Shown: piece after piece, positions 1 to 64,000 of the stretch | How positions within the stretch are numbered: the stretch's first letter is position 1 | Layout of the letters: every line of letters begins with the position of its first letter | NCBI GenBank assembly: GCA_016870515.1 | Contig: VGBL01000007.1 | Location: forward strand, 59,619 to 123,618 | Direction: 5' to 3' | DNA length: 64,000 nt | Origin: Actinomycetota bacterium | GTDB lineage: Bacteria > Actinomycetota > Actinomycetes > S36-B12 | Made by a program: the position numbers and the translations under genes | Notes under the pieces: generated by a model | The model's input: only the letters and a program-made list of their open reading frames with translations | What the model was told of the DNA's origin: nothing | The model's database searches: none

Positions 1-631
1 ATACGGCGTCTGCGGGCCCGAGGAGTCCGACGATGGCGGCCGCGCTTGTGGTGTTGCCGATGCCCATGTCACCGACGATGACAAGGTCGGCGCCAGCGTC
101 GATCTCGTCATCGGCCACGGCCACTCCGGCATCGAAGGACTGCTGCGCCTCCCCGAGCGTCATAGCATCCTCGCGGTCGATTGAGCCGCTGCCGCGTCGC
201 ACCCGGTAGCGCGTGACATCGGGAGCGAGGTCGTCGGCGTAGGACGGATCGGCGTCGACTCCGAGGTCGACGACGCGAACGCGGGCGCCGACGCTTCGAG
301 CGAGAGCATTGGCGGCTGCGCGCTCCGACAGGAACGTGCGCACCATCTGGGCGGTGACCTCGGGAGGGTAGGCCGACGTGCGCGCGGTGCGTGCGACGCC
401 GTGGTCGGCCGCGATGATGATCAGCGTCGGACGCTGCGGAGGTGGCGGGGGACACTGGCCGCGCACGGACGCCCACCACGTGCCGAGTGCCTCCAGTCGG
501 CCGAGGGCCCCCGTGGGCTTGGTGAGCGAGTCCCAGCGCTCGGTCGCGGCCTCGGCCATGGCTCGATCCGGAGCCTCGATGCGCGGGACGATGTCAGCCA
601 AGCCCGACAGGGACGGCGCGTTGTCGCTCAT
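1..631 (-). CDS. cobT: CobT, nicotinate-nucleotide--dimethylbenzimidazole phosphoribosyltransferase (partial)
   Basis: Activates the lower ligand base of cobalamin by moving phosphoribose from nicotinate mononucleotide to dimethylbenzimidazole. My translation starts MSDNAPSLSG, then shows the family stretches LTKPTGALGRLE and AADHGVA, and near the window edge GDMGIGNTTSAAA. About 210 N-terminal residues are present; the C-terminal part, with the catalytic glutamate of this family, lies beyond base 1. The ATG overlaps the TGA of the CobU gene by 4 nt, so it is the last visible gene of the riboswitch operon. The ORF track misses it because the frame is open at the edge. A cobS gene beyond the edge is likely but not seen. 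Confidence 0.93.
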   Translation of the reverse strand, partial: MSDNAPSLSGLADIVPRIEAPDRAMAEAATERWDSLTKPTGALGRLEALGTWWASVRGQCPPPPPQRPTLIIIAADHGVARTARTSAYPPEVTAQMVRTFLSERAAANALARSVGARVRVVDLGVDADPSYADDLAPDVTRYRVRRGSGSIDREDAMTLGEAQQSFDAGVAVADDEIDAGADLVIVGDMGIGNTTSAAAIVGLLGPADAV

Positions 632-2025
632 CGTCGACCGCCCGCGATGGCGAGGGGGCGGCCGCCGACCATGAGCACGGTCTCGTCGCACACCGCGCCC
701 ACCTGCTGGTGCAGTCGCCCGAGGAGGTCGACGAAGAGTCGCGTTGACGCCGACATCGGCACGACGCCCATGCCGAGCTCATTGCTCACGAGCAGGACGG
801 TGGCGTGACAGGCGGTCAGCGCATCGACGAGGTCCTTGGCGGCGTCGTCGGCGGAGGCCATGAGGTGACCGCGGTCGACGAGGTCCCAGTCTGCGCCGTC
901 GGCCGCGTCGTCGAGCACGCCGGTGAGCCACAGCGTCAGGCAGTCCACCAGCACCGCCTGCGACGGACCGGCCTGTCGAAGGACGTCCACGAGCGCACGG
1001 TGGCCCTCCACCGTCGCCCATGCGATCGGACGACGGGCGCGATGATGCGCGATGCGCTCATCCCACTCGGCATCGCCCGATCGGGGGGCCGCGGTCGCGA
1101 CGTAGGTCACGTCACCCAGGGCGAGTGCGCGGCGTTCGGCCTCGCTGGACTTGCCCGACCGTGCGCCACCGAGGATCAGGGTGCGGGTCGCGCGTCCGAG
1201 CACGGTGCCGTCGTCGACGAGTCGGACGCCGATCTCGGCGAGCCGGGCCCGGAGCACTTCCCTCGGGGGGTTGTGGTGGCTCAGGTGCACCGCGATGACG
1301 TCGCCGTCGTCGGCAATGGCACCGACGTCGCGCAGCGCCGCTAGTGCGTGCGGGAGCGTGGCCAGGTCGAGGTGTCCGGTGCGGTGGTCGACGTGGTCGC
1401 CGAACGTTTCCTCGATGAGCACGAGGTCGGCACTTGCCCGCGTCAGTGCTGCCACCGTCGAGTCGGGCAGCGGGCCGGTGTCGGTCAGGTAGAGCAGGCG
1501 CGAGCCCCGGGTGTCGGTGACGTCGAGGAGCACGCTGTCGGCGGCGATGTCGTCGTGGCTGCCGCCGAAGAGCGCCGCATTATGCGCCGCGGCGTGCACG
1601 CGCGCGTGCCACGTGCCCTCGGGAGTGTCGAGAGCGATCATGTCGCCGGGCCCGACGTCGTGGAACTCCACCGGCGTGTGGGGTCCGACCCAGTCCGTGC
1701 ACGCTAGTCGTACGCTCGGCGGTCCCCACACATGCACGGTGTGGGGCGTGGGATTCCACGAAAGCCACAGCAGCAGAGCCGGATCGAGGTGGTCGGGATG
1801 CGCGTGCGTGACGAGCACGTGGTGGACGTCGCGCAGCGATCGGCCCGCGCGCGCGACGGCGCCGGGCACGGCGGGACCGGCGTCGAGGAGCACGTGATGG
1901 CCGAGCAGGGCGGCCGTCGGCAGTCGTACTTCGCCGCGTGCGCGTGCGTCAGCGCATGACAGGCACAGGCAAAAGGGACTAGGCCAGCCGTCGGCGGCAC
2001 CGGTGCCGAGGAGCAGGACCTCCAT
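628..2025 (-). CDS. cobU: MBL-fold hydrolase fused to CobU (adenosylcobinamide kinase/guanylyltransferase)
   Basis: A 465-residue two-domain protein. Residues 1 to about 275 are a metallo-beta-lactamase fold with the metal motif THAHPDHLD. Residues from about 282 to the end are CobU, with P-loop GGARSGKSS, the HHRARRP segment carrying candidate guanylylated histidines, CLTLWLTG and VSNELGMG. CobU phosphorylates adenosylcobinamide and transfers GMP to it before CobS joins it to the CobT product. The ORF track runs upstream to 3267, but that extension is a shadow of the ABC ATPase. The ATG at 2025 overlaps the upstream stop as TGATG. I recall similar fusions in other actinobacteria. The MBL substrate is unknown. 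Confidence 0.92.
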   Translation of the reverse strand: MEVLLLGTGAADGWPSPFCLCLSCADARARGEVRLPTAALLGHHVLLDAGPAVPGAVARAGRSLRDVHHVLVTHAHPDHLDPALLLWLSWNPTPHTVHVWGPPSVRLACTDWVGPHTPVEFHDVGPGDMIALDTPEGTWHARVHAAAHNAALFGGSHDDIAADSVLLDVTDTRGSRLLYLTDTGPLPDSTVAALTRASADLVLIEETFGDHVDHRTGHLDLATLPHALAALRDVGAIADDGDVIAVHLSHHNPPREVLRARLAEIGVRLVDDGTVLGRATRTLILGGARSGKSSEAERRALALGDVTYVATAAPRSGDAEWDERIAHHRARRPIAWATVEGHRALVDVLRQAGPSQAVLVDCLTLWLTGVLDDAADGADWDLVDRGHLMASADDAAKDLVDALTACHATVLLVSNELGMGVVPMSASTRLFVDLLGRLHQQVGAVCDETVLMVGGRPLAIAGGRR

Positions 2026-2855
2026 CAGCGTCGGCTCTCGGCCAGCGGGGGAGCGATGAACTCCACCGAGGGCGCGAAGTTGGCACGTCGTGCGGTGCGC
2101 CGCAATGCGGTGAGCACCGGTCGCCCGACCAGGAGGATGACCACCGCCGTCAGCACCCCGCGCGGGATGTCCCAGCCCAGTGACGTCACGAGTGAGAACG
2201 CGAGCCAGCGCGCGCGGTTGTCGGAGATTGGAGCGCCCGGATCGAACAGGATGCCCTCGGCGTAGGAGGCGGATTCCATGCCGCTGAGGAACGGCCAGAA
2301 CCACAGGTTCATCACCAGACCGTAGGCTATCGATGCGACCATGCCGTAGGCCGCGAGCGTGGCGACCTCCGGGCGCCCGCGAAGCGGAGGAAGCAGTCCG
2401 GCACCGAGTCCGACCCAAGCCGCCGCGATCATCTGAAACGGCAGCCATGGGCCCACGCCGCCCGTGATCAGCGCGGACGAGGCCAGTGACAGCGAGCCCA
2501 GTGCGAACCCGAATCCGGGCCCGAGTGCGCGGCCGCCGAGGATGATGACGAACCAGATGGGCTCGAGGCCCGCGGTGCCCGCGCCCAGTGGTCGCAGCGC
2601 GGTGACGACGGCGGCGAGTACACCGAGGATCGCGATCGACTTGGCGTCCATGCCGCCCTCCGCGATCTGCGCGAGCACGACGAGCAGCACGAGCGGGATC
2701 ACGGCCGCGAAGACCCACGGCGCGTCCGATGCGTGCGCGACGGCCGCCGAACCAGCCTCGGCGAGGAATGGCCACCCGAAGGCCAGCAGGCCCACGGCCG
2801 TGGCCAGGCCGACAGCGGCCCACGACCAGGGCCCCATGCGCACGGCGGTGCTCAT
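2025..2855 (-). CDS. ECF transporter substrate-binding (S) component, probably for a corrinoid
   Basis: A 276-residue integral membrane protein with several hydrophobic helices and few charged residues, followed by a basic C-terminus. The start MSTAVRMGPW is chosen because its ATG overlaps the stop of the ATPase gene as ATGA; the track start at 2918 lies inside that gene. S components bind the vitamin and dock onto the EcfT/EcfA module encoded just upstream. The cobalamin riboswitch and the flanking cobU/cobT genes point to cobalamin or cobinamide (CbrT-like). Cobalt is the alternative, but no CbiM/CbiN-like protein is seen. The substrate is inferred from context only. Confidence 0.8.
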   Translation of the reverse strand: MSTAVRMGPWSWAAVGLATAVGLLAFGWPFLAEAGSAAVAHASDAPWVFAAVIPLVLLVVLAQIAEGGMDAKSIAILGVLAAVVTALRPLGAGTAGLEPIWFVIILGGRALGPGFGFALGSLSLASSALITGGVGPWLPFQMIAAAWVGLGAGLLPPLRGRPEVATLAAYGMVASIAYGLVMNLWFWPFLSGMESASYAEGILFDPGAPISDNRARWLAFSLVTSLGWDIPRGVLTAVVILLVGRPVLTALRRTARRANFAPSVEFIAPPLAESRR

Positions 2856-4471
2856 CCGGCGACTCCCAGTGCGGCCGCGACAGCCGGAACCGTGAGCGGC
2901 ACGCGCTCTCCGGGGCATGTCGCGAGCACCTTCGCCACCTGCGGAGCAAAGAGCGGCGACCCGATAACGACCTGCGGAGTGGGACCGTCGGCAACCACCT
3001 CGCCATCAGCGAGCACGACCACGCGGGTGGCGACGTCGGCGACCAGTTCGACGTCATGCGTGGCGATGACCACCGCGTGGCCTCGCGCCGCGAGCCCGCG
3101 CAGGATCTCGGCAAGGCGCGCCTTGGTCGGGTAGTCGAGTCCGCGCGTGGGCTCATCGAGCAGCAGCACCGCAGGCTCGGCCACGAGCACGATGGCCAGC
3201 GCAAGGGCAAGGCGCTGTCCCTCCGACAGGTCGCGCGGGTGGGCGTCGAGATCGATCTCGGGTGCAAGATCGGCTAGCAGGCCCGCGGTGCTGCCCTCGG
3301 CGCAGTGCGCATCGCGGTCGGCATCGCGGCATTCGGCACCGACGGTGTCGCGACTGAGCAGGTCGGCGGAATCTTGCGGGACGAGCCCGATGCGACCGAT
3401 GAGCTTCGGCCCGCGCAGGGTCGCCGGATCGATCCCGGCAATGCGCACGGTGCCCGCATCGGGTCGGCGGAGCCCGACCAGTGTCGAAAGCAGGGTCGAC
3501 TTGCCGGCGCCGTTGCGCCCCATGAGCGCGATGACCTCGCCCTGCGACACCTTAAGGGTGATGCCACGCAGTGCCGGGATCTGCCCGTAGGACGCGCGCG
3601 TGCGATCGATGGAGACGACGCGTGCGCCGGTCGCCGGCTCATGGTCAACAGCGACGTCGGCCAGACGGTCGCGCAGCGCTCCCGCCTGTCGTCGCGCGTC
3701 GCGCACGGATAGGGGCAGAGGTTGCCAGTGGGCGAGCCGCCCGAGATGGACGACCGGTGGCGCGACGGGCGAGGTCTGCATGGTCGGGCCCGGCTCGCCG
3801 AGGATGGGCGGGCGTCCGTCGCCGGGGATCAGCAAGATGCGGTCGGCGTATTCCAGGACGCGCTCGAGGCGATGCTCAGCCATGACGACGGTGACCCCGA
3901 GATCGTGGACGAGGCGCTGCAGGGTGGCCAGGACCTCCTCGGCGGCACCCGGATCGAGTGCGCTCGTCGGCTCGTCGAGGACGAGTACGCGCGGATGCGC
4001 CGTGAGGACGGCACCGATCGCCACGCGTTGGCACTGTCCTCCCGACAGGCTGAGCAGCGGTCGGTCGCGCACGTCGGCCAGGCCGAGCAGGTCGAGCGTC
4101 TCCTCCACCCGTCGGCGCATCGTGCCAGCGTCGATGCCGAGGCACTCCATGCTGTAGGCGAGTTCCTCTTCGACCGTGTCGGTGACGAAGCTCGACATCG
4201 GATCCTGCGGCACCATGCCGATGATGTCGGCAAGGTCGCGCGGGTGGTGGGCGGAGGTGTCGCGGCCGTCGACTGTGACCCGACCCTGGAGCGTGCCTCC
4301 GGTGAAGTGGGGGACCAGGCCGTTGATCGCGCGAAGGAGTGTCGACTTGCCGCTGCCGGTGCGTCCCACGACGAGGACGAGTTCGCCCTCCTGGATGTGC
4401 AGGTCGGCGTCGATGAGCGCGGGCGACGCTGCGCCCTCGTAGGTGATGGTGACGTGGTCGAAGCGGATCAT
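2852..4471 (-). CDS. ECF transporter energy-coupling ATPase with two fused ABC domains
   Basis: A 539-residue protein with two complete ABC ATPase domains. The first has P-loop GRTGSGKS near residue 36, signature LSGGQ and Walker B VLVLDEPT. The second has P-loop GRNGAGKS, signature LSEGQ and Walker B VLLLDEPT. It hydrolyses ATP on the inner membrane face to drive the ECF importer; one gene replaces the usual EcfA/EcfA' pair. The start MIRFDHVTI at 4471 overlaps the EcfT stop as ATGA. The 640-residue track ORF begins inside ecfT and is too long. Confidence 0.94.
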   Translation of the reverse strand: MIRFDHVTITYEGAASPALIDADLHIQEGELVLVVGRTGSGKSTLLRAINGLVPHFTGGTLQGRVTVDGRDTSAHHPRDLADIIGMVPQDPMSSFVTDTVEEELAYSMECLGIDAGTMRRRVEETLDLLGLADVRDRPLLSLSGGQCQRVAIGAVLTAHPRVLVLDEPTSALDPGAAEEVLATLQRLVHDLGVTVVMAEHRLERVLEYADRILLIPGDGRPPILGEPGPTMQTSPVAPPVVHLGRLAHWQPLPLSVRDARRQAGALRDRLADVAVDHEPATGARVVSIDRTRASYGQIPALRGITLKVSQGEVIALMGRNGAGKSTLLSTLVGLRRPDAGTVRIAGIDPATLRGPKLIGRIGLVPQDSADLLSRDTVGAECRDADRDAHCAEGSTAGLLADLAPEIDLDAHPRDLSEGQRLALALAIVLVAEPAVLLLDEPTRGLDYPTKARLAEILRGLAARGHAVVIATHDVELVADVATRVVVLADGEVVADGPTPQVVIGSPLFAPQVAKVLATCPGERVPLTVPAVAAALGVAG

Positions 4472-5571
4472 GCGCCTACCGCCTCGCGGGTCAGCCCGAC
4501 AGGAATGCGCGGGCGCGGCAGCGGCGGCGTGATCACGGCGGGGAGCACGCTGACCAGGATGCCGATGACCGCCAGGGGCGGCACCGCTGGCCAGGCGGGC
4601 GGGTCGACGGGAGCGACAAGCCCGGTCATGCCCATGGCGCTCGCCGCGAGGAAGGTGCTGGCCGTGACGAGGGCGCATGCCGCGACGCCCCACTCGGGCC
4701 AGGCCCACGGGTCGGGCCGGTACCGCGTGCGCGTGGACCGACGACCCGCGAGAGCGAAGCCGACCAGGCCGCATGCCAGGCCGACCGCCAGCATGGGTAG
4801 TCCGAGGTAGGCCGGAGCGGAGGCATCGAGCAGGGCGTAGACGCCGATGATGAGCGCGACGAGGCCGATGAGCAGTGCTGCGGTCGTGGCGCGGCGTACG
4901 CCGGGACTGCGTTCGGCCTGCCTACCGTATCCGCGCGAGTCCATGGCGGCGGCCAACGCGACCGAGCGTTCGAGGGCACCCTCGAGCACGGGCACCGCGG
5001 CCCGTGCCGCGCCGCGCACACCTCCCTCGGGCCGACCGCGAAGGCGGCGCGTGGCACGCACGCGGTCGAGATCGGCGACGAGTTGTGGGGCGAAGGTGAC
5101 GGCGACGACGACGGAGACGCCGAACTCGTACAGCGCCGCGGGGATGGCCTTGAGCAGGCGCGCGGGCGACGCCAGCGAGTTGGCGGCGCCAACACACGCG
5201 AGGATCGTCGCCAGGCGCAGGCCGTCGTAGATCGCCGCCAGGATCGACTCGGCCGTGACTGGACCACCGAGGCGCACGCCCGCAAGGACGTCGGGAAGCG
5301 TGACGGAGGGAAGCGTGAACAGCACCGTGACCCCGATGGGTGCGGCGACGATCACCTGGAACACCACGCGGATGGCGATGACGATCAGGCCGATGCGCAG
5401 GAAGACGCCGAATGACCGCGACCACGGGGCCCTGGGTCGGCGAGCAGCCACGACCAGGCCCGCGACCGCGATGATCAGCAGGAGAAGGAGCGGGTTGTTG
5501 ATGCGCGATGCCGCGATGGCCAGCCCCGTGGCCCACAGCCACCAGGCGCCCGGGTGCAGCATGCGCGGCAT
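4468..5571 (-). CDS. ECF transporter transmembrane coupling protein EcfT
   Basis: A 367-residue CbiQ/EcfT-family membrane protein. Hydrophobic N-terminal helices are followed by a cytoplasmic coupling region with the typical arginine-rich segments (RATRRLRGRP, then SVALAAAMDSRGYG), which contacts both ATPase domains. More membrane helices follow, so it is longer at the C-terminus than a minimal EcfT. ATG 5571 overlaps the preceding stop as TGATG; GTG 5574 is also possible. It joins the ATPase to the S component encoded two genes downstream. Confidence 0.9.
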   Translation of the reverse strand: MPRMLHPGAWWLWATGLAIAASRINNPLLLLLIIAVAGLVVAARRPRAPWSRSFGVFLRIGLIVIAIRVVFQVIVAAPIGVTVLFTLPSVTLPDVLAGVRLGGPVTAESILAAIYDGLRLATILACVGAANSLASPARLLKAIPAALYEFGVSVVVAVTFAPQLVADLDRVRATRRLRGRPEGGVRGAARAAVPVLEGALERSVALAAAMDSRGYGRQAERSPGVRRATTAALLIGLVALIIGVYALLDASAPAYLGLPMLAVGLACGLVGFALAGRRSTRTRYRPDPWAWPEWGVAACALVTASTFLAASAMGMTGLVAPVDPPAWPAVPPLAVIGILVSVLPAVITPPLPRPRIPVGLTREAVGA

Positions 5572-6479
5572 CACGGCGATCTCCGGCGCATGAGCACGAC
5601 GGCACCGCCTCCGATGACCCCGATGCCCAGGACGGCGGCCCCGACGCCGAGCGCACTGCCACCCTCACCCGGGTCGGATGTGACGGGACCGGCGAGGACC
5701 GACAGGGAGGGCGACGGCGTCGGCGTGGGCTCGGGTGTCCTGGTGGCGGTGGGAGACGGAGTGGGCGAGGAAGAGGTCGTGCGTTGTGGCGACGGCATTG
5801 TCACCACGGCTGCGCTGGGCGTGGCGGTGGTGGCCGTGGCGCCCGCGCCACCGGTGGCCGGTGCCGAAGTCGGAGTTGCCGTTGGCGCTGGCCGTGGGGA
5901 CTTCGTGGGTGCCGGTGTCGTCGTGGGCTCTGGCGTTGTGCTCGGCTTCGGCGAAAGGCTCGGCTTCGGCGTTGGCTCGTCCACCACGACCGCGCACTCG
6001 CGCGCGGGGTAGCCGCCGATGGAGCAGATGAGTCCGTCGTCGACCCGCACCGAAGCAGCGGCACGGAGTATGTCGTAGCCGCTGGCACGCGTGTCGGCGA
6101 CGACGCACAGTGCCCAGGCGCCGGGAGGCTGCTCGCCGTCGGGCGCATCCTGCGCAAGTCCGGGATCGACGATGACGGCGACGCGCTTGCGTCCCTCTTG
6201 CGCGGGAGTTTCGAAGCACACCGTCTCGAAGTCGGGTGCGAAGCTGGGCCGGTCATTGCCGGCAACGCCGCTCACGGAGAAGCGCCATCCGTCGACAGTG
6301 CCGTCGGCCGGCACGCGCGACGACGGACCGACGTTGGCAAAACCCCACTGGCCGTCGGCTCCCAGCCAGTACGACCAGTAGCGATAGGCCGCCGCCTGGG
6401 CCGCGGTGGCGGTCATCACCGGCGCGAGAGCGGCCGCGACGACGATGATCGTCGCCGCGAGGACTCGCCGGTGGGCCAT
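5571..6479 (-). CDS. SCO2322-like secreted, C-terminally membrane-anchored protein
   Basis: A 302-residue protein with a signal peptide (MAHRRVLAATIIV...AAQAAA) and a globular N-terminal domain rich in Tyr, Trp and Gly (YRYWSYWLG, DGTVDGWRF) with a few cysteines. A long Pro/Thr/Ser low-complexity stalk follows from about residue 165 to 265, then a C-terminal hydrophobic helix ending in RRRSP. It should sit on the outer membrane face with its globular domain held out by the stalk. It matches what I recall as the SCO2322 family, which neighbours ECF genes in streptomycetes. No enzymatic motif is seen. Its place in a B12 operon suggests a surface receptor or docking role, which is inference. Confidence 0.78.
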   Translation of the reverse strand: MAHRRVLAATIIVVAAALAPVMTATAAQAAAYRYWSYWLGADGQWGFANVGPSSRVPADGTVDGWRFSVSGVAGNDRPSFAPDFETVCFETPAQEGRKRVAVIVDPGLAQDAPDGEQPPGAWALCVVADTRASGYDILRAAASVRVDDGLICSIGGYPARECAVVVDEPTPKPSLSPKPSTTPEPTTTPAPTKSPRPAPTATPTSAPATGGAGATATTATPSAAVVTMPSPQRTTSSSPTPSPTATRTPEPTPTPSPSLSVLAGPVTSDPGEGGSALGVGAAVLGIGVIGGGAVVLMRRRSP

Positions 6480-6490
6480 GGTCGTCGCCC

Positions 6491-7567
6491 CTACTTCTGC
6501 AGCGTCGCGAGGAGTCGGGCCGGGAGGTCGATGCCGCCGAAGTCGCGAGGATCCTCGCTCGCGGCAATCGCGGCGAGGGTGAGGGTGCCGAGGGCGGCGG
6601 GCCGGTCGGAGGTCCCGTCATTGATGTAGGCCTCGGCGTTCTCCGTGAGCGCGGCGACGGCGAGCGTCGTCGCCCTGCCCGATGTGCGCGTGGCCACGAG
6701 GCCGATGACACCGAGGGCCGTGGAGTTCCAGTCGGCTTCGCCGGGCGCGAAGGCGTTGGGAAGCCAGCCGCGACTGGCGGTGATCTGCGCGGCGATCCAT
6801 CGCGCCGTTGCCGACGACGCGTCAGTGGGGCGACCCGCTGAGTCGCAGATCACCTTGGGCGCGGCCTTGCGCTGCGTTCGAGGGACGAGGGCGAACGCGT
6901 CAGCCAGGCCGAGCAGTCCCTGCGTGGTTGACAACGCGTCGGGCAGGCTGCCGGCCATGTAGGGCAGGCCACCCACCTGCACCGGTTCGGCGGTGCAGCC
7001 GTACACCGTGCGGCGCAAGTACCTCGAGGCGTGTTGACGTACCCTTTTTGTCCCGTCGATCAGGCCGAGAGCGGCGATGGCCAGGCCGGTCGAGTTGGTG
7101 TCGGCCGCACCGCCCGCGAAGTAGGGGAAGCCGCCTCCGCGGGTCTGCTGCTGGCGCAGCCAGTCCTGCGCCGCCACGGCCGCCAACTCGGCGTCCTGCC
7201 CATTGCCGGTGATCGTCAAGGCAGCCAGCGCCAGGGCCGTGGAATTCGTATCAGGTCCGGTGTAGGTCGCAGGATCGGAGGGCGGGCACGGCACCGACGT
7301 GTCCGCCCGGTAGCCCATGAAGGACCCGTCCGCGCACTGCTGCTCGACCAGCCACGCGATGGCGCTGTCGGGCACATCGGCCCCGGCGCCCATCAGCCCC
7401 ATGAGCGCGTAGCTCTGGCGATAGACACCGTCGTACGTCGGATCCGACGACCCGAACAGCCCGGCATCGCTCGACGCCGTGCGAACGGGTCCTGCGGAGG
7501 CAGGCGAGATAGCGCTGGTTGCCACTAGTAGGCAGGCGATGACGACGCCGACAACTCGAAACTTCAC
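6491..7567 (-). CDS. Secreted prenyltransferase/squalene-oxidase-repeat (alpha/alpha barrel) protein, possible corrinoid binder
   Basis: A 358-residue protein with a signal peptide (ends SAISPASAGP). Repeats such as DTNSTALALAAL, DTNSTGLAIAAL, DALSTTQGLLGL and DWNSTALGVIGL mark an alpha/alpha toroid of the kind shared by squalene cyclases and the alpha domain of animal intrinsic factor/transcobalamin. The cyclase DXDD motif is not seen, so a binding role is more likely than catalysis. GTG 7567 follows CCTTGGAG with good spacing and is the first gene after the cobalamin riboswitch. That placement supports corrinoid binding outside the membrane for the ECF importer; this is inference. Confidence 0.85.
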   Translation of the reverse strand: MKFRVVGVVIACLLVATSAISPASAGPVRTASSDAGLFGSSDPTYDGVYRQSYALMGLMGAGADVPDSAIAWLVEQQCADGSFMGYRADTSVPCPPSDPATYTGPDTNSTALALAALTITGNGQDAELAAVAAQDWLRQQQTRGGGFPYFAGGAADTNSTGLAIAALGLIDGTKRVRQHASRYLRRTVYGCTAEPVQVGGLPYMAGSLPDALSTTQGLLGLADAFALVPRTQRKAAPKVICDSAGRPTDASSATARWIAAQITASRGWLPNAFAPGEADWNSTALGVIGLVATRTSGRATTLAVAALTENAEAYINDGTSDRPAALGTLTLAAIAASEDPRDFGGIDLPARLLATLQK

Positions 7568-7619
7568 TCGTACTCCAAGGTGAGCGACCTACTTGGCGGT
7601 GGGGCCGCTTCGGGGACAC

Positions 7620-7800
7620 TCGTCCCTGGAGTAGCTGCCACGCCCCGCAGACCTCGACGGGGTGAATGCCGGATGGCATCCACTAGGCGCTCGCGCCCGC
7701 CAGGTGCTCCGACTTGCCGCTGGGGCGGCTCACGGTTGCGGGTCAGTGCCGGAATCTCACCGGCTTCCCCTGGACATCGGGCGCGTTTGTTCAGTTGTGG
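7620..7800 (-). ncRNA. Cobalamin (AdoCbl-type) riboswitch
   Basis: Read on the minus strand, 7730-7770 contains the conserved core: GGGAAGCCGGTGAGATTCC, then GGCACTGACCCGCAACCGTGA. It is followed by AAGTCGGAGCACC at about 7700-7715. These are the B12-box features of the cobalamin riboswitch family. It lies about 60 nt upstream of the secreted alpha/alpha-barrel gene and should repress the whole transport and assembly operon when cobalamin is plentiful. A possible promoter upstream is TTGACT, 18 nt, TCGGAT (about 7801-7831). The outer limits are approximate because peripheral helices were not folded. Confidence 0.93.
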
Positions 7801-7862
7801 CCTCATCCGACCACGCGGAGGCGAGCTGAGTCAAAGGGGGCTCGCCGCCCTTCGCTCCGGCG

Positions 7863-7868
7863 TACGGT
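7863..7868 (+). promoter_or_regulatory. -10 box TACGGT, leaderless start
   Basis: TACGGT ends 6 nt before ATG 7875, the spacing expected when transcription starts at the start codon. No Shine-Dalgarno sequence is present. Confidence 0.5.
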
Positions 7869-7874
7869 CAGCCC

Positions 7875-8090
7875 ATGGGCTGGACATGGATTTTCACCGA
7901 CCTGCAGGGCACCCCGGCCGCCTCCCTGCCGGCGGCCGCGGTGCTCGACCCGTTCCCCACCCAGGCCGACGCTGAGACGTGGCTGGGTGAGTCGTGGCGC
8001 GAGCTCCTCGACGGTGGCGTCGACGCCGTCGTTCTGTACGAGGATGACCGCCAGGTCTACGGCCCGATGAGCCTGCACCCGCCGGCGTAG
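7875..8090 (+). CDS. Small conserved actinobacterial protein, function unknown
   Basis: A 71-residue soluble protein. It starts MGWTWIF, has FPTQADAETWLGESWREL in the middle and ends VYGPMSLHPPA. Short proteins with this pattern are, as far as I recall, widespread in actinobacteria with no assigned function. The start is fixed by the leaderless promoter just upstream. It stands alone between the riboswitch leader and a convergent gene. Confidence 0.78.
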   Translation: MGWTWIFTDLQGTPAASLPAAAVLDPFPTQADAETWLGESWRELLDGGVDAVVLYEDDRQVYGPMSLHPPA

Positions 8091-8099
8091 TGCCGCGGT

Positions 8100-8678
8100 C
8101 TAGTCAACCGGCAGCTGGCCGCGCTTGACGCGTGGTGGTGGCAGCCGGAAGCGGCGCAGCTGCAGGGTGCGCAGCGCGGCGTAGAAGAGGCAGCCCCTCC
8201 GCTCAGCCTTCTCGGAGAACTGCTTGCGCAACTTGCTGTTGAGACGAATGAGCAGGACCGCCTCGTCGAAGGCCACGATGGCGACGAGTGCCATCCACGC
8301 GATCGAGACGAAGACCTGGATGGTCGGATTAGGAACGAAGCCCAGGACCAGCACGGCCAGGGCAATGAAGATGAAGTACTCAGCGATCGTGTAGCGACTG
8401 TCGACGAAGTCTCGTGTGTAGCGACGAGCGGGGCCCTGATCGCGTGCCGGCAGGGCGCGCTCGTCGCCGGCCACCAGGGCAGCGCGCTGGGCCGCCCGGG
8501 CCTCGCGATCGCGTTCGCGCGCTGCCTTTTTCGCAGCCTTGGGATCCTTGGGGACCTTCAGCGCCTGCTTGCGCGCGGCCTCGGCCTCCTTGCGGCTGGG
8601 CGTGGGGCGCCCCTTGCCGGAACCCGGGGCCGCCTCCTCGACGGGCTCCGGCTCGGTGGCGGGCTTGCGACCAAACAT
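8100..8678 (-). CDS. DUF3043-like membrane protein
   Basis: A 192-residue protein. The N-terminal 90 residues are highly charged (Lys/Arg/Ala/Glu rich), followed by RRYTRDFVDSRYT and two hydrophobic helices (IAEYFIFIALAVLVLGF and a second helix), then a basic tail. This layout and the motif fit the actinobacterial DUF3043 family; its role is unknown. It diverges from pspA. Confidence 0.8.
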   Translation of the reverse strand: MFGRKPATEPEPVEEAAPGSGKGRPTPSRKEAEAARKQALKVPKDPKAAKKAARERDREARAAQRAALVAGDERALPARDQGPARRYTRDFVDSRYTIAEYFIFIALAVLVLGFVPNPTIQVFVSIAWMALVAIVAFDEAVLLIRLNSKLRKQFSEKAERRGCLFYAALRTLQLRRFRLPPPRVKRGQLPVD

Positions 8679-8684
8679 GCCGCC

Positions 8685-8690
8685 AATCTA
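8685..8690 (-). promoter_or_regulatory. -10 box TAGATT, leaderless start
   Basis: On the minus strand TAGATT is 6 nt before ATG 8678, so the DUF3043-like gene is probably transcribed without a leader. Confidence 0.5.
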
Positions 8691-8767
8691 GCGAGCCCGA
8701 TGACCGGAGGAACATGAGTGCCGAGGCCCCCCTAGTCTGGAGGGCACATCCTGGATCGGGAGGACTC

Positions 8768-9505
8768 ATGGGTCTGTGGCAGCGCTTCAAGTTGATTTTC
8801 AAGTCCAAGGCCAACAAGGCACTCGATAAGGCGGAGGATCCGCGCGAGACCCTGGACTACTCCTACGAGAAGCAGCTCGAGTTGCTGCAGAAGGTGCGCC
8901 GGGGTGTGGCCGACGTGGCGACGAGCCGCAAGCGCATCGAGTTGCAGATCCAGAGCCTGGACCAGCAGACCAACAAGCTCACCGAGCAGGCCAAGGCCGC
9001 GCTGGCGGGTGGGCGCGAGGATCTTGCCCGCGAGGCGCTGACACGCAAGAGCGGCCTGCAGACCCAGATCGCCGACCTGCAGGCCCAGCTCGCCCAGCTG
9101 CAAGACCAGGAGGACAAGCTCGTTGCTGCGTCGCAGCAGCTGCAGGCCAAGGTCGAGGCCTTCCGTACCAAGAAGGAGACGATCAAGGCCACCTACTCCG
9201 CTGCGGAGGCACAGACCAAGATCAATGAGGCATTTGCCGGTATCTCCGATGAGCTCGGCGATGTCGGCCTCGCGGTCCAGCGAGCCGAAGACAAGACGGC
9301 GCAGATGCAGGCCCGGGCCGGAGCCATCGACGAGCTGGTGGCGTCGGGGGCCCTCGAGGATGTGTCGAGCTCGGGCAAGGACAACCTCACCCTCGAACTC
9401 GAGCGCATGGCCAACCAGAGCCAGGTCGACAGCGAGCTTGAGGCGATGCGCCTGGAGCTCGGGCCCGGCGGTGGCGGGGGCGCCATCGAGGGCGGCAAGG
9501 CCTAG
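8768..9505 (+). CDS. pspA: PspA/IM30 family membrane-stress protein
   Basis: A 245-residue, almost wholly alpha-helical coiled-coil protein that begins MGLWQRFKLIFKSKANKAL, the amphipathic helix typical of PspA/Vipp1. A conserved helix (DPRETLDYSYEKQLELLQKV) and long heptad-rich helices follow. It binds and shapes the inner membrane under envelope stress. ATG 8768 is preceded by GGGAGG; the track start at 8414 is far too early. A TAGTCT box lies further upstream. htpX and pspAB follow, giving a three-gene envelope-stress module. Confidence 0.93.
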   Translation: MGLWQRFKLIFKSKANKALDKAEDPRETLDYSYEKQLELLQKVRRGVADVATSRKRIELQIQSLDQQTNKLTEQAKAALAGGREDLAREALTRKSGLQTQIADLQAQLAQLQDQEDKLVAASQQLQAKVEAFRTKKETIKATYSAAEAQTKINEAFAGISDELGDVGLAVQRAEDKTAQMQARAGAIDELVASGALEDVSSSGKDNLTLELERMANQSQVDSELEAMRLELGPGGGGGAIEGGKA

Positions 9506-9538
9506 GAACCCTCGGACTCAGGGGACCGACCTCTCCTC

Positions 9539-10450
9539 ATGGCTCGCACTCGATACGGCACCGACCGAGGGCTGACCGCCCGCATGTTCGGCACCATGTT
9601 CGGACTCGGCCTGCTCTACGTGATCCTCGCAGCCGTGATGTACGCGCTCGGAGTGAGTGCGATCTGGGTTCTCGGCATCAGCGCCGTGCTGCTCTTGGGC
9701 CAGTGGTGGTTCTCCGACTCCCTCGCCATGGGCGCGATGCGCGCCCACGTCGTGACGCCCGAGCAGGCGCCCCAGTTGCACGGACTCGTCGACCGCCTGT
9801 GCTCGATGGCCGACATGGAGAAGCCGCGTATCGCCATCGCCGACAACGATGCGCCCAACGCCTTCGCGACTGGCCGCACGGCCAAGCGGTCGGTCGTCGT
9901 GGTGACCACCGGGCTGTTGCGCCGGCTCGACCGTGATGAATTGGAGGGGGTCTTGGCCCACGAGCTCTCGCACGTGGCGCACAAGGACGTCACCGTCATG
10001 ACGATCGCGTCGTTCTCGGCGATCCTCGCGGGCTTCATGGTGCGATCGGCGATGTGGGGTTCCATCATGCGCGACCGCAGAGACCAAAACACCGCGATCG
10101 TGTTCCTCGTGGTGATGCTCGTGAGCGTGCTGGTCTACCTCATCTCCTTCCTGCTCATCCGCGCGCTGTCCCGCTATCGCGAGCTGGGTGCTGACCGCGG
10201 GGCCGCCCTCGTGACCGGCAAGCCCACCGCCCTGGCGCGGGCACTGCAGAAGGTCACCGGCGAGATGGGCGCCATCCCCACGCGCGACCTGCGCCAGATG
10301 GAGCCGGTGGCGTCGTTCGCGTTCGTGCCGGCGTTCTCCAAGGGCGGCGGAGGAGGCTTTGGCCTGGAGTCGCTGCTGTCGACGCACCCGCCCTTGCAGA
10401 AGCGCCTCGATCAGCTCGCTCGCATTGCCACCGATCTCGGCCAGCGCTAG
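9539..10450 (+). CDS. htpX: HtpX-like M48 membrane zinc metalloprotease
   Basis: A 303-residue protease with two N-terminal membrane helices, the zinc motif HELSHVAHKD, two more membrane helices, and the downstream glutamate motif YRELGADRGAA. It degrades damaged membrane proteins. It lies 33 nt after pspA and overlaps the next gene, so the three are probably co-transcribed. Confidence 0.93.
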   Translation: MARTRYGTDRGLTARMFGTMFGLGLLYVILAAVMYALGVSAIWVLGISAVLLLGQWWFSDSLAMGAMRAHVVTPEQAPQLHGLVDRLCSMADMEKPRIAIADNDAPNAFATGRTAKRSVVVVTTGLLRRLDRDELEGVLAHELSHVAHKDVTVMTIASFSAILAGFMVRSAMWGSIMRDRRDQNTAIVFLVVMLVSVLVYLISFLLIRALSRYRELGADRGAALVTGKPTALARALQKVTGEMGAIPTRDLRQMEPVASFAFVPAFSKGGGGGFGLESLLSTHPPLQKRLDQLARIATDLGQR

Positions 10451-11022
10451 TGGGTGTCCTCGACGGCCTCTTTGGCCGGCGCAAGGCCCGCGGCCCGAAT
10501 CTCGACGCACTCTTCGCGGTGCCGACCGCCGCGATCACCCTGCAGGTGTCCCTCGACCTTATGCCTACCGGTCAGGGCGCCGTGGCCTTCCGCGCCGCCG
10601 AGGGCCGCGCGTTCGCCGATATCGAGGCGGAGGTGCGCGCGCTCCTGGACGCGGACGGCGGGCCACCCATCAAAGTGGTGCAAGATGCCTTCGGCTACAC
10701 GTGGCTGGTCGTGACGACCGATCCGCCCGACATGTCATCGGTCGTGACCGACCTCCACGCGGTCAACGTTACGCTCGCCGAGCATGGCTTTGGCCCGCAG
10801 TTGCTGTGCACGCTGGTGCCCTTCCGTGATCCGAATGGCCGCATGCTGGCGCTCGTCTACCTGTTCAAGCGCGGCACCTTCTATCCCTTCGCACCCGAGA
10901 CCGGGGAGCGGCGCGACTCGGTCACCGAGCTGCGCGTGCGCGACCTCGTGGCGGGGGAAATCCCGTGGGAGAGCGACCTCACGCGCTGGTTCCCCGTGTG
11001 GGACGCCCCCGGAATGGCCTAG
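10450..11022 (+). CDS. pspAB: PspA-associated protein PspAB
   Basis: A 190-residue soluble protein starting with GTG that shares one base with the htpX stop (TAGTG). It begins MGVLDGLFGRRKARGP and contains LYLFKRGTFYPFAP-like aromatic segments near the C-terminus (LVYLFKRGTFYPFAP). Position next to pspA/htpX and the sequence style fit the PspAB family. The molecular role is unknown; a partner of PspA in membrane-stress control is likely. Confidence 0.82.
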   Translation: MGVLDGLFGRRKARGPNLDALFAVPTAAITLQVSLDLMPTGQGAVAFRAAEGRAFADIEAEVRALLDADGGPPIKVVQDAFGYTWLVVTTDPPDMSSVVTDLHAVNVTLAEHGFGPQLLCTLVPFRDPNGRMLALVYLFKRGTFYPFAPETGERRDSVTELRVRDLVAGEIPWESDLTRWFPVWDAPGMA

Positions 11023-11342
11023 GCGCCCGGGTCCCGGCCCCCGCTGCGCTGTCGCCCCGGGCGGGGACGTCGATGAAGCGGCCGCTGCGCCACCTAGACG
11101 TCGACGAGGTGGTCGCCACATGGTCGACGAGGTCCGGTGCAACTACGCGCATCTACCAAAGACGAGCTCTCTCGGCCGCCCGGTGCAACGACCTAGCCTG
11201 ACCGACTATCCGGACCACATCGGCCGGGTCGCGGAAGACTTCGACACCGTCCATCGGAGCGTGCGAACGCCGACACGTCCGAGCAGCACGTCACGGGTCT
11301 TCTCATCTCGCAGCCGCTGTGCACCCCCATCCCACTCGCCCA
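11023..11342 (+). other. Intergenic region without a convincing gene
   Basis: About 320 bases between pspAB and the convergent nadA. The only suggestive stretch is 11073-11201, a 42-codon reading frame (starts MKRPLRHLDVDEVV, includes SGATTRIYQRR) that vaguely recalls the helix-turn-helix end of a recombinase. I see no terminator hairpin or RNA gene. Confidence 0.5.
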
Positions 11343-12518
11343 CTAGTCCTTGGCGCCGACTCCCGGGAGGGCGAGCATGCGGTCGAGTGCCACCCGCGCC
11401 CAGTGCGCCGTGTCGTCGTCGACGGTGATGCGGTTGACCACGCGGCCATCGACGAGGTTTTCCAGCGTCCACACCAGGTGGGGCAGGTCGATACGGTTCA
11501 TGGTCGAGCAGAAGCAGACGTCACGGTCGAGGAACACCACGGTCTTGTCGGGATGGCGCAGGGCGAGCCGGCGCACGAGGTTGAGCTCGGTGCCCACCGC
11601 CCAGGCGCTGCCGGCCGGTGCGTCGGCAATCGTCTTGATGATGAACTCGGTCGACCCCACGAGCTCGGCCTTCTCCACCACTTCGTGACGGCACTCCGGA
11701 TGCACGAGCACCTGCACCCCGGGCACGCGCTCGCGCACGTCGTCGACGCTCTCGGGGGTGAAGCGACCGTGCACGGAGCAGTGCCCGCGCCACAGGATCA
11801 TCTTCGCGGCGCGTAACTCGTCGGCTGTCAGAATGGGGCGGTGGGGATCCCAGACCACGCAGTCGTCGGGCGACATGCCGAGGTCGCGTACGGCGGTATT
11901 GCGGCCAAGGTGCTGATCGGGCAGGAAGAGCACCCGCTCGCCGCGCTCGAACGCCCACTCCAGCGAGCGCTTGGCATTGCTCGAGGTGCAGATCGAGCCG
12001 TTGTTGCGGCCGGTGAAGGACTTGATGTCGGCCGCGGAGTTCATGTAGGTGATGGGGATGGTCGACTCGGCCAGGCCGGCGGCGGTGATGGCATCCCACG
12101 CAGCCTCGACCTGGTGGATGGCGGCCATGTCAGCCATGGAGCAGCCCGCGGCGAGGTCGGGAAGGATCACCTGCTGGTGCTCGGCGGTAAGGATGTCGGC
12201 GCTCTCGGCCATGAAGTGCACGCCGCAGAAGACGATGAACTCCGCCTCCGTATGCGCGGCCGCCTGCTGGGAGAGCTTGAACGAGTCGCCCGTGGTGTCG
12301 GCGAACTGGATGACCTCGTCACGCTGGTAGTGGTGGCCGAGGATGTAGAGGCGGTCGCCCAGGGCGGCCTTCGCGGCGGCCGCCCGCGCCACGAGGTCGG
12401 GGTCGTTGGCCGGTGGCAGGTCGCCGGGGCACTCCACTCCGCGCTCGCTGTCGGGGTCTGCCCCGTGGCCGAGGAGCAGCAGGGCCAGCGGCGTGGGCGC
12501 GGGCTCGGTGAACGACAT
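11343..12518 (-). CDS. nadA: NadA, quinolinate synthase
   Basis: A 391-residue enzyme that condenses iminoaspartate with dihydroxyacetone phosphate to make quinolinate for NAD. Visible family motifs: LGHHYQRDEVIQFAD, CGVHFMAESADIL, AGCSMADM, HPECRHEV, and CFCSTMN with cysteines near the C-terminus. Conserved cysteines at three sites would hold the 4Fe-4S cluster. It is a single gene here; nadB and nadC are not in the window. It diverges from erpA, whose product helps build Fe-S clusters. Confidence 0.96.
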   Translation of the reverse strand: MSFTEPAPTPLALLLLGHGADPDSERGVECPGDLPPANDPDLVARAAAAKAALGDRLYILGHHYQRDEVIQFADTTGDSFKLSQQAAAHTEAEFIVFCGVHFMAESADILTAEHQQVILPDLAAGCSMADMAAIHQVEAAWDAITAAGLAESTIPITYMNSAADIKSFTGRNNGSICTSSNAKRSLEWAFERGERVLFLPDQHLGRNTAVRDLGMSPDDCVVWDPHRPILTADELRAAKMILWRGHCSVHGRFTPESVDDVRERVPGVQVLVHPECRHEVVEKAELVGSTEFIIKTIADAPAGSAWAVGTELNLVRRLALRHPDKTVVFLDRDVCFCSTMNRIDLPHLVWTLENLVDGRVVNRITVDDDTAHWARVALDRMLALPGVGAKD

Positions 12519-12622
12519 GGCACCATTGTTCCACCCCGGGGAATGCCTCCTGGGAGGGTCGTGTTGGCACAGGTGCCATTCCCCATGGATGATGGTCAGA
12601 CACTGAAGGTTAGGAGGGTCAG

Positions 12623-12970
12623 ATGACCGCGGAGACCACTACGGGCGACGGCGTCGTCATGACCGACGCGGCGGCGTCCAAGGTGAAGGCGCTGCTCGAG
12701 GCTGAGGGCCGCGACGACCTGACCCTGCGCATCGCCGTGCAGCCCGGTGGCTGCTCCGGCCTGCGCTACCAGCTCTTCTTCGACGACCGCTCCCTCGACG
12801 GGGACATCGTCAAGGACTTCAGCGGAGTCAACGTCGTCACCGACCGCATGAGCGCCCCCTACCTCGGCGGCGCCACGATCGACTTCGTCGACACCATCGA
12901 GAAGCAGGGGTTCACGATCGACAACCCCAATGCCACGGGCTCCTGCGCCTGCGGCGACTCGTTCCACTAG
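12623..12970 (+). CDS. erpA: ErpA/HesB-type iron-sulfur cluster insertion protein
   Basis: A 115-residue A-type carrier with the three conserved cysteines in GGCSGLRYQ and the C-terminal SCACGDSF. It accepts and delivers Fe-S clusters. Start ATG 12623 follows AGGAGG. Position beside an adenosine-kinase-like gene and the cta cluster matches the order I recall in mycobacteria. Confidence 0.93.
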   Translation: MTAETTTGDGVVMTDAAASKVKALLEAEGRDDLTLRIAVQPGGCSGLRYQLFFDDRSLDGDIVKDFSGVNVVTDRMSAPYLGGATIDFVDTIEKQGFTIDNPNATGSCACGDSFH

Positions 12971-12990
12971 GAGTTGCCGGGCCCTGCCGA

Positions 12991-12996
12991 TAGGTT
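12991..12996 (+). promoter_or_regulatory. -10 box TAGGTT, leaderless start
   Basis: TAGGTT is 7 nt before GTG 13004 and decides that start over the earlier in-frame codon at 12974. Confidence 0.5.
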
Positions 12997-13003
12997 CCTG
13001 CGC

Positions 13004-13990
13004 GTGGCTATCCTCGTGACCGGGTCGATTGCGACCGATCACCTCATGACCTTCCCGGGTCGCTTCGCCGACTCGCTTGTGGCAGAGAAACTCGACCGCA
13101 TCTCGCTGTCGTTCCTCGTGGAGACCCTTGACGTACGCCGGGGCGGCGTCGCGCCCAACATCGCGTTTGGCATGGGCTGCCTGGGGCTCAAGCCCGTGCT
13201 CGTCGGCGCCGTCGGGCCTGACTTCGCCGACTACCGGTCGTGGCTCGAGCGGCACGGCGTCGACACCGAGTCGGTGCGCGTCTCCGAGGTGCACCACACG
13301 GCACGTTTCGTATGCACCACCGACCTCGACGCCAGCCAGCTCGCGTCCTTCTACCCCGGTGCCATGAGCGAAGCGCGCGAGATCGAGCTCGCGCCTGTCG
13401 TGGAGCGGGTCGGCACCACCGAGCTCGTGCTCATCGGCGCCAACGACCCCGACGCGATGCTGCGGCACACCGACGAGTGCCGGTTCCGCGGCTATCCCTT
13501 CGCGGCCGACCCCTCCCAGCAGCTCGCGCGCATGGAGGGTGACGACATCCGGGCGCTTATCGACGGAGCGACCTACCTGTTTACCAACGAATACGAGGCT
13601 GCCCTGACCGAGCAGAAGACCGGGTGGGCGGCCGACGAGATCCTGTCGCGCGTGGCATGTCGCGTCACCACGCTCGGGCCGCAGGGCGCGCGCATCGAGC
13701 GCCGAGGCGAGGCGCCCATCCTGGTCGCCTGCCCCCGGGAGGAGGCAAAGGCCGATCCCACGGGCGTCGGCGATGCCTTTCGGGCGGGGTTCATCTCAGG
13801 CCTGGTGTGGGGCCTTTCGGATGAGCGGTGCGCGCAGGTCGGCTCACTGCTGGCCACCTACGTCATCGAGACGATCGGTACGCAGGAATATGCGCTCGCG
13901 CAAGAACATTTCCTCGATCGCATCGAGCAGGCCTACGGCCATGATGCCGCCGCCGACATCGCGCCGCATCTGCGCTGCCCGCAGCCCTAG
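13004..13990 (+). CDS. PfkB-family sugar/nucleoside kinase, adenosine-kinase-like
   Basis: A 328-residue ribokinase-fold kinase. It has the N-terminal GSIATDHLMTFPGRF, GGVAPNIAFGMG substrate loop and the C-terminal catalytic motif DPTGVGDAFRAGF. The closest neighbourhood match is mycobacterial AdoK (Rv2202c), so phosphorylation of adenosine is likely, although other PfkB substrates cannot be excluded. The GTG at 13004 is chosen from the -10 box 7 nt upstream. The track start at 12974 sits right after erpA and has no support. Confidence 0.88.
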   Translation: MAILVTGSIATDHLMTFPGRFADSLVAEKLDRISLSFLVETLDVRRGGVAPNIAFGMGCLGLKPVLVGAVGPDFADYRSWLERHGVDTESVRVSEVHHTARFVCTTDLDASQLASFYPGAMSEAREIELAPVVERVGTTELVLIGANDPDAMLRHTDECRFRGYPFAADPSQQLARMEGDDIRALIDGATYLFTNEYEAALTEQKTGWAADEILSRVACRVTTLGPQGARIERRGEAPILVACPREEAKADPTGVGDAFRAGFISGLVWGLSDERCAQVGSLLATYVIETIGTQEYALAQEHFLDRIEQAYGHDAAADIAPHLRCPQP

Positions 13991-13992
13991 CC

Positions 13993-14664
13993 ATGCCGGC
14001 GGCACTCCCGCCCAGCGAGTGGGACCTGCCCGATCCCGCGGCGGCCGCCGCGGGGGAGGAACTTCTCGCCGTCGGTGCCGACCTCGCACCGGCCACGCTC
14101 ATCGACGCCTACGCCCGCGGCCTGTTCCCCATGGAGGTCGAGCGCGATGGCCCGATCGGCTGGTGGTCGCCCGATCCGCGCGGCGTCATTCCGCTGGACG
14201 GGCTGCGGATTTCGCGATCGCTACGGCGCTCCTGCCGGCGGATGCGCACGACCATCGATCACGCCTTCAACGAGGTGATGGCAGCCTGCGGCGATCCGCG
14301 ACGACCGCAGGGCTGGATCACTCCGGCATTCCGCTCGGCGTACGGCGAACTGCATCGGCTCGGCTGGGCGCACTCCGTCGAGGTGTGGCAGCACGATGTG
14401 CTGGTCGGCGGCGTGTATGGCGTGCAGGTCGGCGGCCTCTTCGCCGGTGAGTCGATGTTTCACCGTGTCCGCGATGCCTCGAAGGTGGCACTCGTCACGC
14501 TGGTCGAGGTGCTGGGCGGCGACGCCGGCGCGCAGGAGGGGCGCCTCCTCGACGTGCAGTGGGCCACGCTGCACCTGCTGTCGATGGGCGCGGTCGCGAT
14601 GCCGCGCCCGGATTACCTGTCTCGCTTGCGCCTGGCCATCGCGCAATCGCCGGCGATCCCCTAG
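13993..14664 (+). CDS. aat: Aat, leucyl/phenylalanyl-tRNA--protein transferase
   Basis: A 223-residue enzyme that adds Leu or Phe to N-terminal Arg/Lys of proteins, marking them for ClpS/ClpAP. Family motifs seen: ARGLFPME, IGWWSPDPRGVIPL, HSVEVW, LVGGVYGV and FAGESMFH. Start ATG is 2 nt after the previous stop. It overlaps the TusA gene tail-to-tail by 4 nt. Confidence 0.95.
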   Translation: MPAALPPSEWDLPDPAAAAAGEELLAVGADLAPATLIDAYARGLFPMEVERDGPIGWWSPDPRGVIPLDGLRISRSLRRSCRRMRTTIDHAFNEVMAACGDPRRPQGWITPAFRSAYGELHRLGWAHSVEVWQHDVLVGGVYGVQVGGLFAGESMFHRVRDASKVALVTLVEVLGGDAGAQEGRLLDVQWATLHLLSMGAVAMPRPDYLSRLRLAIAQSPAIP

Positions 14665-14894
14665 CGGATGCGCACGAAGTAGGTCATCGCACCGTCGGGC
14701 TCGGCCTGCGAGCCCAGGAAGTCGACGCCCTTCATCTCACACCACGCCGGGATGTCTGATGCTGCGCCGGGGTCGGTGCAGACCACCGCGATGATCGTGC
14801 CGCTCGATGCATCGCGCGCCGCACGGGCGACGGAGACGACAGGAATCGGGCAGCGATGACCGCGCTCGTTGAGGCGAACGTCGGCCTTCATCAT
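14661..14894 (-). CDS. TusA-family sulfurtransferase
   Basis: A 77-residue protein with the signature RCPIPVV, whose cysteine would carry a persulfide, and the TusA-like end AMTYFVRIR. It would accept sulfur from a cysteine desulfurase and pass it on. Its ATG overlaps the TGA of the desulfurase-like gene. In other actinobacteria I recall these two domains being fused, so they likely act together. Too short for the track except as the end of a longer false ORF. Confidence 0.87.
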   Translation of the reverse strand: MMKADVRLNERGHRCPIPVVSVARAARDASSGTIIAVVCTDPGAASDIPAWCEMKGVDFLGSQAEPDGAMTYFVRIR

Positions 14895-16027
14895 CGGGAA
14901 CCCCCCTCGGACGCTTGCACCAGCGCACGAATGTCGCGCACGACTCCCGGAAGCATAGCGAGGAATCCGCGCACCGTGTCGTCGGTGACGCCGAAGGGGA
15001 GTGAGACGCGCACATTGCCCTGCGTCAGCACGCCCATTGCCTGCAGCACGTGGCTCGGGCGCCGGGTGTCGGCAACGCACGAGGATCCGCTGGAGATTGC
15101 GTATCCCTCGCGATCGAGTCCGAGCACCAGCGACTCGCCATCGACGTAGAGGCAGGAGAAGGCGGTGAGGTAGGGCACGCGCTCGTCAGGATCGCCCAGC
15201 AACATGACGTCGCCCACGTCGCGCGCGACCACCGAGCGGATCTCGTCGGTGAGGCTTCGCGCTCGCACGGCATCCTGCTGCCGCTGCTCGTCGGCCCACT
15301 CGAGCCCGCTCGCCGCGGCGAGCGCGAGGGGCACGCTCAACAGTTCGGGTCCGCGCTCGTCGTGGGGCAGCGGGGGCTGCCACCGCGTGGGGCGGCGTAC
15401 GCACAAGATCCCGACGCCGGCGGGGCCTCCCCACATGTGCGCGCTGCCCGTGAGGATCGACCACCCCTCCGGGGGGTCCAGGCGCCCCAGCACTGTGGAC
15501 GCATCCACGAGCAAGGGGACGCCGGCCTGCTCGCAGGCCGCCACGACATCGGCGAGCGGCTGGAGCGTGCCGACCTCGTGGTTGGCGGCCTGCAGGCAGG
15601 CCAGGGTCGCGCCCGGCAGGGCGGCCGCGAAGGCAGCGGCGTCCACGCGGGCCTGGCGATCCACCCCGATGGGACGAACCTCCCCCCCGGCCTCGGCGTG
15701 AGCGTCCCCCTGGGCCAGGGCGGCGCTGTGCTCGACGGAGGAGATGACCAGGGGACCGGGACGGGCGGCGAGGGCCCCGGTGAGGCCGAGTCGCAGGGCC
15801 TGGGCCGCTGACCCGGTGAAGACGAGGTCGGCGGGGCGGGCCCCCACGCGCGAGGCGACCGATTCGCGGGCGGCTTCGAGCAGGAGGGCGGCCCGGCGCC
15901 CGTCGCGGTAGAGGCGTACGGGGTCGGCCCACCCCGCATCGATCGCGGCGGCGAGGGCCTGGGCGGCACCCGGATTGAGGGGCTGTCCGGAGGCCGCGTC
16001 GAGGTAGCCGGCAGGAGGCAGGGCCAC
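14891..16027 (-). CDS. Cysteine-desulfurase-like class V aminotransferase lacking the PLP lysine
   Basis: A 378-residue NifS/IscS-type protein. It keeps the N-terminal YLDAASGQPL, the PLP-ring stacking region (SVEHSAAL), ANHEVGTLQ, and the active-site cysteine in SGSSCVADTRRPSHV. At the lysine that binds PLP (usual SAHKWGGP) it reads SAHMWGGP: codon ATG instead of AAG. Without that lysine normal PLP chemistry should fail, so this may be an inactive or altered copy, a recent mutation, or a sequence error. It starts at GTG with a -10 box 6 nt upstream and forms an operon with TusA. Confidence 0.86.
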   Translation of the reverse strand: MALPPAGYLDAASGQPLNPGAAQALAAAIDAGWADPVRLYRDGRRAALLLEAARESVASRVGARPADLVFTGSAAQALRLGLTGALAARPGPLVISSVEHSAALAQGDAHAEAGGEVRPIGVDRQARVDAAAFAAALPGATLACLQAANHEVGTLQPLADVVAACEQAGVPLLVDASTVLGRLDPPEGWSILTGSAHMWGGPAGVGILCVRRPTRWQPPLPHDERGPELLSVPLALAAASGLEWADEQRQQDAVRARSLTDEIRSVVARDVGDVMLLGDPDERVPYLTAFSCLYVDGESLVLGLDREGYAISSGSSCVADTRRPSHVLQAMGVLTQGNVRVSLPFGVTDDTVRGFLAMLPGVVRDIRALVQASEGGSR

Positions 16028-16033
16028 GCGCTG

Positions 16034-16039
16034 ACGCTA
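16034..16039 (-). promoter_or_regulatory. -10 box TAGCGT, leaderless start
   Basis: TAGCGT lies 6 nt before GTG 16027 on the minus strand; it drives the desulfurase-like/TusA pair. Confidence 0.5.
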
Positions 16040-16087
16040 CCCCTCGTCCCTCACGGCCCTCGAACGGCGGGGGAGGCGTGCGTGCGC

Positions 16088-16093
16088 TAATGT
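16088..16093 (+). promoter_or_regulatory. -10 box TAATGT, leaderless start of the cta operon
   Basis: TAATGT is 7 nt before GTG 16101 (ctaC). It diverges from the desulfurase promoter about 50 bases away. Confidence 0.5.
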
Positions 16094-16100
16094 CCAATAT

Positions 16101-16916
16101 GTGACAAGCAGCGGTCGGCGCGCGTTCGCGATGGCCGCAAGCCTGGGCCTGATCGCCATTGTCGCCTCCGGATGCACCGCCAACGAAGCCTTCTTCTTCG
16201 ACATGCCCGAGCCGGCTACCGCCGAGGGCCCGATTATCATCAACCTCTGGAACGGCTCGTGGATCGCGGCGTGGGCCGTGGGCATCATCACCTGGGGTCT
16301 TATGCTGTGGGCGGCCATCGCCTACCGCCGTCGCAAGAAGGACGAGGTCCCCGAGCAGACCAAATACAACATGCCCCTCGAGGTGCTCTACACGATCGTC
16401 CCGCTGGTCATGATCCTCGGCCTGTTTGTCTTCACCGCGCGCGACCAGACCGAACTGCTTACCATCGAGGACAACCAGTCGCAGACCATCAACGCCGTCG
16501 GCTTTCGCTGGAGCTGGGCATTCAACTACCTCGACGAAGACGTCTACGAAGTGGGCTCGCCCAGCATGCCGCCGACGCTGTGGGTGCCGGTCGACGAGAA
16601 GGTCAAGTTCGAGCTCACCTCACCCGATGTCATCCACTCGTTCTGGGTCATTGACTGGCTGTTCAAGATGGACGTCATCCCCGGCAAGGTCAACGAGTTC
16701 GAGATCACCCCCAACAAACTCGGCACGTTCAAGGGCCGCTGCGCGGAGTTGTGCGGCACCGACCACTCCCGCATGCTTTTCAACGTGATGGTCGTCACCC
16801 GCGAGGAGTTCGACCAGCACATGCAGGACCTGCGAGACTTGGGGCAGACCGGCATGCTCGAAAGCGAGCGCGTCAGCTACGAGGGCGAGCGACCGTCTGA
16901 AAGGACGATCTTGTGA
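16101..16916 (+). CDS. ctaC: Cytochrome c oxidase subunit II (lipoprotein)
   Basis: A 271-residue aa3-oxidase subunit. The N-terminal signal ends in a lipobox (IVASGC), so the mature protein is lipid-anchored. Two membrane helices follow, then the periplasmic-side cupredoxin domain with the CuA ligands in [14 protein letters not shown] and the aromatic run FRWSWAFNY. CuA receives electrons from the QcrC cytochrome in the bcc-aa3 supercomplex. GTG start with a leaderless promoter; the stop overlaps ctaD. Confidence 0.96.
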
Positions 16917-18628
16917 CAATTCTCAACGATCCGGTTTCCGCGCCCACCACCGCGCCGACGCCCAAGGAGGTACGTCGCACCCACTTGGGTCGCACCGTCG
17001 TCAAGTGGGTCACGTCCACCGACCACAAGGTCATCGGCTACCTATACCTCATCACCGCGTTCTTCTGGTTCGTCCTCGCGGGCGCCTTCGCCCTGGTTAT
17101 GCGTGCCGAGCTGGCTACGCCGGGCATGCAGTTCTTGTCGCTGGAGCAGTACAACCAGCTCTTCACCATGCACGGCACGATCATGCTTTTGCTCTTCGCC
17201 ACCCCGCTGTTCATCGGGTTCGGCAACGTCGTCATGCCGCTGCAGATCGGCGCCCCCGACGTCGCCTTCCCGCGCCTCAACATGCTCGGCTACTGGCTCT
17301 TCTTCTTCGGCGGCCTCACCGTCGCCCTCAGCTTCTTCACCCCCGGTGGCGCGGCCTCCTTCGGCTGGTTCGCCTACCAGCCGCTGAGCAACGCCGTGAA
17401 CTCCCCGGAGGTGGGCGCCGACCTGTGGCTGCTCGGCCTGGCCATGGGTGGTCTTGGCACCATCTTGGGCGGGGTCAACTTCCTCACCACGATCTTCTGC
17501 ATGCGCTGCCCGGGCATGACGATGTTCCGGATGCCGATCTTCACCTGGACCGTCTTCATCACCAGCATCCTGGTGCTGATCGCCTTCCCGATCCTGGCCG
17601 CCGCCTTCGTCGTCGCCTTCATCGATCGCAAGTTCGGCGCGGTCGTCTTCGCGGCTGAAAACGGCGGCGCGATCCTGTGGCAGCACCTCTTCTGGTTCTT
17701 CGGCCATCCCGAGGTCTACATTCTGGCGCTGCCCTTCTTCGGCATCGCCAGCGAGATCATCCCCGTCTTCTCCCGCAAGCCCATCTTCGGCTACATGGGC
17801 CTAGTCTTCGCCACGATGGCGATCGGCTCGCTCTCGGTCGCGGTTTGGGCGCACCACATGTACGTTACCGGCTCGGTCTACCTCCCCTTCTTCGCCCTCA
17901 CGACCATGCTCATCGCGGTCCCCACGGGCGTGAAGTTCTTCAACTGGATCGGCACGATGTGGCGCGGTTCGGTGTCGTTCGAGACCCCCATGCTCTGGAC
18001 GATGGGCTTCATGGTCACGTTCCTCTTTGGCGGGCTGACCGGCATCATCCTGTCGGCACCGCCACTGGACTTCCACGTCTCCGACAGCTACTTCGTGGTC
18101 GCTCACTTCCACTACACCGTGTTTGGCACCGTTGTCTTCCTGTTCTTCGCGGGCCTGTTCTTCTGGTGGCCCAAGATGACCGGTCGGATGCTCAACGAGA
18201 AACTGGGCCACATCCAGTTCTGGCTCGTGTTCATCGGCTTCCAGGTCACGTTCTTGGTGCAGCACTGGCTGGGTGTGCAGGGTATGCCGCGCCGCTACGG
18301 CGACTACCTCGCCAGCGACGGCTTCACAGCCCTCAACACCGTGTCGACCGTCGGCGCGATGCTGGTGGGCGTCTCGACCCTCTTCTTCATCTGGAACGTC
18401 CTGCTCACCTGGAAGACCGCGCCCAAGGTGACCGTCGACGATCCCTGGGGTTGGGGCGGCTCGCTTGAGTGGGCTACCTCATGCCCGCCCCCGCGTCATA
18501 ACTTCACGTCGCTGCCGCGAATTCGCTCCGAGCGCCCCGCCTTCGACCTGCACCACCCGGAGCTTGCCGACGACGCACACCACGCACCCGCCCTCTCGAC
18601 CTCGTCGAGCAAGGCTGGCGCCTCGTGA
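16913..18628 (+). CDS. ctaD: Cytochrome c oxidase subunit I
   Basis: A 571-residue, twelve-helix heme-copper oxidase subunit holding heme a and the heme a3/CuB site. The low-spin heme ligand MHGTIM, the CuB/Tyr motif FGHPEVYIL, the second CuB pair WAHHMY and the HFHYTVFG heme ligands are visible. It reduces oxygen and pumps protons. The GTG overlaps the ctaC stop (TTGTGA). Confidence 0.97.
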
Positions 18629-19020
18629 GGCTCACCGGTTGGCTCTTCGCCCTCGGGGCAGTCTTCTTCCTCGGTATCGCCGGCATCTACTTCTACTTCA
18701 GCCGTGACGAGATCGGCACCACCGCGCTGGTGATGACCGGCGCGCTCGCCTTCTTGATCGCCTTCTACCTCCTTTACACCTCCAAGCGGCTCGATACGCT
18801 GCCCGAGGACCGCGCCAATGCGGAGATCGACGAGGCCGATCCCGAATACGGCTTCTACAGCCCGCACAGCTGGTGGCCGCTGCCGGTGGGTTTCGCAGCC
18901 ATGCTCGTCGCTTTGGGCTTCATCTTCACCGCGTGGCTCGTCGTGCTCGGCATGTGCGTGCTGCTGATCGCGCTGATCGGCTGGCTTTTCGAATACTACC
19001 GCGGCAGTTTCGTCCGTTAA
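18625..19020 (+). CDS. ctaF: Cytochrome c oxidase subunit IV, actinobacterial type
   Basis: A 131-residue membrane protein with about four helices and the central motif [14 protein letters not shown], typical of actinobacterial CtaF. It starts with GTG overlapping the ctaD stop, closing the ctaC-D-F operon. Confidence 0.92.
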
Positions 19021-19385
19021 TTCGAGCGGGGCCCGGCGTCTTTTAGCGCAGTCAATGGCCCCTTGACCTGGGCCGTCGTGCCCATCGGATTGGTTCTGAA
19101 GCTCACGCGTGTGGACGTCCACAGGTCGCTCAACAGGTCGATCAGTGCTGCGCCACGCGTCACCCAATTCGGACCCTTCGGTGAGTCGATGACGATCTCA
19201 CGGTCGAGCGCGGTGTGCATCGCGGGATGCCTCACTAATGTGAGGGGTCGGTCGGCGAAGAACGGTGCATGTAGAGGCGCCTGCCGGCCCACGAGCGCAT
19301 CGAGCGCGACGGACGGGAGGCCGCGTAGGCCGCCCTCGCCCGCAGGCACGACCACGTGTGGATTCGGGACGAGGCCTACCAGCAC
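19017..19385 (-). CDS. Uncertain ORF between ctaF and qcrB
   Basis: The space after ctaF and after qcrB (about 400 bases) holds a 122-codon minus-strand frame starting at GTG, with protein-like text such as LTLVRHPAMHTALDREIVIDS and WVTRGAALIDLLSDL. I recognise no family, see no ribosome binding site, and codon choice is less GC-rich than in neighbours. It may be a real small gene, or the end of a gene decayed by deletion. Confidence 0.33.
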   Translation of the reverse strand: MLVGLVPNPHVVVPAGEGGLRGLPSVALDALVGRQAPLHAPFFADRPLTLVRHPAMHTALDREIVIDSPKGPNWVTRGAALIDLLSDLWTSTRVSFRTNPMGTTAQVKGPLTALKDAGPRSN

Positions 19386-19416
19386 CGGGGACGCAAGCGC
19401 ATCCGCAGGAGGCGAG

Positions 19417-21162
19417 CTACAGGTTGCCTCCGCGAGCCTCCAACTGCTGCTTGTTGGTCATGGGAGCACCCTGCTCGTGGAGGATTCCGCCGTGGAAGGG
19501 GACGTTGACGAAGTGCGTCTCCTCGTAGTCGTGCAGGGGTGCCTCGAGTGCGGCGTCGTGGGCGACATGGGCCTGTCCCGCCTCGATCTCCTCCCGAGTC
19601 GGGGGCTTGATGTCGTCGGCGTAGTACCAGTGCGACAGCTTGGAGCGAAGGATCTGCAGCCGGTAGAACTTGTTGCGTACGCCGTTGGCGTCGAGCTTCG
19701 CAGGAGCGGGCAGCGGAGCCCGGTAGGACTCGATGGCCGACTCGAGCACGGCGCGCTCCTTGGCAGGGAGGGGCTCGTGGACCTCGATGAATTCACCGTG
19801 GGGCAGGCGCAGGATGCGCCCGGACTCGTAGCCGTGGAGCAGCTTCTCGCGGTCCCTGCGCTGGAGCGCGAGGCAGATGCGGCGAGTGACGACGAAGGCG
19901 ATCGGGGGCACGACGAAGATCGCGATGCGCAGGAACCAGATGATCGAGTTGATTGATAAGTCGAAGGTGATCGCGATGATGTCGTTACCACCGCCGATGA
20001 AGAGCAGGAGGTAGAAGGTTATGGCCATGACGCCGATGGCGGTGCGCGTGGGAGCGTTGCGCGGGCGGTCGAGGAGGTTGTGGTCGCGCTTGTCGCCCGT
20101 AGCCCATGCCTCTATGAAGGGATAGAAGGCCGCGACCGTGAAGACGATGCCCGGCACGATCACCGAGGGGATGAAGACGTTCCACGAGATCGTGTAGCCG
20201 AAGAGCACGGTCTCGACGTTGGGCATCAGGCGCAGGGCGCCATCGAGCCAGCCGATGTACCAGTCGGGCTGGGAGCCGGCCGACACCTGGTCGGGGGTGT
20301 AAGGGCCGAAGATCCAGATCGGGTTGATGGTGACCAGGCCTGAGATGAGGATGATCACGCCGAAGACCACGAAGAAGAAACCGCCTGCCTTGGCCATGTA
20401 GATCGGCATCAGCGGGTAGCCGACCACGTTGGTGTTGGTGCGGCCCGGCCCGGGGAACTGCGTGTGCTTCTGGGTCCAGACCATCATCAGGTGCACGGTG
20501 ATCAGCGCCAGGATGAGGCCGGGGATGAGCAGGATGTGGACGCCGTAGAGGCGGGAGATGAATTCCGTGCCGGGGAACTCGCCGTCGAAGAGCAGGAACG
20601 CGCCCCAGGTGCCGACTATCGGGATCGCCTGCACGATGCCGCGGGCGATCTGCAGGCCGGTGCCCGACAGTAGGTCGTCGGGCAGTGAGTAGCCGGAGAA
20701 GCCGGCGCCGAGTCCGAGCGTGATGAGCGCGATGCCGATGACCCAGTTGAATTCGCGGGGCTTGCGGAAGGCGCCGGTGAAGAAGACGCGGAACATGTGC
20801 ACGCTCATGGCGGCGATGAAGATCAGCGCGGCCCAGTGGTGCATCTGGCGGATGAGCAGGCCGCCGCGCACGTCGAAGGAGATGTTGAGCGTCGAGGCGT
20901 AGGCCTCGGACATCATCACGCCCTTCAGGGGCACGTAGGAGCCGTCGTAGATGACCTCCACCATGCTGGGCTTGTAGAAGAGGGTGAGGAAGACCCCGCT
21001 CAGCAGGACGACGATGAAGCTGTAGAGGGTGATCTCGCCCAGCATGAAGGACCAGTGGTCGGGAAAGACCTTCTTGAGGCTGCGTGTCAGGAATCGGTTG
21101 GAGCCGACCCGGTCGTCGACGTAGGCGGCGACCGATCCGCCGATCTTCTCGGTGGTGCTCAT
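19417..21162 (-). CDS. qcrB: Cytochrome bc1 complex cytochrome b subunit
   Basis: A 581-residue actinobacterial QcrB with eight or more helices. Heme-ligand histidines appear in MHHWAALIF / SVHMFRVF and YGVHILLIP / TVHLMMVW; the quinol-site motif, PEWY elsewhere, is PDWYIGWLDG here. The long hydrophilic C-terminal extension (about 150 residues) is typical of actinobacteria. ATG overlaps the qcrA stop (ATGA). Confidence 0.97.
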   Translation of the reverse strand: MSTTEKIGGSVAAYVDDRVGSNRFLTRSLKKVFPDHWSFMLGEITLYSFIVVLLSGVFLTLFYKPSMVEVIYDGSYVPLKGVMMSEAYASTLNISFDVRGGLLIRQMHHWAALIFIAAMSVHMFRVFFTGAFRKPREFNWVIGIALITLGLGAGFSGYSLPDDLLSGTGLQIARGIVQAIPIVGTWGAFLLFDGEFPGTEFISRLYGVHILLIPGLILALITVHLMMVWTQKHTQFPGPGRTNTNVVGYPLMPIYMAKAGGFFFVVFGVIILISGLVTINPIWIFGPYTPDQVSAGSQPDWYIGWLDGALRLMPNVETVLFGYTISWNVFIPSVIVPGIVFTVAAFYPFIEAWATGDKRDHNLLDRPRNAPTRTAIGVMAITFYLLLFIGGGNDIIAITFDLSINSIIWFLRIAIFVVPPIAFVVTRRICLALQRRDREKLLHGYESGRILRLPHGEFIEVHEPLPAKERAVLESAIESYRAPLPAPAKLDANGVRNKFYRLQILRSKLSHWYYADDIKPPTREEIEAGQAHVAHDAALEAPLHDYEETHFVNVPFHGGILHEQGAPMTNKQQLEARGGNL

Positions 21163-22268
21163 CCGCGCTCCCAGAAACTCGGTCCGACAGGCTCTGCAAA
21201 GGGTGCCCTGGCTACCAAGAATCCTGCCTCATTGACGCCGATCGGCAACTGGGGCATGCGCCGAGCCGCAGGCCCAAAGACGACATTGCCCGCGTCGGCC
21301 AGGTCGAAGGTCGACTGGTGGCACGGGCACAGCAGGTGGTGCGTGCGGTGCTCATACAGGGCGATGGGGCAGCCCACGTGGGTGCAGATCTTGGAGTAGG
21401 CGAGGATCCCCTGGTAGTCCCAGCCGTCGCCCTGCTGCGCGCGGATCTCGCCGGGCTCCATGCGCACGAGGATGATCGCCGCCTTACCGCGGGCGTTGAG
21501 GTTGTGCTCCTCTTCTTGGATTTCCATGATGTCTTCGGGCAGGGCAGAGACGAGGCCACCGACGGGGATGTCTTCGGGGCGGAGCTTTTGGTAGGTGCCG
21601 TCGGTGACGATCGGCATGCCCTCGACCCATGCGGTGGTGCTGAGCAGCTCCGTGGGGCTGGGGCCGAAGCCGCCGTCCTTGGAGGTCCACAGGTCGCGCA
21701 GCAGGATTAGGGCGGGGATCGGAAGCAGGGCCATGGCACCGATGAGGGTGCGTCGGATGATCCGGTACTGCGCGAACCCAGATTCCTCTTTTCCGCGCTC
21801 GTATTGATCGGCCGCCTCGACGGTTTCGTGCTTGATCGATGTCAGGGGGTGGCGCTCCTGCACGACCTCGACGTCGGGCATGAGCTTCTTGGCCCACTGG
21901 ATAGCACCGGCGCCGATGCAGAAGATGCCCAAGCCCAGGGTGAGTCCGAGGACGAAGTTCTGCGCGCCCACTTCGCCGAACGTCGGGATGTAGACGGCGG
22001 TCGTCGGGTCGATAGCGATGTAGCCGACGCAGAAGAGGATGAACATGAGCATCGACAAGACGAAGAGCGCGGCGACCTGGCGCTCGGCGCGGCGCGCCGC
22101 CTTGGGATCGAAGTCGCTGCGACGGGGGCGGTGCGGGATGTCGGCGGCCGGTAGGGCACCGGGGCCCTCGTAGAGCGGACGCGCGAGGTCCTCGGGGTCG
22201 ACGCCATCGGGCGTGCCATGGCCGTGATCGGGAGTGGCGCCGCTATCGCGCGTGGTGATTTCGCTCAT
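21159..22268 (-). CDS. qcrA: Cytochrome bc1 complex Rieske iron-sulfur subunit
   Basis: A 369-residue Rieske protein with three membrane helices before the cluster domain, as in other actinobacteria. The 2Fe-2S ligands are in CTHVGCPI and CPCHQSTF. The start MSEITTRDSG at 22268 overlaps the qcrC stop; the 474-residue track ORF begins inside qcrC and is too long. Confidence 0.97.
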   Translation of the reverse strand: MSEITTRDSGATPDHGHGTPDGVDPEDLARPLYEGPGALPAADIPHRPRRSDFDPKAARRAERQVAALFVLSMLMFILFCVGYIAIDPTTAVYIPTFGEVGAQNFVLGLTLGLGIFCIGAGAIQWAKKLMPDVEVVQERHPLTSIKHETVEAADQYERGKEESGFAQYRIIRRTLIGAMALLPIPALILLRDLWTSKDGGFGPSPTELLSTTAWVEGMPIVTDGTYQKLRPEDIPVGGLVSALPEDIMEIQEEEHNLNARGKAAIILVRMEPGEIRAQQGDGWDYQGILAYSKICTHVGCPIALYEHRTHHLLCPCHQSTFDLADAGNVVFGPAARRMPQLPIGVNEAGFLVARAPFAEPVGPSFWERG

Positions 22269-23074
22269 CGCGCCCTGATCGCAATCCATACGGCGAGGCC
22301 GACGAAGACGGCGAAGACGCCCGCCCAGAGGAAGAGGCCTTCGGTGACGGGGCCGAGGCGGCCGAGTGCGAGGCCTCCGGGGCTGTCGGACTCCTGCAGG
22401 TCGGCGATGTAGGCGATGATCGCCTGCTTGTCTTCCGCAGGCAGGGTCGTGTTGGCGAAGACGGGCATGTTTTGCGGGCCGGTGAGCATGGCCTCGTAGA
22501 TCTCCTGCGGCGAGGCGTCCATGAGGCTGGGGGCGTGCTTGCCCTGGGTCAGCGCCCCGCCGCCGCCGGCGGCCTGGTGGCACTGCGCACAGTTGATGCG
22601 GAAGAGGACGCCGCCCTCGGCGATGTCGGCATCGGAGTAGTCGAGCTGCTCAGCCGTGGGGATCGCGGGCCCGGGGGCGAGCGAGGCGATGTAGGCGGCC
22701 ATGGCCGAGACGTCGGCCTCGGAGTAGTCGACCGGCTTGACCGGCGCCTGCGCGCCGGGAGCGGCCATGGGCATGCGGCCGGTCGACACCTGGAAGTGCA
22801 CCGCTGCAGCGCCGACGCCGATAAGGGTCGGACCGGTGGCAGTGCCCTGCGCGTTGAGGCCGTGGCACGAGGAGCAGCCCTCGAGGTAGAGGCGCTTGCC
22901 CTCGTCGATGGCTGTTTGGTCGGCGGTGGCCACTGCCTCCGCTGGCGCCGCCGACGTGGCAACGGTGTACGCGCCGCCCACGCCGAGCAGGGCCACGAGC
23001 AGCAACAGTGTGGAGACGACCGGATTGCGCCGACGGGCCGCCAGAGCCTTCACGACCTTCCTTCCGTTCCTCAT
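22265..23074 (-). CDS. qcrC: Diheme cytochrome c subunit of the bc1 complex
   Basis: A 269-residue protein with an N-terminal membrane segment, two c-type heme sites (CSSCH and CAQCH) and a C-terminal membrane helix. It replaces soluble cytochrome c by passing electrons directly to CuA of CtaC. It leads the qcrC-A-B operon, 25 nt downstream of ctaE. Confidence 0.97.
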   Translation of the reverse strand: MRNGRKVVKALAARRRNPVVSTLLLLVALLGVGGAYTVATSAAPAEAVATADQTAIDEGKRLYLEGCSSCHGLNAQGTATGPTLIGVGAAAVHFQVSTGRMPMAAPGAQAPVKPVDYSEADVSAMAAYIASLAPGPAIPTAEQLDYSDADIAEGGVLFRINCAQCHQAAGGGGALTQGKHAPSLMDASPQEIYEAMLTGPQNMPVFANTTLPAEDKQAIIAYIADLQESDSPGGLALGRLGPVTEGLFLWAGVFAVFVGLAVWIAIRAR

Positions 23075-23099
23075 AAGCGCCCGAGCACTGCCGTCCTTG

Positions 23100-23708
23100 T
23101 CATCTCAGTATATAGATCATGAAGAAGAGGGCAATCCAGACGACGTCGACGAAGTGCCAGTAGTACGAGACGACGATCGCGCGCGTGGCCTGGTCGTGCG
23201 TGAATCTCCTCACGACGTAGGTTGTGGCGAGCACCAGTAGGAAGGCGATGAGGCCGCCGGTGACGTGTAGGCCGTGGAAGCCGGTCGTGAGGTAGAAGGC
23301 CGAGCCGTAGGCGCTGCTGGAGAGCGTGATGCCCTCGTGGACCAATTCGGCATATTCGGTCACCTGGCCGCCAATGAAGATCGCGCCCATGAAGAAGGTG
23401 ATGGTGAACCACCGGCGCAGCCCCCTTACATCGCCGCGCTCAGCGGCGAAGACGCCGAGCTGGCAGGTGACCGACGACAGCACGAGGATGGTGGTGTTGA
23501 CGCTCGCGAAGGGGATGTTGAGCTTGGCCGTCTCCTCGGTCCACATTTCGGGGTTGATCGCGCGGAGCGTGAAGTACATCGCGAACAGGCCCGCGAAGAA
23601 CATGAGTTCGCTGGAGAGCCACACGATGGTGCCCACGGCCACGGTGTTGGGCCGGTTGGCCGGGGCATGGGCATAGGCCTGCGCCACGGAGGGAGAGGCG
23701 GTTGCCAC
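23100..23708 (-). CDS. ctaE: Cytochrome c oxidase subunit III
   Basis: A 202-residue, five-helix subunit with [17 protein letters not shown] and the C-terminal [16 protein letters not shown] prefer GTG 23708 (product [12 protein letters not shown]), which gives the usual length and follows a CAGACT -10-like box by 7 nt; the track start at 23810 adds an atypical tail. It leads the ctaE-qcrCAB transcription unit. Confidence 0.94.
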
Positions 23709-23757
23709 ATGCCGCAGTCTGCCACGGGGGAGCGTGATGGGCATGGCGCGCCCCCGG

Positions 23758-23763
23758 TAGCCT
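23758..23763 (+). promoter_or_regulatory. -10 box TAGCCT, leaderless start
   Basis: TAGCCT is 6 nt before GTG 23770, divergent from ctaE. Confidence 0.5.
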
Positions 23764-23769
23764 GTCGCC

Positions 23770-24207
23770 GTGACCGACCACGGCCCCGCGAGCGACTCCG
23801 CGGCCCCCACCCTGGGCGTCTTGATCTACAGCGACGACCGGACGGTGCGCCAGCAGGTGGCCCTGGCGCTGGGCCGCCGTCCGGCCCCCGAGCTGCCCGC
23901 CATCCGTGTGGTGGAAGTGGCCACTGAGGCCTTTGTGACCAGGACCATGGACGCCGGGGGCATCGACTGCGCCATCCTCGATGGCGAGGCCGTGCCCTTC
24001 GGGGGCATGGGGGTCTGCCGCCAGCTCAAGGACGAGATCTTCGACTGCCCGCCGGTGCTGGTGCTCACCGGGCGCCCCCAGGACGCCTGGCTGGCCACCT
24101 GGTCGCGGGCCGATGCGGTCGTACCGCGGCCCTTGGACCCCCGGGTCCTGGCCGAGGCCACCGCCCACCTGCTGCGCCAGCGGGTGGCCGGCGCCCCCGT
24201 GGCCTAG
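23770..24207 (+). CDS. Receiver-domain-like protein
   Basis: A 145-residue protein with a CheY-like layout: an acidic pair near the N-terminus (YSDDRTV), a candidate phosphoacceptor aspartate in CAILDGEA, and LVLTGRP. The usual lysine before the last helix is arginine (VVPRPLDP), so the phosphorylation switch may be altered. It has no output domain. It sits between ctaE and trpD with its own leaderless promoter. Confidence 0.72.
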
Positions 24208-24211
24208 GGCC

Positions 24212-25309
24212 ATGACCTCCCCGGCCGGGCCCACGTGGCCGACCGTGCTCGGGCGCCTGGCCGCGGGCCTCGACCTCGATTCCGACTCCGCCGCCTGGGC
24301 CGTGGCCCAGGTGATGTCCGGCGAGGCGGCCCCCGCCCAGGTCGGGGCCTTCCTGCTCGGCCTGCAGGCCAAGGGGCCCACGGCCCGCGAGGTCGCGGCG
24401 GCCGCGGCCGTCATGCGCGATGCGGCGCTGCCGATCACGGTGCCGGGCGTGCTGCTCGATGTCGTGGGCACCGGCGGTGATGCGTCGGGCTCGGTGAACT
24501 TCTCGACGATGGCGGCGATCGTGGCCGTGGCGTGCGGTGCGACGGTCGTCAAGCATGGCAATCGAGCGGCGTCGTCGAAGGCCGGCACCGCTGACGTGCT
24601 CGAGGAACTCGGCGTCGCGATCGATCTCGGCCCCGAGGCGATCGCGTCGTGCGCGCGCGAGGCAGGCATCGCCTTTGCGTTCGCGCAGGTGCTGCACCCG
24701 GCGATGAGGCATGCGGCGCCCATCCGACGCGAGCTCGGCGTTCCCACGATCTTCAACATCCTCGGCCCGCTCGCCAATCCGGCGCGCCCCGTCGCCGGTC
24801 TGATCGGCTGCGCGAGCGAGCGTATGGCGCCGGTGATGGCGCAGGTCTTCGCCGATCGCGGTGATCGCGTCTTCGTCGTGCGCGGTGAGAACGGCTGGGA
24901 CGAGGTCTCCCCCTACGGCGTGACTCAGGTCTGGGACACCACGCGCGGCGGCGTCATCGAGGAGCGGCTGCACGCGGTCGACCTCGACATGGGTGACATC
25001 GCGGAGGGGGCACTTGCCGGGGGAGATTCGGTGGCCAATGCCGAGGTGTGCCGGGCCGCCTTTGGGATGCCCCGCGAGCATCCCGACCTCGCACTGCCTT
25101 CGGACATCGATGCCGTGCGCGCGGTCGTCATCGCGAATGCGGCCGCGGCCCTCGCGGCCATTGCGGCGGCGCATGGCGCCGACACGTCAGCACCGCTGCT
25201 GGAGCGCATCCGCGCGCACATGACGGATACGCGGGCCGCGGTCGAGTCGGGCGCGGCCGGTGGCATCCTGCGCCGCTGGATCGACACCTCGCGCGCGCTG
25301 CGTAGTTGA
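24212..25309 (+). CDS. trpD: Anthranilate phosphoribosyltransferase
   Basis: A 365-residue enzyme that joins anthranilate to PRPP in tryptophan synthesis. Motifs: VVGTGGDASGSVNFST for PRPP binding, KHGNRAASSKAGTADVLE and NILGPLANPA. ATG 24212 lies 4 nt after the previous stop; the track start at 23981 is inside the preceding gene. No other trp gene is in the window. Confidence 0.97.
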   Translation: MTSPAGPTWPTVLGRLAAGLDLDSDSAAWAVAQVMSGEAAPAQVGAFLLGLQAKGPTAREVAAAAAVMRDAALPITVPGVLLDVVGTGGDASGSVNFSTMAAIVAVACGATVVKHGNRAASSKAGTADVLEELGVAIDLGPEAIASCAREAGIAFAFAQVLHPAMRHAAPIRRELGVPTIFNILGPLANPARPVAGLIGCASERMAPVMAQVFADRGDRVFVVRGENGWDEVSPYGVTQVWDTTRGGVIEERLHAVDLDMGDIAEGALAGGDSVANAEVCRAAFGMPREHPDLALPSDIDAVRAVVIANAAAALAAIAAAHGADTSAPLLERIRAHMTDTRAAVESGAAGGILRRWIDTSRALRS

Positions 25310-25310
25310 C

Positions 25311-27014
25311 CTATCTGGCAGAGATGATGGAGCGCAGCGAATCGGCGGCCGCGCGCGCCTGTCGGACGACGTCGAGTTGTGCGCCTCCCACGTGCACGGG
25401 AAGCGCGAGCGGATGGCTCGCGCGCACGAGCCTGGTCGCGCCATCGGTGAGCCAGCGCCACAGCATCTCGGTCTCTTCGACGAGCGCCTCGTCGGGCTCG
25501 ACGGCATCGGCGGTCTGGACCAGCGCGTCGAGCCGCGGGCGCGGATTGTCACCGCGCGGCACCAGGCCCGCCGCGGCCAGGCGACCGAAGCGCACCACGT
25601 GGATGTGCCATGCCCCGTCGACGCACTGGGCCGCCACGACCTCGTCGGCGGCTCCGAGCGCGGCCAGCTGCTCATCGCGCAGGCAGCCACGGAGGTAGGC
25701 CTCCAGGCGATCGCGCCACGAGCGCGCCTGCTCGAAGCGGCCCTCCTCGCTCAGCGCCGCCATGCGATCGAGGAGCGCATTCACCACGGCGCGGGTGTCG
25801 CCGGTGAGCGCGGCATGCGCCGCCGCCGCGGTCTCGGCGTAGGACTGCGCATCGCCCTCGTCAGCGCAGGGCGCCGCGCACTGGTCGAGCTGCGCGCGCA
25901 CGCACCCGGCAGCTCGACGAGGGCGCTTGGGCAGTCGATCGGTGCACGTGCGCAGCGGGATCGCCGCCTGCAGTGCCTCGATCGCCAGGGTCGCCGCGCC
26001 GCGACCGGAGAACGGACCGATCGCCGCGATGTGCGCATCGCGCACCCGCGACACCGTGACCAGGCGCGGATGCGGCTCGCGCGTGAGCGCCACCCACGCC
26101 ATGCGCTCGGGATGGCGCGAACGCCGGTTGTAGGGCGGCTGCTGCTCGACGATGAGACGCAGCTCGCGCACGCGGGCCTCGAGATCGGTCGCGCACACGA
26201 TCGGGTCGACACGCGCGGCGATGCCCACCATCTCGGACATGCGCGCCCGGGTCTCGGCCGCGGTGAAGTAGGTGCGCACGCGCTGGCGCAGATTGCGCGA
26301 GGTGCCGACGTAGAGGGCGCGACCCTGCGCGTCGCGGAAGAGGTAGACGCCCGGGGCCTCGGGCACCCCCTCGAGGAGATGGCGCTTGGTGCGTTGCTGC
26401 GCCGTGGTGCGGCCGCCGAAGGCCAGGAGATCCTCCAGGCTCTGCACGCCGAGGGAGCCCATGCGGTCGAGGAGGCCGTGGAGCACCGCGACGGTCGCGC
26501 GCGCGTCGTCGAGCGCCCGGTGGCACGGGGCAGTGGGCGAGCGGAAGCGGGCGGCAAGGGTCTCGAGCTTGCAGTTGCGCACCTCGTCGCGCGTGAGCGC
26601 GCGCCTGGCCAGGCGAGCGGTGTCGGCGACGCGCGGCGATGGCCACGCGATGCCGGTCTTGTCGCAGGCCCCGCGCAGGAAGCCCATGTCGTAGGGAGCG
26701 TTGTGCGCGACGAGCACCGCGCCGTGGGCGAACTCCCAGAAGCTCGCCGTGGCCGCCATGATCGATGGGGCGCCGGCGAGCATGCGGTCGGTGATGCCGG
26801 TGAGTGCGGCGATGAACGGCGGGACCGCCACGCCCGGGTTGACCAGCGTCTGGAACTCGCCCAGCACCTCGCCGCCGCGCACCTTAACCGCGCCGATCTC
26901 GGTGATGCCGGCATCCTGCGGCTTGCCCCCGGTGGTCTCGAGGTCGACCACCACGAAGGTGACGTCTCGCAGCGGGGTGCCCAGGTCGTCGAGGCTGAGC
27001 TGGCGCTCGTCCAT
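25311..27014 (-). CDS. DEDDh exonuclease fused to a GIY-YIG/UvrC-like nuclease domain
   Basis: A 567-residue two-domain protein. The N-terminal domain is a DnaQ-like 3'-5' exonuclease (FVVVDLETTGG, AHNAPYDMGFL, HRALDDARAT). After a linker comes a UvrC N-terminal GIY-YIG domain (PGVYLFRDAQGRALYVGTSRNLRQRVRTYF in outline). Further UvrC-like segments, including CAAPC, follow. It resembles Rv2191 next to trpD in mycobacteria. Probable role in DNA repair or processing. The ATG at 27014 is 6 nt after a -10 box; the track start at 27452 is too early. Confidence 0.92.
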   Translation of the reverse strand: MDERQLSLDDLGTPLRDVTFVVVDLETTGGKPQDAGITEIGAVKVRGGEVLGEFQTLVNPGVAVPPFIAALTGITDRMLAGAPSIMAATASFWEFAHGAVLVAHNAPYDMGFLRGACDKTGIAWPSPRVADTARLARRALTRDEVRNCKLETLAARFRSPTAPCHRALDDARATVAVLHGLLDRMGSLGVQSLEDLLAFGGRTTAQQRTKRHLLEGVPEAPGVYLFRDAQGRALYVGTSRNLRQRVRTYFTAAETRARMSEMVGIAARVDPIVCATDLEARVRELRLIVEQQPPYNRRSRHPERMAWVALTREPHPRLVTVSRVRDAHIAAIGPFSGRGAATLAIEALQAAIPLRTCTDRLPKRPRRAAGCVRAQLDQCAAPCADEGDAQSYAETAAAAHAALTGDTRAVVNALLDRMAALSEEGRFEQARSWRDRLEAYLRGCLRDEQLAALGAADEVVAAQCVDGAWHIHVVRFGRLAAAGLVPRGDNPRPRLDALVQTADAVEPDEALVEETEMLWRWLTDGATRLVRASHPLALPVHVGGAQLDVVRQARAAADSLRSIISAR

Positions 27015-27020
27015 GGGGGG

Positions 27021-27026
27021 ACCGTA
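27021..27026 (-). promoter_or_regulatory. -10 box TACGGT, leaderless start
   Basis: TACGGT is 6 nt before ATG 27014 on the minus strand and fixes the start of the DEDDh/GIY-YIG gene. Confidence 0.5.
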
Positions 27027-27164
27027 GGCGCGGGGTCCGACAGTCCGGGCTCCGACACACCTCCTACCAACGCCGACTGTGCAGCTGTGCCGTGTGGCCA
27101 TGAGGGGACGCGTGGACCGCCTGCACGCTCGCGGAAGGCAGGGGGGACTGTCAGACCCCCCGCC

Positions 27165-27170
27165 TAGCGT
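27165..27170 (+). promoter_or_regulatory. -10 box TAGCGT, leaderless start
   Basis: TAGCGT is 7 nt before ATG 27178. Confidence 0.5.
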
Positions 27171-27177
27171 CGTCGGC

Positions 27178-27429
27178 ATGAGAAGCGACCTTCCCCGCCC
27201 CTCGTTCACCCCGCCGTCGGGCGCCCCCACGGGCCCCGAGGGCGAGATCCTCATCGACTGCGGCGACTGCGTCGTGCGCGGCGACGCCTGCGGCGACTGC
27301 ATCGTCTCCGTCCTGCTCGGCCCCATCGGCGGCGTCAGCGGCGAGGAGCGTGCGGCCTTCGCCGTGCTCGCCGACTCCGGCCTCGTGCCGCCGCTTCGGC
27401 TCGTGCGTCCCGATGAGGGTGCCGCTTGA
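27178..27429 (+). CDS. Small Cys-pair protein, conserved in actinobacteria, function unknown
   Basis: An 83-residue protein with two CxxC motifs (CGDCVVRGDACGDC), a LLGP turn and the C-terminus VPPLRLVRPDEGAA. The paired cysteines suggest metal binding, which is inference. It diverges from the DEDDh nuclease gene. Its last 47 coding bases lie inside the first copy of the 73-bp direct repeat; the second copy lies 1198 bases downstream. In the ancestral order it probably ran straight into the M48 gene. Confidence 0.8.
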   Translation: MRSDLPRPSFTPPSGAPTGPEGEILIDCGDCVVRGDACGDCIVSVLLGPIGGVSGEERAAFAVLADSGLVPPLRLVRPDEGAA

Positions 27430-27455
27430 TGGCGTCGTGCACCCCGCATCACGAG
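27383..27455 (+). repeat. 73-bp direct repeat, copy 1
   Basis: Covers the end of the Cys-pair gene and what looks like the original start of the M48 peptidase gene. It is identical to copy 2 (28581-28653) at 70 of 73 positions by hand alignment, without gaps. After it the sequence diverges into the nitrilase module. Confidence 0.95.
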
Positions 27456-27478
27456 GCCACCTGAATCCGAGTCACCAG

Positions 27479-27484
27479 TAAAGT
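27479..27484 (+). promoter_or_regulatory. -10 box TAAAGT, leaderless start
   Basis: TAAAGT is 6 nt before ATG 27491 of the nitrilase gene, inside the inserted module. Confidence 0.5.
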
Positions 27485-27490
27485 CTCGTC

Positions 27491-28282
27491 ATGACCGTTC
27501 GCCTGGCCCTCCTCCAGGTTTCCTCATCTGCCGACGAGGGTCCCGGAGGTCGCATCCCTCGCGTGCTCGACCGCGTCGAAGACATCAGTCCGTCTGCGGA
27601 CCTGGTCGTGCTGCCCGAGTTGTGGATCCCTGGCGCCTTCGACCTCGCCACCGCGCGCGATGTTGCCGGTCCGCTTGATGGTCCCGTGCTCGACAGATTG
27701 CAGGCAATCGCGCGGGCATCGGGCACCTGGATCCACGCCGGCTCCTACGCCGAGCGCACCGACGACGGCCGCACCTTCAACACGTCTGTTCTCATCAATG
27801 ACCATGGCACGGTGGTGGCCACCTACCGCAAGCGGCATCTTTTCGGCTTCGAGACAGGGGAGCGCACCCTCATGTCGGGCGGTAGCGACCTTGTCGTGGT
27901 TGACACCCCGCTGGGGAGCACTGGCATCGCGACGTGTTACGACATCCGATTCCCCGAGATGTTCCGGCTCCTCGTCGACCGCGGGGCCACGGCCTTCCTC
28001 CTCTGCGCCGGGTGGCCGACGCTGCGCATTGAAGCCTGGCGGGTCTTCTGCCGCGCCCGTGCAGCGGAGAATCTCGCCTTGGTCGTGGCCTGCAATGGCG
28101 TGGGAGCCCACGCCGACGTCGTCCTCGGCGGCCACTCTGTCGTCGTCGATCCCGTCGGCGAGGTCATCGTCGAAGCGGGGGGCGGGGAGGAAGTGCTCCG
28201 GGCAGAGGTCGACCCCGGTGCATCCGCGGCGTGGCGCGTTGCGTTCCCGGTCCTCCAGGACAGGCTCCCCGATCCGTCCTAG
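27491..28282 (+). CDS. Carbon-nitrogen hydrolase (nitrilase superfamily)
   Basis: A 263-residue amidase-type hydrolase with the Glu-Lys-Cys triad visible: PELW for Glu, YRKRHLFG for Lys, and ATCYDIRFPE for Cys. The length and CYDIRFPE motif fit the omega-amidase/Nit2 branch; the substrate is unknown. It has its own leaderless promoter. The gene lies within a 1198-bp module bounded by 73-bp direct repeats and appears to be a later arrival. Confidence 0.93.
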   Translation: MTVRLALLQVSSSADEGPGGRIPRVLDRVEDISPSADLVVLPELWIPGAFDLATARDVAGPLDGPVLDRLQAIARASGTWIHAGSYAERTDDGRTFNTSVLINDHGTVVATYRKRHLFGFETGERTLMSGGSDLVVVDTPLGSTGIATCYDIRFPEMFRLLVDRGATAFLLCAGWPTLRIEAWRVFCRARAAENLALVVACNGVGAHADVVLGGHSVVVDPVGEVIVEAGGGEEVLRAEVDPGASAAWRVAFPVLQDRLPDPS

Positions 28283-28307
28283 GCCCACAGGCCGGCGTCC
28301 GATAGCG

Positions 28308-28580
28308 ATGAATGATCGGCAGGCCGCTGACCCAAGGGGTAGCCCTCAAGCAGTGGTTCAACGCTTCCCTTGCTTTGGGTTCCCTCTCACGTGCGACGCT
28401 CACACGACCGATGCTTGCGTCGAGGTCTTCCGCCAGCAGGGCCTCGCCGCTGCCCGCGTGGGGTCCCTCGACGCACGTGGTGTCGTCCGCCTTCGGGATG
28501 GCGATGTGGTCGTGACCACCCTAGACGCGGCCGGAGTGACCAGGCTGCGTCGATCGTCAGAGACGCAAGGATGGATAGCT
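28308..28580 (+). pseudogene. C-terminal remnant of an AIR-synthase (PurM)-related protein
   Basis: A 91-codon stretch that starts MNDRQAADPRG and runs without a stop into the second repeat and the M48 frame. Text such as FPCFGFPLTCDAHTTDACVE, QQGLAAARVGSLDARG and VRLRDGDVVVTTLD follows the pattern of the C-terminal domain of AIR-synthase-related proteins. The catalytic N-terminal domain is missing. Codons such as AGG, ATA and TCA are less GC-biased than in neighbours. Probably cut off when the module inserted. The assignment is by eye. Confidence 0.5.
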
Positions 28581-28653
28581 TCGTGCCGCCGCTTCGGCTC
28601 GTGCGTCCCGACGAGGGTGCCGCATGATGGCGTCGTGCACCCCGCATCGCGAG
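28581..28653 (+). repeat. 73-bp direct repeat, copy 2
   Basis: Second copy of the 27383-27455 repeat with three substitutions. It carries a 3' fragment of the Cys-pair gene (ending VPPLRLVRPDEGAA) joined to the intact M48 gene start. Recombination between copies would remove exactly 1198 bp. Confidence 0.95.
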
Positions 28654-29873
28654 CCGCCGCCGTCACCGGCCTCGTACTCCTCCTCGCCGGCGGCGTCATC
28701 GCCGCCGTCTGCGTCCCGTGGGATGCCGCCGTCGCGCCCTGGGCCGAGCTCGACATCCCCTCGGCCCTGACCTCCTTCACCGAGCAGCAGCGCGCCGAGA
28801 TCGCCGCGTACGCCGATGCCGCGTGGCTGCCCGGCCTGCTCTCGATCCTCGCCAGCCCCGTCCTGGCGCTCCTGGTGCTCGCGTCCTCGCGCGCCCGGCG
28901 CGCGCTCTCTCGCATCGGCCCGCGCGACCGCCCCGTCGTGCGCGACTTCCTCGCCGCCGCCGTCCTGCTCCTGTTGACGCGACTCGCGGCGCTGCCTTTC
29001 GACCTGTGGCTAGCTGTCGTACGACGCGGCAACGGCCTGCTGATCGAGCCCTGGGCCACGTGGCTGCTGCGCTGGTCGGGAGCCACTCTGCTCGTCGCGC
29101 TGCTCGGCACGCTCGCCGTCACGATCGCTCTCGCGCTGCTGCGGCGATCGCCGCGCGGCGGATGGATCGCGGTCGTCGCCGGTGCCGGCATCGTCGTCGC
29201 GCTCGTCTCCCTCGCCGTGCCCTACGCCAATCTCGTCGAGGGCACGCGCAGCGATCCGCGGGTGCGCGACCGAGTGCTCGCCATCGCCGACGCCGCGGGA
29301 GTCGAGGTCGGCGATGTCGTCATCGTCGACGTGGCCGATCGCTCGCCCGTCCTCAACGCGACCGTCTCGGGCTGGGGTCCCACGCGCACCGTCACCCTCT
29401 ACGACACCCTCCTGAGCACGGCCACGCCCGAGCAGGTCGACGCGATCGTCGCCCACGAGCTCGTCCACGTGCGCGACAACGACGTCGTGCTCGGCACGGT
29501 GCTCGCCATGCTCGGTGCGACCGCCGTCGTGGCCTTCGCCGTCGCACTCGCCCTCAGCCCGGGCGTGCGCCGTCGCCTCGGGGTGCAGGGCCGCGCCGAC
29601 ACCCCGCTCGTCGCCCTGCTGGTCGGCGTCGTCCTCGCCGGCTCGCTCGTGGCCGTGCCGGTCTCGTCGACCATCAGCCGCGCCATCGAGGCACGCGCCG
29701 ATCGCGACGCCCTCGTCATCGCCGGCGACCCGGTCGCCTACGCCGACCTCATCGCGCTACTGGCTGTGACCAATCGATCGACGCTCGAGCCGCCGCAGTG
29801 GCGCTATGCGCTGGTCTTCACGCACCCGACTCCACTGCAGCGGATTGCGGCGACTTCAGCACCGACCTCGTGA
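28635..29873 (+). CDS. M48-family membrane zinc metallopeptidase
   Basis: A 412-residue Ste24-like protease with several membrane helices, the zinc motif AHELVHVRDND and a downstream EARADRDAL segment supplying the third ligand. GTG 28635 is preferred because the same codon and context occur in repeat copy 1, showing where the gene began before the insertion; GTG 28617 is also in frame. The track ORF from 27660 is an artefact joining a nitrilase shadow, the AIR-synthase remnant and this gene. Its end overlaps the GT87 gene tail-to-tail by 56 nt. Confidence 0.88.
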   Translation: MHPASRAAAVTGLVLLLAGGVIAAVCVPWDAAVAPWAELDIPSALTSFTEQQRAEIAAYADAAWLPGLLSILASPVLALLVLASSRARRALSRIGPRDRPVVRDFLAAAVLLLLTRLAALPFDLWLAVVRRGNGLLIEPWATWLLRWSGATLLVALLGTLAVTIALALLRRSPRGGWIAVVAGAGIVVALVSLAVPYANLVEGTRSDPRVRDRVLAIADAAGVEVGDVVIVDVADRSPVLNATVSGWGPTRTVTLYDTLLSTATPEQVDAIVAHELVHVRDNDVVLGTVLAMLGATAVVAFAVALALSPGVRRRLGVQGRADTPLVALLVGVVLAGSLVAVPVSSTISRAIEARADRDALVIAGDPVAYADLIALLAVTNRSTLEPPQWRYALVFTHPTPLQRIAATSAPTS

Positions 29874-31002
29874 CTATCGCCAGGGCCAGCACCGTCGCGA
29901 TGACCAGCAGCACGATGCGCACTGATTGCATCCCCGCCGCCCACCACTCGCCGCCGATAAAGCTGCCGTAGCCCAGGGGGTAGATCACCTGTGCGGCGAG
30001 CACCGACGGCACGAGGAGGCAGACAACGCGCCGCATGCGGCTTGCCGGATCGAGGAATGTGACCGCGGCGACGCCCGCGATCCACACGGCGTACTGCGGC
30101 GACAGCACGCGACTGGTGACGATCGATACGAGCAGCGCGGTCAACGCCACGTCGGCGGGGGAGAGTGCCTCGAGCCGTCCGAGCAGGCGCGCAACGCCCA
30201 TGAGGCCCAGCACCGCGAAGCCTGCGAGGGTGATCGCCAGGCCGATCGGCACGGTGGCGGCGATGTCGACCTCCATCGACCCGAAGCGGAACGTTGTCGG
30301 GATGTGCGCGCCGAAGGCCTGGGCGGTCATGAAGGGCCAGGCACCGACGGATTCGACCTGCAGCCCACGGGCGCCCTGCTCGCCGAGGAAGGAGATGCCG
30401 CCCGAGGCCCACAGTGAGATGCCGACGAGGATGGCCGCGCTGGCGAGGACCAAGCCGAGGATTCCACGCGGCAGGCTGTGCCGCGGCAGGGCGATGATCA
30501 TGAGCGCGGGCCAGACCTTCAGCAGTGCGCCGGCGGCCGCGGACGCCCCGCTCCACACGGGTCGAGCGACCAGGACGAGCGCGCCGACCGCCGCCAACGT
30601 GGGCACGACGTCGAAGCGCGCGATGAAGACCGGCCCGATGATGAGCGCGCTCGCGACCCATGCCCATGCCGCGGCATAGCCCACCTGTCGCCGCTGGCCC
30701 GCGATGAGCAGGATGACGAGCACGGCCAGGTCGCACGCCAGGACGATGCCCACCGTCGCCGCGACGGGGTTGGAGCCGATCAGCGCGGCGAGGGCGAAGA
30801 TGACGCCGGCGCCCGGCGGGTATTGCCACATGTCGTCGCCGATCGGGAAGCGACCGGTCACCAGCAGGTTGGACCATTCGGCGTAGAGCTTGACGTCGTT
30901 GATGACACTGGGGCCGTCGCGGTAGGGGATCGTGCCGGTGATGAAGCCCACCAGGAGCGCTCGCGAGAACACCCACGCGACGACGACGGCCGCTGCTCTC
31001 AC
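29818..31002 (-). CDS. GT87-like polyprenyl-phosphomannose-dependent mannosyltransferase
   Basis: A 394-residue membrane protein with about ten helices and GT-C style loops (DGPSVINDVKLYAEW, DMWQYPPGAG, LLKVWPALMI, SRVLSPQYAVW). In mycobacteria the GT87 protein Rv2181 occupies a similar neighbourhood and adds alpha-1,2 mannose to lipoglycans; that role is plausible here. GTG 31002 overlaps the response-regulator stop. Exact linkage is unknown. Confidence 0.75.
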   Translation of the reverse strand: MRAAAVVVAWVFSRALLVGFITGTIPYRDGPSVINDVKLYAEWSNLLVTGRFPIGDDMWQYPPGAGVIFALAALIGSNPVAATVGIVLACDLAVLVILLIAGQRRQVGYAAAWAWVASALIIGPVFIARFDVVPTLAAVGALVLVARPVWSGASAAAGALLKVWPALMIIALPRHSLPRGILGLVLASAAILVGISLWASGGISFLGEQGARGLQVESVGAWPFMTAQAFGAHIPTTFRFGSMEVDIAATVPIGLAITLAGFAVLGLMGVARLLGRLEALSPADVALTALLVSIVTSRVLSPQYAVWIAGVAAVTFLDPASRMRRVVCLLVPSVLAAQVIYPLGYGSFIGGEWWAAGMQSVRIVLLVIATVLALAIVTRSVLKSPQSAAVESGA

Positions 31003-31640
31003 GGCGCGTCGTCGGCCTGGGGCAGCAATCCGAGCTTGAGTGCGGTCATGAGTGCCTGGGCGCGATTGGCGGCGCCCAGCTTCTCGTAGAGCTTGGAGAT
31101 GTGGGTCTTTGTCGTAGAGTCGCTGATGAAGAGCTGCCGGGAGATCTGCGCGACGCCGAGGCCGTCGGCGAGCAGGAGCAACACCTCGCGCTCGCGGGGA
31201 GACAACTGCGGGCCCTGTGGCGACATGCGTCGCTTCATCGCATCGGCCAGATCGGCCGACGTGAAGGACTGCGGCGAGGCCGCCGCATGACGTGCGGCCG
31301 CGATGATCTCCTCGGCGGGTGCACTCTTGGGCACGAAGGCACTGGCCCCCGCCTCAAGCGCATCGAAGAGCTGCGTGTCGCCGCCATACATCGTGAGGAC
31401 GACGATGCCCATGTCGACGCTGTGAGCGCGCAGCGCGCGCACGATGTCGAGACCGTTGCCATCGGGGAGCCGAAGGTCGACGATCGACACGTCGGGCGTC
31501 ATCTTGCATCCAACCGCGATTGCTTCAGCCACGCTGGCAGCCTCGGCGACGACCTCGAGGTCGTCCTCGCGCTCGAGGGCGCGCCGCAAGCCCTCGCGGA
31601 TGAGCTCGTGATCGTCGGCGAGCATGACGGTGATCGTCAT
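30999..31640 (-). CDS. NarL/FixJ-family response regulator
   Basis: A 213-residue protein with an N-terminal receiver (acidic DDHE, phosphoacceptor Asp in SIVDLRLPDGNG, Lys in FVPKSAP) and a C-terminal LuxR-type helix-turn-helix (LSPREREVLLLLADGLG, STTKTHISKLYEKL). It is the partner of the overlapping histidine kinase. The signal and targets are unknown. Confidence 0.93.
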   Translation of the reverse strand: MTITVMLADDHELIREGLRRALEREDDLEVVAEAASVAEAIAVGCKMTPDVSIVDLRLPDGNGLDIVRALRAHSVDMGIVVLTMYGGDTQLFDALEAGASAFVPKSAPAEEIIAAARHAAASPQSFTSADLADAMKRRMSPQGPQLSPREREVLLLLADGLGVAQISRQLFISDSTTKTHISKLYEKLGAANRAQALMTALKLGLLPQADDAP

Positions 31641-33235
31641 CGACCCACCTCCCGCGTGCCTGTCTGCAGTGACAACTCCACCACTGTCCCATTGGGAGTA
31701 CGTCGCTTGACGGTGAGACTCGCCCCGATGCGAGCCGCGCGTTCGCGCATGATCTGCAGGCCGAAGCTGTCGGGGCGCCCCCGGCCCTCGGGGATGCCCC
31801 GACCATCGTCGGCCACGCGCAGGAAGGCTCCGCCCTCCGTGACCCGGTAGGTGACCCAGAGGGTGCGCGCCTGCGAGTGGCGACGTGCATTGGCGACGGC
31901 CTCCTGGGCGATGCGCAAGATCTCGGGCGCGACGCCCGGTGGAAGTCGTGTCTCGTCTTCGTCGAGCACCAGGTGCACCGTCATGCCGGCCTCGGCTCCG
32001 ACCGACCGCACGTGGGTCGACAGGGCATCGCCGATGCCGGCGCCCACCTCGCTGCGGAGGTCGTAGATGGACATGCGAAGTTCGGTGACGATGCGCGTGA
32101 GCTCATCGCGAATGCGCTGCAGGCTGGTATGCGCGGTCGGCTCGTCGGTCGCGCGCAGGGCGTCGTCGACGAGGAAACCGAGGCCGGCCACCTCCTGCGC
32201 GATCCCATCGTGGATCTCGCGGGCCAGGCGCCGGCGTTCCTCCAGGGTCGCCAGGTCGCGCACCTCGTCGAAGAGTCGCGCGGTGTCCAGGCGCAGGGCC
32301 GCCTCGTCGGCCATGAGCTGGGCCTCGCCGAGGTCGTCGATCGGCCATAGGCCGCCGACCCGCTCCAGGCCAACCAGTCCGATGCGGCGGTCGCCGAGGC
32401 GCAGGGGGATGACGGCGCAGGCCTGGGTGCTGCCGAGCTCGGGGCCGTCCATGGTGCCCAGTCGCTGGACGGCCACACCCGAATCCCAGGCCTGGCCCCA
32501 GATGCCCGAGTGCGTGCTGGGCAGCCAGTCACCGGCATCCATGCCGGCCACGCGCGCGACGGGCAGGAAGGCACCGCCGTCGCTGCGTACAAACACCTCC
32601 GCTCGATCGTGCGGCAGGACATCGCCGAGGCGCCCGATCGCGGCCTCGGCAAGCGCCGTCTCCTCGAGTCCGCCGGGGAGTTGGCGCGCGATGTCGCGGA
32701 GCGAGGTCAGCAGTCGACGCGCCGCGTCGTAGTCGGTGCGCGGCGGCGCCGTGCGCTCGCGCAGGTGCGCGGTGAGAGCGGCGCCAAGGCCAAGGGCTAT
32801 GCCGATGGCCACGGCCACGGTGAGATCGACCAGCCCGATCGGCAGGTCTTCGCTTCGCCGTATGACGGTGCCAACGACGAGGATGAGCACCTCGAGGGCG
32901 ATGCTGGCCGTGACTCCCGACACGCCCATCGACAGTGCCGCCGTGATTGGCGGCACCACCAGATAGACGATGGAGGGCCGGTCTCCCGGCATCGCGGTGA
33001 TGACGATCAGGGCCGCTGCGCCCGCTTCCGCGAGGGGGACGGCAAAGCGCACCCAGATGGGACGCCGGATGAATCCGAGAGCGGTTGCTGCGATGGCGAG
33101 CGCGGCGAGCCAGACGATCTGCGAGGTCGACTTGGCGAAGTCGCCGGTCAGGAATGCGAGGGCGACGACCGCAGCAAAGCCAAGGCCCCGCGCCACGCCC
33201 TCCCGGGTGCGACGCGAGGCCAGGGCCTCGCTCAC
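31637..33235 (-). CDS. Membrane sensor histidine kinase, HisKA_3 type
   Basis: A 532-residue kinase. Residues 1 to about 165 form several membrane helices; a GAF-like domain follows (around 170-330), then the phosphorylation site RRRLAREIHDGIAQEVAGLG and an ATPase domain (EAVANARRHSQA, DDGRGIPEG). Its ATG overlaps the acyl-CoA synthetase stop and its stop overlaps the regulator start. Confidence 0.92.
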   Translation of the reverse strand: MSEALASRRTREGVARGLGFAAVVALAFLTGDFAKSTSQIVWLAALAIAATALGFIRRPIWVRFAVPLAEAGAAALIVITAMPGDRPSIVYLVVPPITAALSMGVSGVTASIALEVLILVVGTVIRRSEDLPIGLVDLTVAVAIGIALGLGAALTAHLRERTAPPRTDYDAARRLLTSLRDIARQLPGGLEETALAEAAIGRLGDVLPHDRAEVFVRSDGGAFLPVARVAGMDAGDWLPSTHSGIWGQAWDSGVAVQRLGTMDGPELGSTQACAVIPLRLGDRRIGLVGLERVGGLWPIDDLGEAQLMADEAALRLDTARLFDEVRDLATLEERRRLAREIHDGIAQEVAGLGFLVDDALRATDEPTAHTSLQRIRDELTRIVTELRMSIYDLRSEVGAGIGDALSTHVRSVGAEAGMTVHLVLDEDETRLPPGVAPEILRIAQEAVANARRHSQARTLWVTYRVTEGGAFLRVADDGRGIPEGRGRPDSFGLQIMRERAARIGASLTVKRRTPNGTVVELSLQTGTREVGR

Positions 33236-35028
33236 GCGTAGAGCGCGTCGATCTCGGATGCGTACTCCTTCATCACGACATTGCGCTTGATCTTCATCGA
33301 CGGGGTGAGCTGGCCGCCCTCCTCCGTCCAGTCCCTGGGCAGGATAGTGAACTTCTTGATGGCCTCGGCATTGGAGACAGCCTTGTTGGCCTCGTCAACG
33401 GCCGACTGCACTTCGGCGCGCAGGTCGGGGTCGTCGACCATCGACGCGACCGTCGCATCCGTGGGCTTGCCCTTCTGCTTCAGCCAGCCGGGAAGCGATT
33501 CGGGATCGATCGTGATGAGGGCGCCGATGAAGGGCTGGGCGTCGCCGACCACGATGCACTGGCCGACCAGCCAGTTGGCGCGCAGGCGATCCTCCAGCAC
33601 CGCGGGTGCGACGTTCTTGCCGCCGGCCGTGACGATCAGTTCCTTCTTGCGCCCGGTGATCTTGACGAATCCCTGGTCGTCGATCTCGCCGATGTCGCCA
33701 GAGTGGAACCAGCCGTCGGCCTCGATGGCCTCGGCCGTGGCGGTTGGGTTGTTCCAGTAGCCCTTGAAGATCTGCGCTCCGGCGAGCAGGAGCTCACCGT
33801 CTGATGCGACCTTGACGCTCGCACCGGGGAACGGCTGGCCGACCGTGCCGATCTTCAGATGACCCGGACGATTGACGGTGGTAGCCGCCGATGTCTCGGT
33901 GAGTCCGTAGCCCTCGAGGATGGTGACGCCGATGCCGCGGAAGAAGTGGCCCAGGCGCTCGCCGAGCGGAGCACCGCCGGAAACGGCCCACGCGATCTTG
34001 CCGCCCATGGCGGCGCGCAACTTGCCGTAGACCAGTCGGTCGAAGACCTTGTGCTTGATCTTCAGTCCAAGGCCGGGACCACCGGTGTCGAGCGACTTGG
34101 AGTAGTCGATGGCGGTCTGCGCCGCGGTGTTGAAGATATTGCCCTTGCCCTCGGCCGTGGCCTTCTGCTGTGCCGAGTTGAAGACCTTCTCGAAGACGCG
34201 GGGCACCGCGAGCAGGAAGGTGGGCTGGAACGACTGCAGGTCGGCAAGAAGGTTCTTGATGTCGGGGGCGTGGCCCAGGCGGGTGCCGGAGTAGATGCAG
34301 CCCAGCTGGATGATCCGGCCGAAGACGTGGGCCAGCGGCAGGAAGAGTAGCGTCGAGGCCCCCTGCACCTTGAAGAGTTCCGGCATGCCGGCGACGATGT
34401 TGGACACCTCGAACATGAAGTTGCCGTGGGTCAGCATGCAGCCCTTGGGGCGACCCGTGGTGCCCGACGTGTAGATGATCGTGGCCAGGGTGTCGGGGGT
34501 CAGCGTCGCGCGCCGCCTCTCGAGCTCCTCGTCGGACACTCCCGCGCCCGCCGTGGCAAGGGTCTCCAGGGCGTTGTCGTCGAAGATCCACACACGCGTG
34601 CAGTCGGGCAACCGATCGGCGACCTCGTCGAACACGACCTTGTTCTTCTTGCTCTCCAGGAACACTCCGACGGCGTTGGAGTCACTGAGGATCCAGTCGA
34701 CCTGCTCGGCAGACGACGTTTCGTAGATGGGCACCACCGTGCCTCCGGCGTACCAGATGGCATAGTCGGCGACGGTCCAGTCGTAGCGGGTGCGCGACAT
34801 GATGCCCACGCGCTGCCCGGGCTCGACCCCGGAGGCGACGATGCCCTTGGCGACCGCCTTGACCTGATCGAGGAACTGCTGCGAGGTCACCCCGACCCAG
34901 GCGCCGCCGCGATTGACCGAGAGGGCAATGCGGTTGGGTGCCGACGTGGCGTTGTCGACGATGGCGTCCACCAGACTGCCTGTCGCGGGTGGCGGCACGA
35001 TGGCTTCGACGCTGAACTCCGTCTTCAC
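33232..35028 (-). CDS. Long-chain fatty-acid--CoA ligase (FadD15-like)
   Basis: A 598-residue AMP-forming ligase with YTSGTTGRPKGCMLTH for ATP binding, EGYGLTETSA, WFHSGDIGEIDDQGF and the C-terminal GRKKELIVTAGGKN hinge region. It activates fatty acids to acyl-CoA. Neighbours and length match mycobacterial fadD15 (Rv2187). GTG 35028 has GGGAG upstream. It heads the unit fadD-HK-RR-GT87. Confidence 0.93.
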   Translation of the reverse strand: MKTEFSVEAIVPPPATGSLVDAIVDNATSAPNRIALSVNRGGAWVGVTSQQFLDQVKAVAKGIVASGVEPGQRVGIMSRTRYDWTVADYAIWYAGGTVVPIYETSSAEQVDWILSDSNAVGVFLESKKNKVVFDEVADRLPDCTRVWIFDDNALETLATAGAGVSDEELERRRATLTPDTLATIIYTSGTTGRPKGCMLTHGNFMFEVSNIVAGMPELFKVQGASTLLFLPLAHVFGRIIQLGCIYSGTRLGHAPDIKNLLADLQSFQPTFLLAVPRVFEKVFNSAQQKATAEGKGNIFNTAAQTAIDYSKSLDTGGPGLGLKIKHKVFDRLVYGKLRAAMGGKIAWAVSGGAPLGERLGHFFRGIGVTILEGYGLTETSAATTVNRPGHLKIGTVGQPFPGASVKVASDGELLLAGAQIFKGYWNNPTATAEAIEADGWFHSGDIGEIDDQGFVKITGRKKELIVTAGGKNVAPAVLEDRLRANWLVGQCIVVGDAQPFIGALITIDPESLPGWLKQKGKPTDATVASMVDDPDLRAEVQSAVDEANKAVSNAEAIKKFTILPRDWTEEGGQLTPSMKIKRNVVMKEYASEIDALYA

Positions 35029-35143
35029 GATGTCTCCCTGTGTTTCCGTCCCCCGCCAAGCGGAGAGACTCCCTGTGATGACGCTAGGGGATCAGCGGGA
35101 AGGTGGCTACCAAAACCCCCGTCTCCGATCCCGCGGCCGGGCC

Positions 35144-35149
35144 TATCCT
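35144..35149 (+). promoter_or_regulatory. -10 box TATCCT, leaderless start
   Basis: TATCCT is 7 nt before ATG 35157 and supports that start over the track start at 35103. Confidence 0.5.
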
Positions 35150-35156
35150 CAGGGGC

Positions 35157-35567
35157 ATGCCCACGCTGGACCTGGTCGACGAGACCTACGTCGTGGTGGA
35201 GCGCACGCAGATCGCGGCCGTCGTGGCCGACCCCGTGCGGTGGCGGGCCTGGTGGCCCGGGCTCGACCTTGCCGTCTTCATGGATAGGGGCCTCGACGGG
35301 ATCCGCTGGTCGATCACCGGCGACCTCGTGGGCTCCTGCGAGCTGTGGCTCGAGGCCCTGGGCGACGGCGTCCTCGTCCACTACTACCTGCGCGCCGACC
35401 CCACGACCCCCGGATCGCGCACCAGTGCGCGCCAGTTGCCGGAGTCGGCTCGCGGCAGGCGAGAGGTCGATCGGCTGCGCCGCCGGCATGCGATCGCCTG
35501 GAAGCGCGTGATCTGGGCGCTGAAGGATGAGATGGAGGGCGATCGCGCCCCGGGCGAGCCGCGTTAG
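35157..35567 (+). CDS. SRPBCC/polyketide-cyclase-like protein
   Basis: A 136-residue protein starting MPTLDLVDETYVVVERTQ. The pattern VADPVRWRAWWPGL early, then LEALGDGVLVHYYLRAD, fits a START/SRPBCC lipid-binding fold, and the charged helix at the end (AIAWKRVIWALKDEME) suits the fold's last helix. It precedes a second SRPBCC gene; ligand unknown. Confidence 0.78.
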   Translation: MPTLDLVDETYVVVERTQIAAVVADPVRWRAWWPGLDLAVFMDRGLDGIRWSITGDLVGSCELWLEALGDGVLVHYYLRADPTTPGSRTSARQLPESARGRREVDRLRRRHAIAWKRVIWALKDEMEGDRAPGEPR

Positions 35568-35570
35568 TGT
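35565..35570 (+). promoter_or_regulatory. -10 box TAGTGT overlapping a stop codon, leaderless start
   Basis: TAGTGT begins with the TAG stop of the upstream SRPBCC gene and ends 6 nt before ATG 35577. Confidence 0.45.
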
Positions 35571-35576
35571 GCGCTC

Positions 35577-36017
35577 ATGGCTGACCAGACCGAGTCCACC
35601 ATCGACATCGAAGCGCCAGCGTCGCTCATTATGGACGTGATCGCCGATCTGCCCGCCTACCCCTCATGGAGCGACGGCATCAGCCAGGTCACAGTGCTGG
35701 AGGAGAAGGACGGCCGCCCGCTGCGCGCGCGCTTTCATCTGGAGTCCGGGCCCATCCGCGACACCTATGAGTTGCTCTACGACTGGGATGGCGATCGCCG
35801 CGTCTCGTGGACGCTCACCAGTGGCGACATGCTCAAGGCCATGGATGGCACCTACCTCCTCGAGCCCCACGGTGACTCGACCGCCGTGCACTACCGCCTG
35901 GCGGTCGACGTCAAGATCCCCATGATCGGGATGATCAAGCGCAAGGCCGAGAGGGTCATCGTCGACACGGCCCTCAAGGGACTGCGCAAGCGAGTCGCGG
36001 AGATCGGTCAGCCGTAG
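35577..36017 (+). CDS. SRPBCC-family protein (TB16.3/Rv2185c-like)
   Basis: A 146-residue START-like protein: ESTIDIEAPASLIMDVIADL, then YPSWSDGISQV, a central RVSWTLTSGDMLKAMDGTY and the final amphipathic helix (KGLRKRVAEIG). It resembles mycobacterial TB16.3 near fadD15. Probably binds a lipid or polyketide; no catalytic residue can be assigned. Confidence 0.87.
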   Translation: MADQTESTIDIEAPASLIMDVIADLPAYPSWSDGISQVTVLEEKDGRPLRARFHLESGPIRDTYELLYDWDGDRRVSWTLTSGDMLKAMDGTYLLEPHGDSTAVHYRLAVDVKIPMIGMIKRKAERVIVDTALKGLRKRVAEIGQP

Positions 36018-36023
36018 CGCGCG

Positions 36024-36746
36024 TCAGACGACGGCGCCGTTGTCGCCGTCGTCGTCGCGTCGACGATCGCCCGACCTGGCGATCAAGGTGATGAATCCGG
36101 CCGTGAACGCCGCGAAGCCGAGGCCGGCAAGCCAACCGCCCGCGCCCGTCGCGTATGCCGTGACGACGGCAATGGGGCCGCCGATCGTGCCTGCCCATGC
36201 GAAAGCATCGAAGCGGTCGCGCGGCCGCGGCAGCGGAGGCGGCGGAGGGGGCACGAAGCGCTCGTCGTCGGGATCCTCGGCGGGGACGTAGTCGCGCGGA
36301 CCGCTCGGCGGCCGCGTGTGCTGACGCACCAGGCGTGACGAGAGTCCGGAGCCACCGGGCTTTGCAGCGGGTTCGTCAGGCCCGGTCTCCTCGAAGCCCG
36401 CGACGATGCGCTCCCAGGCGGCGTCGATCTCGACGGACGATGCGTGCGCCATGTCTTCGGCGTCGACACGTCGCGCCGCGTCGGCATGGAAGTCCGCCCG
36501 CAGCGCGGGGAGTTGCTGCTCGACGGCCGCTCGAGCCTCGGTGAGGCGCGCGCGCTCGACGAAGATGCGCGTCGTGGGGCGATCCGGCGGGTGTACGTCG
36601 CGGTAGGGCCCGGTCTCGCCGGCCAGGGGCTCGGCGTAGGCGGTGAGGCCGCAGGCGCGCAGGATCTCCATCACGTGGTCGACGAGGGGCGGATCGACGT
36701 CGACGAGCTTGGCGTAGGACGCTGCCGGCAAGCCGGACTCTGGCAT
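36024..36746 (-). CDS. Conserved actinobacterial membrane protein, function unknown
   Basis: A 240-residue protein. The N-terminus (SYAKLVDVDPPLVDHVMEIL) and an alpha/beta region around RIFVERARLTEARAAVEQ form a cytosolic domain. A proline-rich linker (FVPPPPPPLPRP) leads to two C-terminal membrane helices. I know similar proteins from actinobacteria but no function. Its promoter uses the stop codon of the neighbouring gene. Confidence 0.75.
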   Translation of the reverse strand: MPESGLPAASYAKLVDVDPPLVDHVMEILRACGLTAYAEPLAGETGPYRDVHPPDRPTTRIFVERARLTEARAAVEQQLPALRADFHADAARRVDAEDMAHASSVEIDAAWERIVAGFEETGPDEPAAKPGGSGLSSRLVRQHTRPPSGPRDYVPAEDPDDERFVPPPPPPLPRPRDRFDAFAWAGTIGGPIAVVTAYATGAGGWLAGLGFAAFTAGFITLIARSGDRRRDDDGDNGAVV

Positions 36747-36752
36747 GGGCCC

Positions 36753-36758
36753 AGGCTA
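36753..36758 (-). promoter_or_regulatory. -10 box TAGCCT overlapping a stop codon, leaderless start
   Basis: On the minus strand TAGCCT starts with the TAG stop of the alpha/beta hydrolase gene and lies 6 nt before ATG 36746. Confidence 0.45.
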
Positions 36759-37499
36759 CGGAAGTCGGCTGACGAAGGCGATGCTGCCCGCGACGATCGT
36801 CTCGGCGTCGTTGTCGACTGTGGCCACGTGGTAGGAGTCGCGCAGCACCACCTCGGTCTTGTCGGAGCTCGACACGTGATCGAGGATGTAGCGGCTGTTG
36901 GATGCCTCGACGACGTGGTCGACCTCGCTGCGGAAGAGCAGGAGGGGGTTGCGCACCTTGGGCAGGTCGTCCTTGGTCAGCTTCCACAGCTTGGTCAGCG
37001 AGTGGGCCGCCTTGAGCGGGATCTTGTCGTAGGCGCCCTCGTCCTGCCCGGGCTTCTTGATGTCATTGGAGATGCCGGGGAACGCCGGCACGATGGCCTG
37101 GAGCACCGGGAGCAGGAAGCGATCGGGTCGCTCGGAGTGCACCGCGGGGTTGACCAGCACGATGCCGCGGATGGCGTCGCCATATTGTTCGGCCAGGCGC
37201 AGGGTCAGCGAGCCGCCCATCGACAGTCCGCAGACGAACACGCGCTCGCACGACTTGGCAAGCTCCAGGTAGGACCGATCGGCCTCGGCATACCAGTCCT
37301 CCCAGCGGGTGAGATTCATGTCCTGCCAGCGAGTGCCGTGGCCGGGGAGGCGTGGCACACGCACGGTGTGGCCCTCGGCGGCCATGCGCTCGCCCCACGG
37401 TTTCATCGACTTGGGGGATCCGGTGAAGCCGTGGAGGAGGAGGACGCCGGTGACCCCTCCGTCGACGGCCAACGGATCGGCTCCGAGGAACAGCGGCAT
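36756..37499 (-). CDS. Alpha/beta hydrolase, carboxylesterase/monoacylglycerol-lipase type
   Basis: A 247-residue hydrolase with VLLLHGFTGSPKSM for the oxyanion hole, nucleophile elbow GLSMGGSL and the likely catalytic His in SYHVATVDND, preceded by an acidic SEVDHVV. The short length fits Est30-like lipases. ATG 37499 has an almost perfect AAGGAGGT four bases upstream, rejecting the track start at 37535. Confidence 0.9.
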   Translation of the reverse strand: MPLFLGADPLAVDGGVTGVLLLHGFTGSPKSMKPWGERMAAEGHTVRVPRLPGHGTRWQDMNLTRWEDWYAEADRSYLELAKSCERVFVCGLSMGGSLTLRLAEQYGDAIRGIVLVNPAVHSERPDRFLLPVLQAIVPAFPGISNDIKKPGQDEGAYDKIPLKAAHSLTKLWKLTKDDLPKVRNPLLLFRSEVDHVVEASNSRYILDHVSSSDKTEVVLRDSYHVATVDNDAETIVAGSIAFVSRLP

Positions 37500-37538
37500 G
37501 CGGACCTCCTTCGGGTGCCACTGATAGTGCCACACGGC

Positions 37539-37544
37539 TAGGGT
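37539..37544 (+). promoter_or_regulatory. -10 box TAGGGT, leaderless start
   Basis: TAGGGT is 7 nt before GTG 37552. Confidence 0.5.
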
Positions 37545-37551
37545 TGAGGCC

Positions 37552-38268
37552 GTGCTCTACTGGTTATTCAAGTGGATCGTCATCGGCCCATGGCTGCGCG
37601 TGCTCTATCGACCGTGGACCGAAGACATGGACGTCATCCCCCCTCAGGGTCCCGCGATCCTGGTGAGCAACCACCTCTCCTTCTGCGATTCCTTCTTCCT
37701 TGCGCTGGTCGTGGATCGCCGCATCACCTTCCTGGCCAAGCAGGAGTACTTCACGGGCAAGGGCATCAAGGGCCTGATCAGCAGGGCCTTCTTCACCGGC
37801 GTGGGCCAGGTTCCGATCGACAGGTCGAGCGGCCGCGCCGCCGAGGCGGCCATCAACACCGGCTTGCGCGTGCTGTCCGATGGCCACCTTCTCGGCATCT
37901 ACCCCGAGGGCACACGCACGGCCGACGGCCGCCTGTATCGCGGCAAGACCGGCGTGGCACGCATGGCGCTCGAGAGCCGTGTGCCTGTCATTCCGGTGGC
38001 CATGATCGGCACCTACGAGATCCAGCCGCCCGGCCAAGTGCGTCCGCACATCCGACGCGTCGGCATTCGTTTCGGCCAGCCGCTGGACTTCTCCCGCTAC
38101 GACGGCCTCGAGGGTGATCGCTTCGTCCTGCGCTCGGTGACCGACGAGATCATGTATGCCCTCATGGGGCTGTCCGATCAGGAATACGTCGATGTCTACG
38201 CCGCGCGGGCCAAGCAGATCAGGGCCGAGAAGGCCGCTGTGGCGGCCGGGGAGCCGGACGACGACTAG
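37552..38268 (+). CDS. 1-acyl-sn-glycerol-3-phosphate acyltransferase (PlsC family)
   Basis: A 238-residue acyltransferase with the four PlsC blocks: SNHLSFCDSFF (HX4D variant), a FTGVGQVPIDR segment, YPEGTRTADGRL and VPVIPVAM. It places the second acyl chain on phosphatidate precursors. Together with fadD and the lipase-like hydrolase it suggests lipid metabolism at this locus, as around Rv2182c. It overlaps the SDR gene tail-to-tail by 4 nt. Confidence 0.92.
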   Translation: MLYWLFKWIVIGPWLRVLYRPWTEDMDVIPPQGPAILVSNHLSFCDSFFLALVVDRRITFLAKQEYFTGKGIKGLISRAFFTGVGQVPIDRSSGRAAEAAINTGLRVLSDGHLLGIYPEGTRTADGRLYRGKTGVARMALESRVPVIPVAMIGTYEIQPPGQVRPHIRRVGIRFGQPLDFSRYDGLEGDRFVLRSVTDEIMYALMGLSDQEYVDVYAARAKQIRAEKAAVAAGEPDDD

Positions 38269-39026
38269 GAGCCCTCGAAGCCGGGGCGCGGCACCCAGCT
38301 CATCAGGGTCGTGGTGAAGCCACCGTCGACCACGATGTCGGCGCCGGTGACATAGCGAGCCCGGCTGCTGCACAAGAAGGCGACGACATCGGCGATGTCG
38401 TCGGGCATGGCCACTCGGCCGATCGGCACCGCGCGGTCGCGGCGCTCGGCTACGCCGGGCGCCTGGTAGTACTCCTCGGTCATCGGAGTGCGGACCATGC
38501 CCGGACTGACGGTGTTGCTGCGGATGCCCTGCGGGCCGAGCTCGAGGGCGAGCTGCTGCGACATGACGATCAGGGCGGCCTTCGACGCGCTGTACGCACC
38601 GCTGTTGGCCTGGGCGTGGGTACCGGAGATGGATGCCACGTGCACGAGCGAGCCACCACCGCGCTCAGTCATCCCGCGGGCGAACTCGCGCGACACGAGC
38701 AGGTAGCCGGTCAGGTTCACCGAAATCAGCGCATCCCAGTCTGCGATCTCGACGTCGACGAGTGCGCCGGGCCGGATAATGCCAGCGGCATTGACGACGA
38801 TGTCGCACGGGCCGATGCGATCGGCAAGCGCTTCGACAGCTGATTCGCTCGAGATGTCGCAGTCCTCGGCGCGCAGCCCCGATCCGTCAAGGGGCGCGAT
38901 GTCGCGGTCGACGGCGATGACGTCGGCCCCCGCGGCGGCCAAGGCGAGCGCTGCGGCTCGCCCAATGCCGCTGCCCCCGCCGGTGACGACGGCCCGGCGT
39001 CCCCTCAGGCCCAGCCAGTCAGACAT
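38265..39026 (-). CDS. SDR-family NAD(P)-dependent oxidoreductase
   Basis: A 253-residue classical short-chain dehydrogenase: TGGGSGIG cofactor motif, NAAG, catalytic Ser in VASISGTH, YSASK with Tyr and Lys, and a C-terminal TGADIVVDGGF. The acidic residue after the second strand (VDRD) suggests NAD. It is the last gene of the SDR-GntR-FMO-SDR operon, overlapping the FMO gene by 8 nt. Substrate unknown. Confidence 0.93.
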   Translation of the reverse strand: MSDWLGLRGRRAVVTGGGSGIGRAAALALAAAGADVIAVDRDIAPLDGSGLRAEDCDISSESAVEALADRIGPCDIVVNAAGIIRPGALVDVEIADWDALISVNLTGYLLVSREFARGMTERGGGSLVHVASISGTHAQANSGAYSASKAALIVMSQQLALELGPQGIRSNTVSPGMVRTPMTEEYYQAPGVAERRDRAVPIGRVAMPDDIADVVAFLCSSRARYVTGADIVVDGGFTTTLMSWVPRPGFEGS

Positions 39027-40299
39027 GGGCGTCCTGCGTGGACTCGAGGAAGGCCAGGGCGGACCTCGTCTGCTCGACCTGGTCGAGCCACAGGGGCCGC
39101 AGGATGTCGATGCGCCACTCGTGAGCCTGGAGCTTGGTCAGCGGCCCCGCGATGGGCAGGAAGCCGCCAGCCTTCTCGTGCATGGCGATCATCCGCACGG
39201 CGACGTCGGCCTGCAGGCAGTAGATGGGCGGCTGCGGGCCGCGAGCGCCGATCAGGCCGATGAGGTAGAGCTTCTCCAGGTCGAGGGCCACGATTGCGCC
39301 GCCGACGCGCAGCGGCACGCCGTCCTGCCGCACGAGCAGTGACTCGTCGAGGAACGGCAGCGATGCGTGGAATCCGGTCGCCCACAGGATCGTGTCGAAG
39401 TCATCGCTGGTGCCGTCGACGAAGTGCACGGTGGTGCCCTCGAATCGCTCGATGCCCGGGCGCACCGTGATGCGGCCGTGCTGGATCCAATACAGCAGGA
39501 GGTCATTCACGACGGGCGGTCCGTCGGCCAGCGTGTGGTGGTCGGGCTCGGGCATGCCCGGGTAGTCGGTGGCCGTGCCCACCGACACTCGCATCATCAT
39601 GCGGGCGATGAGGTCCTGCTCCTCGAAGGTGAACTCCTGCATCCAGGCGAGCTCCGAGCGTGGCTTGCCGAAGAACGTCTTCGGCTGGAAGAAGTGGCCT
39701 CGGCGCATCACGATGTGCGTGTCGAGGTGGTCCTGAGCAGCGTCGACGGCGAGATCGCATCCGGAGTTGCCCGAGCCCACCACCAGGACCCGACGGCCCT
39801 CGAGGTCACCGGTGTTGCGGTAGGACCCCGAGTGGATCTGCTTGCCGGTGAAGGTGCCGGGGATCTCGGGGACGCGCTGGTCTCGCAGGTGGCCGTTGGC
39901 AACGAGCACGCCGTCGTACTCGCGCGTCACGCCGTCGGAAGTCGTCACCGACCAGCCGGCGGAGCCGACCGGACCCGCGCTCGGTAGGGGTTCCACGCGG
40001 TCGACGGTCGTGTTGAACGTGATGTGTCGCTTCAGGTCGAAGGTGTCGGCGTAGAGGTGGAAGTACTCGAGCATCTGGTCGCGGTGCGGGAAGAGCGGCC
40101 AGTGAGCGGGCATCGGAAGGTCGGGGAAGCCGGTGACCTGGCGTGAGGTGATCAGGTGCAGGGCGTCGTAGTCGTGGTTCCAGTGACCACCGATGGTGTC
40201 CGACTTCTCGAAGCAGTCGACGTCATATCCGGCGTCGAGCGTGGCCTTGAGGGAGGCGAGGCCGGCGGGTCCGCCGCCGATGATGCAGTAGCGCGACAT
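39019..40299 (-). CDS. Flavin-containing monooxygenase
   Basis: A 426-residue NAD(P)H/FAD enzyme. FAD motif IGGGPAGL at the N-terminus, FMO fingerprint FTGKQIHSGSY, and NADPH motif VGSGNSGC. The fingerprint ends in Tyr rather than the Trp-Pro of Baeyer-Villiger enzymes, so oxygenation of a soft heteroatom is likelier. GTG 40305, which overlaps the GntR stop, is an alternative start. Confidence 0.92.
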   Translation of the reverse strand: MSRYCIIGGGPAGLASLKATLDAGYDVDCFEKSDTIGGHWNHDYDALHLITSRQVTGFPDLPMPAHWPLFPHRDQMLEYFHLYADTFDLKRHITFNTTVDRVEPLPSAGPVGSAGWSVTTSDGVTREYDGVLVANGHLRDQRVPEIPGTFTGKQIHSGSYRNTGDLEGRRVLVVGSGNSGCDLAVDAAQDHLDTHIVMRRGHFFQPKTFFGKPRSELAWMQEFTFEEQDLIARMMMRVSVGTATDYPGMPEPDHHTLADGPPVVNDLLLYWIQHGRITVRPGIERFEGTTVHFVDGTSDDFDTILWATGFHASLPFLDESLLVRQDGVPLRVGGAIVALDLEKLYLIGLIGARGPQPPIYCLQADVAVRMIAMHEKAGGFLPIAGPLTKLQAHEWRIDILRPLWLDQVEQTRSALAFLESTQDAHV

Positions 40300-40301
40300 G
40301 G

Positions 40302-41039
40302 TCACCCCAGGTTGTCGTGGTGGTCGAAGACGTGGTGCATGAGCGGGAGGTCGAAGATGCCCTCGAACTGGGCGGCTGGGTAGCCCCGGGCGAACTCGCC
40401 GACGGTGCAGCGCACGTGATCCCGCCAGGCGGCCGCGGCCGCGTCGCGGTGGCGTTGCCGCACGGCGTGCAGGAGCCTTTCGTGTCGCTCGATGAGGGCC
40501 GAGTGGTCGAGCTCGTCGTAGGTGATGCCGAGGACCTTGACGAAGACCGGGATGTCGCGGGCCGTCTGGTCGAGCACGGCCGTGACGCGTGTGAGGCCGC
40601 TGAGATCGAAGAGCGCGGACTGAAAGTGCAGGTCAGCATCCATCATGAGCAGCGCATCGCCTTGCACCCCGGGGTTCCGCATCCGCCGCAGCAGTAGCTC
40701 GACGTCGTCGAACTCCGGTGCGGACGCCGCATCGAGCGACATGGCGTGGTTGAGGGCGAGCAGCCCGAGGCCGAGCCTCACGACGTAGACCTCCAGCACG
40801 TCGTCGAATGTTGGAGACGTCACAACGGCGCCGCGATTGCGTCGCAGGACGACGATGCCCTCGGCAGCGAGCAGGCGGATGCCCTCGCGCACCGGCCCGC
40901 GGGAGATACCGAGCTCCGCCGCGATGTCGGCCTCGATGAGCCGGTCTCCCGGTCGCAGCGTGCCCTGCAGGAGAGCCTCGCGGATCCGCTCGGCCACGAG
41001 CTCGGCGGTCGACAGATCGGGGAGTCGCTCGAAGGTCAT
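40302..41039 (-). CDS. GntR-family transcriptional regulator, FCD subfamily
   Basis: A 245-residue regulator with an N-terminal winged helix (LIEADIAAELGISRGPVREGIRLL in outline) and an all-helical FCD effector domain with candidate metal ligands (DADLHFQSAL, RHERLLHAV, AWRDHV). It lies inside the operon it probably controls; a perfect 16-bp palindrome in the operon promoter is its likely operator. The effector may be the pathway substrate. The start ATG 41039 overlaps the SDR stop. Confidence 0.93.
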   Translation of the reverse strand: MTFERLPDLSTAELVAERIREALLQGTLRPGDRLIEADIAAELGISRGPVREGIRLLAAEGIVVLRRNRGAVVTSPTFDDVLEVYVVRLGLGLLALNHAMSLDAASAPEFDDVELLLRRMRNPGVQGDALLMMDADLHFQSALFDLSGLTRVTAVLDQTARDIPVFVKVLGITYDELDHSALIERHERLLHAVRQRHRDAAAAAWRDHVRCTVGEFARGYPAAQFEGIFDLPLMHHVFDHHDNLG

Positions 41040-41731
41040 CGCATCACATCCGCCCCAGACAGCACGATGGTCTCGCCGTCCATGAAGCCGGCGATGCCGG
41101 ATCCGGTGAGGGTCCACACCCATTCGGCAATCTCGGCGGGCTGGGCCACGCGGCCGAGCGGGATGGATGCCGCTGCTTCGGCCATGCGCCCGGTGGCGGC
41201 GTTGCCCGGCGTATCGACCCAGCCGGGCGCGATGCCGTTGACGCGGACACCGCGCGGAGCGAGTTCGAGAGCGAGCTCCTTGGTGAGCATGACAACCGCT
41301 GCCTTGGATGCGCCGTAGAGCAGCTGTCCCGGCGAGACGGTGAAGGCATCGACCGAGGCGAAGTTGACGATCGCGGAGCCCGCGGGCATGCGCGGAACGC
41401 ACGCGGCGGTGACATTGAGGATGCCCAGCACGTTGACGTCGAAGATGCGGCGATAGAGCTCGTCGGTGTAGGTCTTGAGAGTCGTGGGGGGATACACGCC
41501 CGCGACGTTGGCCACCGCGTCGATCGAGCGCCCGCCAACCGTCCTGGCGAGCGCGGCCTCGACCGCTGCCCGGTCGCGCACATCGACGACGGCCGCCGTG
41601 AAGTCGGCATGGTCGTGCCGCATGTCGGGGGAGACGTCGATGCCGATGACCGACCAGCCGTGCGCGAGGTAGCAGCGGGCCGTGGCATGGCCCATGCCGC
41701 TCCCGGCCCCCGTGACGACGGCGACGCCCAT
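41036..41731 (-). CDS. SDR-family NAD(P)-dependent oxidoreductase
   Basis: A 231-residue short-chain dehydrogenase: TGAGSGMG, NVAG, catalytic Ser in FASVDAF, YGASK. Acidic residue in GIDVS suggests NAD. First gene of the operon; ATG 41731 is 7 nt after a -10 box and the leaderless start rejects the track start at 41770. Confidence 0.93.
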   Translation of the reverse strand: MGVAVVTGAGSGMGHATARCYLAHGWSVIGIDVSPDMRHDHADFTAAVVDVRDRAAVEAALARTVGGRSIDAVANVAGVYPPTTLKTYTDELYRRIFDVNVLGILNVTAACVPRMPAGSAIVNFASVDAFTVSPGQLLYGASKAAVVMLTKELALELAPRGVRVNGIAPGWVDTPGNAATGRMAEAAASIPLGRVAQPAEIAEWVWTLTGSGIAGFMDGETIVLSGADVMR

Positions 41732-41738
41732 GCGCCGC

Positions 41739-41773
41739 AGGCTAGGAACTCCTGACCAGATTGTCAACAATCT
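41739..41773 (-). promoter_or_regulatory. Promoter with GntR operator for the SDR-GntR-FMO-SDR operon
   Basis: On the minus strand: TTGACA (41767-41762), a 17-nt spacer, TAGCCT (41744-41739), then 7 nt to ATG. The -35 box is embedded in the perfect palindrome AGATTGTTGACAATCT (41758-41773), which has the GT-N-AC core seen in FCD-type GntR operators. Binding there would block sigma factor, so autorepression relieved by a ligand is predicted. Confidence 0.72.
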
Positions 41774-42245
41774 GCAAAGCCGTCAGGGAGGTTTACCGCC
41801 TAACGGCTAGAAGGACGGCCGAGGCGTCCGCGGCCTCACCCTCGGCGACCTGGCGTGACTGCGAGTCCTATGCCCGCCGCGCCCGCACGGGGTGCCCCGG
41901 CCAGAGTGTGCAGCCGTGGCAGGCGTGCCCGAGTGCCCTGGTGGAGTGGTTCACCCTGACGAAGTCGACGAGTGCTCTCGTGCGCTGCAAGAAGTCGGGT
42001 GCGTCCACCAAGTGGGTGTGGGCCTGACCCTGGCGCGCGGTGAGCGCTAGCGCATCGCCTCGAGTCCGCCGTTCGGCGATTTATGACGGTGCACGCGCCG
42101 CGGTCTCACAGGGCCAGCACATGCGCGGCACGTGACTTTTGTCCTCGGTGAGGATCAGCGTCACCGCGTCCGAGTAGCGCCGCATATCGATATCTAGAGG
42201 ACGCGTAGTTGACGATACGTGGCGCGGAAGCGGGGAGTGCGCGAG
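41774..42245 (+). other. Intergenic region between the SDR operon and glpK
   Basis: About 470 bases. No tRNA, terminator or recognisable gene is seen. The track ORF 41761-42027 has no family resemblance. A 34-codon minus-strand frame at 42081-42185 is described separately. Confidence 0.5.
42081..42185 (-). CDS. Possible micro-ORF with a CxxC motif
   Basis: 34 codons from an ATG, MRRYSDAVTLILTEDK..., with the motif MCWPCET near the end. Too short for the track. No ribosome binding site or clear -10 box is seen; it may be the tail of a lost gene. Reported because the text looks protein-like. Confidence 0.2.
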   Translation of the reverse strand: MRRYSDAVTLILTEDKSHVPRMCWPCETAARAPS

Positions 42246-43736
42246 TTACTCCTCGAGCCAGCCCTTCGCGCGCTCGACGGCCCGACGCCAGAGACGATGC
42301 GCGGCCTCGCCGCCTCCCTGGGGCGTGAACACCCGGTCGGTGCGACGGGTGGCGACGATCTGCTCCTGGGTCCACACCCCGGTGCCCAACCCGGCGAGGA
42401 ACGCCGCGCCCAGGCCGGTGGTCTGCAATTCCGCCGAGCGATCCACGGGAACGCGCACCTGGTCGGCCTGCATCTGGCAGAGCAGGTCGTTGGCGGCCGC
42501 CCCACCATCGACCGCGAGCCTCGGCAGTCGCACCCCGCCCTCGCTCGCCATGAGATCGACGACATCGCGCACTTCGAAGGCAATCGCCTCGAGCGTGGCC
42601 CGCACGATGTGGGCGCGGGTGGTGGCGCGCGTGATGCCGATGATCGTGCCGCGCGCGTAGGGATCCCAGTCGGGTGCACCGAGGCCGGTGAGCGCGGGGA
42701 CGAAGACCACGCCGCCGCTGTCGGGCACGGACTCGGCGATTGCCTGCGTTTCACTCGCGCTCGCGATGATGGCGAGTCCGTCACGCAGCCACTGCACCGC
42801 GGCACCCGTGACGAAGACCGCACCCTCAAGTGCGTAGGTGAGCGAGCCATCGGGTCGACCGAGGGCGACGGTGGTCAGCAGCCCGCTTGGCGATGGCACC
42901 GCGCGCTCACCGGTATTGACGAGCAGGAAGGAGCCCGTGCCGTAGGTGCACTTGGCGTCGCCTTCGGCGAAGCCCGCCTGCCCGACGAGCGCCGACTGCT
43001 GGTCGCCCGCGATGCCGGCGATGGGCAGGTCCAGCCCCAAGAGTGCGGCCGGATCGGTGCGGGCGATCTCGCCGTACGACGGCACGATCTCGGGCAGGGC
43101 GTCGATGGGAACGCCGAACAATGCCGCGAGCTCCGCGCTCCAGGTGCCGGTGCGGATATCGAAGAGCAGCGTCCGCGAGGCATTGGTGGGGTCGGTGACG
43201 TGATGAAGTCCCCGCGTCATGCGCGCAATCAGGTAGGAGTCGATCGTGCCGATGGCGACGCGCCCCGATGTCACCTGTGCCCAGGTGGTCGGATCGTTGC
43301 GCGCGACCCAGGCGATCTTGGTGCCGGAGAAATACGGGTCGAGCCGCAGGCCGGTGAGCTCGCTGACCCGCGGCTCATGTCCCTGCGACTTCCACTCGTC
43401 GCACATCGCAGCGGTACGCCGGTCCTGCCACACGATCGCTCGTCGCGCCGAGCCGAGCGTCTCGCGATCCCAGAAGCACACGGTCTCGCGCTGGTTGGTG
43501 ATGCCCAGAGCCGTGGGCGCCTCGGGCGAGGAGGCCAGCGCCTCGCGTGTCGCTTCGAGCGTTGCGCTCCAGATTTCGCCCGCATCGTGCTCCACCCAGG
43601 CGGCGCCGGCGCCGCCACCGTCTTGGGGGAAGTGCTGGGGGAACTCCCGGTAGCCGCGGGCGATCACCCGCGCCGCATCGTCGACGAGCAGGGCGGTGAC
43701 CCCGGTGGTCCCGGCATCGATGGACAGCACGGCCAT
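42246..43736 (-). CDS. glpK: Glycerol kinase
   Basis: A 496-residue FGGY kinase: ATP/phosphate motif DAGTTGVTALLVD, NQRETVCFWDRE, GDQQSALVGQ, TYGTGSFLLVNTG and GAPDWDPYARG, which are the glycerol-kinase features. It makes glycerol-3-phosphate for lipid synthesis or glycolysis. ATG 43736 lies 6 nt after TAGGGT. No glpF or glpD is adjacent. Confidence 0.95.
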   Translation of the reverse strand: MAVLSIDAGTTGVTALLVDDAARVIARGYREFPQHFPQDGGGAGAAWVEHDAGEIWSATLEATREALASSPEAPTALGITNQRETVCFWDRETLGSARRAIVWQDRRTAAMCDEWKSQGHEPRVSELTGLRLDPYFSGTKIAWVARNDPTTWAQVTSGRVAIGTIDSYLIARMTRGLHHVTDPTNASRTLLFDIRTGTWSAELAALFGVPIDALPEIVPSYGEIARTDPAALLGLDLPIAGIAGDQQSALVGQAGFAEGDAKCTYGTGSFLLVNTGERAVPSPSGLLTTVALGRPDGSLTYALEGAVFVTGAAVQWLRDGLAIIASASETQAIAESVPDSGGVVFVPALTGLGAPDWDPYARGTIIGITRATTRAHIVRATLEAIAFEVRDVVDLMASEGGVRLPRLAVDGGAAANDLLCQMQADQVRVPVDRSAELQTTGLGAAFLAGLGTGVWTQEQIVATRRTDRVFTPQGGGEAAHRLWRRAVERAKGWLEE

Positions 43737-43742
43737 GTCCTG

Positions 43743-43748
43743 ACCCTA
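43743..43748 (-). promoter_or_regulatory. -10 box TAGGGT, leaderless start of glpK
   Basis: TAGGGT is 6 nt before ATG 43736 on the minus strand. Confidence 0.5.
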
Positions 43749-43813
43749 GCCAGCCGCGGCCCTTCGTCGGCTAGGCTCTGCACACGTTTACACATCCGGC
43801 TTCGGGAGTGGTC

Positions 43814-44839
43814 ATGCGCGTGGGCGTCCTCACCGGCGGGGGCGACTGCCCCGGCCTCAACGCCGTCATTCGTGCGGTGGTCCGCAAGGGCATCAGGGAA
43901 TACGAATACGACTTCGTCGGCTTTCGCGACGGATGGAAGGGTCCGCTCGAAGGCACCACCATGCCCCTCGACATCGCGGCCGTGCGCGGCATCCTGCCCA
44001 GGGGCGGCACCATCCTCGGCTCATCGCGCTCCAACCCGATCAAGATCGAGGGCGGTGTCGAGCGCATCCAGCGCAATCTCGCCGACCTGGGCGTCGACGC
44101 TCTTATTGCCATAGGCGGCGAGGACACCCTCGGCGTCGCCACCAAGCTGGCCGACCACGGCCTGCCCGTCGTCGGCGTGCCCAAGACAATCGACAATGAC
44201 CTCAACGCGACCGACTACACCTTTGGCTTCGACACGGCCGTGACCATCGCAACCGAAGCCATTGATCGCCTGCACACCACGGCCGAGTCGCACCACCGCG
44301 TGCTCGTGATCGAGGTCATGGGCCGGCACGCGGGATGGATCGCGCTGCACTCTGGCATGGCGGGCGGCGCCAACGTCATCCTCATCCCCGAGGTGCCCTT
44401 CGATCTCGACCAGGTGTGCGGATGGGTCGAGCAGCGCTTCCATTCGCAATACGCGCCGATCATCTGCGTGGCCGAGGGTGCGCTGCCCAAGGACGGCGAC
44501 CTGATCACCAAGGACGCCACGGTCGATGCCTTCGGCCACGTGAAGCTGTCGGGTATCGGCGACTGGCTGGCATCGGCCATCGAGCAGCGCACCGGCAAGG
44601 AGTCGCGGGCTGCCGTGCTCGGTCATATCCAGCGCGGCGGCACGCCCACGGCCTTCGATCGAGTGCTGGCCACCCGCTTCGGCCTCAACGCCATCGAAGC
44701 CGTCAAGGACGGCGACTCGGGCAAGATGGTGGCCCTTCGCGGCACCGACATCGTGAGAGTGCCGCTGGCCGACGCCACCGGCACGCTCAAGACCGTTCCG
44801 ATCTCGCGCTACGAGGAGGCCGCAGCCTTCTTTGGCTGA
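43814..44839 (+). CDS. 6-phosphofructokinase, probably pyrophosphate-dependent
   Basis: A 341-residue PFK of the actinobacterial mixed-substrate group. Motifs: GGGDCPGLNAVIR, IGGEDTLGVA, PKTIDND, EVMGRHAGWIA. In the numbering of E. coli PfkA the two residues that set the phosphate donor read Asp104 (GGED) and Lys124 (PKTIDND). This is the pair known from PPi-dependent enzymes; ATP enzymes have Gly at both. It should therefore use pyrophosphate reversibly. ATG 43814 has GGGAG upstream; a TAGGCT box lies about 40 nt earlier. Confidence 0.93.
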   Translation: MRVGVLTGGGDCPGLNAVIRAVVRKGIREYEYDFVGFRDGWKGPLEGTTMPLDIAAVRGILPRGGTILGSSRSNPIKIEGGVERIQRNLADLGVDALIAIGGEDTLGVATKLADHGLPVVGVPKTIDNDLNATDYTFGFDTAVTIATEAIDRLHTTAESHHRVLVIEVMGRHAGWIALHSGMAGGANVILIPEVPFDLDQVCGWVEQRFHSQYAPIICVAEGALPKDGDLITKDATVDAFGHVKLSGIGDWLASAIEQRTGKESRAAVLGHIQRGGTPTAFDRVLATRFGLNAIEAVKDGDSGKMVALRGTDIVRVPLADATGTLKTVPISRYEEAAAFFG

Positions 44840-44854
44840 GGTCCACGCGCCCCG

Positions 44855-44860
44855 TACCCT
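44855..44860 (+). promoter_or_regulatory. -10 box TACCCT, leaderless start of aroG
   Basis: TACCCT is 7 nt before ATG 44868 and rejects the longer track start at 44832. Confidence 0.5.
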
Positions 44861-44867
44861 TATCCAC

Positions 44868-46193
44868 ATGTCCTCGATCACCTGGCCGGATCTGGCTGCC
44901 CGGCAGCAGCCCGTGTGGCCCGATCAGGATGCCCTTGAGCGGGTGCTCGCCGACCTGGGCTCGCAGCCGCCACTGGTCTTCGCGGGGGAGTGCGACACCC
45001 TGACCGTGCAGTTGGGCAAAGCTGCCCTGGGCAACGCGTTCGTGCTCACCGGTGGTGACTGCGCTGAGACCTTCGCCGCCAACACCGCCGATTCCATTCG
45101 CGCCCGACTCAAAACGGTGCTGCAGATGTCGATCGTGCTTACCTACGCCGCCTCCCTCCCCATCGTGAAGATGGGCCGGGTTGCCGGGCAGTACTTCAAG
45201 CCGCGTAGCCAGCCCATCGAGGTGCGCGATGGCATCGAGTTGCCGAGCTACCTCGGTGACGCGGTCAACGACATCGCCTTCAACCCTGAGTCGAGGCGTC
45301 CTGATCCCGCTCGCATGCTCCGCGCCTACCACGCCTCCGGCTCGGCCCTCAATCTCATTCGGGCATTTACGCAGGGCGGCTACGCCGACATGCGACAGGT
45401 GCACGCGTGGAACCAGGACTTCGTCCGCGAGTCGACCGCGGGCCAGCTCTACGATCGACTGGCGACCGAAATCGATCGCGCGCTGTCCTTCATGCAGGCG
45501 TGCGGTGCCGACCCGGAGGAGTTCAAGCGCGTCGAGTTCTACGCCGCCCACGAGGCGCTCAGCCTTGAGTACGAGCGTGCGCTTACGCGCATCGACTCGC
45601 GTACCGGCCTGCCCTATGACGTATCCGGCCACTTCCTGTGGGTCGGGGAGCGCACCCGACAGCTGGACGGTGCCCACATGCACTTCGCCTCCACCATCCG
45701 CAACCCCATCGGGATGAAGGTCGGCCCCACGGCCTCGCCCGAGGAGGTCCTAGACGCCGTCGAGATGCTCAATCCCGACCGCGTCCCCGGTCGGCTCAGC
45801 CTCATCACTCGAATGGGTGCGGGCAGGGTGCGCGACGCTCTCCCTGCTGTCGTACAGAAGGTCGAGGCCAGCGGCAATCCGGTCGTCTGGGTGTGCGACC
45901 CGATGCACGGCAACACCTTCGAGGCCAGCAGTGGCCACAAGACACGCTCCTTCGACGACGTCATCGGCGAGGTCGAGGGCTTCTTCGAAGTGCACCGCAC
46001 CCTCGGCACCATCCCCGGCGGCATCCACGTCGAGCTCACCGGTGATGACGTCACCGAATGCGTCGGTGGCTCCGGCGGACTGGCTGAAGACGGGCTTGGC
46101 TTCCGCTATGAGACCGCCTGCGACCCGCGCCTCAACCGCGAGCAGTCCCTGGAGTTGGCCTTCCTCGTGGCCGACATGCTGCTAAAGCGCTAG
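44868..46193 (+). CDS. aroG: Class II 3-deoxy-D-arabino-heptulosonate 7-phosphate synthase
   Basis: A 441-residue plant-type DAHP synthase, first enzyme of the shikimate pathway. Motifs: WPDLAARQQPVWPD, GGDCAETFA with the metal-binding cysteine, KMGRVAGQYFKPRS, VWVCDPMHGNT and GGIHVELTGDDVTEC. Position matches mycobacterial aroG (Rv2178c). Confidence 0.96.
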   Translation: MSSITWPDLAARQQPVWPDQDALERVLADLGSQPPLVFAGECDTLTVQLGKAALGNAFVLTGGDCAETFAANTADSIRARLKTVLQMSIVLTYAASLPIVKMGRVAGQYFKPRSQPIEVRDGIELPSYLGDAVNDIAFNPESRRPDPARMLRAYHASGSALNLIRAFTQGGYADMRQVHAWNQDFVRESTAGQLYDRLATEIDRALSFMQACGADPEEFKRVEFYAAHEALSLEYERALTRIDSRTGLPYDVSGHFLWVGERTRQLDGAHMHFASTIRNPIGMKVGPTASPEEVLDAVEMLNPDRVPGRLSLITRMGAGRVRDALPAVVQKVEASGNPVVWVCDPMHGNTFEASSGHKTRSFDDVIGEVEGFFEVHRTLGTIPGGIHVELTGDDVTECVGGSGGLAEDGLGFRYETACDPRLNREQSLELAFLVADMLLKR

Positions 46194-46262
46194 CGACCCG
46201 TCGCGAATTGCATGTCCGGTGTCGGCGTAGCCGCGGCCGCCGCGACGGGGCAGGATGAGCAC

Positions 46263-46772
46263 GTGAGCTCCCGCCGATTTGCGTCGCTCGTGCGCACCAC
46301 GGTCAAGACGCCGTGGCGCCCGGTCGGCATCGTTGCCGACGAAGACGGTGTCGTCGTCGCCTCGTGGTTTGGTGCCCCCCGTGACTCCGATGCCGCACAC
46401 ATCGACCTCGACTCCGCCCGTAAGGTGCGCCACATCGACGGCGCGAGCGATGCGATCCTGGCGTGGGTCAACGGTGATGTCGACGCGATCCTCGACGTGC
46501 CCGTCGACCAGCCGGGCGGCCCCTTCCAGCAGAAGGCCTGGAAGGCCATGCGCAAGGTGCGCGGTGGCACGACGGTGACCTACGCCGACGTCGCCCGCAT
46601 GGCCGGCAGTCCCAAGGCCGTACGCGCGGCCGGCACGGCGTGCGCGCTCAACCACGTGGCACCGTTCGTGCCGTGCCATCGGATCATCCACACGGACGGG
46701 ACGATCAGCGCCTATGGATTCGGGCCCGACCTGAAGGTGCTCCTGTTGGAGCACGAGGGAGCCCTGCTCTAG
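46263..46772 (+). CDS. ogt: Methylated-DNA--protein-cysteine methyltransferase
   Basis: A 169-residue repair protein. The C-terminal domain has GTTVTYADVARMAGSPKAVRA for DNA binding and the active-site motif VPCHRII with the methyl-accepting cysteine, so it should be active rather than an alkyltransferase-like protein. GTG 46263 is preferred over the track start at 46212, which adds a low-complexity Ala run. It converges on the kinase gene. Confidence 0.92.
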   Translation: MSSRRFASLVRTTVKTPWRPVGIVADEDGVVVASWFGAPRDSDAAHIDLDSARKVRHIDGASDAILAWVNGDVDAILDVPVDQPGGPFQQKAWKAMRKVRGGTTVTYADVARMAGSPKAVRAAGTACALNHVAPFVPCHRIIHTDGTISAYGFGPDLKVLLLEHEGALL

Positions 46773-46774
46773 CG

Positions 46775-48736
46775 TTAGATGATCGTGATCGTGACCGTGC
46801 TGCCTGCGGGCAGCATCGTGCCGGAAGATGGATCCTGCAGGATCACCCGATCTAGCGCGATCACCGGCGGCTCGTTGACCGAGACGTTGAGGCCGAGTGA
46901 GTAGAGCAGGTCGATCGCATCCTGGCGCGGCATGTCGATGAGGTAGGGCACCTCGACCGGAGGCGGCCCCTTCGAGACGACCAGCGCCACCGTGCTACCG
47001 ACGTCGACCTTCTCGCCCTTGCCCGGCGTCGAGGAGACGACCTCACCCTCGGCGTATTCGGTCGAGAAGTCCTCGGTCGTGGTGACGATGAGCCCGGCTG
47101 CCTCGAGTTGAGCCTTGGCCTCATCGACCGGCGTGCCGGCGAGGTTGGGGATCTTGACCGGCTTGGGGCCCTTGGACACCACGAGCTTGACGACGGTGCC
47201 CGGCTTGAGTTCGTCCCCGGCAGGCGGGTCACTCGACACCACCTTGCCCACGGCGACGACCGCGTCGTATTCCTCGGTCACCGAGCCCGCGCTCAACTTC
47301 GCCTCGGCGAGAGCGGCACCGGCCTCCTCGACGGTGAGTCCGGTGACGACGGGCACCGCGTAGCGTTCGGGGCCAAGCGACAAGACGACGCCGATGCTCG
47401 ACCCGTTGGCCGCTGACGCTCCGGGCTCGGGGTTTGACGAGATGATCAGGCCCTTGGCGACGGTCTCGCTGAATTCCTCTCCGGAGACCTCGAGGGTCAG
47501 GCCCACCTGCTGGAGTGCCGATGTCGCCGCCGCTTCGTCCATGCCGATGACGCCGGGGACAGCGACCTGCTTGCCCGGTCCGGCGGCGAGATACCACCCC
47601 GCTACCGCGGCGCCGCCGACGGCGAGGAGCAGCAGCAGGATCGCGATGAGCCATCCGCGCTTGCGAGGTCGCGGTGGGGCAGCGCGGGGCGGTGCGGGGC
47701 GTTCGCCCGGAGCAAGTGGGCGAGCGGTGACGGCGGCGGGGGGTGCACCGCCGCCGGCAGACGCGATCGCGAGGTCTGCGGGCACGACGAGGGTGTCCTG
47801 CGTCGTGCGCGACATGGGCTGCGGGGGAGGCATGGTGCGTCGTATGCGACGGACATCGGCCAAGAAGCTGCGAGAGTCGGGATAGCGCGCCGCGGGGTCG
47901 CGACGCGTCGCGGTGGCGATCAGCGCGTCGACATCGGGGGGAATCGTCGGGCGTAGTGATGATGCCGGCGGTACGTCGGCGTTGACGTGCTGGTAGGCGA
48001 CGGTGAGCGGGTTTTCGGCGGCGAACGGCACCTGCCCGGTCACCATCTCGAAGAGGCAGATGCCGGCACCGTATACGTCGGAGCGCGCGTCGGCATCGCC
48101 ACGCTCGACATGCTCGGGGGAGAGGTAGGCGACGGTGCCGATGAGCATGCCCTGCGTAGCAGACGTGACATTGGTGACGGCACGTGCAAGACCGAAGTCG
48201 GTCACCTTCACCCGGCCGTCGTCGGAGATGAGGATGTTTTCGGGCTTGACGTCGCGATGCACGAACCCGGCGTTGTGGGCCGCGGCAAGCGCCTCCAACA
48301 TCGGGTCGAGGATCGTCAGAGCCTGCTCGGGGGTCAGGGCACCGTAGTCGCGCAGGACATCGCGCAGCGTGCGGCCCGCCACGAACTCCATGGCGAGGTA
48401 GGGCACGCCATCGGCCTCGCCCTGGTCAAAGACGGCGACGACGTGCGGGTGGCTGAGTTGGGCGGCCGCACGCGCCTCGCGCCGGAAGCGCGCGATGAAC
48501 TCCGCGTCTTCGGCCAGCGCCGGACTCATGACCTTCAGCGCCACGGTGCGGTCCAGCCGCGTGTCGACCGCCTCGTAGACGGTCGCCATGCCGCCGCGCG
48601 CCAGGCGCGCGACGATCCGATAGCGGCCGTCCACGAGGGTCCCGACCAGGGGATCTGGGATCGCGGGGACCGCCGAGCCCGACAGGGTCGGCTCTGCCGA
48701 CCCTCCGGGCCGGACCGGTTGGGCAGGGGTCTCCAT
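46775..48736 (-). CDS. Ser/Thr protein kinase with PASTA domains (PknB-like)
   Basis: A 653-residue receptor kinase. Kinase domain about residues 38-300: LARGGMATVYEA, VALKVM, HRDVKPENIL, DFGLA, a Thr-rich activation loop and YLSPEH. A proline-rich linker and one membrane helix (around 365-385) follow. Four extracellular PASTA repeats end the protein; their starts include VAVPGVIGMDE, YAVPVVTGLT, VKIPNLAGTP and VEVPYLIDMP. PASTA domains sense peptidoglycan fragments or lipid II. In mycobacteria the kinase beside aroG (PknL) has no PASTA repeats, as I recall. Confidence 0.94.
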   Translation of the reverse strand: METPAQPVRPGGSAEPTLSGSAVPAIPDPLVGTLVDGRYRIVARLARGGMATVYEAVDTRLDRTVALKVMSPALAEDAEFIARFRREARAAAQLSHPHVVAVFDQGEADGVPYLAMEFVAGRTLRDVLRDYGALTPEQALTILDPMLEALAAAHNAGFVHRDVKPENILISDDGRVKVTDFGLARAVTNVTSATQGMLIGTVAYLSPEHVERGDADARSDVYGAGICLFEMVTGQVPFAAENPLTVAYQHVNADVPPASSLRPTIPPDVDALIATATRRDPAARYPDSRSFLADVRRIRRTMPPPQPMSRTTQDTLVVPADLAIASAGGGAPPAAVTARPLAPGERPAPPRAAPPRPRKRGWLIAILLLLLAVGGAAVAGWYLAAGPGKQVAVPGVIGMDEAAATSALQQVGLTLEVSGEEFSETVAKGLIISSNPEPGASAANGSSIGVVLSLGPERYAVPVVTGLTVEEAGAALAEAKLSAGSVTEEYDAVVAVGKVVSSDPPAGDELKPGTVVKLVVSKGPKPVKIPNLAGTPVDEAKAQLEAAGLIVTTTEDFSTEYAEGEVVSSTPGKGEKVDVGSTVALVVSKGPPPVEVPYLIDMPRQDAIDLLYSLGLNVSVNEPPVIALDRVILQDPSSGTMLPAGSTVTITII

Positions 48737-48828
48737 GGCGTTCCCGAGTCTAGGTCGGCGCCACGCCCCAGCCCGGGATGCGCGGGTCCGGCGTGGCAGG
48801 CCCGCTCACTCCTGGGCAGGATGGTCGG

Positions 48829-49290
48829 GTGAGCCGCCGCGCCGAGATTGCCATGTCCCCGGCCGAGGTGGATTCCTATCTCTCACGAGCCCGCACCCTC
48901 ATCCTCGCCACGATCGGGCCGGATGGCGTTCCTGATCCGGTCGGCATGTGGTTCGTGATGCGCGACGGCGAGCTCTGCATGCGCACCTACGCCAAGTCGC
49001 AAAAGGTCGCCAACGTACGCCGGGATCCGCGCGTCTCGGCTCTCGTCGAGGATGGTGAGCGCTACGCCGAGCTCCGCGGAGTTCAGCTCAGCGGCAGGCT
49101 CGAGATCTCCGACGACATTGAGGTGATCTGCGATATCGCCGCTGCTTTGCTCGTGAAGTACGAAGGCCTAGATCCCGGCGACGTGCCCGCCGTGCGCGAG
49201 GCCTACCGGCCTACGGCGGCCAAGCAGGCCGCCTTTCGGCTGGTCGTCGAGCGCGTGGTGTCGTGGGACCACACCAAGCTGGTGCCCTGA
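48829..49290 (+). CDS. PPOX-class flavin/F420-binding split-barrel protein
   Basis: A 153-residue pyridoxamine-oxidase-like fold: LILATIGPDGVPDPVGMWFV, LCMRTYAKSQKVANVRRDPRVSAL in outline, and RYAELRGVQLSGRLEI. The pattern suits F420- or FMN-dependent reductases of actinobacteria. GTG 48829 or ATG 48853 may be the start. Confidence 0.82.
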   Translation: MSRRAEIAMSPAEVDSYLSRARTLILATIGPDGVPDPVGMWFVMRDGELCMRTYAKSQKVANVRRDPRVSALVEDGERYAELRGVQLSGRLEISDDIEVICDIAAALLVKYEGLDPGDVPAVREAYRPTAAKQAAFRLVVERVVSWDHTKLVP

Positions 49291-49295
49291 TCCCC

Positions 49296-49631
49296 ATGGA
49301 GCGCTTGACCTACCTCGGCGTCCTCGTCTTCATCTTCTTCGGCTCCGCATGGCTGGAGATCGCCCTGCGTACCCGCGTGTTCCGCCGCTGGAAGCGACTC
49401 CTGCTCGCACTCTCGGTACCGGTGGTGGTCTTCGTCATCTGGGACATCTGGGCGATCGCCAGCGGCCACTGGGCCATCGACCCTGATCGCACGCTGGGGA
49501 TCCGACTCTTCGGGATCCTGCCTGTCGAGGAACTCATCTTCTTCCTCGTGGTGCCGATCGCTTCGATCCTCAGCCTGGAGGCTGTGCGTTCGGTCAAGGG
49601 ATGGCCGCTGGGCGATGAGGCATCGAGATGA
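49296..49631 (+). CDS. crtYc: Lycopene cyclase small subunit, CrtYc-like
   Basis: A 111-residue protein with three membrane helices and the conserved PVEELIFFLVVP motif of heterodimeric lycopene cyclases. It works with the next gene to cyclise one or both ends of lycopene. ATG 49296 starts 5 nt after the previous stop; its end overlaps crtYd as ATGA. Confidence 0.88.
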   Translation: MERLTYLGVLVFIFFGSAWLEIALRTRVFRRWKRLLLALSVPVVVFVIWDIWAIASGHWAIDPDRTLGIRLFGILPVEELIFFLVVPIASILSLEAVRSVKGWPLGDEASR

Positions 49632-50083
49632 CCTACACGCAGATCGGTATCCTCTTCGTCGTCGCCGTTGTCGTGTCCGACCTGCTGGTGCTGCGCACGC
49701 GCCTGGTCACGCGCAAGGGCTTCTGGGTCGCCTACGCCATCGTGCTGTTCTTCCAGTGCGTCACCAACGGCGTGCTGACATCGCTTCACGTGTTCACCTA
49801 CGCCGACTCGGCCATCGTCGGCGACCAGCCCGCGTCGGATGGGCCGCCGCCGTTTTTCGGCCAGGGCCGAATCTTCTTCCAGCCTTTCGAGGACCTGCTC
49901 ATGGGTTTCTCACTCTGCCTGCTGGCGATGGCGCTGTGGATCTATTGGGGCAGGCGCGGCGTGCAACGCACGCCGATGTCGGGGCCGCCGATCTGGCGAT
50001 GGTCAGGTCGCGTGCCGTCCACGGCGCCGAGCGCGGACGGCCCGGGCCCAGGCGGGGCCCGCGACGGCGAGCCGACGGCGTAG
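49628..50083 (+). CDS. crtYd: Lycopene cyclase small subunit, CrtYd-like
   Basis: A 151-residue protein with three membrane helices and the PFEDLLMGFSL motif, the second half of the heterodimeric cyclase. A proline/glycine-rich C-terminal tail of about 35 residues overlaps the crtB 3' end by 81 nt on the opposite strand, so this tail may be non-conserved. Confidence 0.87.
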   Translation: MTYTQIGILFVVAVVVSDLLVLRTRLVTRKGFWVAYAIVLFFQCVTNGVLTSLHVFTYADSAIVGDQPASDGPPPFFGQGRIFFQPFEDLLMGFSLCLLAMALWIYWGRRGVQRTPMSGPPIWRWSGRVPSTAPSADGPGPGGARDGEPTA

Positions 50084-50923
50084 CGGCACCGTCGCGCGCC
50101 GGTCGAATACCTCGTAGTCGATGTTCTCCACCTCGTCGATGATGCCGCAGTAGAGGACGCGGGCTGCCTCGATGCACGGCTGCGAGTCGGGGGAGAGAAG
50201 TGCGATGCCCGGTCGCGAGCGCTCCTCGAGCATGCGCACTCGGGCGATCTGCGCGGCGAGCGCTGACTTGATGGCAGGCGTGGCCACGCGCGTCTCCAGA
50301 TCTGCCCGCGTGACGCCGTGCTCGGCAAGCTCATCGAGCGGCAGGTAGACGCGTCCGCGCTCGAGGTCTTCGCCCACGTCGCGAATGAAGTTGGCCAGCT
50401 GGAACGCCACGCCGAGGTCCATGGCCCGGTCGTAGGCCTCGGCTGCTCGCGGTTCGAGGATGGGCACCATCTGCAGGCCGATGACCGCGGCCGAACCGTA
50501 GACGTATTCGAAGAGCGCGTCGTAGGTGGCGTAGTCGCGCACGGTCAGGTCCATCCGCATCGAGTGCAGGAATGCCTCGAAGTGCTCGAGCGGGATCTTC
50601 CAGGTGCGGACGGTGTCGACGAGGGCCCGGCCGACGGGGTCGTGCGACCGCCCTCGGCGCAGGTCGGCCAGGATCTCGTTGCCCCACGACCCCAGCCAGT
50701 CGGCCTTCTCCCGGTCGCTCAGGGTCGAGGACAGGTCGTCGACGATCTCGTCGGCGTAGCGCGCGAAGCCGTAGAGCGCGTGCACATAGGGCCGCTTGCG
50801 TGGCGGAAGCAGCAGAGTGGCGAGGTAGTAGGTCTTGCCGTGCTGCGCATTGAGTCGCTTGCATCGCTCGTAGGAGGCGCGCAACGACGCATCGCGGATG
50901 CCCGCGGCATCGAGTTCGTTCAC
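50003..50923 (-). CDS. crtB: Phytoene synthase
   Basis: A 306-residue head-to-head prenyl synthase that condenses two GGPP to phytoene. Asp-rich motifs ARYADEIVDD and NFIRDVGEDLERGRVYLP, plus HGKTYYLATLLLP near the N-terminus. GTG 50923 overlaps the GT87 stop. It belongs to the minus-strand unit crtE-crtI-GT87-crtB. Confidence 0.95.
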   Translation of the reverse strand: MNELDAAGIRDASLRASYERCKRLNAQHGKTYYLATLLLPPRKRPYVHALYGFARYADEIVDDLSSTLSDREKADWLGSWGNEILADLRRGRSHDPVGRALVDTVRTWKIPLEHFEAFLHSMRMDLTVRDYATYDALFEYVYGSAAVIGLQMVPILEPRAAEAYDRAMDLGVAFQLANFIRDVGEDLERGRVYLPLDELAEHGVTRADLETRVATPAIKSALAAQIARVRMLEERSRPGIALLSPDSQPCIEAARVLYCGIIDEVENIDYEVFDRRATVPLRRRLAVAGPAWARAVRARRRGRHAT

Positions 50924-52536
50924 GCAGTCTGGCCCTCCTGCGGCCCGATCCTGCCACGGAAGACCGATTGCTTGGCTCGTGCCTCCGCCGGTGCATTGGT
51001 CGGCAGGAGCCCACGGGAGAGCGGGCCCCCCAGGACGAGCCGGCGTTCGCGAGGGCTAACGAGCAGCACGAGTCCGACGACGGCGAATGCCGCGAGGATG
51101 GCCAGGCCATCGCTGAACTCGAAGAGGTTGTCGGATGTCGCGCTCGACTCTGCCATGCCATGCAGGGAGAAGCCCGCGATCAGCAGGATGACCCAGCGCA
51201 GTTGCGCCGCCGTCAGGCCGGTCGCGGCAAACAGCGGCAGGAACCACAGCAGGTACCACGGCTGGAACGCCGGCCCGAGCACGACGACGGCCACGAAGGC
51301 GAGGGCGCAGCCGCGCACCGGGCTGCGCCCCTCGGGGCGAAGGATCAGGCACACCACGATGCCGAGCCCGGCGATCGCGCCGATGAGCCGGGCGATGGCC
51401 ACCGCCATGTTGTTGTCGATGGTCAGGCCGAGCCAGGTGGTGCCTCCACCGACGATCATGCCGATCGCGGTGGGCGGCGAGAGCCACGTGCGCACCTCGC
51501 CGGGTGCGGACAGTGCGCTGATCCAGCCGAAGCCCAAGCCGGCGAGCAACGCGGTGGCGAGGAAGACCGCGCCCGCGATGATGCCCGCGAGCAGCCATCC
51601 GCGGATGCGCTGCCACCAGCCGGACTGCAGGCCGGCCCACTGGAGCCCGATGAAGGGCAGGGCGAGGAAGGCGATCGGCTTGACCGATGCGGCCAGCGCG
51701 ATGGCGGCCGCGCCCGATGCGGCATGTCGCTCGGCCGCCAGGCACAGCCCCATGACCACGAGCCCTGCCATCAGCGCGTCGTTGTGCGCGCCGGCGACGA
51801 AGTGCATGACGACGAGGGGGTTGAGTGCGCTAAGCCACAGCGCGCGCGAGGGATTGATGCCGTGCAGGAAGGCGAGCCGGGGCACGTAGACGACGAGGAG
51901 GGCGAGCCCGATGAGGGCGATGACCCGGAAGACGAGTGCGGCCAGCGCGGGCTGGTCGGTCGCGAAGTTGGCGACCCCGCGGGAGATCAGTAGGAAGAAC
52001 GGGCCGTAGGGCGTGGGTGTCTCGGCCCACATCGGGTCGACGCCGTCTTGGAACCATCCGTCGACGACGGAGACGCCCGTGGAGTAGGGATCGGCTCCCA
52101 TGTCGAGCACGCGCCCCTGCGCGAAGTAGCTGTAGACGTCGCGGCTAAACAGCGGCGGTGCGATGAGCAGAGGCGCGCACCACGCCGCGAGGATCGCGGT
52201 CATCGAGCCCGGGGTCGCGTCGACGAGCGCGTGCGGGTCGTCGCGATCGGCGAGGAGGTCGTGTCCGAGGATGAGCCACGCCTGCAGCAGCAGCGCGACG
52301 CCGACGAAGATCAGCGCGCGTGACATCAGCGTGCCGAGCGTGGTGCCGCGCAGTGCCTCGACATAGGCGATCTCGATGACGCCGGTCTTCAGCGGCAGCC
52401 AGCCGACGCCGAAGGCGCCGATGGTGAGCAGCAGCGATCCGGCGAAGCCCGGCAGGCCGTAGCGGGCGAGCATGCGCCCGTCGAGCCAGCCCGTCGAGGG
52501 CGGCTTGGCCGCCCCGTCGTGCCCGGATCGCGTCAC
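50920..52536 (-). CDS. GT87 alpha-1,6-mannosyltransferase, MptA/MptB-like
   Basis: A 538-residue membrane protein with about thirteen helices and the GT-C loop SRDVYSYFAQGRVLDMGADPYS typical of MptA/MptB (shortened here to its core DVYSYFAQG). It transfers mannose from polyprenyl-phosphomannose onto lipoglycan. The gene lies between crtB and crtI, as mptA lies beside idsA2 in mycobacteria. GTG 52536 is 4 nt past the crtI stop; the track ORF to 52797 overruns crtI. Confidence 0.85.
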   Translation of the reverse strand: MTRSGHDGAAKPPSTGWLDGRMLARYGLPGFAGSLLLTIGAFGVGWLPLKTGVIEIAYVEALRGTTLGTLMSRALIFVGVALLLQAWLILGHDLLADRDDPHALVDATPGSMTAILAAWCAPLLIAPPLFSRDVYSYFAQGRVLDMGADPYSTGVSVVDGWFQDGVDPMWAETPTPYGPFFLLISRGVANFATDQPALAALVFRVIALIGLALLVVYVPRLAFLHGINPSRALWLSALNPLVVMHFVAGAHNDALMAGLVVMGLCLAAERHAASGAAAIALAASVKPIAFLALPFIGLQWAGLQSGWWQRIRGWLLAGIIAGAVFLATALLAGLGFGWISALSAPGEVRTWLSPPTAIGMIVGGGTTWLGLTIDNNMAVAIARLIGAIAGLGIVVCLILRPEGRSPVRGCALAFVAVVVLGPAFQPWYLLWFLPLFAATGLTAAQLRWVILLIAGFSLHGMAESSATSDNLFEFSDGLAILAAFAVVGLVLLVSPRERRLVLGGPLSRGLLPTNAPAEARAKQSVFRGRIGPQEGQTA

Positions 52537-52540
52537 GCGT

Positions 52541-54055
52541 TCAGCGTAGGGCGCGGGAGCGGTAGAGCGGATCGTGGCCGAGCACTCTTTCAGCAGCGAG
52601 TCGGCCGGACACCAGCACCATCGGCACGCCGACGCCGGGCTGGGTGCCCGAGCCGGCGAAGACGACGTTGTCGCCCCAGATATTTGACGGCCGGAAGGGC
52701 CCGGTCTGCAGGAAGGAGTGGGCGGCGGCGAACGGCGCCCCGCGCTCCATGCCGCGGCGCTCCCAGTCGAGCGGGGTCGTCGTCGACTCGACCTCAATGG
52801 CGTCGCCGAAGCCGCGGTAGCCGCGCTCCTCGAGCACGCGCACGACCTCGTCGCGGTAGCGCGGGCCTTCCGTGCGCCAGTCGATGGGGGCGTCGAGGTT
52901 GGGCGTGGGGAACAGCACGTAGTAGATGTGCTTGCCGTCAGGAGCGAGACCGGGATCGGAGTGCGACGGGTTGGTAACGAGCAGGCTGGGGTCGCTCATC
53001 AGTCGCTTCTCGTCGATGAGTTCGCGGAAGACGCCCTTCCAGGAGCGACCGAAGTGGATGTTGTGGTGGGCGATCTGGGAGTACGAAGCCGACGATCCGG
53101 CCAGTAGCAGGAAGCAGGACGGCGAGTAGTCGAGTCGGCGTACCGACCACGGCGAGCGCCCCAGGAGGTCGCGGTAGGCCACCGGAAGGTCGGGGTTGAG
53201 CACGACGACATCGGCCTCCATGCGCTCGCCGCCCGCCGTGTGGACGGCGACGGCGCGCTGCCCGCGCGTCTCCACACGCGTGACCTCGGTGTCGTAGCGG
53301 AAGTCGACGCCGTGCTTCTCGGCCGCCGCGGCCATGGCCTCGGGCACCGCGTGCATGCCGCCCTTCGGGAAGTAGACCCCGGCGACGGAGTCCATGTAGG
53401 CGATGACGGCGTAGATGGCGAGGGCGTCGTAGGGGGAGAGCCCGGCGTACATCGCCTGGAACGAGAACACTCGCTCGGTGCGCGGGTCGCGCAGGAATTG
53501 GCGCACCTTGGGGGCGAGCTTGCGGAAGCCGCCGATCGCGACGAGGCGAGCGAGATTGGGCGTGAGTAGGTCGAAGGGGGAGTCGATGTTGCGGTCGATG
53601 AAGTCGGTCATCTCGTAGCGGTAGAGCTCGGAGACGAAATCGACGTAGCGGCGATAGCCCGCGGCCTCCTGCGGCCCGATGACCGTGCGGATCTCCTCGG
53701 CCATCTCGTCAACATTGGCGTGCACGTCGAGCCGGGAGCCGTCGGGGTAGAACGAGCGATAGAGGGGAGCGACGGGGGAGAGCTCGAGCCAATCGGCCAT
53801 GTCCTCGCCCACGCTGTCGAACGCGTCGGCGATGAGGTCAGGCATCGTCAGCACCGTGGGGCCGGTGTCGATGCGGTAGGTGCCGGAGGCACCCTCGAGC
53901 TCGAGCTGGCCGGCGCGACCGCCCGGCACGCTCTCGCGCTCGAGCACCGTCACCTGGCGGCCAGCTCCGGCCAGTCGCAGGGCGGCGGAGAGTCCGGCCA
54001 GGCCGGCGCCGACCACGACCACGCGGTCGGTGGGTCCGGTCACGGTGCGGGCCAT
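52541..54055 (-). CDS. crtI: Phytoene desaturase
   Basis: A 504-residue FAD enzyme converting phytoene to lycopene. N-terminal GAGLAGLSAALRLAGAG dinucleotide motif, GRAGQLE, DTGPTVLTMPD and the C-terminal GSGTQPGVGVPMVLVSG. ATG 54055 overlaps the crtE stop as TGATG; GTG 54058 is also possible. Confidence 0.94.
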   Translation of the reverse strand: MARTVTGPTDRVVVVGAGLAGLSAALRLAGAGRQVTVLERESVPGGRAGQLELEGASGTYRIDTGPTVLTMPDLIADAFDSVGEDMADWLELSPVAPLYRSFYPDGSRLDVHANVDEMAEEIRTVIGPQEAAGYRRYVDFVSELYRYEMTDFIDRNIDSPFDLLTPNLARLVAIGGFRKLAPKVRQFLRDPRTERVFSFQAMYAGLSPYDALAIYAVIAYMDSVAGVYFPKGGMHAVPEAMAAAAEKHGVDFRYDTEVTRVETRGQRAVAVHTAGGERMEADVVVLNPDLPVAYRDLLGRSPWSVRRLDYSPSCFLLLAGSSASYSQIAHHNIHFGRSWKGVFRELIDEKRLMSDPSLLVTNPSHSDPGLAPDGKHIYYVLFPTPNLDAPIDWRTEGPRYRDEVVRVLEERGYRGFGDAIEVESTTTPLDWERRGMERGAPFAAAHSFLQTGPFRPSNIWGDNVVFAGSGTQPGVGVPMVLVSGRLAAERVLGHDPLYRSRALR

Positions 54056-55119
54056 CACAGGCTCCTTCTTGTCGCGGCGTAGGCGAGGCCGGTGAGCACC
54101 TCGGATGCCGGCGCTGCCAGCTCGACGGTGTCGAGTGCGGCCAGCGCCTGGTCGGTCAGTGAGGTGATCAGGCCCTCGGCGTGGTCGAGCGCGCCGGTGT
54201 CGGCAATCACCTCGCGAAGCGTGGCGACGCCCGTCGCACCAAGGCCCGGGTCGCCGAGGTGGCGGCGAATCTCAGCGGCCTGCGCGGGGGTTGCGCGCTC
54301 CATGGCCGTGGCGATCAGCACGGTGCGCTTGCCCTCCCGCAGGTCGTCGCCCGCGGGCTTGCCGGTCTCGGCGGGGTCGCCGAAGACACCGAGCACGTCG
54401 TCGCGGAGCTGGAAGGCCTCCCCGAGCGGCAGGCCGTAGCCGGTGTAGGCGGCCACGACGTCGGGGCTGGCGCCGGCCAGGCCCGCACCAAGGTGCAGTG
54501 GACGCTCGATCGTGTACTTCGCCGACTTGTAGCGCACGACCAGGAGTGCGCGCTCGACCGAGCCGCCGCCGCGCGCCTGCTCGAGCAGGTCGAGGTATTG
54601 GCCCGCCATCAGCTCGGTGCGCATCTCGTCGTAGACGGCCTTGGCCCGCGTGATGGCCGCGGCGTCCATGCCACTGGTCAGCAGCAGCTCGTCGGCCCAC
54701 GACAGGCACAGGTCGCCGAGGAGGATCGCGGCGCCGACGCCGAAGGCCTCTGGCGAGCCGCGCCACTCGGACCCGCGATGAAGCATTGCGAAGCGGTGGT
54801 GCGCCGAGGGCATGCCGCGGCGCGTGTCGGATCCGTCCATCACGTCGTCGTGGATCAGCGCGCATGCCTGGAGGAATTCCAGCGACGCCACGGCGCGCAG
54901 GGCCTGCTCGGTGTCGGGGCCGCCCGCGCCGCGGTAGCCCCACCAGCAGAAGGCCGGCCGCAGTCGCTTGCCGCCGCCGAGGAGGTCGCTGACAGCCTCG
55001 ACGAGGGGGGAGAGGTCGTCGCTGACACCATCGAGGATCGCCTGCTGCCCGGAGATGAAGTCGTCGACGACCTTCTGCACTCGTGGGCGCAGGTCTTCGG
55101 CGTCGAGCGGGGAGGGCAT
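54055..55119 (-). CDS. crtE: Geranylgeranyl diphosphate synthase
   Basis: A 354-residue trans-prenyltransferase with both Asp-rich motifs, first DDVMDGSDTRRG and second LRDDVLGVFGD, plus GGKRLRP. It makes the GGPP used by CrtB. ATG 55119 follows TAGGCT by 6 nt, so a new transcript starts here just after the crtD-like gene. Confidence 0.95.
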   Translation of the reverse strand: MPSPLDAEDLRPRVQKVVDDFISGQQAILDGVSDDLSPLVEAVSDLLGGGKRLRPAFCWWGYRGAGGPDTEQALRAVASLEFLQACALIHDDVMDGSDTRRGMPSAHHRFAMLHRGSEWRGSPEAFGVGAAILLGDLCLSWADELLLTSGMDAAAITRAKAVYDEMRTELMAGQYLDLLEQARGGGSVERALLVVRYKSAKYTIERPLHLGAGLAGASPDVVAAYTGYGLPLGEAFQLRDDVLGVFGDPAETGKPAGDDLREGKRTVLIATAMERATPAQAAEIRRHLGDPGLGATGVATLREVIADTGALDHAEGLITSLTDQALAALDTVELAAPASEVLTGLAYAATRRSL

Positions 55120-55125
55120 GGGAAG

Positions 55126-55131
55126 AGCCTA
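55126..55131 (-). promoter_or_regulatory. -10 box TAGGCT, leaderless start of crtE
   Basis: TAGGCT is 6 nt before ATG 55119, in the 15-nt gap after the crtD-like gene. Confidence 0.5.
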
Positions 55132-55134
55132 GGC

Positions 55135-56601
55135 CTAGGAGCGACCGACCGCCTCCGCGACGATCTCCGCGCTGATACCCACGAGTGGAAGCCCGCCGCC
55201 CGGGTGGGCCGAGCCTCCGACGAGGTAGAGGCCGGGGATCGGCGAGACGTTGGCCGGCCGCAGGAAGGCGGCGCGCGTGCCGTTGCTGCTCGTGCCGTAG
55301 ATGGAACCGCCGGGCGCCCGCGCGGACCGCTCGAGATCGGCCGGCGTGCGGATCTCGTGCCATAGCACGCGGTCGCGTACGTCGAAGCCGCGCCGTGCCA
55401 TGACCTCGAGGATGTGATCGGCGTAGGACTCGCGCAGGGAGTCCCAGTCGACCGGTCCGTTGCGCGGTGCATTGACCAGCACGAACCACGACTCGTGGTC
55501 GGCGTCCGGACGCATCCGCGGGTCGTCGGGAGCGCAGACGTAGATCGTGGGGTCAGCGACGGGCCGGCCGCCGAAGACGGCATCGAACTCCGCGTCGTAG
55601 TCCTGCGGGAACCACACGTTGTGATGCTGCAGCCCCTCGGTGCGTCCACGCACGGCCAGGAGCAGGACGAAGCCGGCAAGGGAGGGGGTCGCGCGGCTGG
55701 CTCGGCGCAGCGGCTTGCGGCCGCGGGCGTCGTCGACCATGTGCGCGTAGAGGTGCGTGGCGTCGCAGTTGGCAACCACGATGTCGGCGTCGATGAACTC
55801 TCCGTCGGCCAACTGCACGCCGGTCACGCCGGAGTCGTTGGTCAGGACGCGGCTGACGTCGACTGACATGCGGATGGTCACCCCGCGCTCGGCGCATCGC
55901 GCGGCGAGCGCATCGGCGAGCGTGGCCACGCCGCCGCCGAGGTGCCACGCGCCGAACGTCTGCTCGACGTAGGGGACGGTCATCAGCGCGGCTGGCGCCT
56001 TGCGCGGATCCGACCCTTGATAGGTGGCGTAGCGGTCGAGCAGCGCCACCTGGCGCTGATCCTTCAGGTGCTTACGGCCCAGCGAGCGCAGCGACGTGAA
56101 GGGCGCGACGGCGCGCACCTCGCGTGGGTCGGTGGCCAGCCGCATGAGCGTGCCGGCGCCCTCGAGCGGCGACTGCAGGAAGGGACCGCGCGTGATGCGC
56201 CACACCTCGCCGGCGCGGGCCATGAGCGCCCGCCAGTCGTCGGCCGCCGTACCCCCGAGCTGATCGCCCATGGCGCGCGCGATCCGACCCGGGTCGACAC
56301 CGGGGACCTCGAGCGTCGAGCCGTCGCCGAAGCGATAGCCAAACGCGGTGTCCAGTAGCTGGAGGTCGACGGCGTCCTCGAGTGCGCTGCCGGTCTTCAA
56401 GAAGAGGTCGCGGTAGACCGCTGGCAGGGTGAACAGGCTGGGACCGGTGTCGAAGACGAATCCGTCGCGCTCGTAGCGCGCGAGCTTGCCACCGTACGTC
56501 GTGCCCTGCTCGAGCACCGTGACGTCGTGACCCTGCACACGCAGGCGCGCCGCTGCCGCCATGCCGCCCATGCCGGCGCCGACCACAGCGATGCGTGCCA
56601 C
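55135..56601 (-). CDS. CrtI/CrtD-type carotenoid desaturase
   Basis: A 488-residue FAD oxidoreductase related to CrtI: AVVGAGMGGMAAAARL, YGGKLARYERDGFVFDTGPSLF in outline and the C-terminal GGSAHPGGGLPLVG. A second desaturase next to cruF/cruG-like genes is most simply a CrtD-type 3',4'-desaturase acting on the open end of a monocyclic carotenoid, but an oxygenase or ketolase of the same family is possible. GTG 56601 with a -10 box 7 nt upstream fixes the start. Confidence 0.88.
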   Translation of the reverse strand: MARIAVVGAGMGGMAAAARLRVQGHDVTVLEQGTTYGGKLARYERDGFVFDTGPSLFTLPAVYRDLFLKTGSALEDAVDLQLLDTAFGYRFGDGSTLEVPGVDPGRIARAMGDQLGGTAADDWRALMARAGEVWRITRGPFLQSPLEGAGTLMRLATDPREVRAVAPFTSLRSLGRKHLKDQRQVALLDRYATYQGSDPRKAPAALMTVPYVEQTFGAWHLGGGVATLADALAARCAERGVTIRMSVDVSRVLTNDSGVTGVQLADGEFIDADIVVANCDATHLYAHMVDDARGRKPLRRASRATPSLAGFVLLLAVRGRTEGLQHHNVWFPQDYDAEFDAVFGGRPVADPTIYVCAPDDPRMRPDADHESWFVLVNAPRNGPVDWDSLRESYADHILEVMARRGFDVRDRVLWHEIRTPADLERSARAPGGSIYGTSSNGTRAAFLRPANVSPIPGLYLVGGSAHPGGGLPLVGISAEIVAEAVGRS

Positions 56602-56608
56602 GCCGGCA

Positions 56609-56614
56609 AGGCTA
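56609..56614 (-). promoter_or_regulatory. -10 box TAGCCT overlapping a stop codon, leaderless start
   Basis: TAGCCT is 7 nt before GTG 56601 and starts with the TAG stop of the small upstream ORF. Confidence 0.45.
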
Positions 56615-56791
56615 ATGGGTGGTCGCAGGCGGAAGGCGAGCTCGGCAGCGACCACGCCCACGGGCGCGAAGAGCCAGCCCCACCGGACCCCTGCCGAGAC
56701 GACCGGGGTCGGCGTAGAGCGGCCACACGAGGTCGGCGAGCCCTTGCAGCCGCCAGGCGGCCAGTAGTGAGACGAAGATCGACACGAGCAT
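56612..56791 (-). CDS. Possible small membrane protein in the carotenoid cluster
   Basis: 59 codons from ATG: a hydrophobic, protein-like first half (MLVSIFVSLLAAWRLQGLAD, then VWPLYADP), after which the frame turns into Arg-rich junk. A neighbouring frame continues with membrane-like text (VRWGWLFAPVGVVAAELAFR). This suggests a frameshift in a small membrane-protein gene, or a sequence error. Confidence 0.3.
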   Translation of the reverse strand: MLVSIFVSLLAAWRLQGLADLVWPLYADPGRLGRGPVGLALRARGRGRCRARLPPATTH

Positions 56792-56794
56792 GAG

Positions 56795-56902
56795 TTACGC
56801 GCGGGTGATCACGCGCCAGGCGGGCGCGATGCGCTCGCTGCGCGAGAAGGACCAGCCGGCAAGCGCCCCGATGGCGTAGCCGAGGACGACAGTGATCGTC
56901 AC
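56795..56902 (-). CDS. Possible small membrane protein after the cruG-like gene
   Basis: 35 codons from a GTG that overlaps the glycosyltransferase stop as GTGA. The product MTITVVLGYAIGALAGWSFS... has one hydrophobic helix and a basic tail. The tight overlap favours a real gene; function unknown. Too short for the track by itself. Confidence 0.4.
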   Translation of the reverse strand: MTITVVLGYAIGALAGWSFSRSERIAPAWRVITRA

Positions 56903-58035
56903 GGGATCGCGCGGCCTCGCCAGGTCAAGGTGCCCGCGCGATGTCGGCGTATCGATTCGACGATCAGCCCAGCGAATACCGCCATCGACAGCGGCTGCGC
57001 GAAGACATCGGGCCAGACGTGCTCGCCCGTGCGGCGGGCGACGACGTAGCGGCCGAGCACGCCGGCGCCGTAGCCGGTGAGCCCCCACATGCGTGTGCGA
57101 CGGCCGGGGCCGACGAGGGCGAAGATTGGCGGTGCGACGTAGGCGCCGACCATGACACCGGCAAGACCGTAGGCCGCGATGGCGGGCTGGAAGACCGACC
57201 ACACCGACTTGGTGTAGCCGGCGTAGATGTCGTCAGCGCTCTCGTACATCCGGCAGCTCGCGACCGCGCTGCCGTCAGCGGGCGCGCCTTTGAAGCCGTG
57301 ACGCTTCAGCGCTCGCAGCACGCCGACGTCCTCGATGATCATGTCGGCGACAGCGGTGTGGCCACCGCTGATGCGGTATGCGCGCGCATCGACGACGAGG
57401 AACTGCCCGATGGCGGCCGCCATGGAGGGATAGTGGCTGCGCTCGGTGATGCGAATGGGCAGCGCGGTCACCCACGACCACACGATGAGGGGCTGCGTGA
57501 TGCGCTCCGCGGGCGTGACGGCCACCTGGCGGGGGTAGGGGGAGAGCAGGTCGAGCCCGGCCTCGCGCATGTGGTGGATCGTCGAGGCGATCGCACGGGG
57601 GGTGAGGTCGACGTCGGCGTCGACGAAGACCAGCACATCGCCGGTGGCCTCCTGCGAGAGGCGGTGGCAGGCCCATGACTTGCCGAGCCAGCCGGGCGGG
57701 GGCGGGTCGTCGGGTCCGTCGATCACCTTGACGCGCGGATCGGTGCCGACGACCTGGCGCACGACGTCGCCGGTGCCGTCGGTGGATCCGTCGTCGAGTA
57801 CGAGGATCTCCAGGTTGGGCAGTCCCTCCTGCGCCAGGAGTGCCCGCAGCGTCGGGGTGATCCGATTGGCCTCGTCGCGCGCGGGCAGCAGCACCGACAC
57901 GCGCTCATCGATCGTCACCGCCTCGTCACGCGGCCGGCGGATCATGCGCATGTTGATCGCGGTGTGCGCGGTGAGGACACTGGCGGTGAGCGCGCCCGTG
58001 CCGGCCACCGCCTGGCTAATGCGTCGTAGGTTCAT
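56899..58035 (-). CDS. GT2-family glycosyltransferase, CruG-like
   Basis: A 378-residue family-2 glycosyltransferase with an N-terminal membrane helix, VSVLLPARDEANRI, DDGSTDGT, FVDADVDL and ED in IIEDVGVLRAL, plus C-terminal membrane helices. Directly downstream of the cruF-like gene with a 4-nt overlap, it fits CruG, which glycosylates the hydroxyl that CruF installs. ATG 58035 is chosen over the track start at 58101. Confidence 0.82.
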   Translation of the reverse strand: MNLRRISQAVAGTGALTASVLTAHTAINMRMIRRPRDEAVTIDERVSVLLPARDEANRITPTLRALLAQEGLPNLEILVLDDGSTDGTGDVVRQVVGTDPRVKVIDGPDDPPPPGWLGKSWACHRLSQEATGDVLVFVDADVDLTPRAIASTIHHMREAGLDLLSPYPRQVAVTPAERITQPLIVWSWVTALPIRITERSHYPSMAAAIGQFLVVDARAYRISGGHTAVADMIIEDVGVLRALKRHGFKGAPADGSAVASCRMYESADDIYAGYTKSVWSVFQPAIAAYGLAGVMVGAYVAPPIFALVGPGRRTRMWGLTGYGAGVLGRYVVARRTGEHVWPDVFAQPLSMAVFAGLIVESIRRHRAGTLTWRGRAIP

Positions 58036-58826
58036 GGGCGACGCGTCCAGGTGATCCACGCCCACGGGATGACGACGATGCCCATGATGACGCCGCCCCA
58101 CACGGCCACCCAGGGGCGCCCGAAGAAGACGGCATTGGCGAGCACGTTAGAACAGTAGACCCACAGCAGCATGAGCGTGGGCACGCCATCGCCGGAGCGA
58201 GATCGCTGGGGTAGGCGTTGCAGGAGAGCCATGATGATGACAGCGGTGACGACCCACCCCATGTAGTTGGTGAGGGGAATCCCGGGGACCCCGGGGAGCC
58301 CCGGGTCCGGCGTCTGCCAGGTCCAATGGCCCTCCGACACCATCTGCGGATCGAGGAAGAGATCCCACGACGCCAGCAGCCAGGCACCGAAGACGACAAC
58401 ACCGGCCGTCGTGCGCGACAGCCGTCGCGCGGCGAGCAGGCACGGGTAGGCCATCATCGCCCACGCCAGCATCACGACCACCGGCACGCCGAGCAGCATC
58501 GGCCCGAGGGTGTCGGCGTATTCGTAGCGGCCAAACGGGATGCCCGTGCGTACGCCGATGGCCTCCATGCCCCAGCCGATGCCTGCGGCGATGACGGTGT
58601 AGCCCAGTGCCCACCACGCGCCGCGGCTCTGCCACGCGTGCGTGAACGAGGCGAGGAAGAAGCTGACGACGGTCGTGATCGTCAGCGCATCGCGCGCATC
58701 GGGCACCAGGAGCCAGATGATCTGGCCGCCGATAGTGATGCCGGCAAAGAGCCATGGCAACCATGCCCACGTGACGGGTGCGCGTCGACCGTCGGAGTGG
58801 GGGCCCTGGTAGATGCGGACGCTCAC
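58032..58826 (-). CDS. CruF-like carotenoid 1,2-hydratase (carotenoid biosynthesis membrane protein)
   Basis: A 264-residue membrane protein with about seven helices and motifs typical of the CruF family: GIPFGRYEYADTLGP, WDLFLDPQMVSEGHWTW and GIPLTNYMGW. CruF proteins add water across the 1',2' double bond of open-ended carotenoids. GTG 58826 overlaps the hydrolase stop; the 445-residue track ORF is a false extension. Confidence 0.86.
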   Translation of the reverse strand: MSVRIYQGPHSDGRRAPVTWAWLPWLFAGITIGGQIIWLLVPDARDALTITTVVSFFLASFTHAWQSRGAWWALGYTVIAAGIGWGMEAIGVRTGIPFGRYEYADTLGPMLLGVPVVVMLAWAMMAYPCLLAARRLSRTTAGVVVFGAWLLASWDLFLDPQMVSEGHWTWQTPDPGLPGVPGIPLTNYMGWVVTAVIIMALLQRLPQRSRSGDGVPTLMLLWVYCSNVLANAVFFGRPWVAVWGGVIMGIVVIPWAWITWTRRP

Positions 58827-59620
58827 GCCGCGGAACTCCGGGCGGCTGCGTCGCGGATGAGTTCGGTGGTCACGCGCGGCACGTCCCACATCGGTGCGTG
58901 CCCGCAGTTCCACAGGACCTCCCAGCGCACGTGCGCCGGGGCCAGGTCGCGCTTCTGGAACCGCGGGTAGGACAGCAGGCGGTCGTTGTCGCCGAAGGCC
59001 ACGGTGACCGGCACGTCGGGGGAGATGAGCTCGGCCCGGTCGAACCTGCGGTGAAGGGCGCCGTCGTGGGCCTGCTCGAAGCCACTGGCGTCGGCCTGCG
59101 CGTAGGCCGCCTCGACCGCCACGCGATAGGGCACCTGGGCGGTGCGCTCGACCCCGGTGCGCATCAGGGTGCGGCGCAGCAAAGTGATGCGCATCAGTGT
59201 CGGGATGACGCGTCGCGTGCTGACGGCCGCTCGGCGATTGAACTGGATCGCCGACATCGGCTCGGTTATGGGCTCCCACAGGCCGGCGGGGCACAGGGCG
59301 ACGACGGACGATGCGCGGCCGTCGGCGGCGGCCTCGAGCACGGTCCATCCGCCGAGGGAGTTGCCGCACATGTGGGCGCGGTCGATGCCCTGCTCGTCGA
59401 GGAAGCGTCCGACGGCGAGTGCCATCTCGGTGGCGGGTGTCTGCGACTGGCCGGGGATGGGCGCGGATCCGCCGTGGCCGGGCAGGTCGATCGCGTAGAC
59501 GGTGAAGTCGTGGGCGAGTTCGTCGACTACGAGGTCCCAGCAGCGTCGCGAGGAGGCAAGGCCGTGCACGAGCACGAGTGGCTCGCCGCTGCCGGTGACG
59601 TCGTACGCGAGCTCGCTCAC
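58823..59620 (-). CDS. Alpha/beta hydrolase
   Basis: A 265-residue hydrolase with LVLVHGLASSRRCWD, nucleophile elbow GNSLGGWT, acid FGDNDRLL and catalytic His in NCGHAPMWD. Start GTG 59620 has GGAGGAG upstream. It is the first gene of the unit leading into cruF and cruG; substrate unknown, perhaps unrelated to carotenoids. Confidence 0.9.
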   Translation of the reverse strand: MSELAYDVTGSGEPLVLVHGLASSRRCWDLVVDELAHDFTVYAIDLPGHGGSAPIPGQSQTPATEMALAVGRFLDEQGIDRAHMCGNSLGGWTVLEAAADGRASSVVALCPAGLWEPITEPMSAIQFNRRAAVSTRRVIPTLMRITLLRRTLMRTGVERTAQVPYRVAVEAAYAQADASGFEQAHDGALHRRFDRAELISPDVPVTVAFGDNDRLLSYPRFQKRDLAPAHVRWEVLWNCGHAPMWDVPRVTTELIRDAAARSSAA

Positions 59621-59675
59621 GTCTCCTCCTCCGCTCGGCAACACCCTAGGGCGTGGGCCGTGGGAGGCTGGCGCG

Positions 59676-60620
59676 GTGTCCGGTGGTCACGCTCACTTCG
59701 TCACGCGCTGGGCGTGGCTGTCGGTGGGTGCGGCCGTGGTCACGATTGGTATGAAGACGGTGGCCTACCTGCTCACCGGATCGGTTGGCTTGCTCTCCGA
59801 CGCCCTCGAGTCCATGGTGAATCTGGTCGCCGCGGTGCTCGCACTCATCGCCATCTCGGCGGCGGCCAAGCCGGCTGACGCCAAGCACCACTTCGGCCAC
59901 GGCAAGGCGGAGTACCTGTCGGCCGGTGCCGAGGGCGTGATGATCATCGTGGCCGCCGGCCTCATCATCTACGCCGCTGTCGACCGCCTGGTCAATCCCG
60001 CGCCGCTCGAGGATCTCGGCATCGGCCTGGCCATCACGTTCGCCGCTACCGCGGTCAACGGGGCGGTCGGCTTAGTGCTCATCCGCCAGGGGCGACAGCA
60101 TCGGTCGATGGCCCTGGCGGCCGACGGCAAGCACCTCATGACCGACGTCTACACCTCCCTGGGCGTCATCGTGGGCGTTGCGCTGGTGTGGCTCACCGGG
60201 TGGCTGCCCCTCGACTCGATCGTGGCCATCGCAGTCGGCATCAACATCTTGTGGACCGGCTACTTCCTCGTGCGCAACGCCGGTCGGGGACTGCTCGATC
60301 ACGCCCTGCCCGCCGATGACACCGACCGCGTCGTCGCGGTGCTGCAGTCCTTCGTCGACCGCTATCTGCCCGGCGACCTGGAGTTCCACGGTCTGCAGAC
60401 CCGGGAGTCCGGCCGCGACCGGTTCGTCTCCGTGCACGTCCTGGTGCCGGGAGCCTGGACAGTCATGCGGGCCCACGATCTCGTCGAAGAGGTTGAAGAG
60501 GCGATACGCCAGGCCCTCCCTCACGCGCAGGTCCACACGCACCTCGAGCCCAGCGAGGACCCCCGGTCGCATGACGACTTTGACCACGGGCCGCGCGTGG
60601 TTCGTGACCAGGGAGCCTGA
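59676..60620 (+). CDS. Cation diffusion facilitator family transporter
   Basis: A 314-residue CDF exporter with six membrane helices: SDALESMVNL in helix 2, HHFGHGKAEY loop, ADGKHLMTDVYTS in helix 5, and a cytosolic C-terminal domain with His-rich end. It exports a divalent metal such as Zn, Fe or Mn in exchange for protons. GTG 59676 is preferred with GGGAGG upstream; the track start is far too early. Confidence 0.9.
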   Translation: MSGGHAHFVTRWAWLSVGAAVVTIGMKTVAYLLTGSVGLLSDALESMVNLVAAVLALIAISAAAKPADAKHHFGHGKAEYLSAGAEGVMIIVAAGLIIYAAVDRLVNPAPLEDLGIGLAITFAATAVNGAVGLVLIRQGRQHRSMALAADGKHLMTDVYTSLGVIVGVALVWLTGWLPLDSIVAIAVGINILWTGYFLVRNAGRGLLDHALPADDTDRVVAVLQSFVDRYLPGDLEFHGLQTRESGRDRFVSVHVLVPGAWTVMRAHDLVEEVEEAIRQALPHAQVHTHLEPSEDPRSHDDFDHGPRVVRDQGA

Positions 60621-60704
60621 CACCGCCGTTTGTGGGAGGTGTACGTCGTGCGTCTATCCTGGGCGGGCGGCGATGGCTGCGTACGGCCGCGGTGAGGAGT
60701 GAGC

Positions 60705-61331
60705 ATGTCTATCCGGCTGGGCGACACCGCCCCCAACTTCAGTGCCGAGACCACTGAGGGCGTCGTCGACTTCCACGACTGGAAGAAGGGCTCCTGGGTC
60801 GTCTTCTTCAGCCACCCGGCCGACTTCACCCCCGTCTGCACCACCGAACTCGGTCGCACCTCGGCCCTGCAGTCGGAGTTCGACAAACGCGGCGTGAAGA
60901 CCATCGCCATCTCCGTCGATCCCCTCGAGTCGCATCGCGGCTAGGCGGGCGACATCGGCGACGTGAGCGGCACCGACCTCAACTTCCCGATCATCGCCGA
61001 TCCCGACCGCAGCGTCTGTGAGCTCTACGACATGATCCACCCGGGCGAGGGCGACACCTCGACCGTGCGCTCGGTCTTCATCATCGACCCCAACGACAAG
61101 GTGCGGCTCACGCTCACCTACCCCAAGTCGGTGGGACGCAACTTCGACGAGATCCTGCGGGTCATCGACGCGCTGCAGCTCATCGATCGCGCGCCCGTGT
61201 CGACGCCGGTCGACTGGCGCCCCGGCGACCGCGTCATCGTCTCGCCGATGATGTCGACCGAAGACGCGAAGGCGAAGTTCGGCCAGGTGGAAGAGGTCAA
61301 GCCCTACCTGCGCTGGACCGCGCAGCCGTAG
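60705..61331 (+). pseudogene. 1-Cys peroxiredoxin (Prx6 type) interrupted by an in-frame amber codon
   Basis: One open frame of 208 sense codons is broken by a single TAG at 60942-60944. Before it: DTAPNFSAETTEG, HPADFTPVCTTELGR with the peroxidatic cysteine, and PLESHRG. After it, in the same frame: AGDIGDVSGTDLNFPIIAD, TVRSVFIIDPN and the usual Prx6 C-terminal domain to KPYLRW. Family members have Trp (TGG) close to this position, so TGG to TAG is the simplest change. Either a recent nonsense mutation, readthrough, or a sequence error. ATG 60705 has GAGGAG upstream. Confidence 0.85.
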
Positions 61332-61659
61332 GCGCTGCGCGCCGCACATCGTGCACGCGACGGCGCAGGTAGACGAGCACGAGGTTCGCGGCGATCCCCG
61401 GGATGGCTGGTAATAGCAAGCCCGGACCGAACGACGCGGTGAGGGCGAGCGATGCCGAGATGAGCAGCGGGCCGAGGAAGGCACCGGTCTGGTCCATCGC
61501 TTCGTGGATGGCGAAGGCCCAGCCGCGGCCGGTGACCACGCTGAGGACGAGCGCCGTCGCGCCGAGCGAGGCGAGGAACGGACCGTAGACGCTGCGGGCG
61601 CCCTCGTACACGATGTCGGCGAGGGCACTGACGACGCCCAAACCGACCACGAGGCGCAT
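61297..61659 (-). pseudogene. MFS transporter remnant with internal deletion and lost C-terminal half
   Basis: A 120-codon frame. MRLVVGLGVVSALADIVYEG through LVLSVVTG matches the first two helices of an MFS protein. It then jumps straight to GRGWAFAIHEAMDQTGAFLGP and two later helices, so about 80 residues appear missing in between, and the second six-helix half is absent. The end overlaps the peroxiredoxin. The 165 bases between this gene and the next contain nothing I recognise. Confidence 0.65.
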
Positions 61660-61824
61660 GGCGGTCAGCGGCGGACGTCGGCCTCGTGCACCGCCCGCCT
61701 GTAGGCATGCCCGATTGCCGACCGAAACGCGGTGCCAGGCCGCCGGCGGGCTGTGCGTGGCCTATGTCCTGGCCAACGAAGTGGCGAAGGTGGGCTGGCG
61801 GCGGGTGCGCGGGTGGAACGCGAT

Positions 61825-62283
61825 CTAGGAGCGCATCGCCTTGAGGGTCCAGCGGGCCCGCAGGCGGCTGGTGATCTCGCCCTCGGCGTTGGCGATGTCG
61901 CAGAGGATGTCGAACTCCGGTCGCGAGCCCGCCTCGAACTGCTCGCGCGCGGCGGCGGCATCGGCATCGAGCCACGCGGTGGCGGTCAGATCGCCGCGGG
62001 CGATCGCGACGTAGTCCATGGTTGCCGTGGTCGGCAGCAGCACGGCGCGGTCCATCATGTCGCCGAAGGCGGCGATGGCCACGGCGCCCGTGGCCGACTC
62101 GGCCAGGGCGAACATCGCGGCGGCGTGCGGGCTGCCCACGTGATTGCGGTACTCCGGCTGGTCGCGCAGGACCACGACCGTGCGCTCGGTCGAGACCTCG
62201 ACGTACTCCAGTCCCAGCGTCCCCACCATGGGGACGACCGAGTGCATGAGCGGGCCGATCTGGTCTCCAGGAATGCCGGGCAT
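61825..62283 (-). CDS. Hotdog-fold thioesterase-like protein (DUF4442/PaaI type)
   Basis: A 152-residue protein with the hotdog pattern: LGLEYVEVSTERTVVVL, NHVGSPHAAAMFALAESATG around the central helix and AVLLPTTATMDYVA. Possible acyl-CoA thioesterase; catalytic residue not certain. Its promoter -10 appears to overlap that of the divergent reductase gene. Confidence 0.82.
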   Translation of the reverse strand: MPGIPGDQIGPLMHSVVPMVGTLGLEYVEVSTERTVVVLRDQPEYRNHVGSPHAAAMFALAESATGAVAIAAFGDMMDRAVLLPTTATMDYVAIARGDLTATAWLDADAAAAREQFEAGSRPEFDILCDIANAEGEITSRLRARWTLKAMRS

Positions 62284-62291
62284 GGTCGGTC

Positions 62292-62301
62292 AGGCTAGCG
62301 T
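62292..62301. promoter_or_regulatory. Overlapping divergent -10 boxes
   Basis: AGGCTAGCGT reads TAGCGT on the plus strand (62296-62301) and TAGCCT on the minus strand (62297-62292), facing two divergent genes 33 nt apart. Confidence 0.4.
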
Positions 62302-62316
62302 GCGAGACTCGTGGCG

Positions 62317-62973
62317 ATGAACGACGTCGCCTCGCGCTATCCCTGGCCCGCGTCCGGGCGCTACGTGCGCGCCATGATGGTGATGGGCCTCGATGGTGCG
62401 ACCGTCGGGCCCGACGGCGGCTCGCGCTCGCTCTCCGGCCCTGCCGACCTAGCCGCACTGCTCGCCATCCGCAGCCACTGCGATGCCGTCGTCATCGGAG
62501 CCGAGACGCTGCGCGTTGAGCGCTACAAGCCGTTCCGCGCCAAGCCCGAGTATCAGGAGAGTCGTGCCGAGCAGGGGATCGACATCGCGCCCCGGCTCGT
62601 GATCGTCAGCGCGTCCTTGAAGTTGCCCTGGGAGGAGCCGGTGTTTACCGAGTCGGCGCTGCGTCCCATCGTGGCAACTGTCGCTGGCCACGATGCCGAC
62701 TGGCTGGCGCGGGCCCGTGACCACGCCGACGTGCTCGTTTCGCCCGGCTCGCGCGTGGATCCCGCGTGGCTCCTCGACGAGCTCTACGCCCTGCGCCTGC
62801 GCCGCATCGTGTGCGAGGGCGGGCGCGGCCTCCTCGCCTCGTTTGCCGACGCGGGCGTCATCGACGAGTGGGACGTCACCCTGTCGGGCCTTGCCGGATC
62901 GACCCGCTTCGGCGTGGCAGACGCGCACAGCGAGGACGGCTTCCTCTTCACGAGGTTCACCCGCGATGGCTGA
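62317..62973 (+). CDS. RibD C-terminal/dihydrofolate-reductase-like reductase
   Basis: A 218-residue NADPH-dependent reductase of the RibD_C fold: MVMGLDGATVGPDGGSR at the N-terminus, DAVVIGAETLRVERY and RRIVCEGGRGLLASF. Similar stand-alone proteins reduce pyrimidine or pterin intermediates; followed by a pterin dehydratase with an 8-nt overlap, so pterin or flavin metabolism is likely. GTG 62311 is an alternative start. Confidence 0.87.
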   Translation: MNDVASRYPWPASGRYVRAMMVMGLDGATVGPDGGSRSLSGPADLAALLAIRSHCDAVVIGAETLRVERYKPFRAKPEYQESRAEQGIDIAPRLVIVSASLKLPWEEPVFTESALRPIVATVAGHDADWLARARDHADVLVSPGSRVDPAWLLDELYALRLRRIVCEGGRGLLASFADAGVIDEWDVTLSGLAGSTRFGVADAHSEDGFLFTRFTRDG

Positions 62974-63253
62974 GCCGCTGACCGGCGAGCAGATCGCCGC
63001 GTTGCACGCCGACCTGCCGGTGTGGCGCATCGAGGAGGGCATGCTCGTGCGCGATGTGCAGGCCCCGTCGTTCCCGATCGCGATCGACTACGTCGTGGCC
63101 ATCAGCGCTGCGGCAGAGGAGATGGATCACCACCCGGACATCGACATCCGGTGGCGGCACCTTCGCCTGGCCCTCGTTACTCACTCGGCGGGCGGGCGCA
63201 TCACCGATCTCGATGTCGCGCTAGCCCGCCGGATCGACGACATCGTCGGGTAG
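62966..63253 (+). CDS. 4a-hydroxytetrahydrobiopterin dehydratase (pterin-4a-carbinolamine dehydratase)
   Basis: A 95-residue protein with the catalytic region EEMDHHPDIDIRWRHLRLAL and the end ITDLDVALARRIDDI. It recycles oxidised pterin cofactors. The start overlaps the reductase by 8 nt; its 3' end overlaps the permease gene tail-to-tail by 33 nt. Confidence 0.93.
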   Translation: MAEPLTGEQIAALHADLPVWRIEEGMLVRDVQAPSFPIAIDYVVAISAAAEEMDHHPDIDIRWRHLRLALVTHSAGGRITDLDVALARRIDDIVG

Positions 63254-64000
63254 GTCCAGCCCGTCGATGAGGTCGTGGCGCTTCACGTAGGTCTGCACGA
63301 GCGCGAGGATCATCGCCCCGACCGGCACCGCCAGCAGTGCGCCCGCCACCCCGAAGAGGGCGGCACCGAGCAGCACGGAGACGAACCCGTAGGCAGGATG
63401 GACGTCGACGGCCTTGGCGCTGATCTTGGGCTCGATCGTGAGGTTTTCGATCTGCTGGTAGATCAGGGCATAGATCAAAACGATGAGCCCGAGCCACGGA
63501 TTGCCGCTGAGCAGGCCGACGATGACCGGCAGGATGATGGAGATGTAGGTGCCGATCGTGGGCACGAACTGCGCGACGATGCCGGTCCACAGTGCCAGTG
63601 GCAGCCAGTAGGGCAGGCCGATGACGGCGAAGACGATGCCGCTGAAGAAGGAGTTGATGGCGGCCAGCACCGCGCGGGCGGCGACGTAGCGCCCGGTCTT
63701 GTCGGCGGTCGTGTCCCACACGTTCATGAACACGGCCTGGCTCTGCGGGGGCAGCATGCGAGCGACGTACTTGCGCACGCGCGGGCCGTCTGCCGACAGG
63801 TAGAACGCGATGAGGCCGAAGGTGAAGAGCCCGAAGATGCCGCCGAGCACCGACAGGGCGATGCCGAAGATGCCCCGGGCGGCCTCGCGGGCGATGTTGG
63901 AGATGGCCTCCTGATCGAGTCCGACCTGGGCGAGGATCTCCTGCTGAGTGAACGCCGTGCCGAAGGTCTGGTTGAACCAGGCCAGGCCCGATGCCGCGAG
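63221..64000 (-). CDS. AI-2E family transporter (partial, N-terminus beyond the window)
   Basis: About 260 C-terminal residues of a membrane protein with FYLSADGPRVRKYVARMLP, GLPYWLPLALWTGIVAQFVP, GTYISIILPVIVGLL and NLTIEPKISAKAVDVHP, the usual AI-2E/PerM features. The frame is open through base 64000 (upstream text FNQTFGTAFTQQEILAQVG), so the track start at 63850 is only an internal methionine-like codon. Substrate unknown; family members often export Na+ or small molecules. Confidence 0.9.
   Translation of the reverse strand, partial: LAASGLAWFNQTFGTAFTQQEILAQVGLDQEAISNIAREAARGIFGIALSVLGGIFGLFTFGLIAFYLSADGPRVRKYVARMLPPQSQAVFMNVWDTTADKTGRYVAARAVLAAINSFFSGIVFAVIGLPYWLPLALWTGIVAQFVPTIGTYISIILPVIVGLLSGNPWLGLIVLIYALIYQQIENLTIEPKISAKAVDVHPAYGFVSVLLGAALFGVAGALLAVPVGAMILALVQTYVKRHDLIDGLDLPDDVVDPAG

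Follow-up and report, generated by a model that had tools for sequence, protein, structure and literature searches.

What does a bacterium capture at its surface when two exported proteins, an importer and nucleotide-loop genes stand together behind one cobalamin riboswitch? The question is raised by a minus-strand operon at one end of a 64,000-nucleotide stretch of Actinomycetota DNA (the window), which a preliminary description had read as a two-part extracellular B12 receptor feeding an ECF transporter. A general precedent exists: Burroughs et al. defined the SLBB superfamily in 2007 (PMC1796856), and B12 scavenging was then proposed for bacterial SLBB-toroid proteins encoded in operons with CbiO and CbiQ, the groups listed being low-GC Gram-positives (Firmicutes), planctomycetes and euryarchaea (PMC1796856).

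Results

The operon leader contains an AdoCbl-II class cobalamin riboswitch aptamer (7694-7783; Rfam RF01689, 42.2 bits for a gathering score of 36.5 bits), which a custom covariance model, R1, places at 7690-7788. Behind it, and like it on the minus strand, lie the genes of P0001, a secreted SCO2321-like alpha/alpha-toroid of 358 residues (6491-7567), and of P0002, a stalked surface protein (5571-6479) with an SCO2322 domain (5970-6398). The riboswitch, the secreted barrel and the SCO2322-like protein had all been named in the preliminary description, and each was recovered above the cut-off of its model (the last two are detailed below). They are followed, still on the minus strand, by an EcfT/CbiQ-type transmembrane coupling protein (4468-5571; PF02361, 26.8 bits, cut-off 25), an EcfA with two fused ABC ATPase domains (2852-4471; ABC_tran over two stretches, ECF_ATPase_2 with 289 bits), a membrane protein taken to be the S component (2025-2855), a fusion of an MBL-fold hydrolase with CobU (628-2025; PF12706 with 48.1 bits and PF02283 with 173.4 bits in one open reading frame) and CobT, the DMB phosphoribosyltransferase (2-628; PF02277, 202.3 bits). 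The cobU and cobT genes expected from the preliminary description are thus both present, with the qualifications that CobU is fused to another domain and that CobT runs out of the window; CobS comes after CobT, just outside (G000:C7:58397-59128).

That the ECF importer is complete, as also claimed, could be upheld by profile models for EcfT and EcfA only. For the S component, neither Pfam nor the solved structures in the PDB gave a sequence match; its assignment rests on gene order and on a hydrophobic sequence conserved among 29 relatives, which occupy the same place in the operon. Because no Pfam model matches it, this protein is, as far as such models can tell, not CbiM; by position and conservation it is probably the corrinoid-specific subunit of the importer. 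The fusion of CobU (adenosylcobinamide kinase/guanylyltransferase) to an N-terminal metallo-beta-lactamase-fold domain also occurs in two other loci (L035:11242-12840 and L045:10789-12861). This domain is weakly PhnP-like (45.9 bits, cut-off 272) and might supply a missing alpha-ribazole phosphate step of nucleotide-loop assembly.

The operon is widely conserved. Among 80 named SCO2322 loci, the toroid gene was present in 73, EcfT in 76, EcfA in 74 and the S component in 67, and the custom covariance model found a cobalamin riboswitch in 71. Of the nine loci without a riboswitch hit, five lie on contigs that break off at the 5' side. Part of the model's training set came from these loci, but cobalamin riboswitches were confirmed independently by Rfam in a sample. 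Since the same order recurs in most of the 80 loci, the gene order is far above chance. The SCO2322 gene was found in 46 of the 60 genomes of the window's order, including all 13 of its family. Had most homologues lain outside the neighbourhood of B12 genes and riboswitches, the receptor proposal would have been refuted; this is not what was observed. In 7 of the 80 loci, of which one is truncated at a contig end, no toroid was seen, so that the toroid is not always needed.

P0002 matched the NCBIfam SCO2322 model (NF040672) with 154 bits over model positions 1-143 (cut-off 85 bits), and its translation, read without a predictor, consists of a signal peptide, the SCO2322 domain, a Pro/Thr-rich stalk and a C-terminal transmembrane helix. 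Four cysteines of the domain (positions 61, 98, 125 and 135) are invariant in 72 relatives, which suggests two extracellular disulfides. When the model was searched in 297 genomes of the phylum, matches above its cut-off were confined to the window's class. Elsewhere, in two genomes from other classes, both halves of the model aligned to a single protein in swapped order (61-140, then 5-61); these relatives, which we call canonical, occupy the same kind of operon, where the domain comes after the toroid or is joined to it in one protein, and their loci also bear the riboswitch. Rotating the SCO2322 family by hand, second half before first, aligned it with the canonical family at an E-value of 2.8e-25 over 127 columns, as against only 61 columns in native order, and a scan of all rotations reached its maximum at the predicted cut (1.5e-25 versus 1.5e-16 for the native order).

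Structure models agree with this rotation. The AlphaFold2 model of the SCO2322 domain (pLDDT 94.3) comprises the elements E4-14, E17-20, E34-42, E70-78, E95-102, H107-114, E117-120 and E123-127, in the order beta4-beta4'-beta5-(h)-beta1-beta2-alpha-beta3-beta3'. This is a rotation of the order modelled for the beta domain of a natural toroid-beta fusion, L144 (E306-312, E321-327, H333-339, E344-349, E352-358, E374-380, E386-389 and E403-409): the beta-beta-alpha-hairpin-beta-beta-beta topology stands in canonical order in the fusion, and P0002 has the same elements rotated. The SCO2322 domain is thus probably a circularly permuted transcobalamin-type beta-grasp (SLBB) domain, for which there are no binding data. 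A Foldseek search of its model in native order found no fold match in the PDB (best E-value 1.5); a missing match would be expected of a permutant, yet it is no positive evidence, and for want of one the canonical fusion was used for the structure search instead.

A similar rotation emerges for P0001. The protein passed the PF00432 alpha-alpha toroid model (28.6 bits, gathering cut-off 26.5) and matched the NCBIfam SCO2321 model (NF053823) over its full length with 195 bits, under the cut-off of 300; by the rule of that model P0001 would count as a relative of SCO2321 and not as a member. By eye, without a predictor, it has an N-terminal signal peptide and no visible C-terminal anchor. A rotation scan against the canonical toroids gave a single peak (E 2e-52 over 293 columns, compared with 3.8e-35 over 196 columns in native order), and a non-repeat DPR-FGG segment (EDPRDFGGIDL) that lies mid-chain in canonical toroids is found at the C-terminus of P0001. 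Judged by these comparisons, P0001, which was itself not folded, is a circular permutant of canonical toroids. Repeats aligned out of register would be a trivial explanation of such a rotation; it is ruled out by the single peak, the near full-length cover and the displaced DPR-FGG segment. Given the rotated profile matches, the rotation-scan peaks and the position of that segment, both P0001 and P0002 are, on sequence grounds, circular permutants of their relatives.

Two arrangements of the canonical system may be mentioned. One genome of the window's class (G172; loci L147, G172:C1:3645000-3664000, and L008, G172:C1:1886254-1889688) has a permuted SCO2322 system and, at a separate place, a system in canonical order in which the toroid gene is found downstream of the S component. 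In L148 (7185-11727), two tandem canonical toroid and beta pairs, each with its own cobalamin riboswitch, precede one ECF set.

In one genus (genomes G163, G248 and G259), the toroid and the beta domain are found on one chain (fusions L143, L144 and L162), which ends in a tail that by eye resembles cell-wall-binding sequences. The L143 fusion (4397-7279) has one toroid, two tandem beta domains and then apparent cell-wall-binding repeats, and is preceded by a second toroid protein without a beta domain (L143:2165-4210). The L144 fusion gave an AlphaFold2 model with a mean pLDDT of 90.9. When this model was compared with 350,542 PDB chains by Foldseek, the best 15 matches were all transcobalamin, haptocorrin or intrinsic factor, with E-values of 3.4e-11 to 2.8e-8 and about 436-468 aligned columns spanning both domains, the next family being the squalene-hopene cyclases, from 1e-5. 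The kinship with intrinsic factor and transcobalamin that had been proposed from the barrel fold is therefore supported beyond a shared barrel. The TM-scores to transcobalamin are only 0.41-0.47 (query-normalised), probably owing to a different domain arrangement in the model, and therefore the claim stands on rank and coverage and not on superposition of the whole chain.

By sequence, the link runs through DUF4430. The canonical beta family matched the DUF4430 profile with a probability of 68 over 101 colinear columns, and DUF4430 matched animal transcobalamin beta domains with a probability of 96.5; compared directly with animal transcobalamin, the canonical beta and toroid families gave weak probabilities of 3 and 26. 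The Pfam DUF4430 model (PF14478) did not match P0002 or five canonical relatives, and sequence searches of the PDB returned no transcobalamin for either the canonical beta profile or P0001; the canonical toroid profile matched cyclases and complement C3. These families cannot be tied to transcobalamin by sequence alone. The succession of a toroid and a beta-grasp domain on one chain is found in the fused relatives only; the window has two genes, both rotated, and its proteins are tied to the fused relative by rotated profile matches, not by a direct structural match. The structural comparison with intrinsic factor and transcobalamin that had been suggested as a check was thus positive for the fused relative L144 and gave no match for the SCO2322 model in native order. 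By computation, both window domains nevertheless belong to a family that, in its fused form, resembles transcobalamin structurally, and P0001 is probably the circularly permuted equivalent of the transcobalamin alpha domain, in the absence of binding data and of a folded model of P0001 itself. The preliminary description had missed P0002 as the transcobalamin beta domain and the permutation of both domains.

Discussion

The operon anatomy, its conservation, the toroid family, the family membership and the circular permutation of both domains were established computationally. We consider it very probable that the operon serves to scavenge corrinoids by means of a split transcobalamin, the ligand, the joint binding and the handover being inferred without binding data. 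In the scheme that we propose, low intracellular AdoCbl would permit expression of the operon through the riboswitch. The toroid P0001 would be exported, its secretion being inferred, and P0002 would likewise be exported and held at the surface by its stalk and transmembrane helix, an anchoring that is also inferred. The two would then hold a corrinoid between them in the manner of the alpha and beta domains in a one-chain transcobalamin, and might pass it on to the importer's S component. Finally, the nucleotide loop (lower ligand) would be completed or remodelled by CobU, CobT and CobS for B12 enzymes. It is tempting to speculate further that the receptor is assembled by its ligand, a free toroid and a tethered beta domain, each permuted, joining around one corrinoid to feed the ECF importer, and that the same operon elsewhere encodes unpermuted halves or one fused transcobalamin; without binding data, our judgement on this more specific proposal is evenly balanced. 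The two-part receptor of the preliminary description thus gains support from operon conservation and from the structure of the fusion, and ligand binding remains an inference.

The most obvious objection is that CbiQ and CbiO genes may import cobalt (or nickel) for B12 synthesis, the exported proteins being incidental or metal-binding. EcfT is indeed of the CbiQ family, and B12 riboswitches frequently control cobalt transporters. We find this reading very unlikely all the same, given that the operon has no CbiM- or CbiN-like protein, that its S component lacks any Pfam match, and that transcobalamin-like proteins would be pointless for the uptake of a free metal. Moreover, neither PF02570 (CobH/CbiC) nor PF02514 (CobN) had a match in the host genome, which is 96.7% complete, leaving no evident corrin-synthesis use for cobalt. 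The genome does have CobU, CobT and CobS as well as two methylmalonyl-CoA mutase proteins and, as far as gene content can indicate, this is the profile of an organism obliged to import corrinoids. A point that we count against scavenging is that the toroid/SCO2322 system is also retained in Streptomyces, a producer of B12 in its own right (PMC4991794). That the toroid is a cell-surface enzyme, akin to terpene cyclases or prenyltransferases, could be argued from its sequence profile, which matches prenyltransferase and squalene-hopene cyclase toroids. We give this hardly any credence: the protein has a signal peptide and by eye no DXDD motif, toroids are fused to or lie beside a beta domain under B12 riboswitches, and in the Foldseek search with the fusion the E-values of the B12 carriers are better than those of the cyclases by some five orders of magnitude.

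More serious is the possibility that the beta-domain protein by itself serves as the corrinoid receptor at the surface and that the toroid is an accessory lid, a chaperone or a shed scavenger and not half of the binding site. No toroid was detected within the fetched flanks of several complete riboswitch-beta-EcfT-EcfA-S loci (L037, L039, L046 and L052 of Kribbella, and L141, L142 and L150), and because of such loci the beta protein may suffice in places, with the toroid as an accessory; besides, P0002 is anchored and P0001 has no visible anchor. However, the three natural fusions and the near-universal adjacency of the two genes imply joint action wherever both exist, and we regard a beta-only receptor as unlikely, though not negligible. 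A split transcobalamin remains our preferred interpretation.

Several known systems resemble parts of this one. The firmicute SLBB/DUF4430 transcobalamin-like proteins (PMC1796856) share an exported SLBB domain and toroid in CbiO/CbiQ operons, but the actinobacterial families fall under the threshold of the DUF4430 model and, in the window's class, are encoded by two genes and permuted circularly. Animal transcobalamin, intrinsic factor and haptocorrin (2bb5, 2bb6, 2pmv and 4kki) likewise combine an alpha/alpha toroid with a beta-grasp domain, and the actinobacterial fusions are colinear with these carriers; unlike them, the window has two proteins, permuted segments, a stalk anchor and a link to an ECF importer, without binding data. 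Of the Streptomyces families in NCBIfam, P0002 passes SCO2322 and P0001 is a full-length relative under the equivalog cut-off of SCO2321; neither family has a function attached. The Bacteroides surface lipoproteins that capture B12 (PMC6143338) also take up corrinoids at the surface upstream of a transporter, but belong to a Gram-negative envelope and have another architecture. An ECF-type vitamin B12 importer is known (PMC5997447), from which the window differs in an S component without a sequence match to solved structures and in its exported, predicted binding proteins. Circular permutation inside the beta-grasp fold has a precedent in the E1 UFD domain (PMC1949818), where the cut falls elsewhere (S1 is shifted to the C-terminus) and the function is unrelated.

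The general idea of B12 scavenging by bacterial toroid-SLBB proteins is therefore already known (PMC1796856). What appears to be new, as far as we could find, is the assignment in actinobacteria, the division into two genes and the circular permutation of both domains: no paper linking SCO2321-SCO2325 to B12 was found, although most subscription journals were outside the search and an earlier mention cannot be excluded.

Two conserved Streptomyces families named only by locus numbers now have a testable function, and the fused form is the obvious construct for structural and binding work. The bacterial kin of human intrinsic factor and transcobalamin is widened past the groups listed in 2007, and the series of one-chain fusions, unpermuted pairs, permuted pairs and beta-only systems should help to understand how a ligand clamp of two domains came to be split and rotated. 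More broadly, the findings suggest how extracellular corrinoids are captured in much of the Actinomycetota, including Streptomyces and its relatives.

Follow-up and report, generated by a model that had tools for sequence, protein, structure and literature searches.

Apparent repeated loss of the PLP-binding lysine, with conservation of the persulfide cysteine, in cysteine desulfurase-fold proteins of Actinobacteria

The window (the whole stretch of 64,000 nucleotides that was analysed) was found to encode a cysteine desulfurase-fold protein in which methionine, M198, occupies the site where cysteine desulfurases carry the PLP-binding lysine. Comparison with its relatives indicates that the loss of the PLP lysine is family-wide and has evolved repeatedly, and that the persulfide cysteine is conserved. 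Annotation by homology would be expected to call the lysine-less genes cysteine desulfurases, although their sequences argue that no bond with the cofactor is possible. The probable role of the proteins is to hand on sulfur or to act as a scaffold, not to release sulfur. Our preferred reading, to which we would give about an even chance, is that of a PLP-independent pseudo-desulfurase kept as a cysteine-based persulfide relay or docking scaffold.

The substitution in the motif, SAHMWGGP, had been reported in the initial annotation, and it is real in the open reading frame (Table 1). The same annotation had described the catalytic cysteine as retained; indeed, C317 was found in an intact catalytic loop, SGSSCVADT. 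The protein matched PF00266 at 5e-26 (Pfam), and the NifS/IscS models also matched it, with scores far under the equivalog cut-offs. An AlphaFold model built from a 59-sequence alignment showed a pLDDT of 94 and a pTM of 0.92, and the nearest PDB folds found with Foldseek were the IscS proteins of M. tuberculosis, A. fulgidus and E. coli (TM 0.87-0.91; 0.90 for 4eb5, A. fulgidus IscS). By homology, the protein is assigned to the IscS/NifS group. It has no lysine at any of its 378 positions. Because of this, an internal aldimine with PLP is impossible, the N-terminus aside, and covalent PLP has almost certainly been lost.

Table 1 Features of the locus in the window.
Feature	Position	Strand	Remarks
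Lysine-less protein with the class V aminotransferase fold of cysteine desulfurases, IscS/NifS-like	14891..16027	-	378 aa, GTG start, intact
Codon ATG (M198), aligned with the PLP Schiff-base residue Lys206 of E. coli IscS	15434..15436	-	
Codon TGC, retained catalytic Cys317 (E. coli IscS Cys328)	15077..15079	-	
TusA-type sulfur carrier of 77 aa with an intact CPIP motif	14661..14894	-	start overlaps desulfurase stop by 4 nt
Presumed ctaC (cytochrome oxidase subunit II), divergent neighbour, marker of the orthologous locus	16101..16916	+	named by recognition
Presumed aat (leucyl/phenylalanyl-tRNA-protein transferase), convergent neighbour	13993..14664	+	named by recognition

Matches at E<=1e-60 were obtained in 65 of the 85 genomes of the same GTDB family, the window's own genome counted in. 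Position 198 was read in the 64 relatives of this family, and none of them has lysine there. The closest relative (85% identical) has threonine, encoded by ACG, and the remaining same-genus relatives have threonine or serine; outside the genus, aspartate is most frequent, with serine or glycine in some. Because of these residues, the methionine most likely arose from threonine by a change of ACG to ATG rather than from AAG; hence, the single base change from AAG to ATG that had been assumed at first is probably not the history. Close relatives with AAG, which had been named as the result that would speak against a real loss, were looked for among the same-family relatives and were not found. 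A recent or private mutation and a sequencing or assembly error had also been considered. Since lysine is missing across the GTDB family, none of these accounts for its absence from the window protein.

In a wider sample of Actinomycetes, 226 homologues were aligned, of which 136 carried the lysine and 90 did not. The residues at position 198 of the latter were aspartate (45), serine (15), threonine (14), glycine (6), methionine (3), alanine (3), histidine (2), tyrosine (1) and isoleucine (1), and 36 of the 90 had no lysine at all in the aligned core. No substitute lysine nearby was found to be conserved: the commonest, at position 306, is present in 23 of the 90 lysine-less homologues, and the window protein has none. 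Separate lysine-less cases were observed away from the window's order (L055:1990-3108, L092:2962-4149, L228:1450-2622 and L232:1465-2622), their hosts being a Propionibacteriales MAG (alanine) and Pedococcus and family f36 (serine). Outside the Actinobacteria, an Omnitrophota bacterium encodes a NifS-like protein (L102:2989-4164) that reads TANQFYGP, with glutamine for the PLP lysine and the catalytic cysteine kept.

The fate of the pocket was followed at 66 reference positions that are at least 98% conserved in the lysine-bearing orthologues. Retention in the lysine-less set was lowest for K198 (0%), S195 (26%), H100 (26%) and S101 (28%), and reached 100% for C317, S313, G314, R340, Q146, E151, Q156, G278 and V327. 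Cys317 was invariant in the lysine-less (90/90) and the lysine-bearing (135/135) homologues, Arg340 was kept in 89/89 lysine-less proteins, and T75 fell from 131 of 136 lysine-bearing to 7 of 90 lysine-less homologues. From IscS homology, we take H100 to stack on PLP, T75 and S195 to hold its phosphate, D175 to face N1, and R340 to bind the substrate carboxylate. In most lysine-less relatives, H100, T75 and S195 have been lost jointly, and 15 have histidine or glutamate in place of D175. From the retention pattern, the cofactor site has been freed from constraint and the cysteine loop has not. The window protein is a mild case of this decay, as only K198 and T75 are changed among the main contacts. 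Because H100, D175, S195 and H197 are still there, this member may bind PLP loosely and non-covalently. Furthermore, the lysine-less open reading frames are intact in dozens of independent genomes, and pN/pS between close relatives was 0.14-0.43; the genes are under purifying selection.

Trees were computed without the pocket columns. On these trees, the lysine-less state requires four to five changes, at least three of which are forced by well-supported branches, and a single ancestral loss, in which all lysine-less rows form one clade, was rejected by the AU test (p 0.0004). Because of both results, the lysine is judged to have been lost at least three times. When L163 and L055 were left out, one clade of the remaining lysine-less rows was still allowed by the same test (p 0.195). 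A fresh case was observed within one genus, where L163, with threonine, is 84% identical to L158, with lysine; residues 75, 150 and 195 of L163 are changed as well. Repeated loss at one locus, together with this pair, provides a natural series on a persulfide cysteine without PLP.

The lysine-less and the lysine-bearing proteins are orthologues, because they share a common locus, divergent from ctaC and often beside tusA. The divergent ctaC was found upstream in 130 of 135 lysine-bearing and 87 of 88 lysine-less loci, and aat was found downstream in 81 of 88 lysine-less loci. We also considered that the lysine-less proteins are paralogues distinct from the lysine-bearing ones; this was ruled out by the conserved synteny with ctaC. 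A scan for promoters and terminators found nothing.

A TusA-type acceptor had been noted next to the desulfurase gene, and the adjacent open reading frame indeed matched the Pfam TusA model (PF01206, 7e-16) and reads RCPIP, its score being under the NCBIfam equivalog cut-off. In 107 of 136 lysine-bearing and 51 of 90 lysine-less loci, tusA lies next to the desulfurase gene or is fused to it; when counted over the 87 lysine-less loci with enough flank to see it, an adjacent tusA with the CPxP cysteine is present in 51. No tusA was found at the locus in 36 of the 90 lysine-less cases (about 40%), and in those tusA-less loci that were inspected, aat-like sequence lies directly downstream. A hidden downstream TusA was considered for the genera without a TusA match and rejected: in the loci inspected, aat-like sequence is there instead, and Pfam TusA was found only unlinked, for example in G020 and G039. 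In genera g4, g6, g9, g10, g12 and g13, tusA has gone from the locus, the lysine-less desulfurase and its cysteine stay, and the aat-like sequence comes next (L012-L016, L023, L024, L114, L119, L127, L130, L135, L136 and L143). Fusions of the desulfurase with TusA were found in Streptomyces, with the lysine, and in genus g27, without it; the two g27 proteins (L195:1183-2619 and L196:1477-2916) have serine at the site and a C-terminal TusA with an intact CPAP cysteine (model pLDDT 87).

Two lysine-bearing desulfurases are encoded elsewhere in the same genome, namely an IscS-like protein beside mnmA and SufS in the suf operon, downstream of sufC; iscU is absent from the window locus. Because the genome has these IscS and SufS proteins, the lysine-less protein is a third, non-canonical member, and the cell does not have to rely on it for desulfuration. 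The window's genome (96.7% complete) shows only the locus copy of TusA, and no 16S gene was found in its assembly. Most same-genus genomes (G022-G030) have a second, unlinked TusA that outscores the locus copy against Pfam.

From these features we infer that the lysine-less protein has no desulfurase activity: PLP catalysis would have been given up and the nucleophilic cysteine kept. As to a persulfide relay and the identity of its donor and acceptor, our hypothesis is that Cys317 would be loaded with sulfur by a genuine desulfurase (the IscS or SufS of the genome) or by a small persulfide and would hand it to a partner, in the window genome most likely the adjacent TusA. The loci without tusA rule out TusA as a linked partner in every genome, and another acceptor or a different role would be expected there. 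In the E. coli IscS dimer, TusA sits on one subunit, and its cysteine comes within about 4 A of the IscS cysteine loop that the other subunit contributes (PMC2854127). By analogy, such a geometry would work without PLP as soon as the cysteine is loaded with sulfur. Among the three options offered in the initial annotation, a sulfur carrier without PLP chemistry is the best supported; the loss of covalent PLP held up, as no lysine is present, and the carrier role is suggested by the adjacent TusA and by a cysteine that never varies. It is possible, and we propose it tentatively, that an active desulfurase-TusA pair repeatedly became a PLP-free persulfide relay in Actinobacteria, with sulfur passing from another desulfurase or small persulfides to TusA or a further acceptor.

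Other roles for the cysteine were weighed against the relay. The protein might be a regulatory or heterodimeric pseudo-subunit that binds or controls IscS or TusA, its cysteine serving as a redox or persulfide sensor. The kept fold and much of the conserved core, together with the lost cofactor site, are consistent with such a role, as is the contact of TusA with both subunits of the E. coli IscS dimer (PMC2854127); we consider it unlikely. A scaffold role in the assembly of Fe-S clusters, with Cys317 as the ligand and a SufU/IscU-type scaffold as partner, as proposed for A. fulgidus IscS, is likewise unlikely. It has the closest mechanistic precedent with an equal lesion, in A. fulgidus IscS (D199) and M. 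acetivorans IscS1, and it agrees with the fold match to 4eb5 (TM 0.90) and the invariance of the cysteine, but the neighbour here is tusA and not iscU, around which the A. fulgidus case was built.

Catalysis could also persist, by non-covalent PLP/PMP or an altered mechanism. ColD, a lysine-less fold-type I dehydrase, is an example of unusual PLP/PMP catalysis, and the window protein keeps H100, D175, S195, H197 and R340, the last of which, presumably the substrate carboxylate arginine by homology, is present in all lysine-less proteins. However, the joint loss of H100, T75 and S195 in most lysine-less relatives and the histidine or glutamate at D175 in 15 argue against it. Moreover, residue 198 is not common to them (D, S, T, G, M, A, H, Y or I), unlike a replacement catalytic base, and persisting catalysis would be improbable. 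Finally, the draft state of the assembly (61 contigs) and the variable pocket could indicate that the gene is decaying, or that its sequence or assembly is in error. This we regard as very improbable, given the intact open reading frames in dozens of genomes, the pN/pS of 0.14-0.43, the 100% conserved Cys loop and the retained locus, which point to an explanation that is largely refuted for the lysine-less family.

A. fulgidus IscS has aspartate for the lysine and was reported to be devoid of desulfurase activity and to supply a cysteine ligand for a [2Fe-2S] cluster; the essential lysine is likewise absent from M. acetivorans IscS1 (PMC7585200). The site reads SND in PDB 4eb5 and SNK in the D199K mutant, 4r5f. 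Like the window protein, A. fulgidus IscS (4eb5, 4hvk; mutant 4r5f) has the desulfurase fold, a replaced lysine and the catalytic cysteine kept; unlike it, the protein is archaeal, about 30% identical, and was studied with IscU in an Fe-S ligand role and with no TusA. Clade-wide pocket decay is not described for it in the open-access literature consulted, where we also found no paper on the actinobacterial lysine-less family. M. acetivorans IscS1 resembles the window protein as an IscS paralogue without the lysine and differs in being archaeal and in belonging to a set of three IscS copies that are each paired with a separate IscU. The actinobacterial proteins carry the A. fulgidus precedent beyond single archaeal examples into a large clade of bacteria. 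The lysine-bearing actinobacterial orthologues (Microbispora, Nonomuraea, Streptomyces, Jiangella and Glycomyces) share the locus, often with tusA adjacent or fused, and are about 45-59% identical, but they have SAHKWGGP or SARKWGG and a complete PLP pocket, and are presumably active desulfurases. The E. coli IscS-TusA pair (3lvj) is like the window pair in its fold and in the kind of acceptor, and offers the geometry for Cys to Cys persulfide transfer. E. coli IscS, for which Lys206 and Cys328 are confirmed (PMC2854127), differs in that it holds PLP on Lys206 and makes the persulfide itself.
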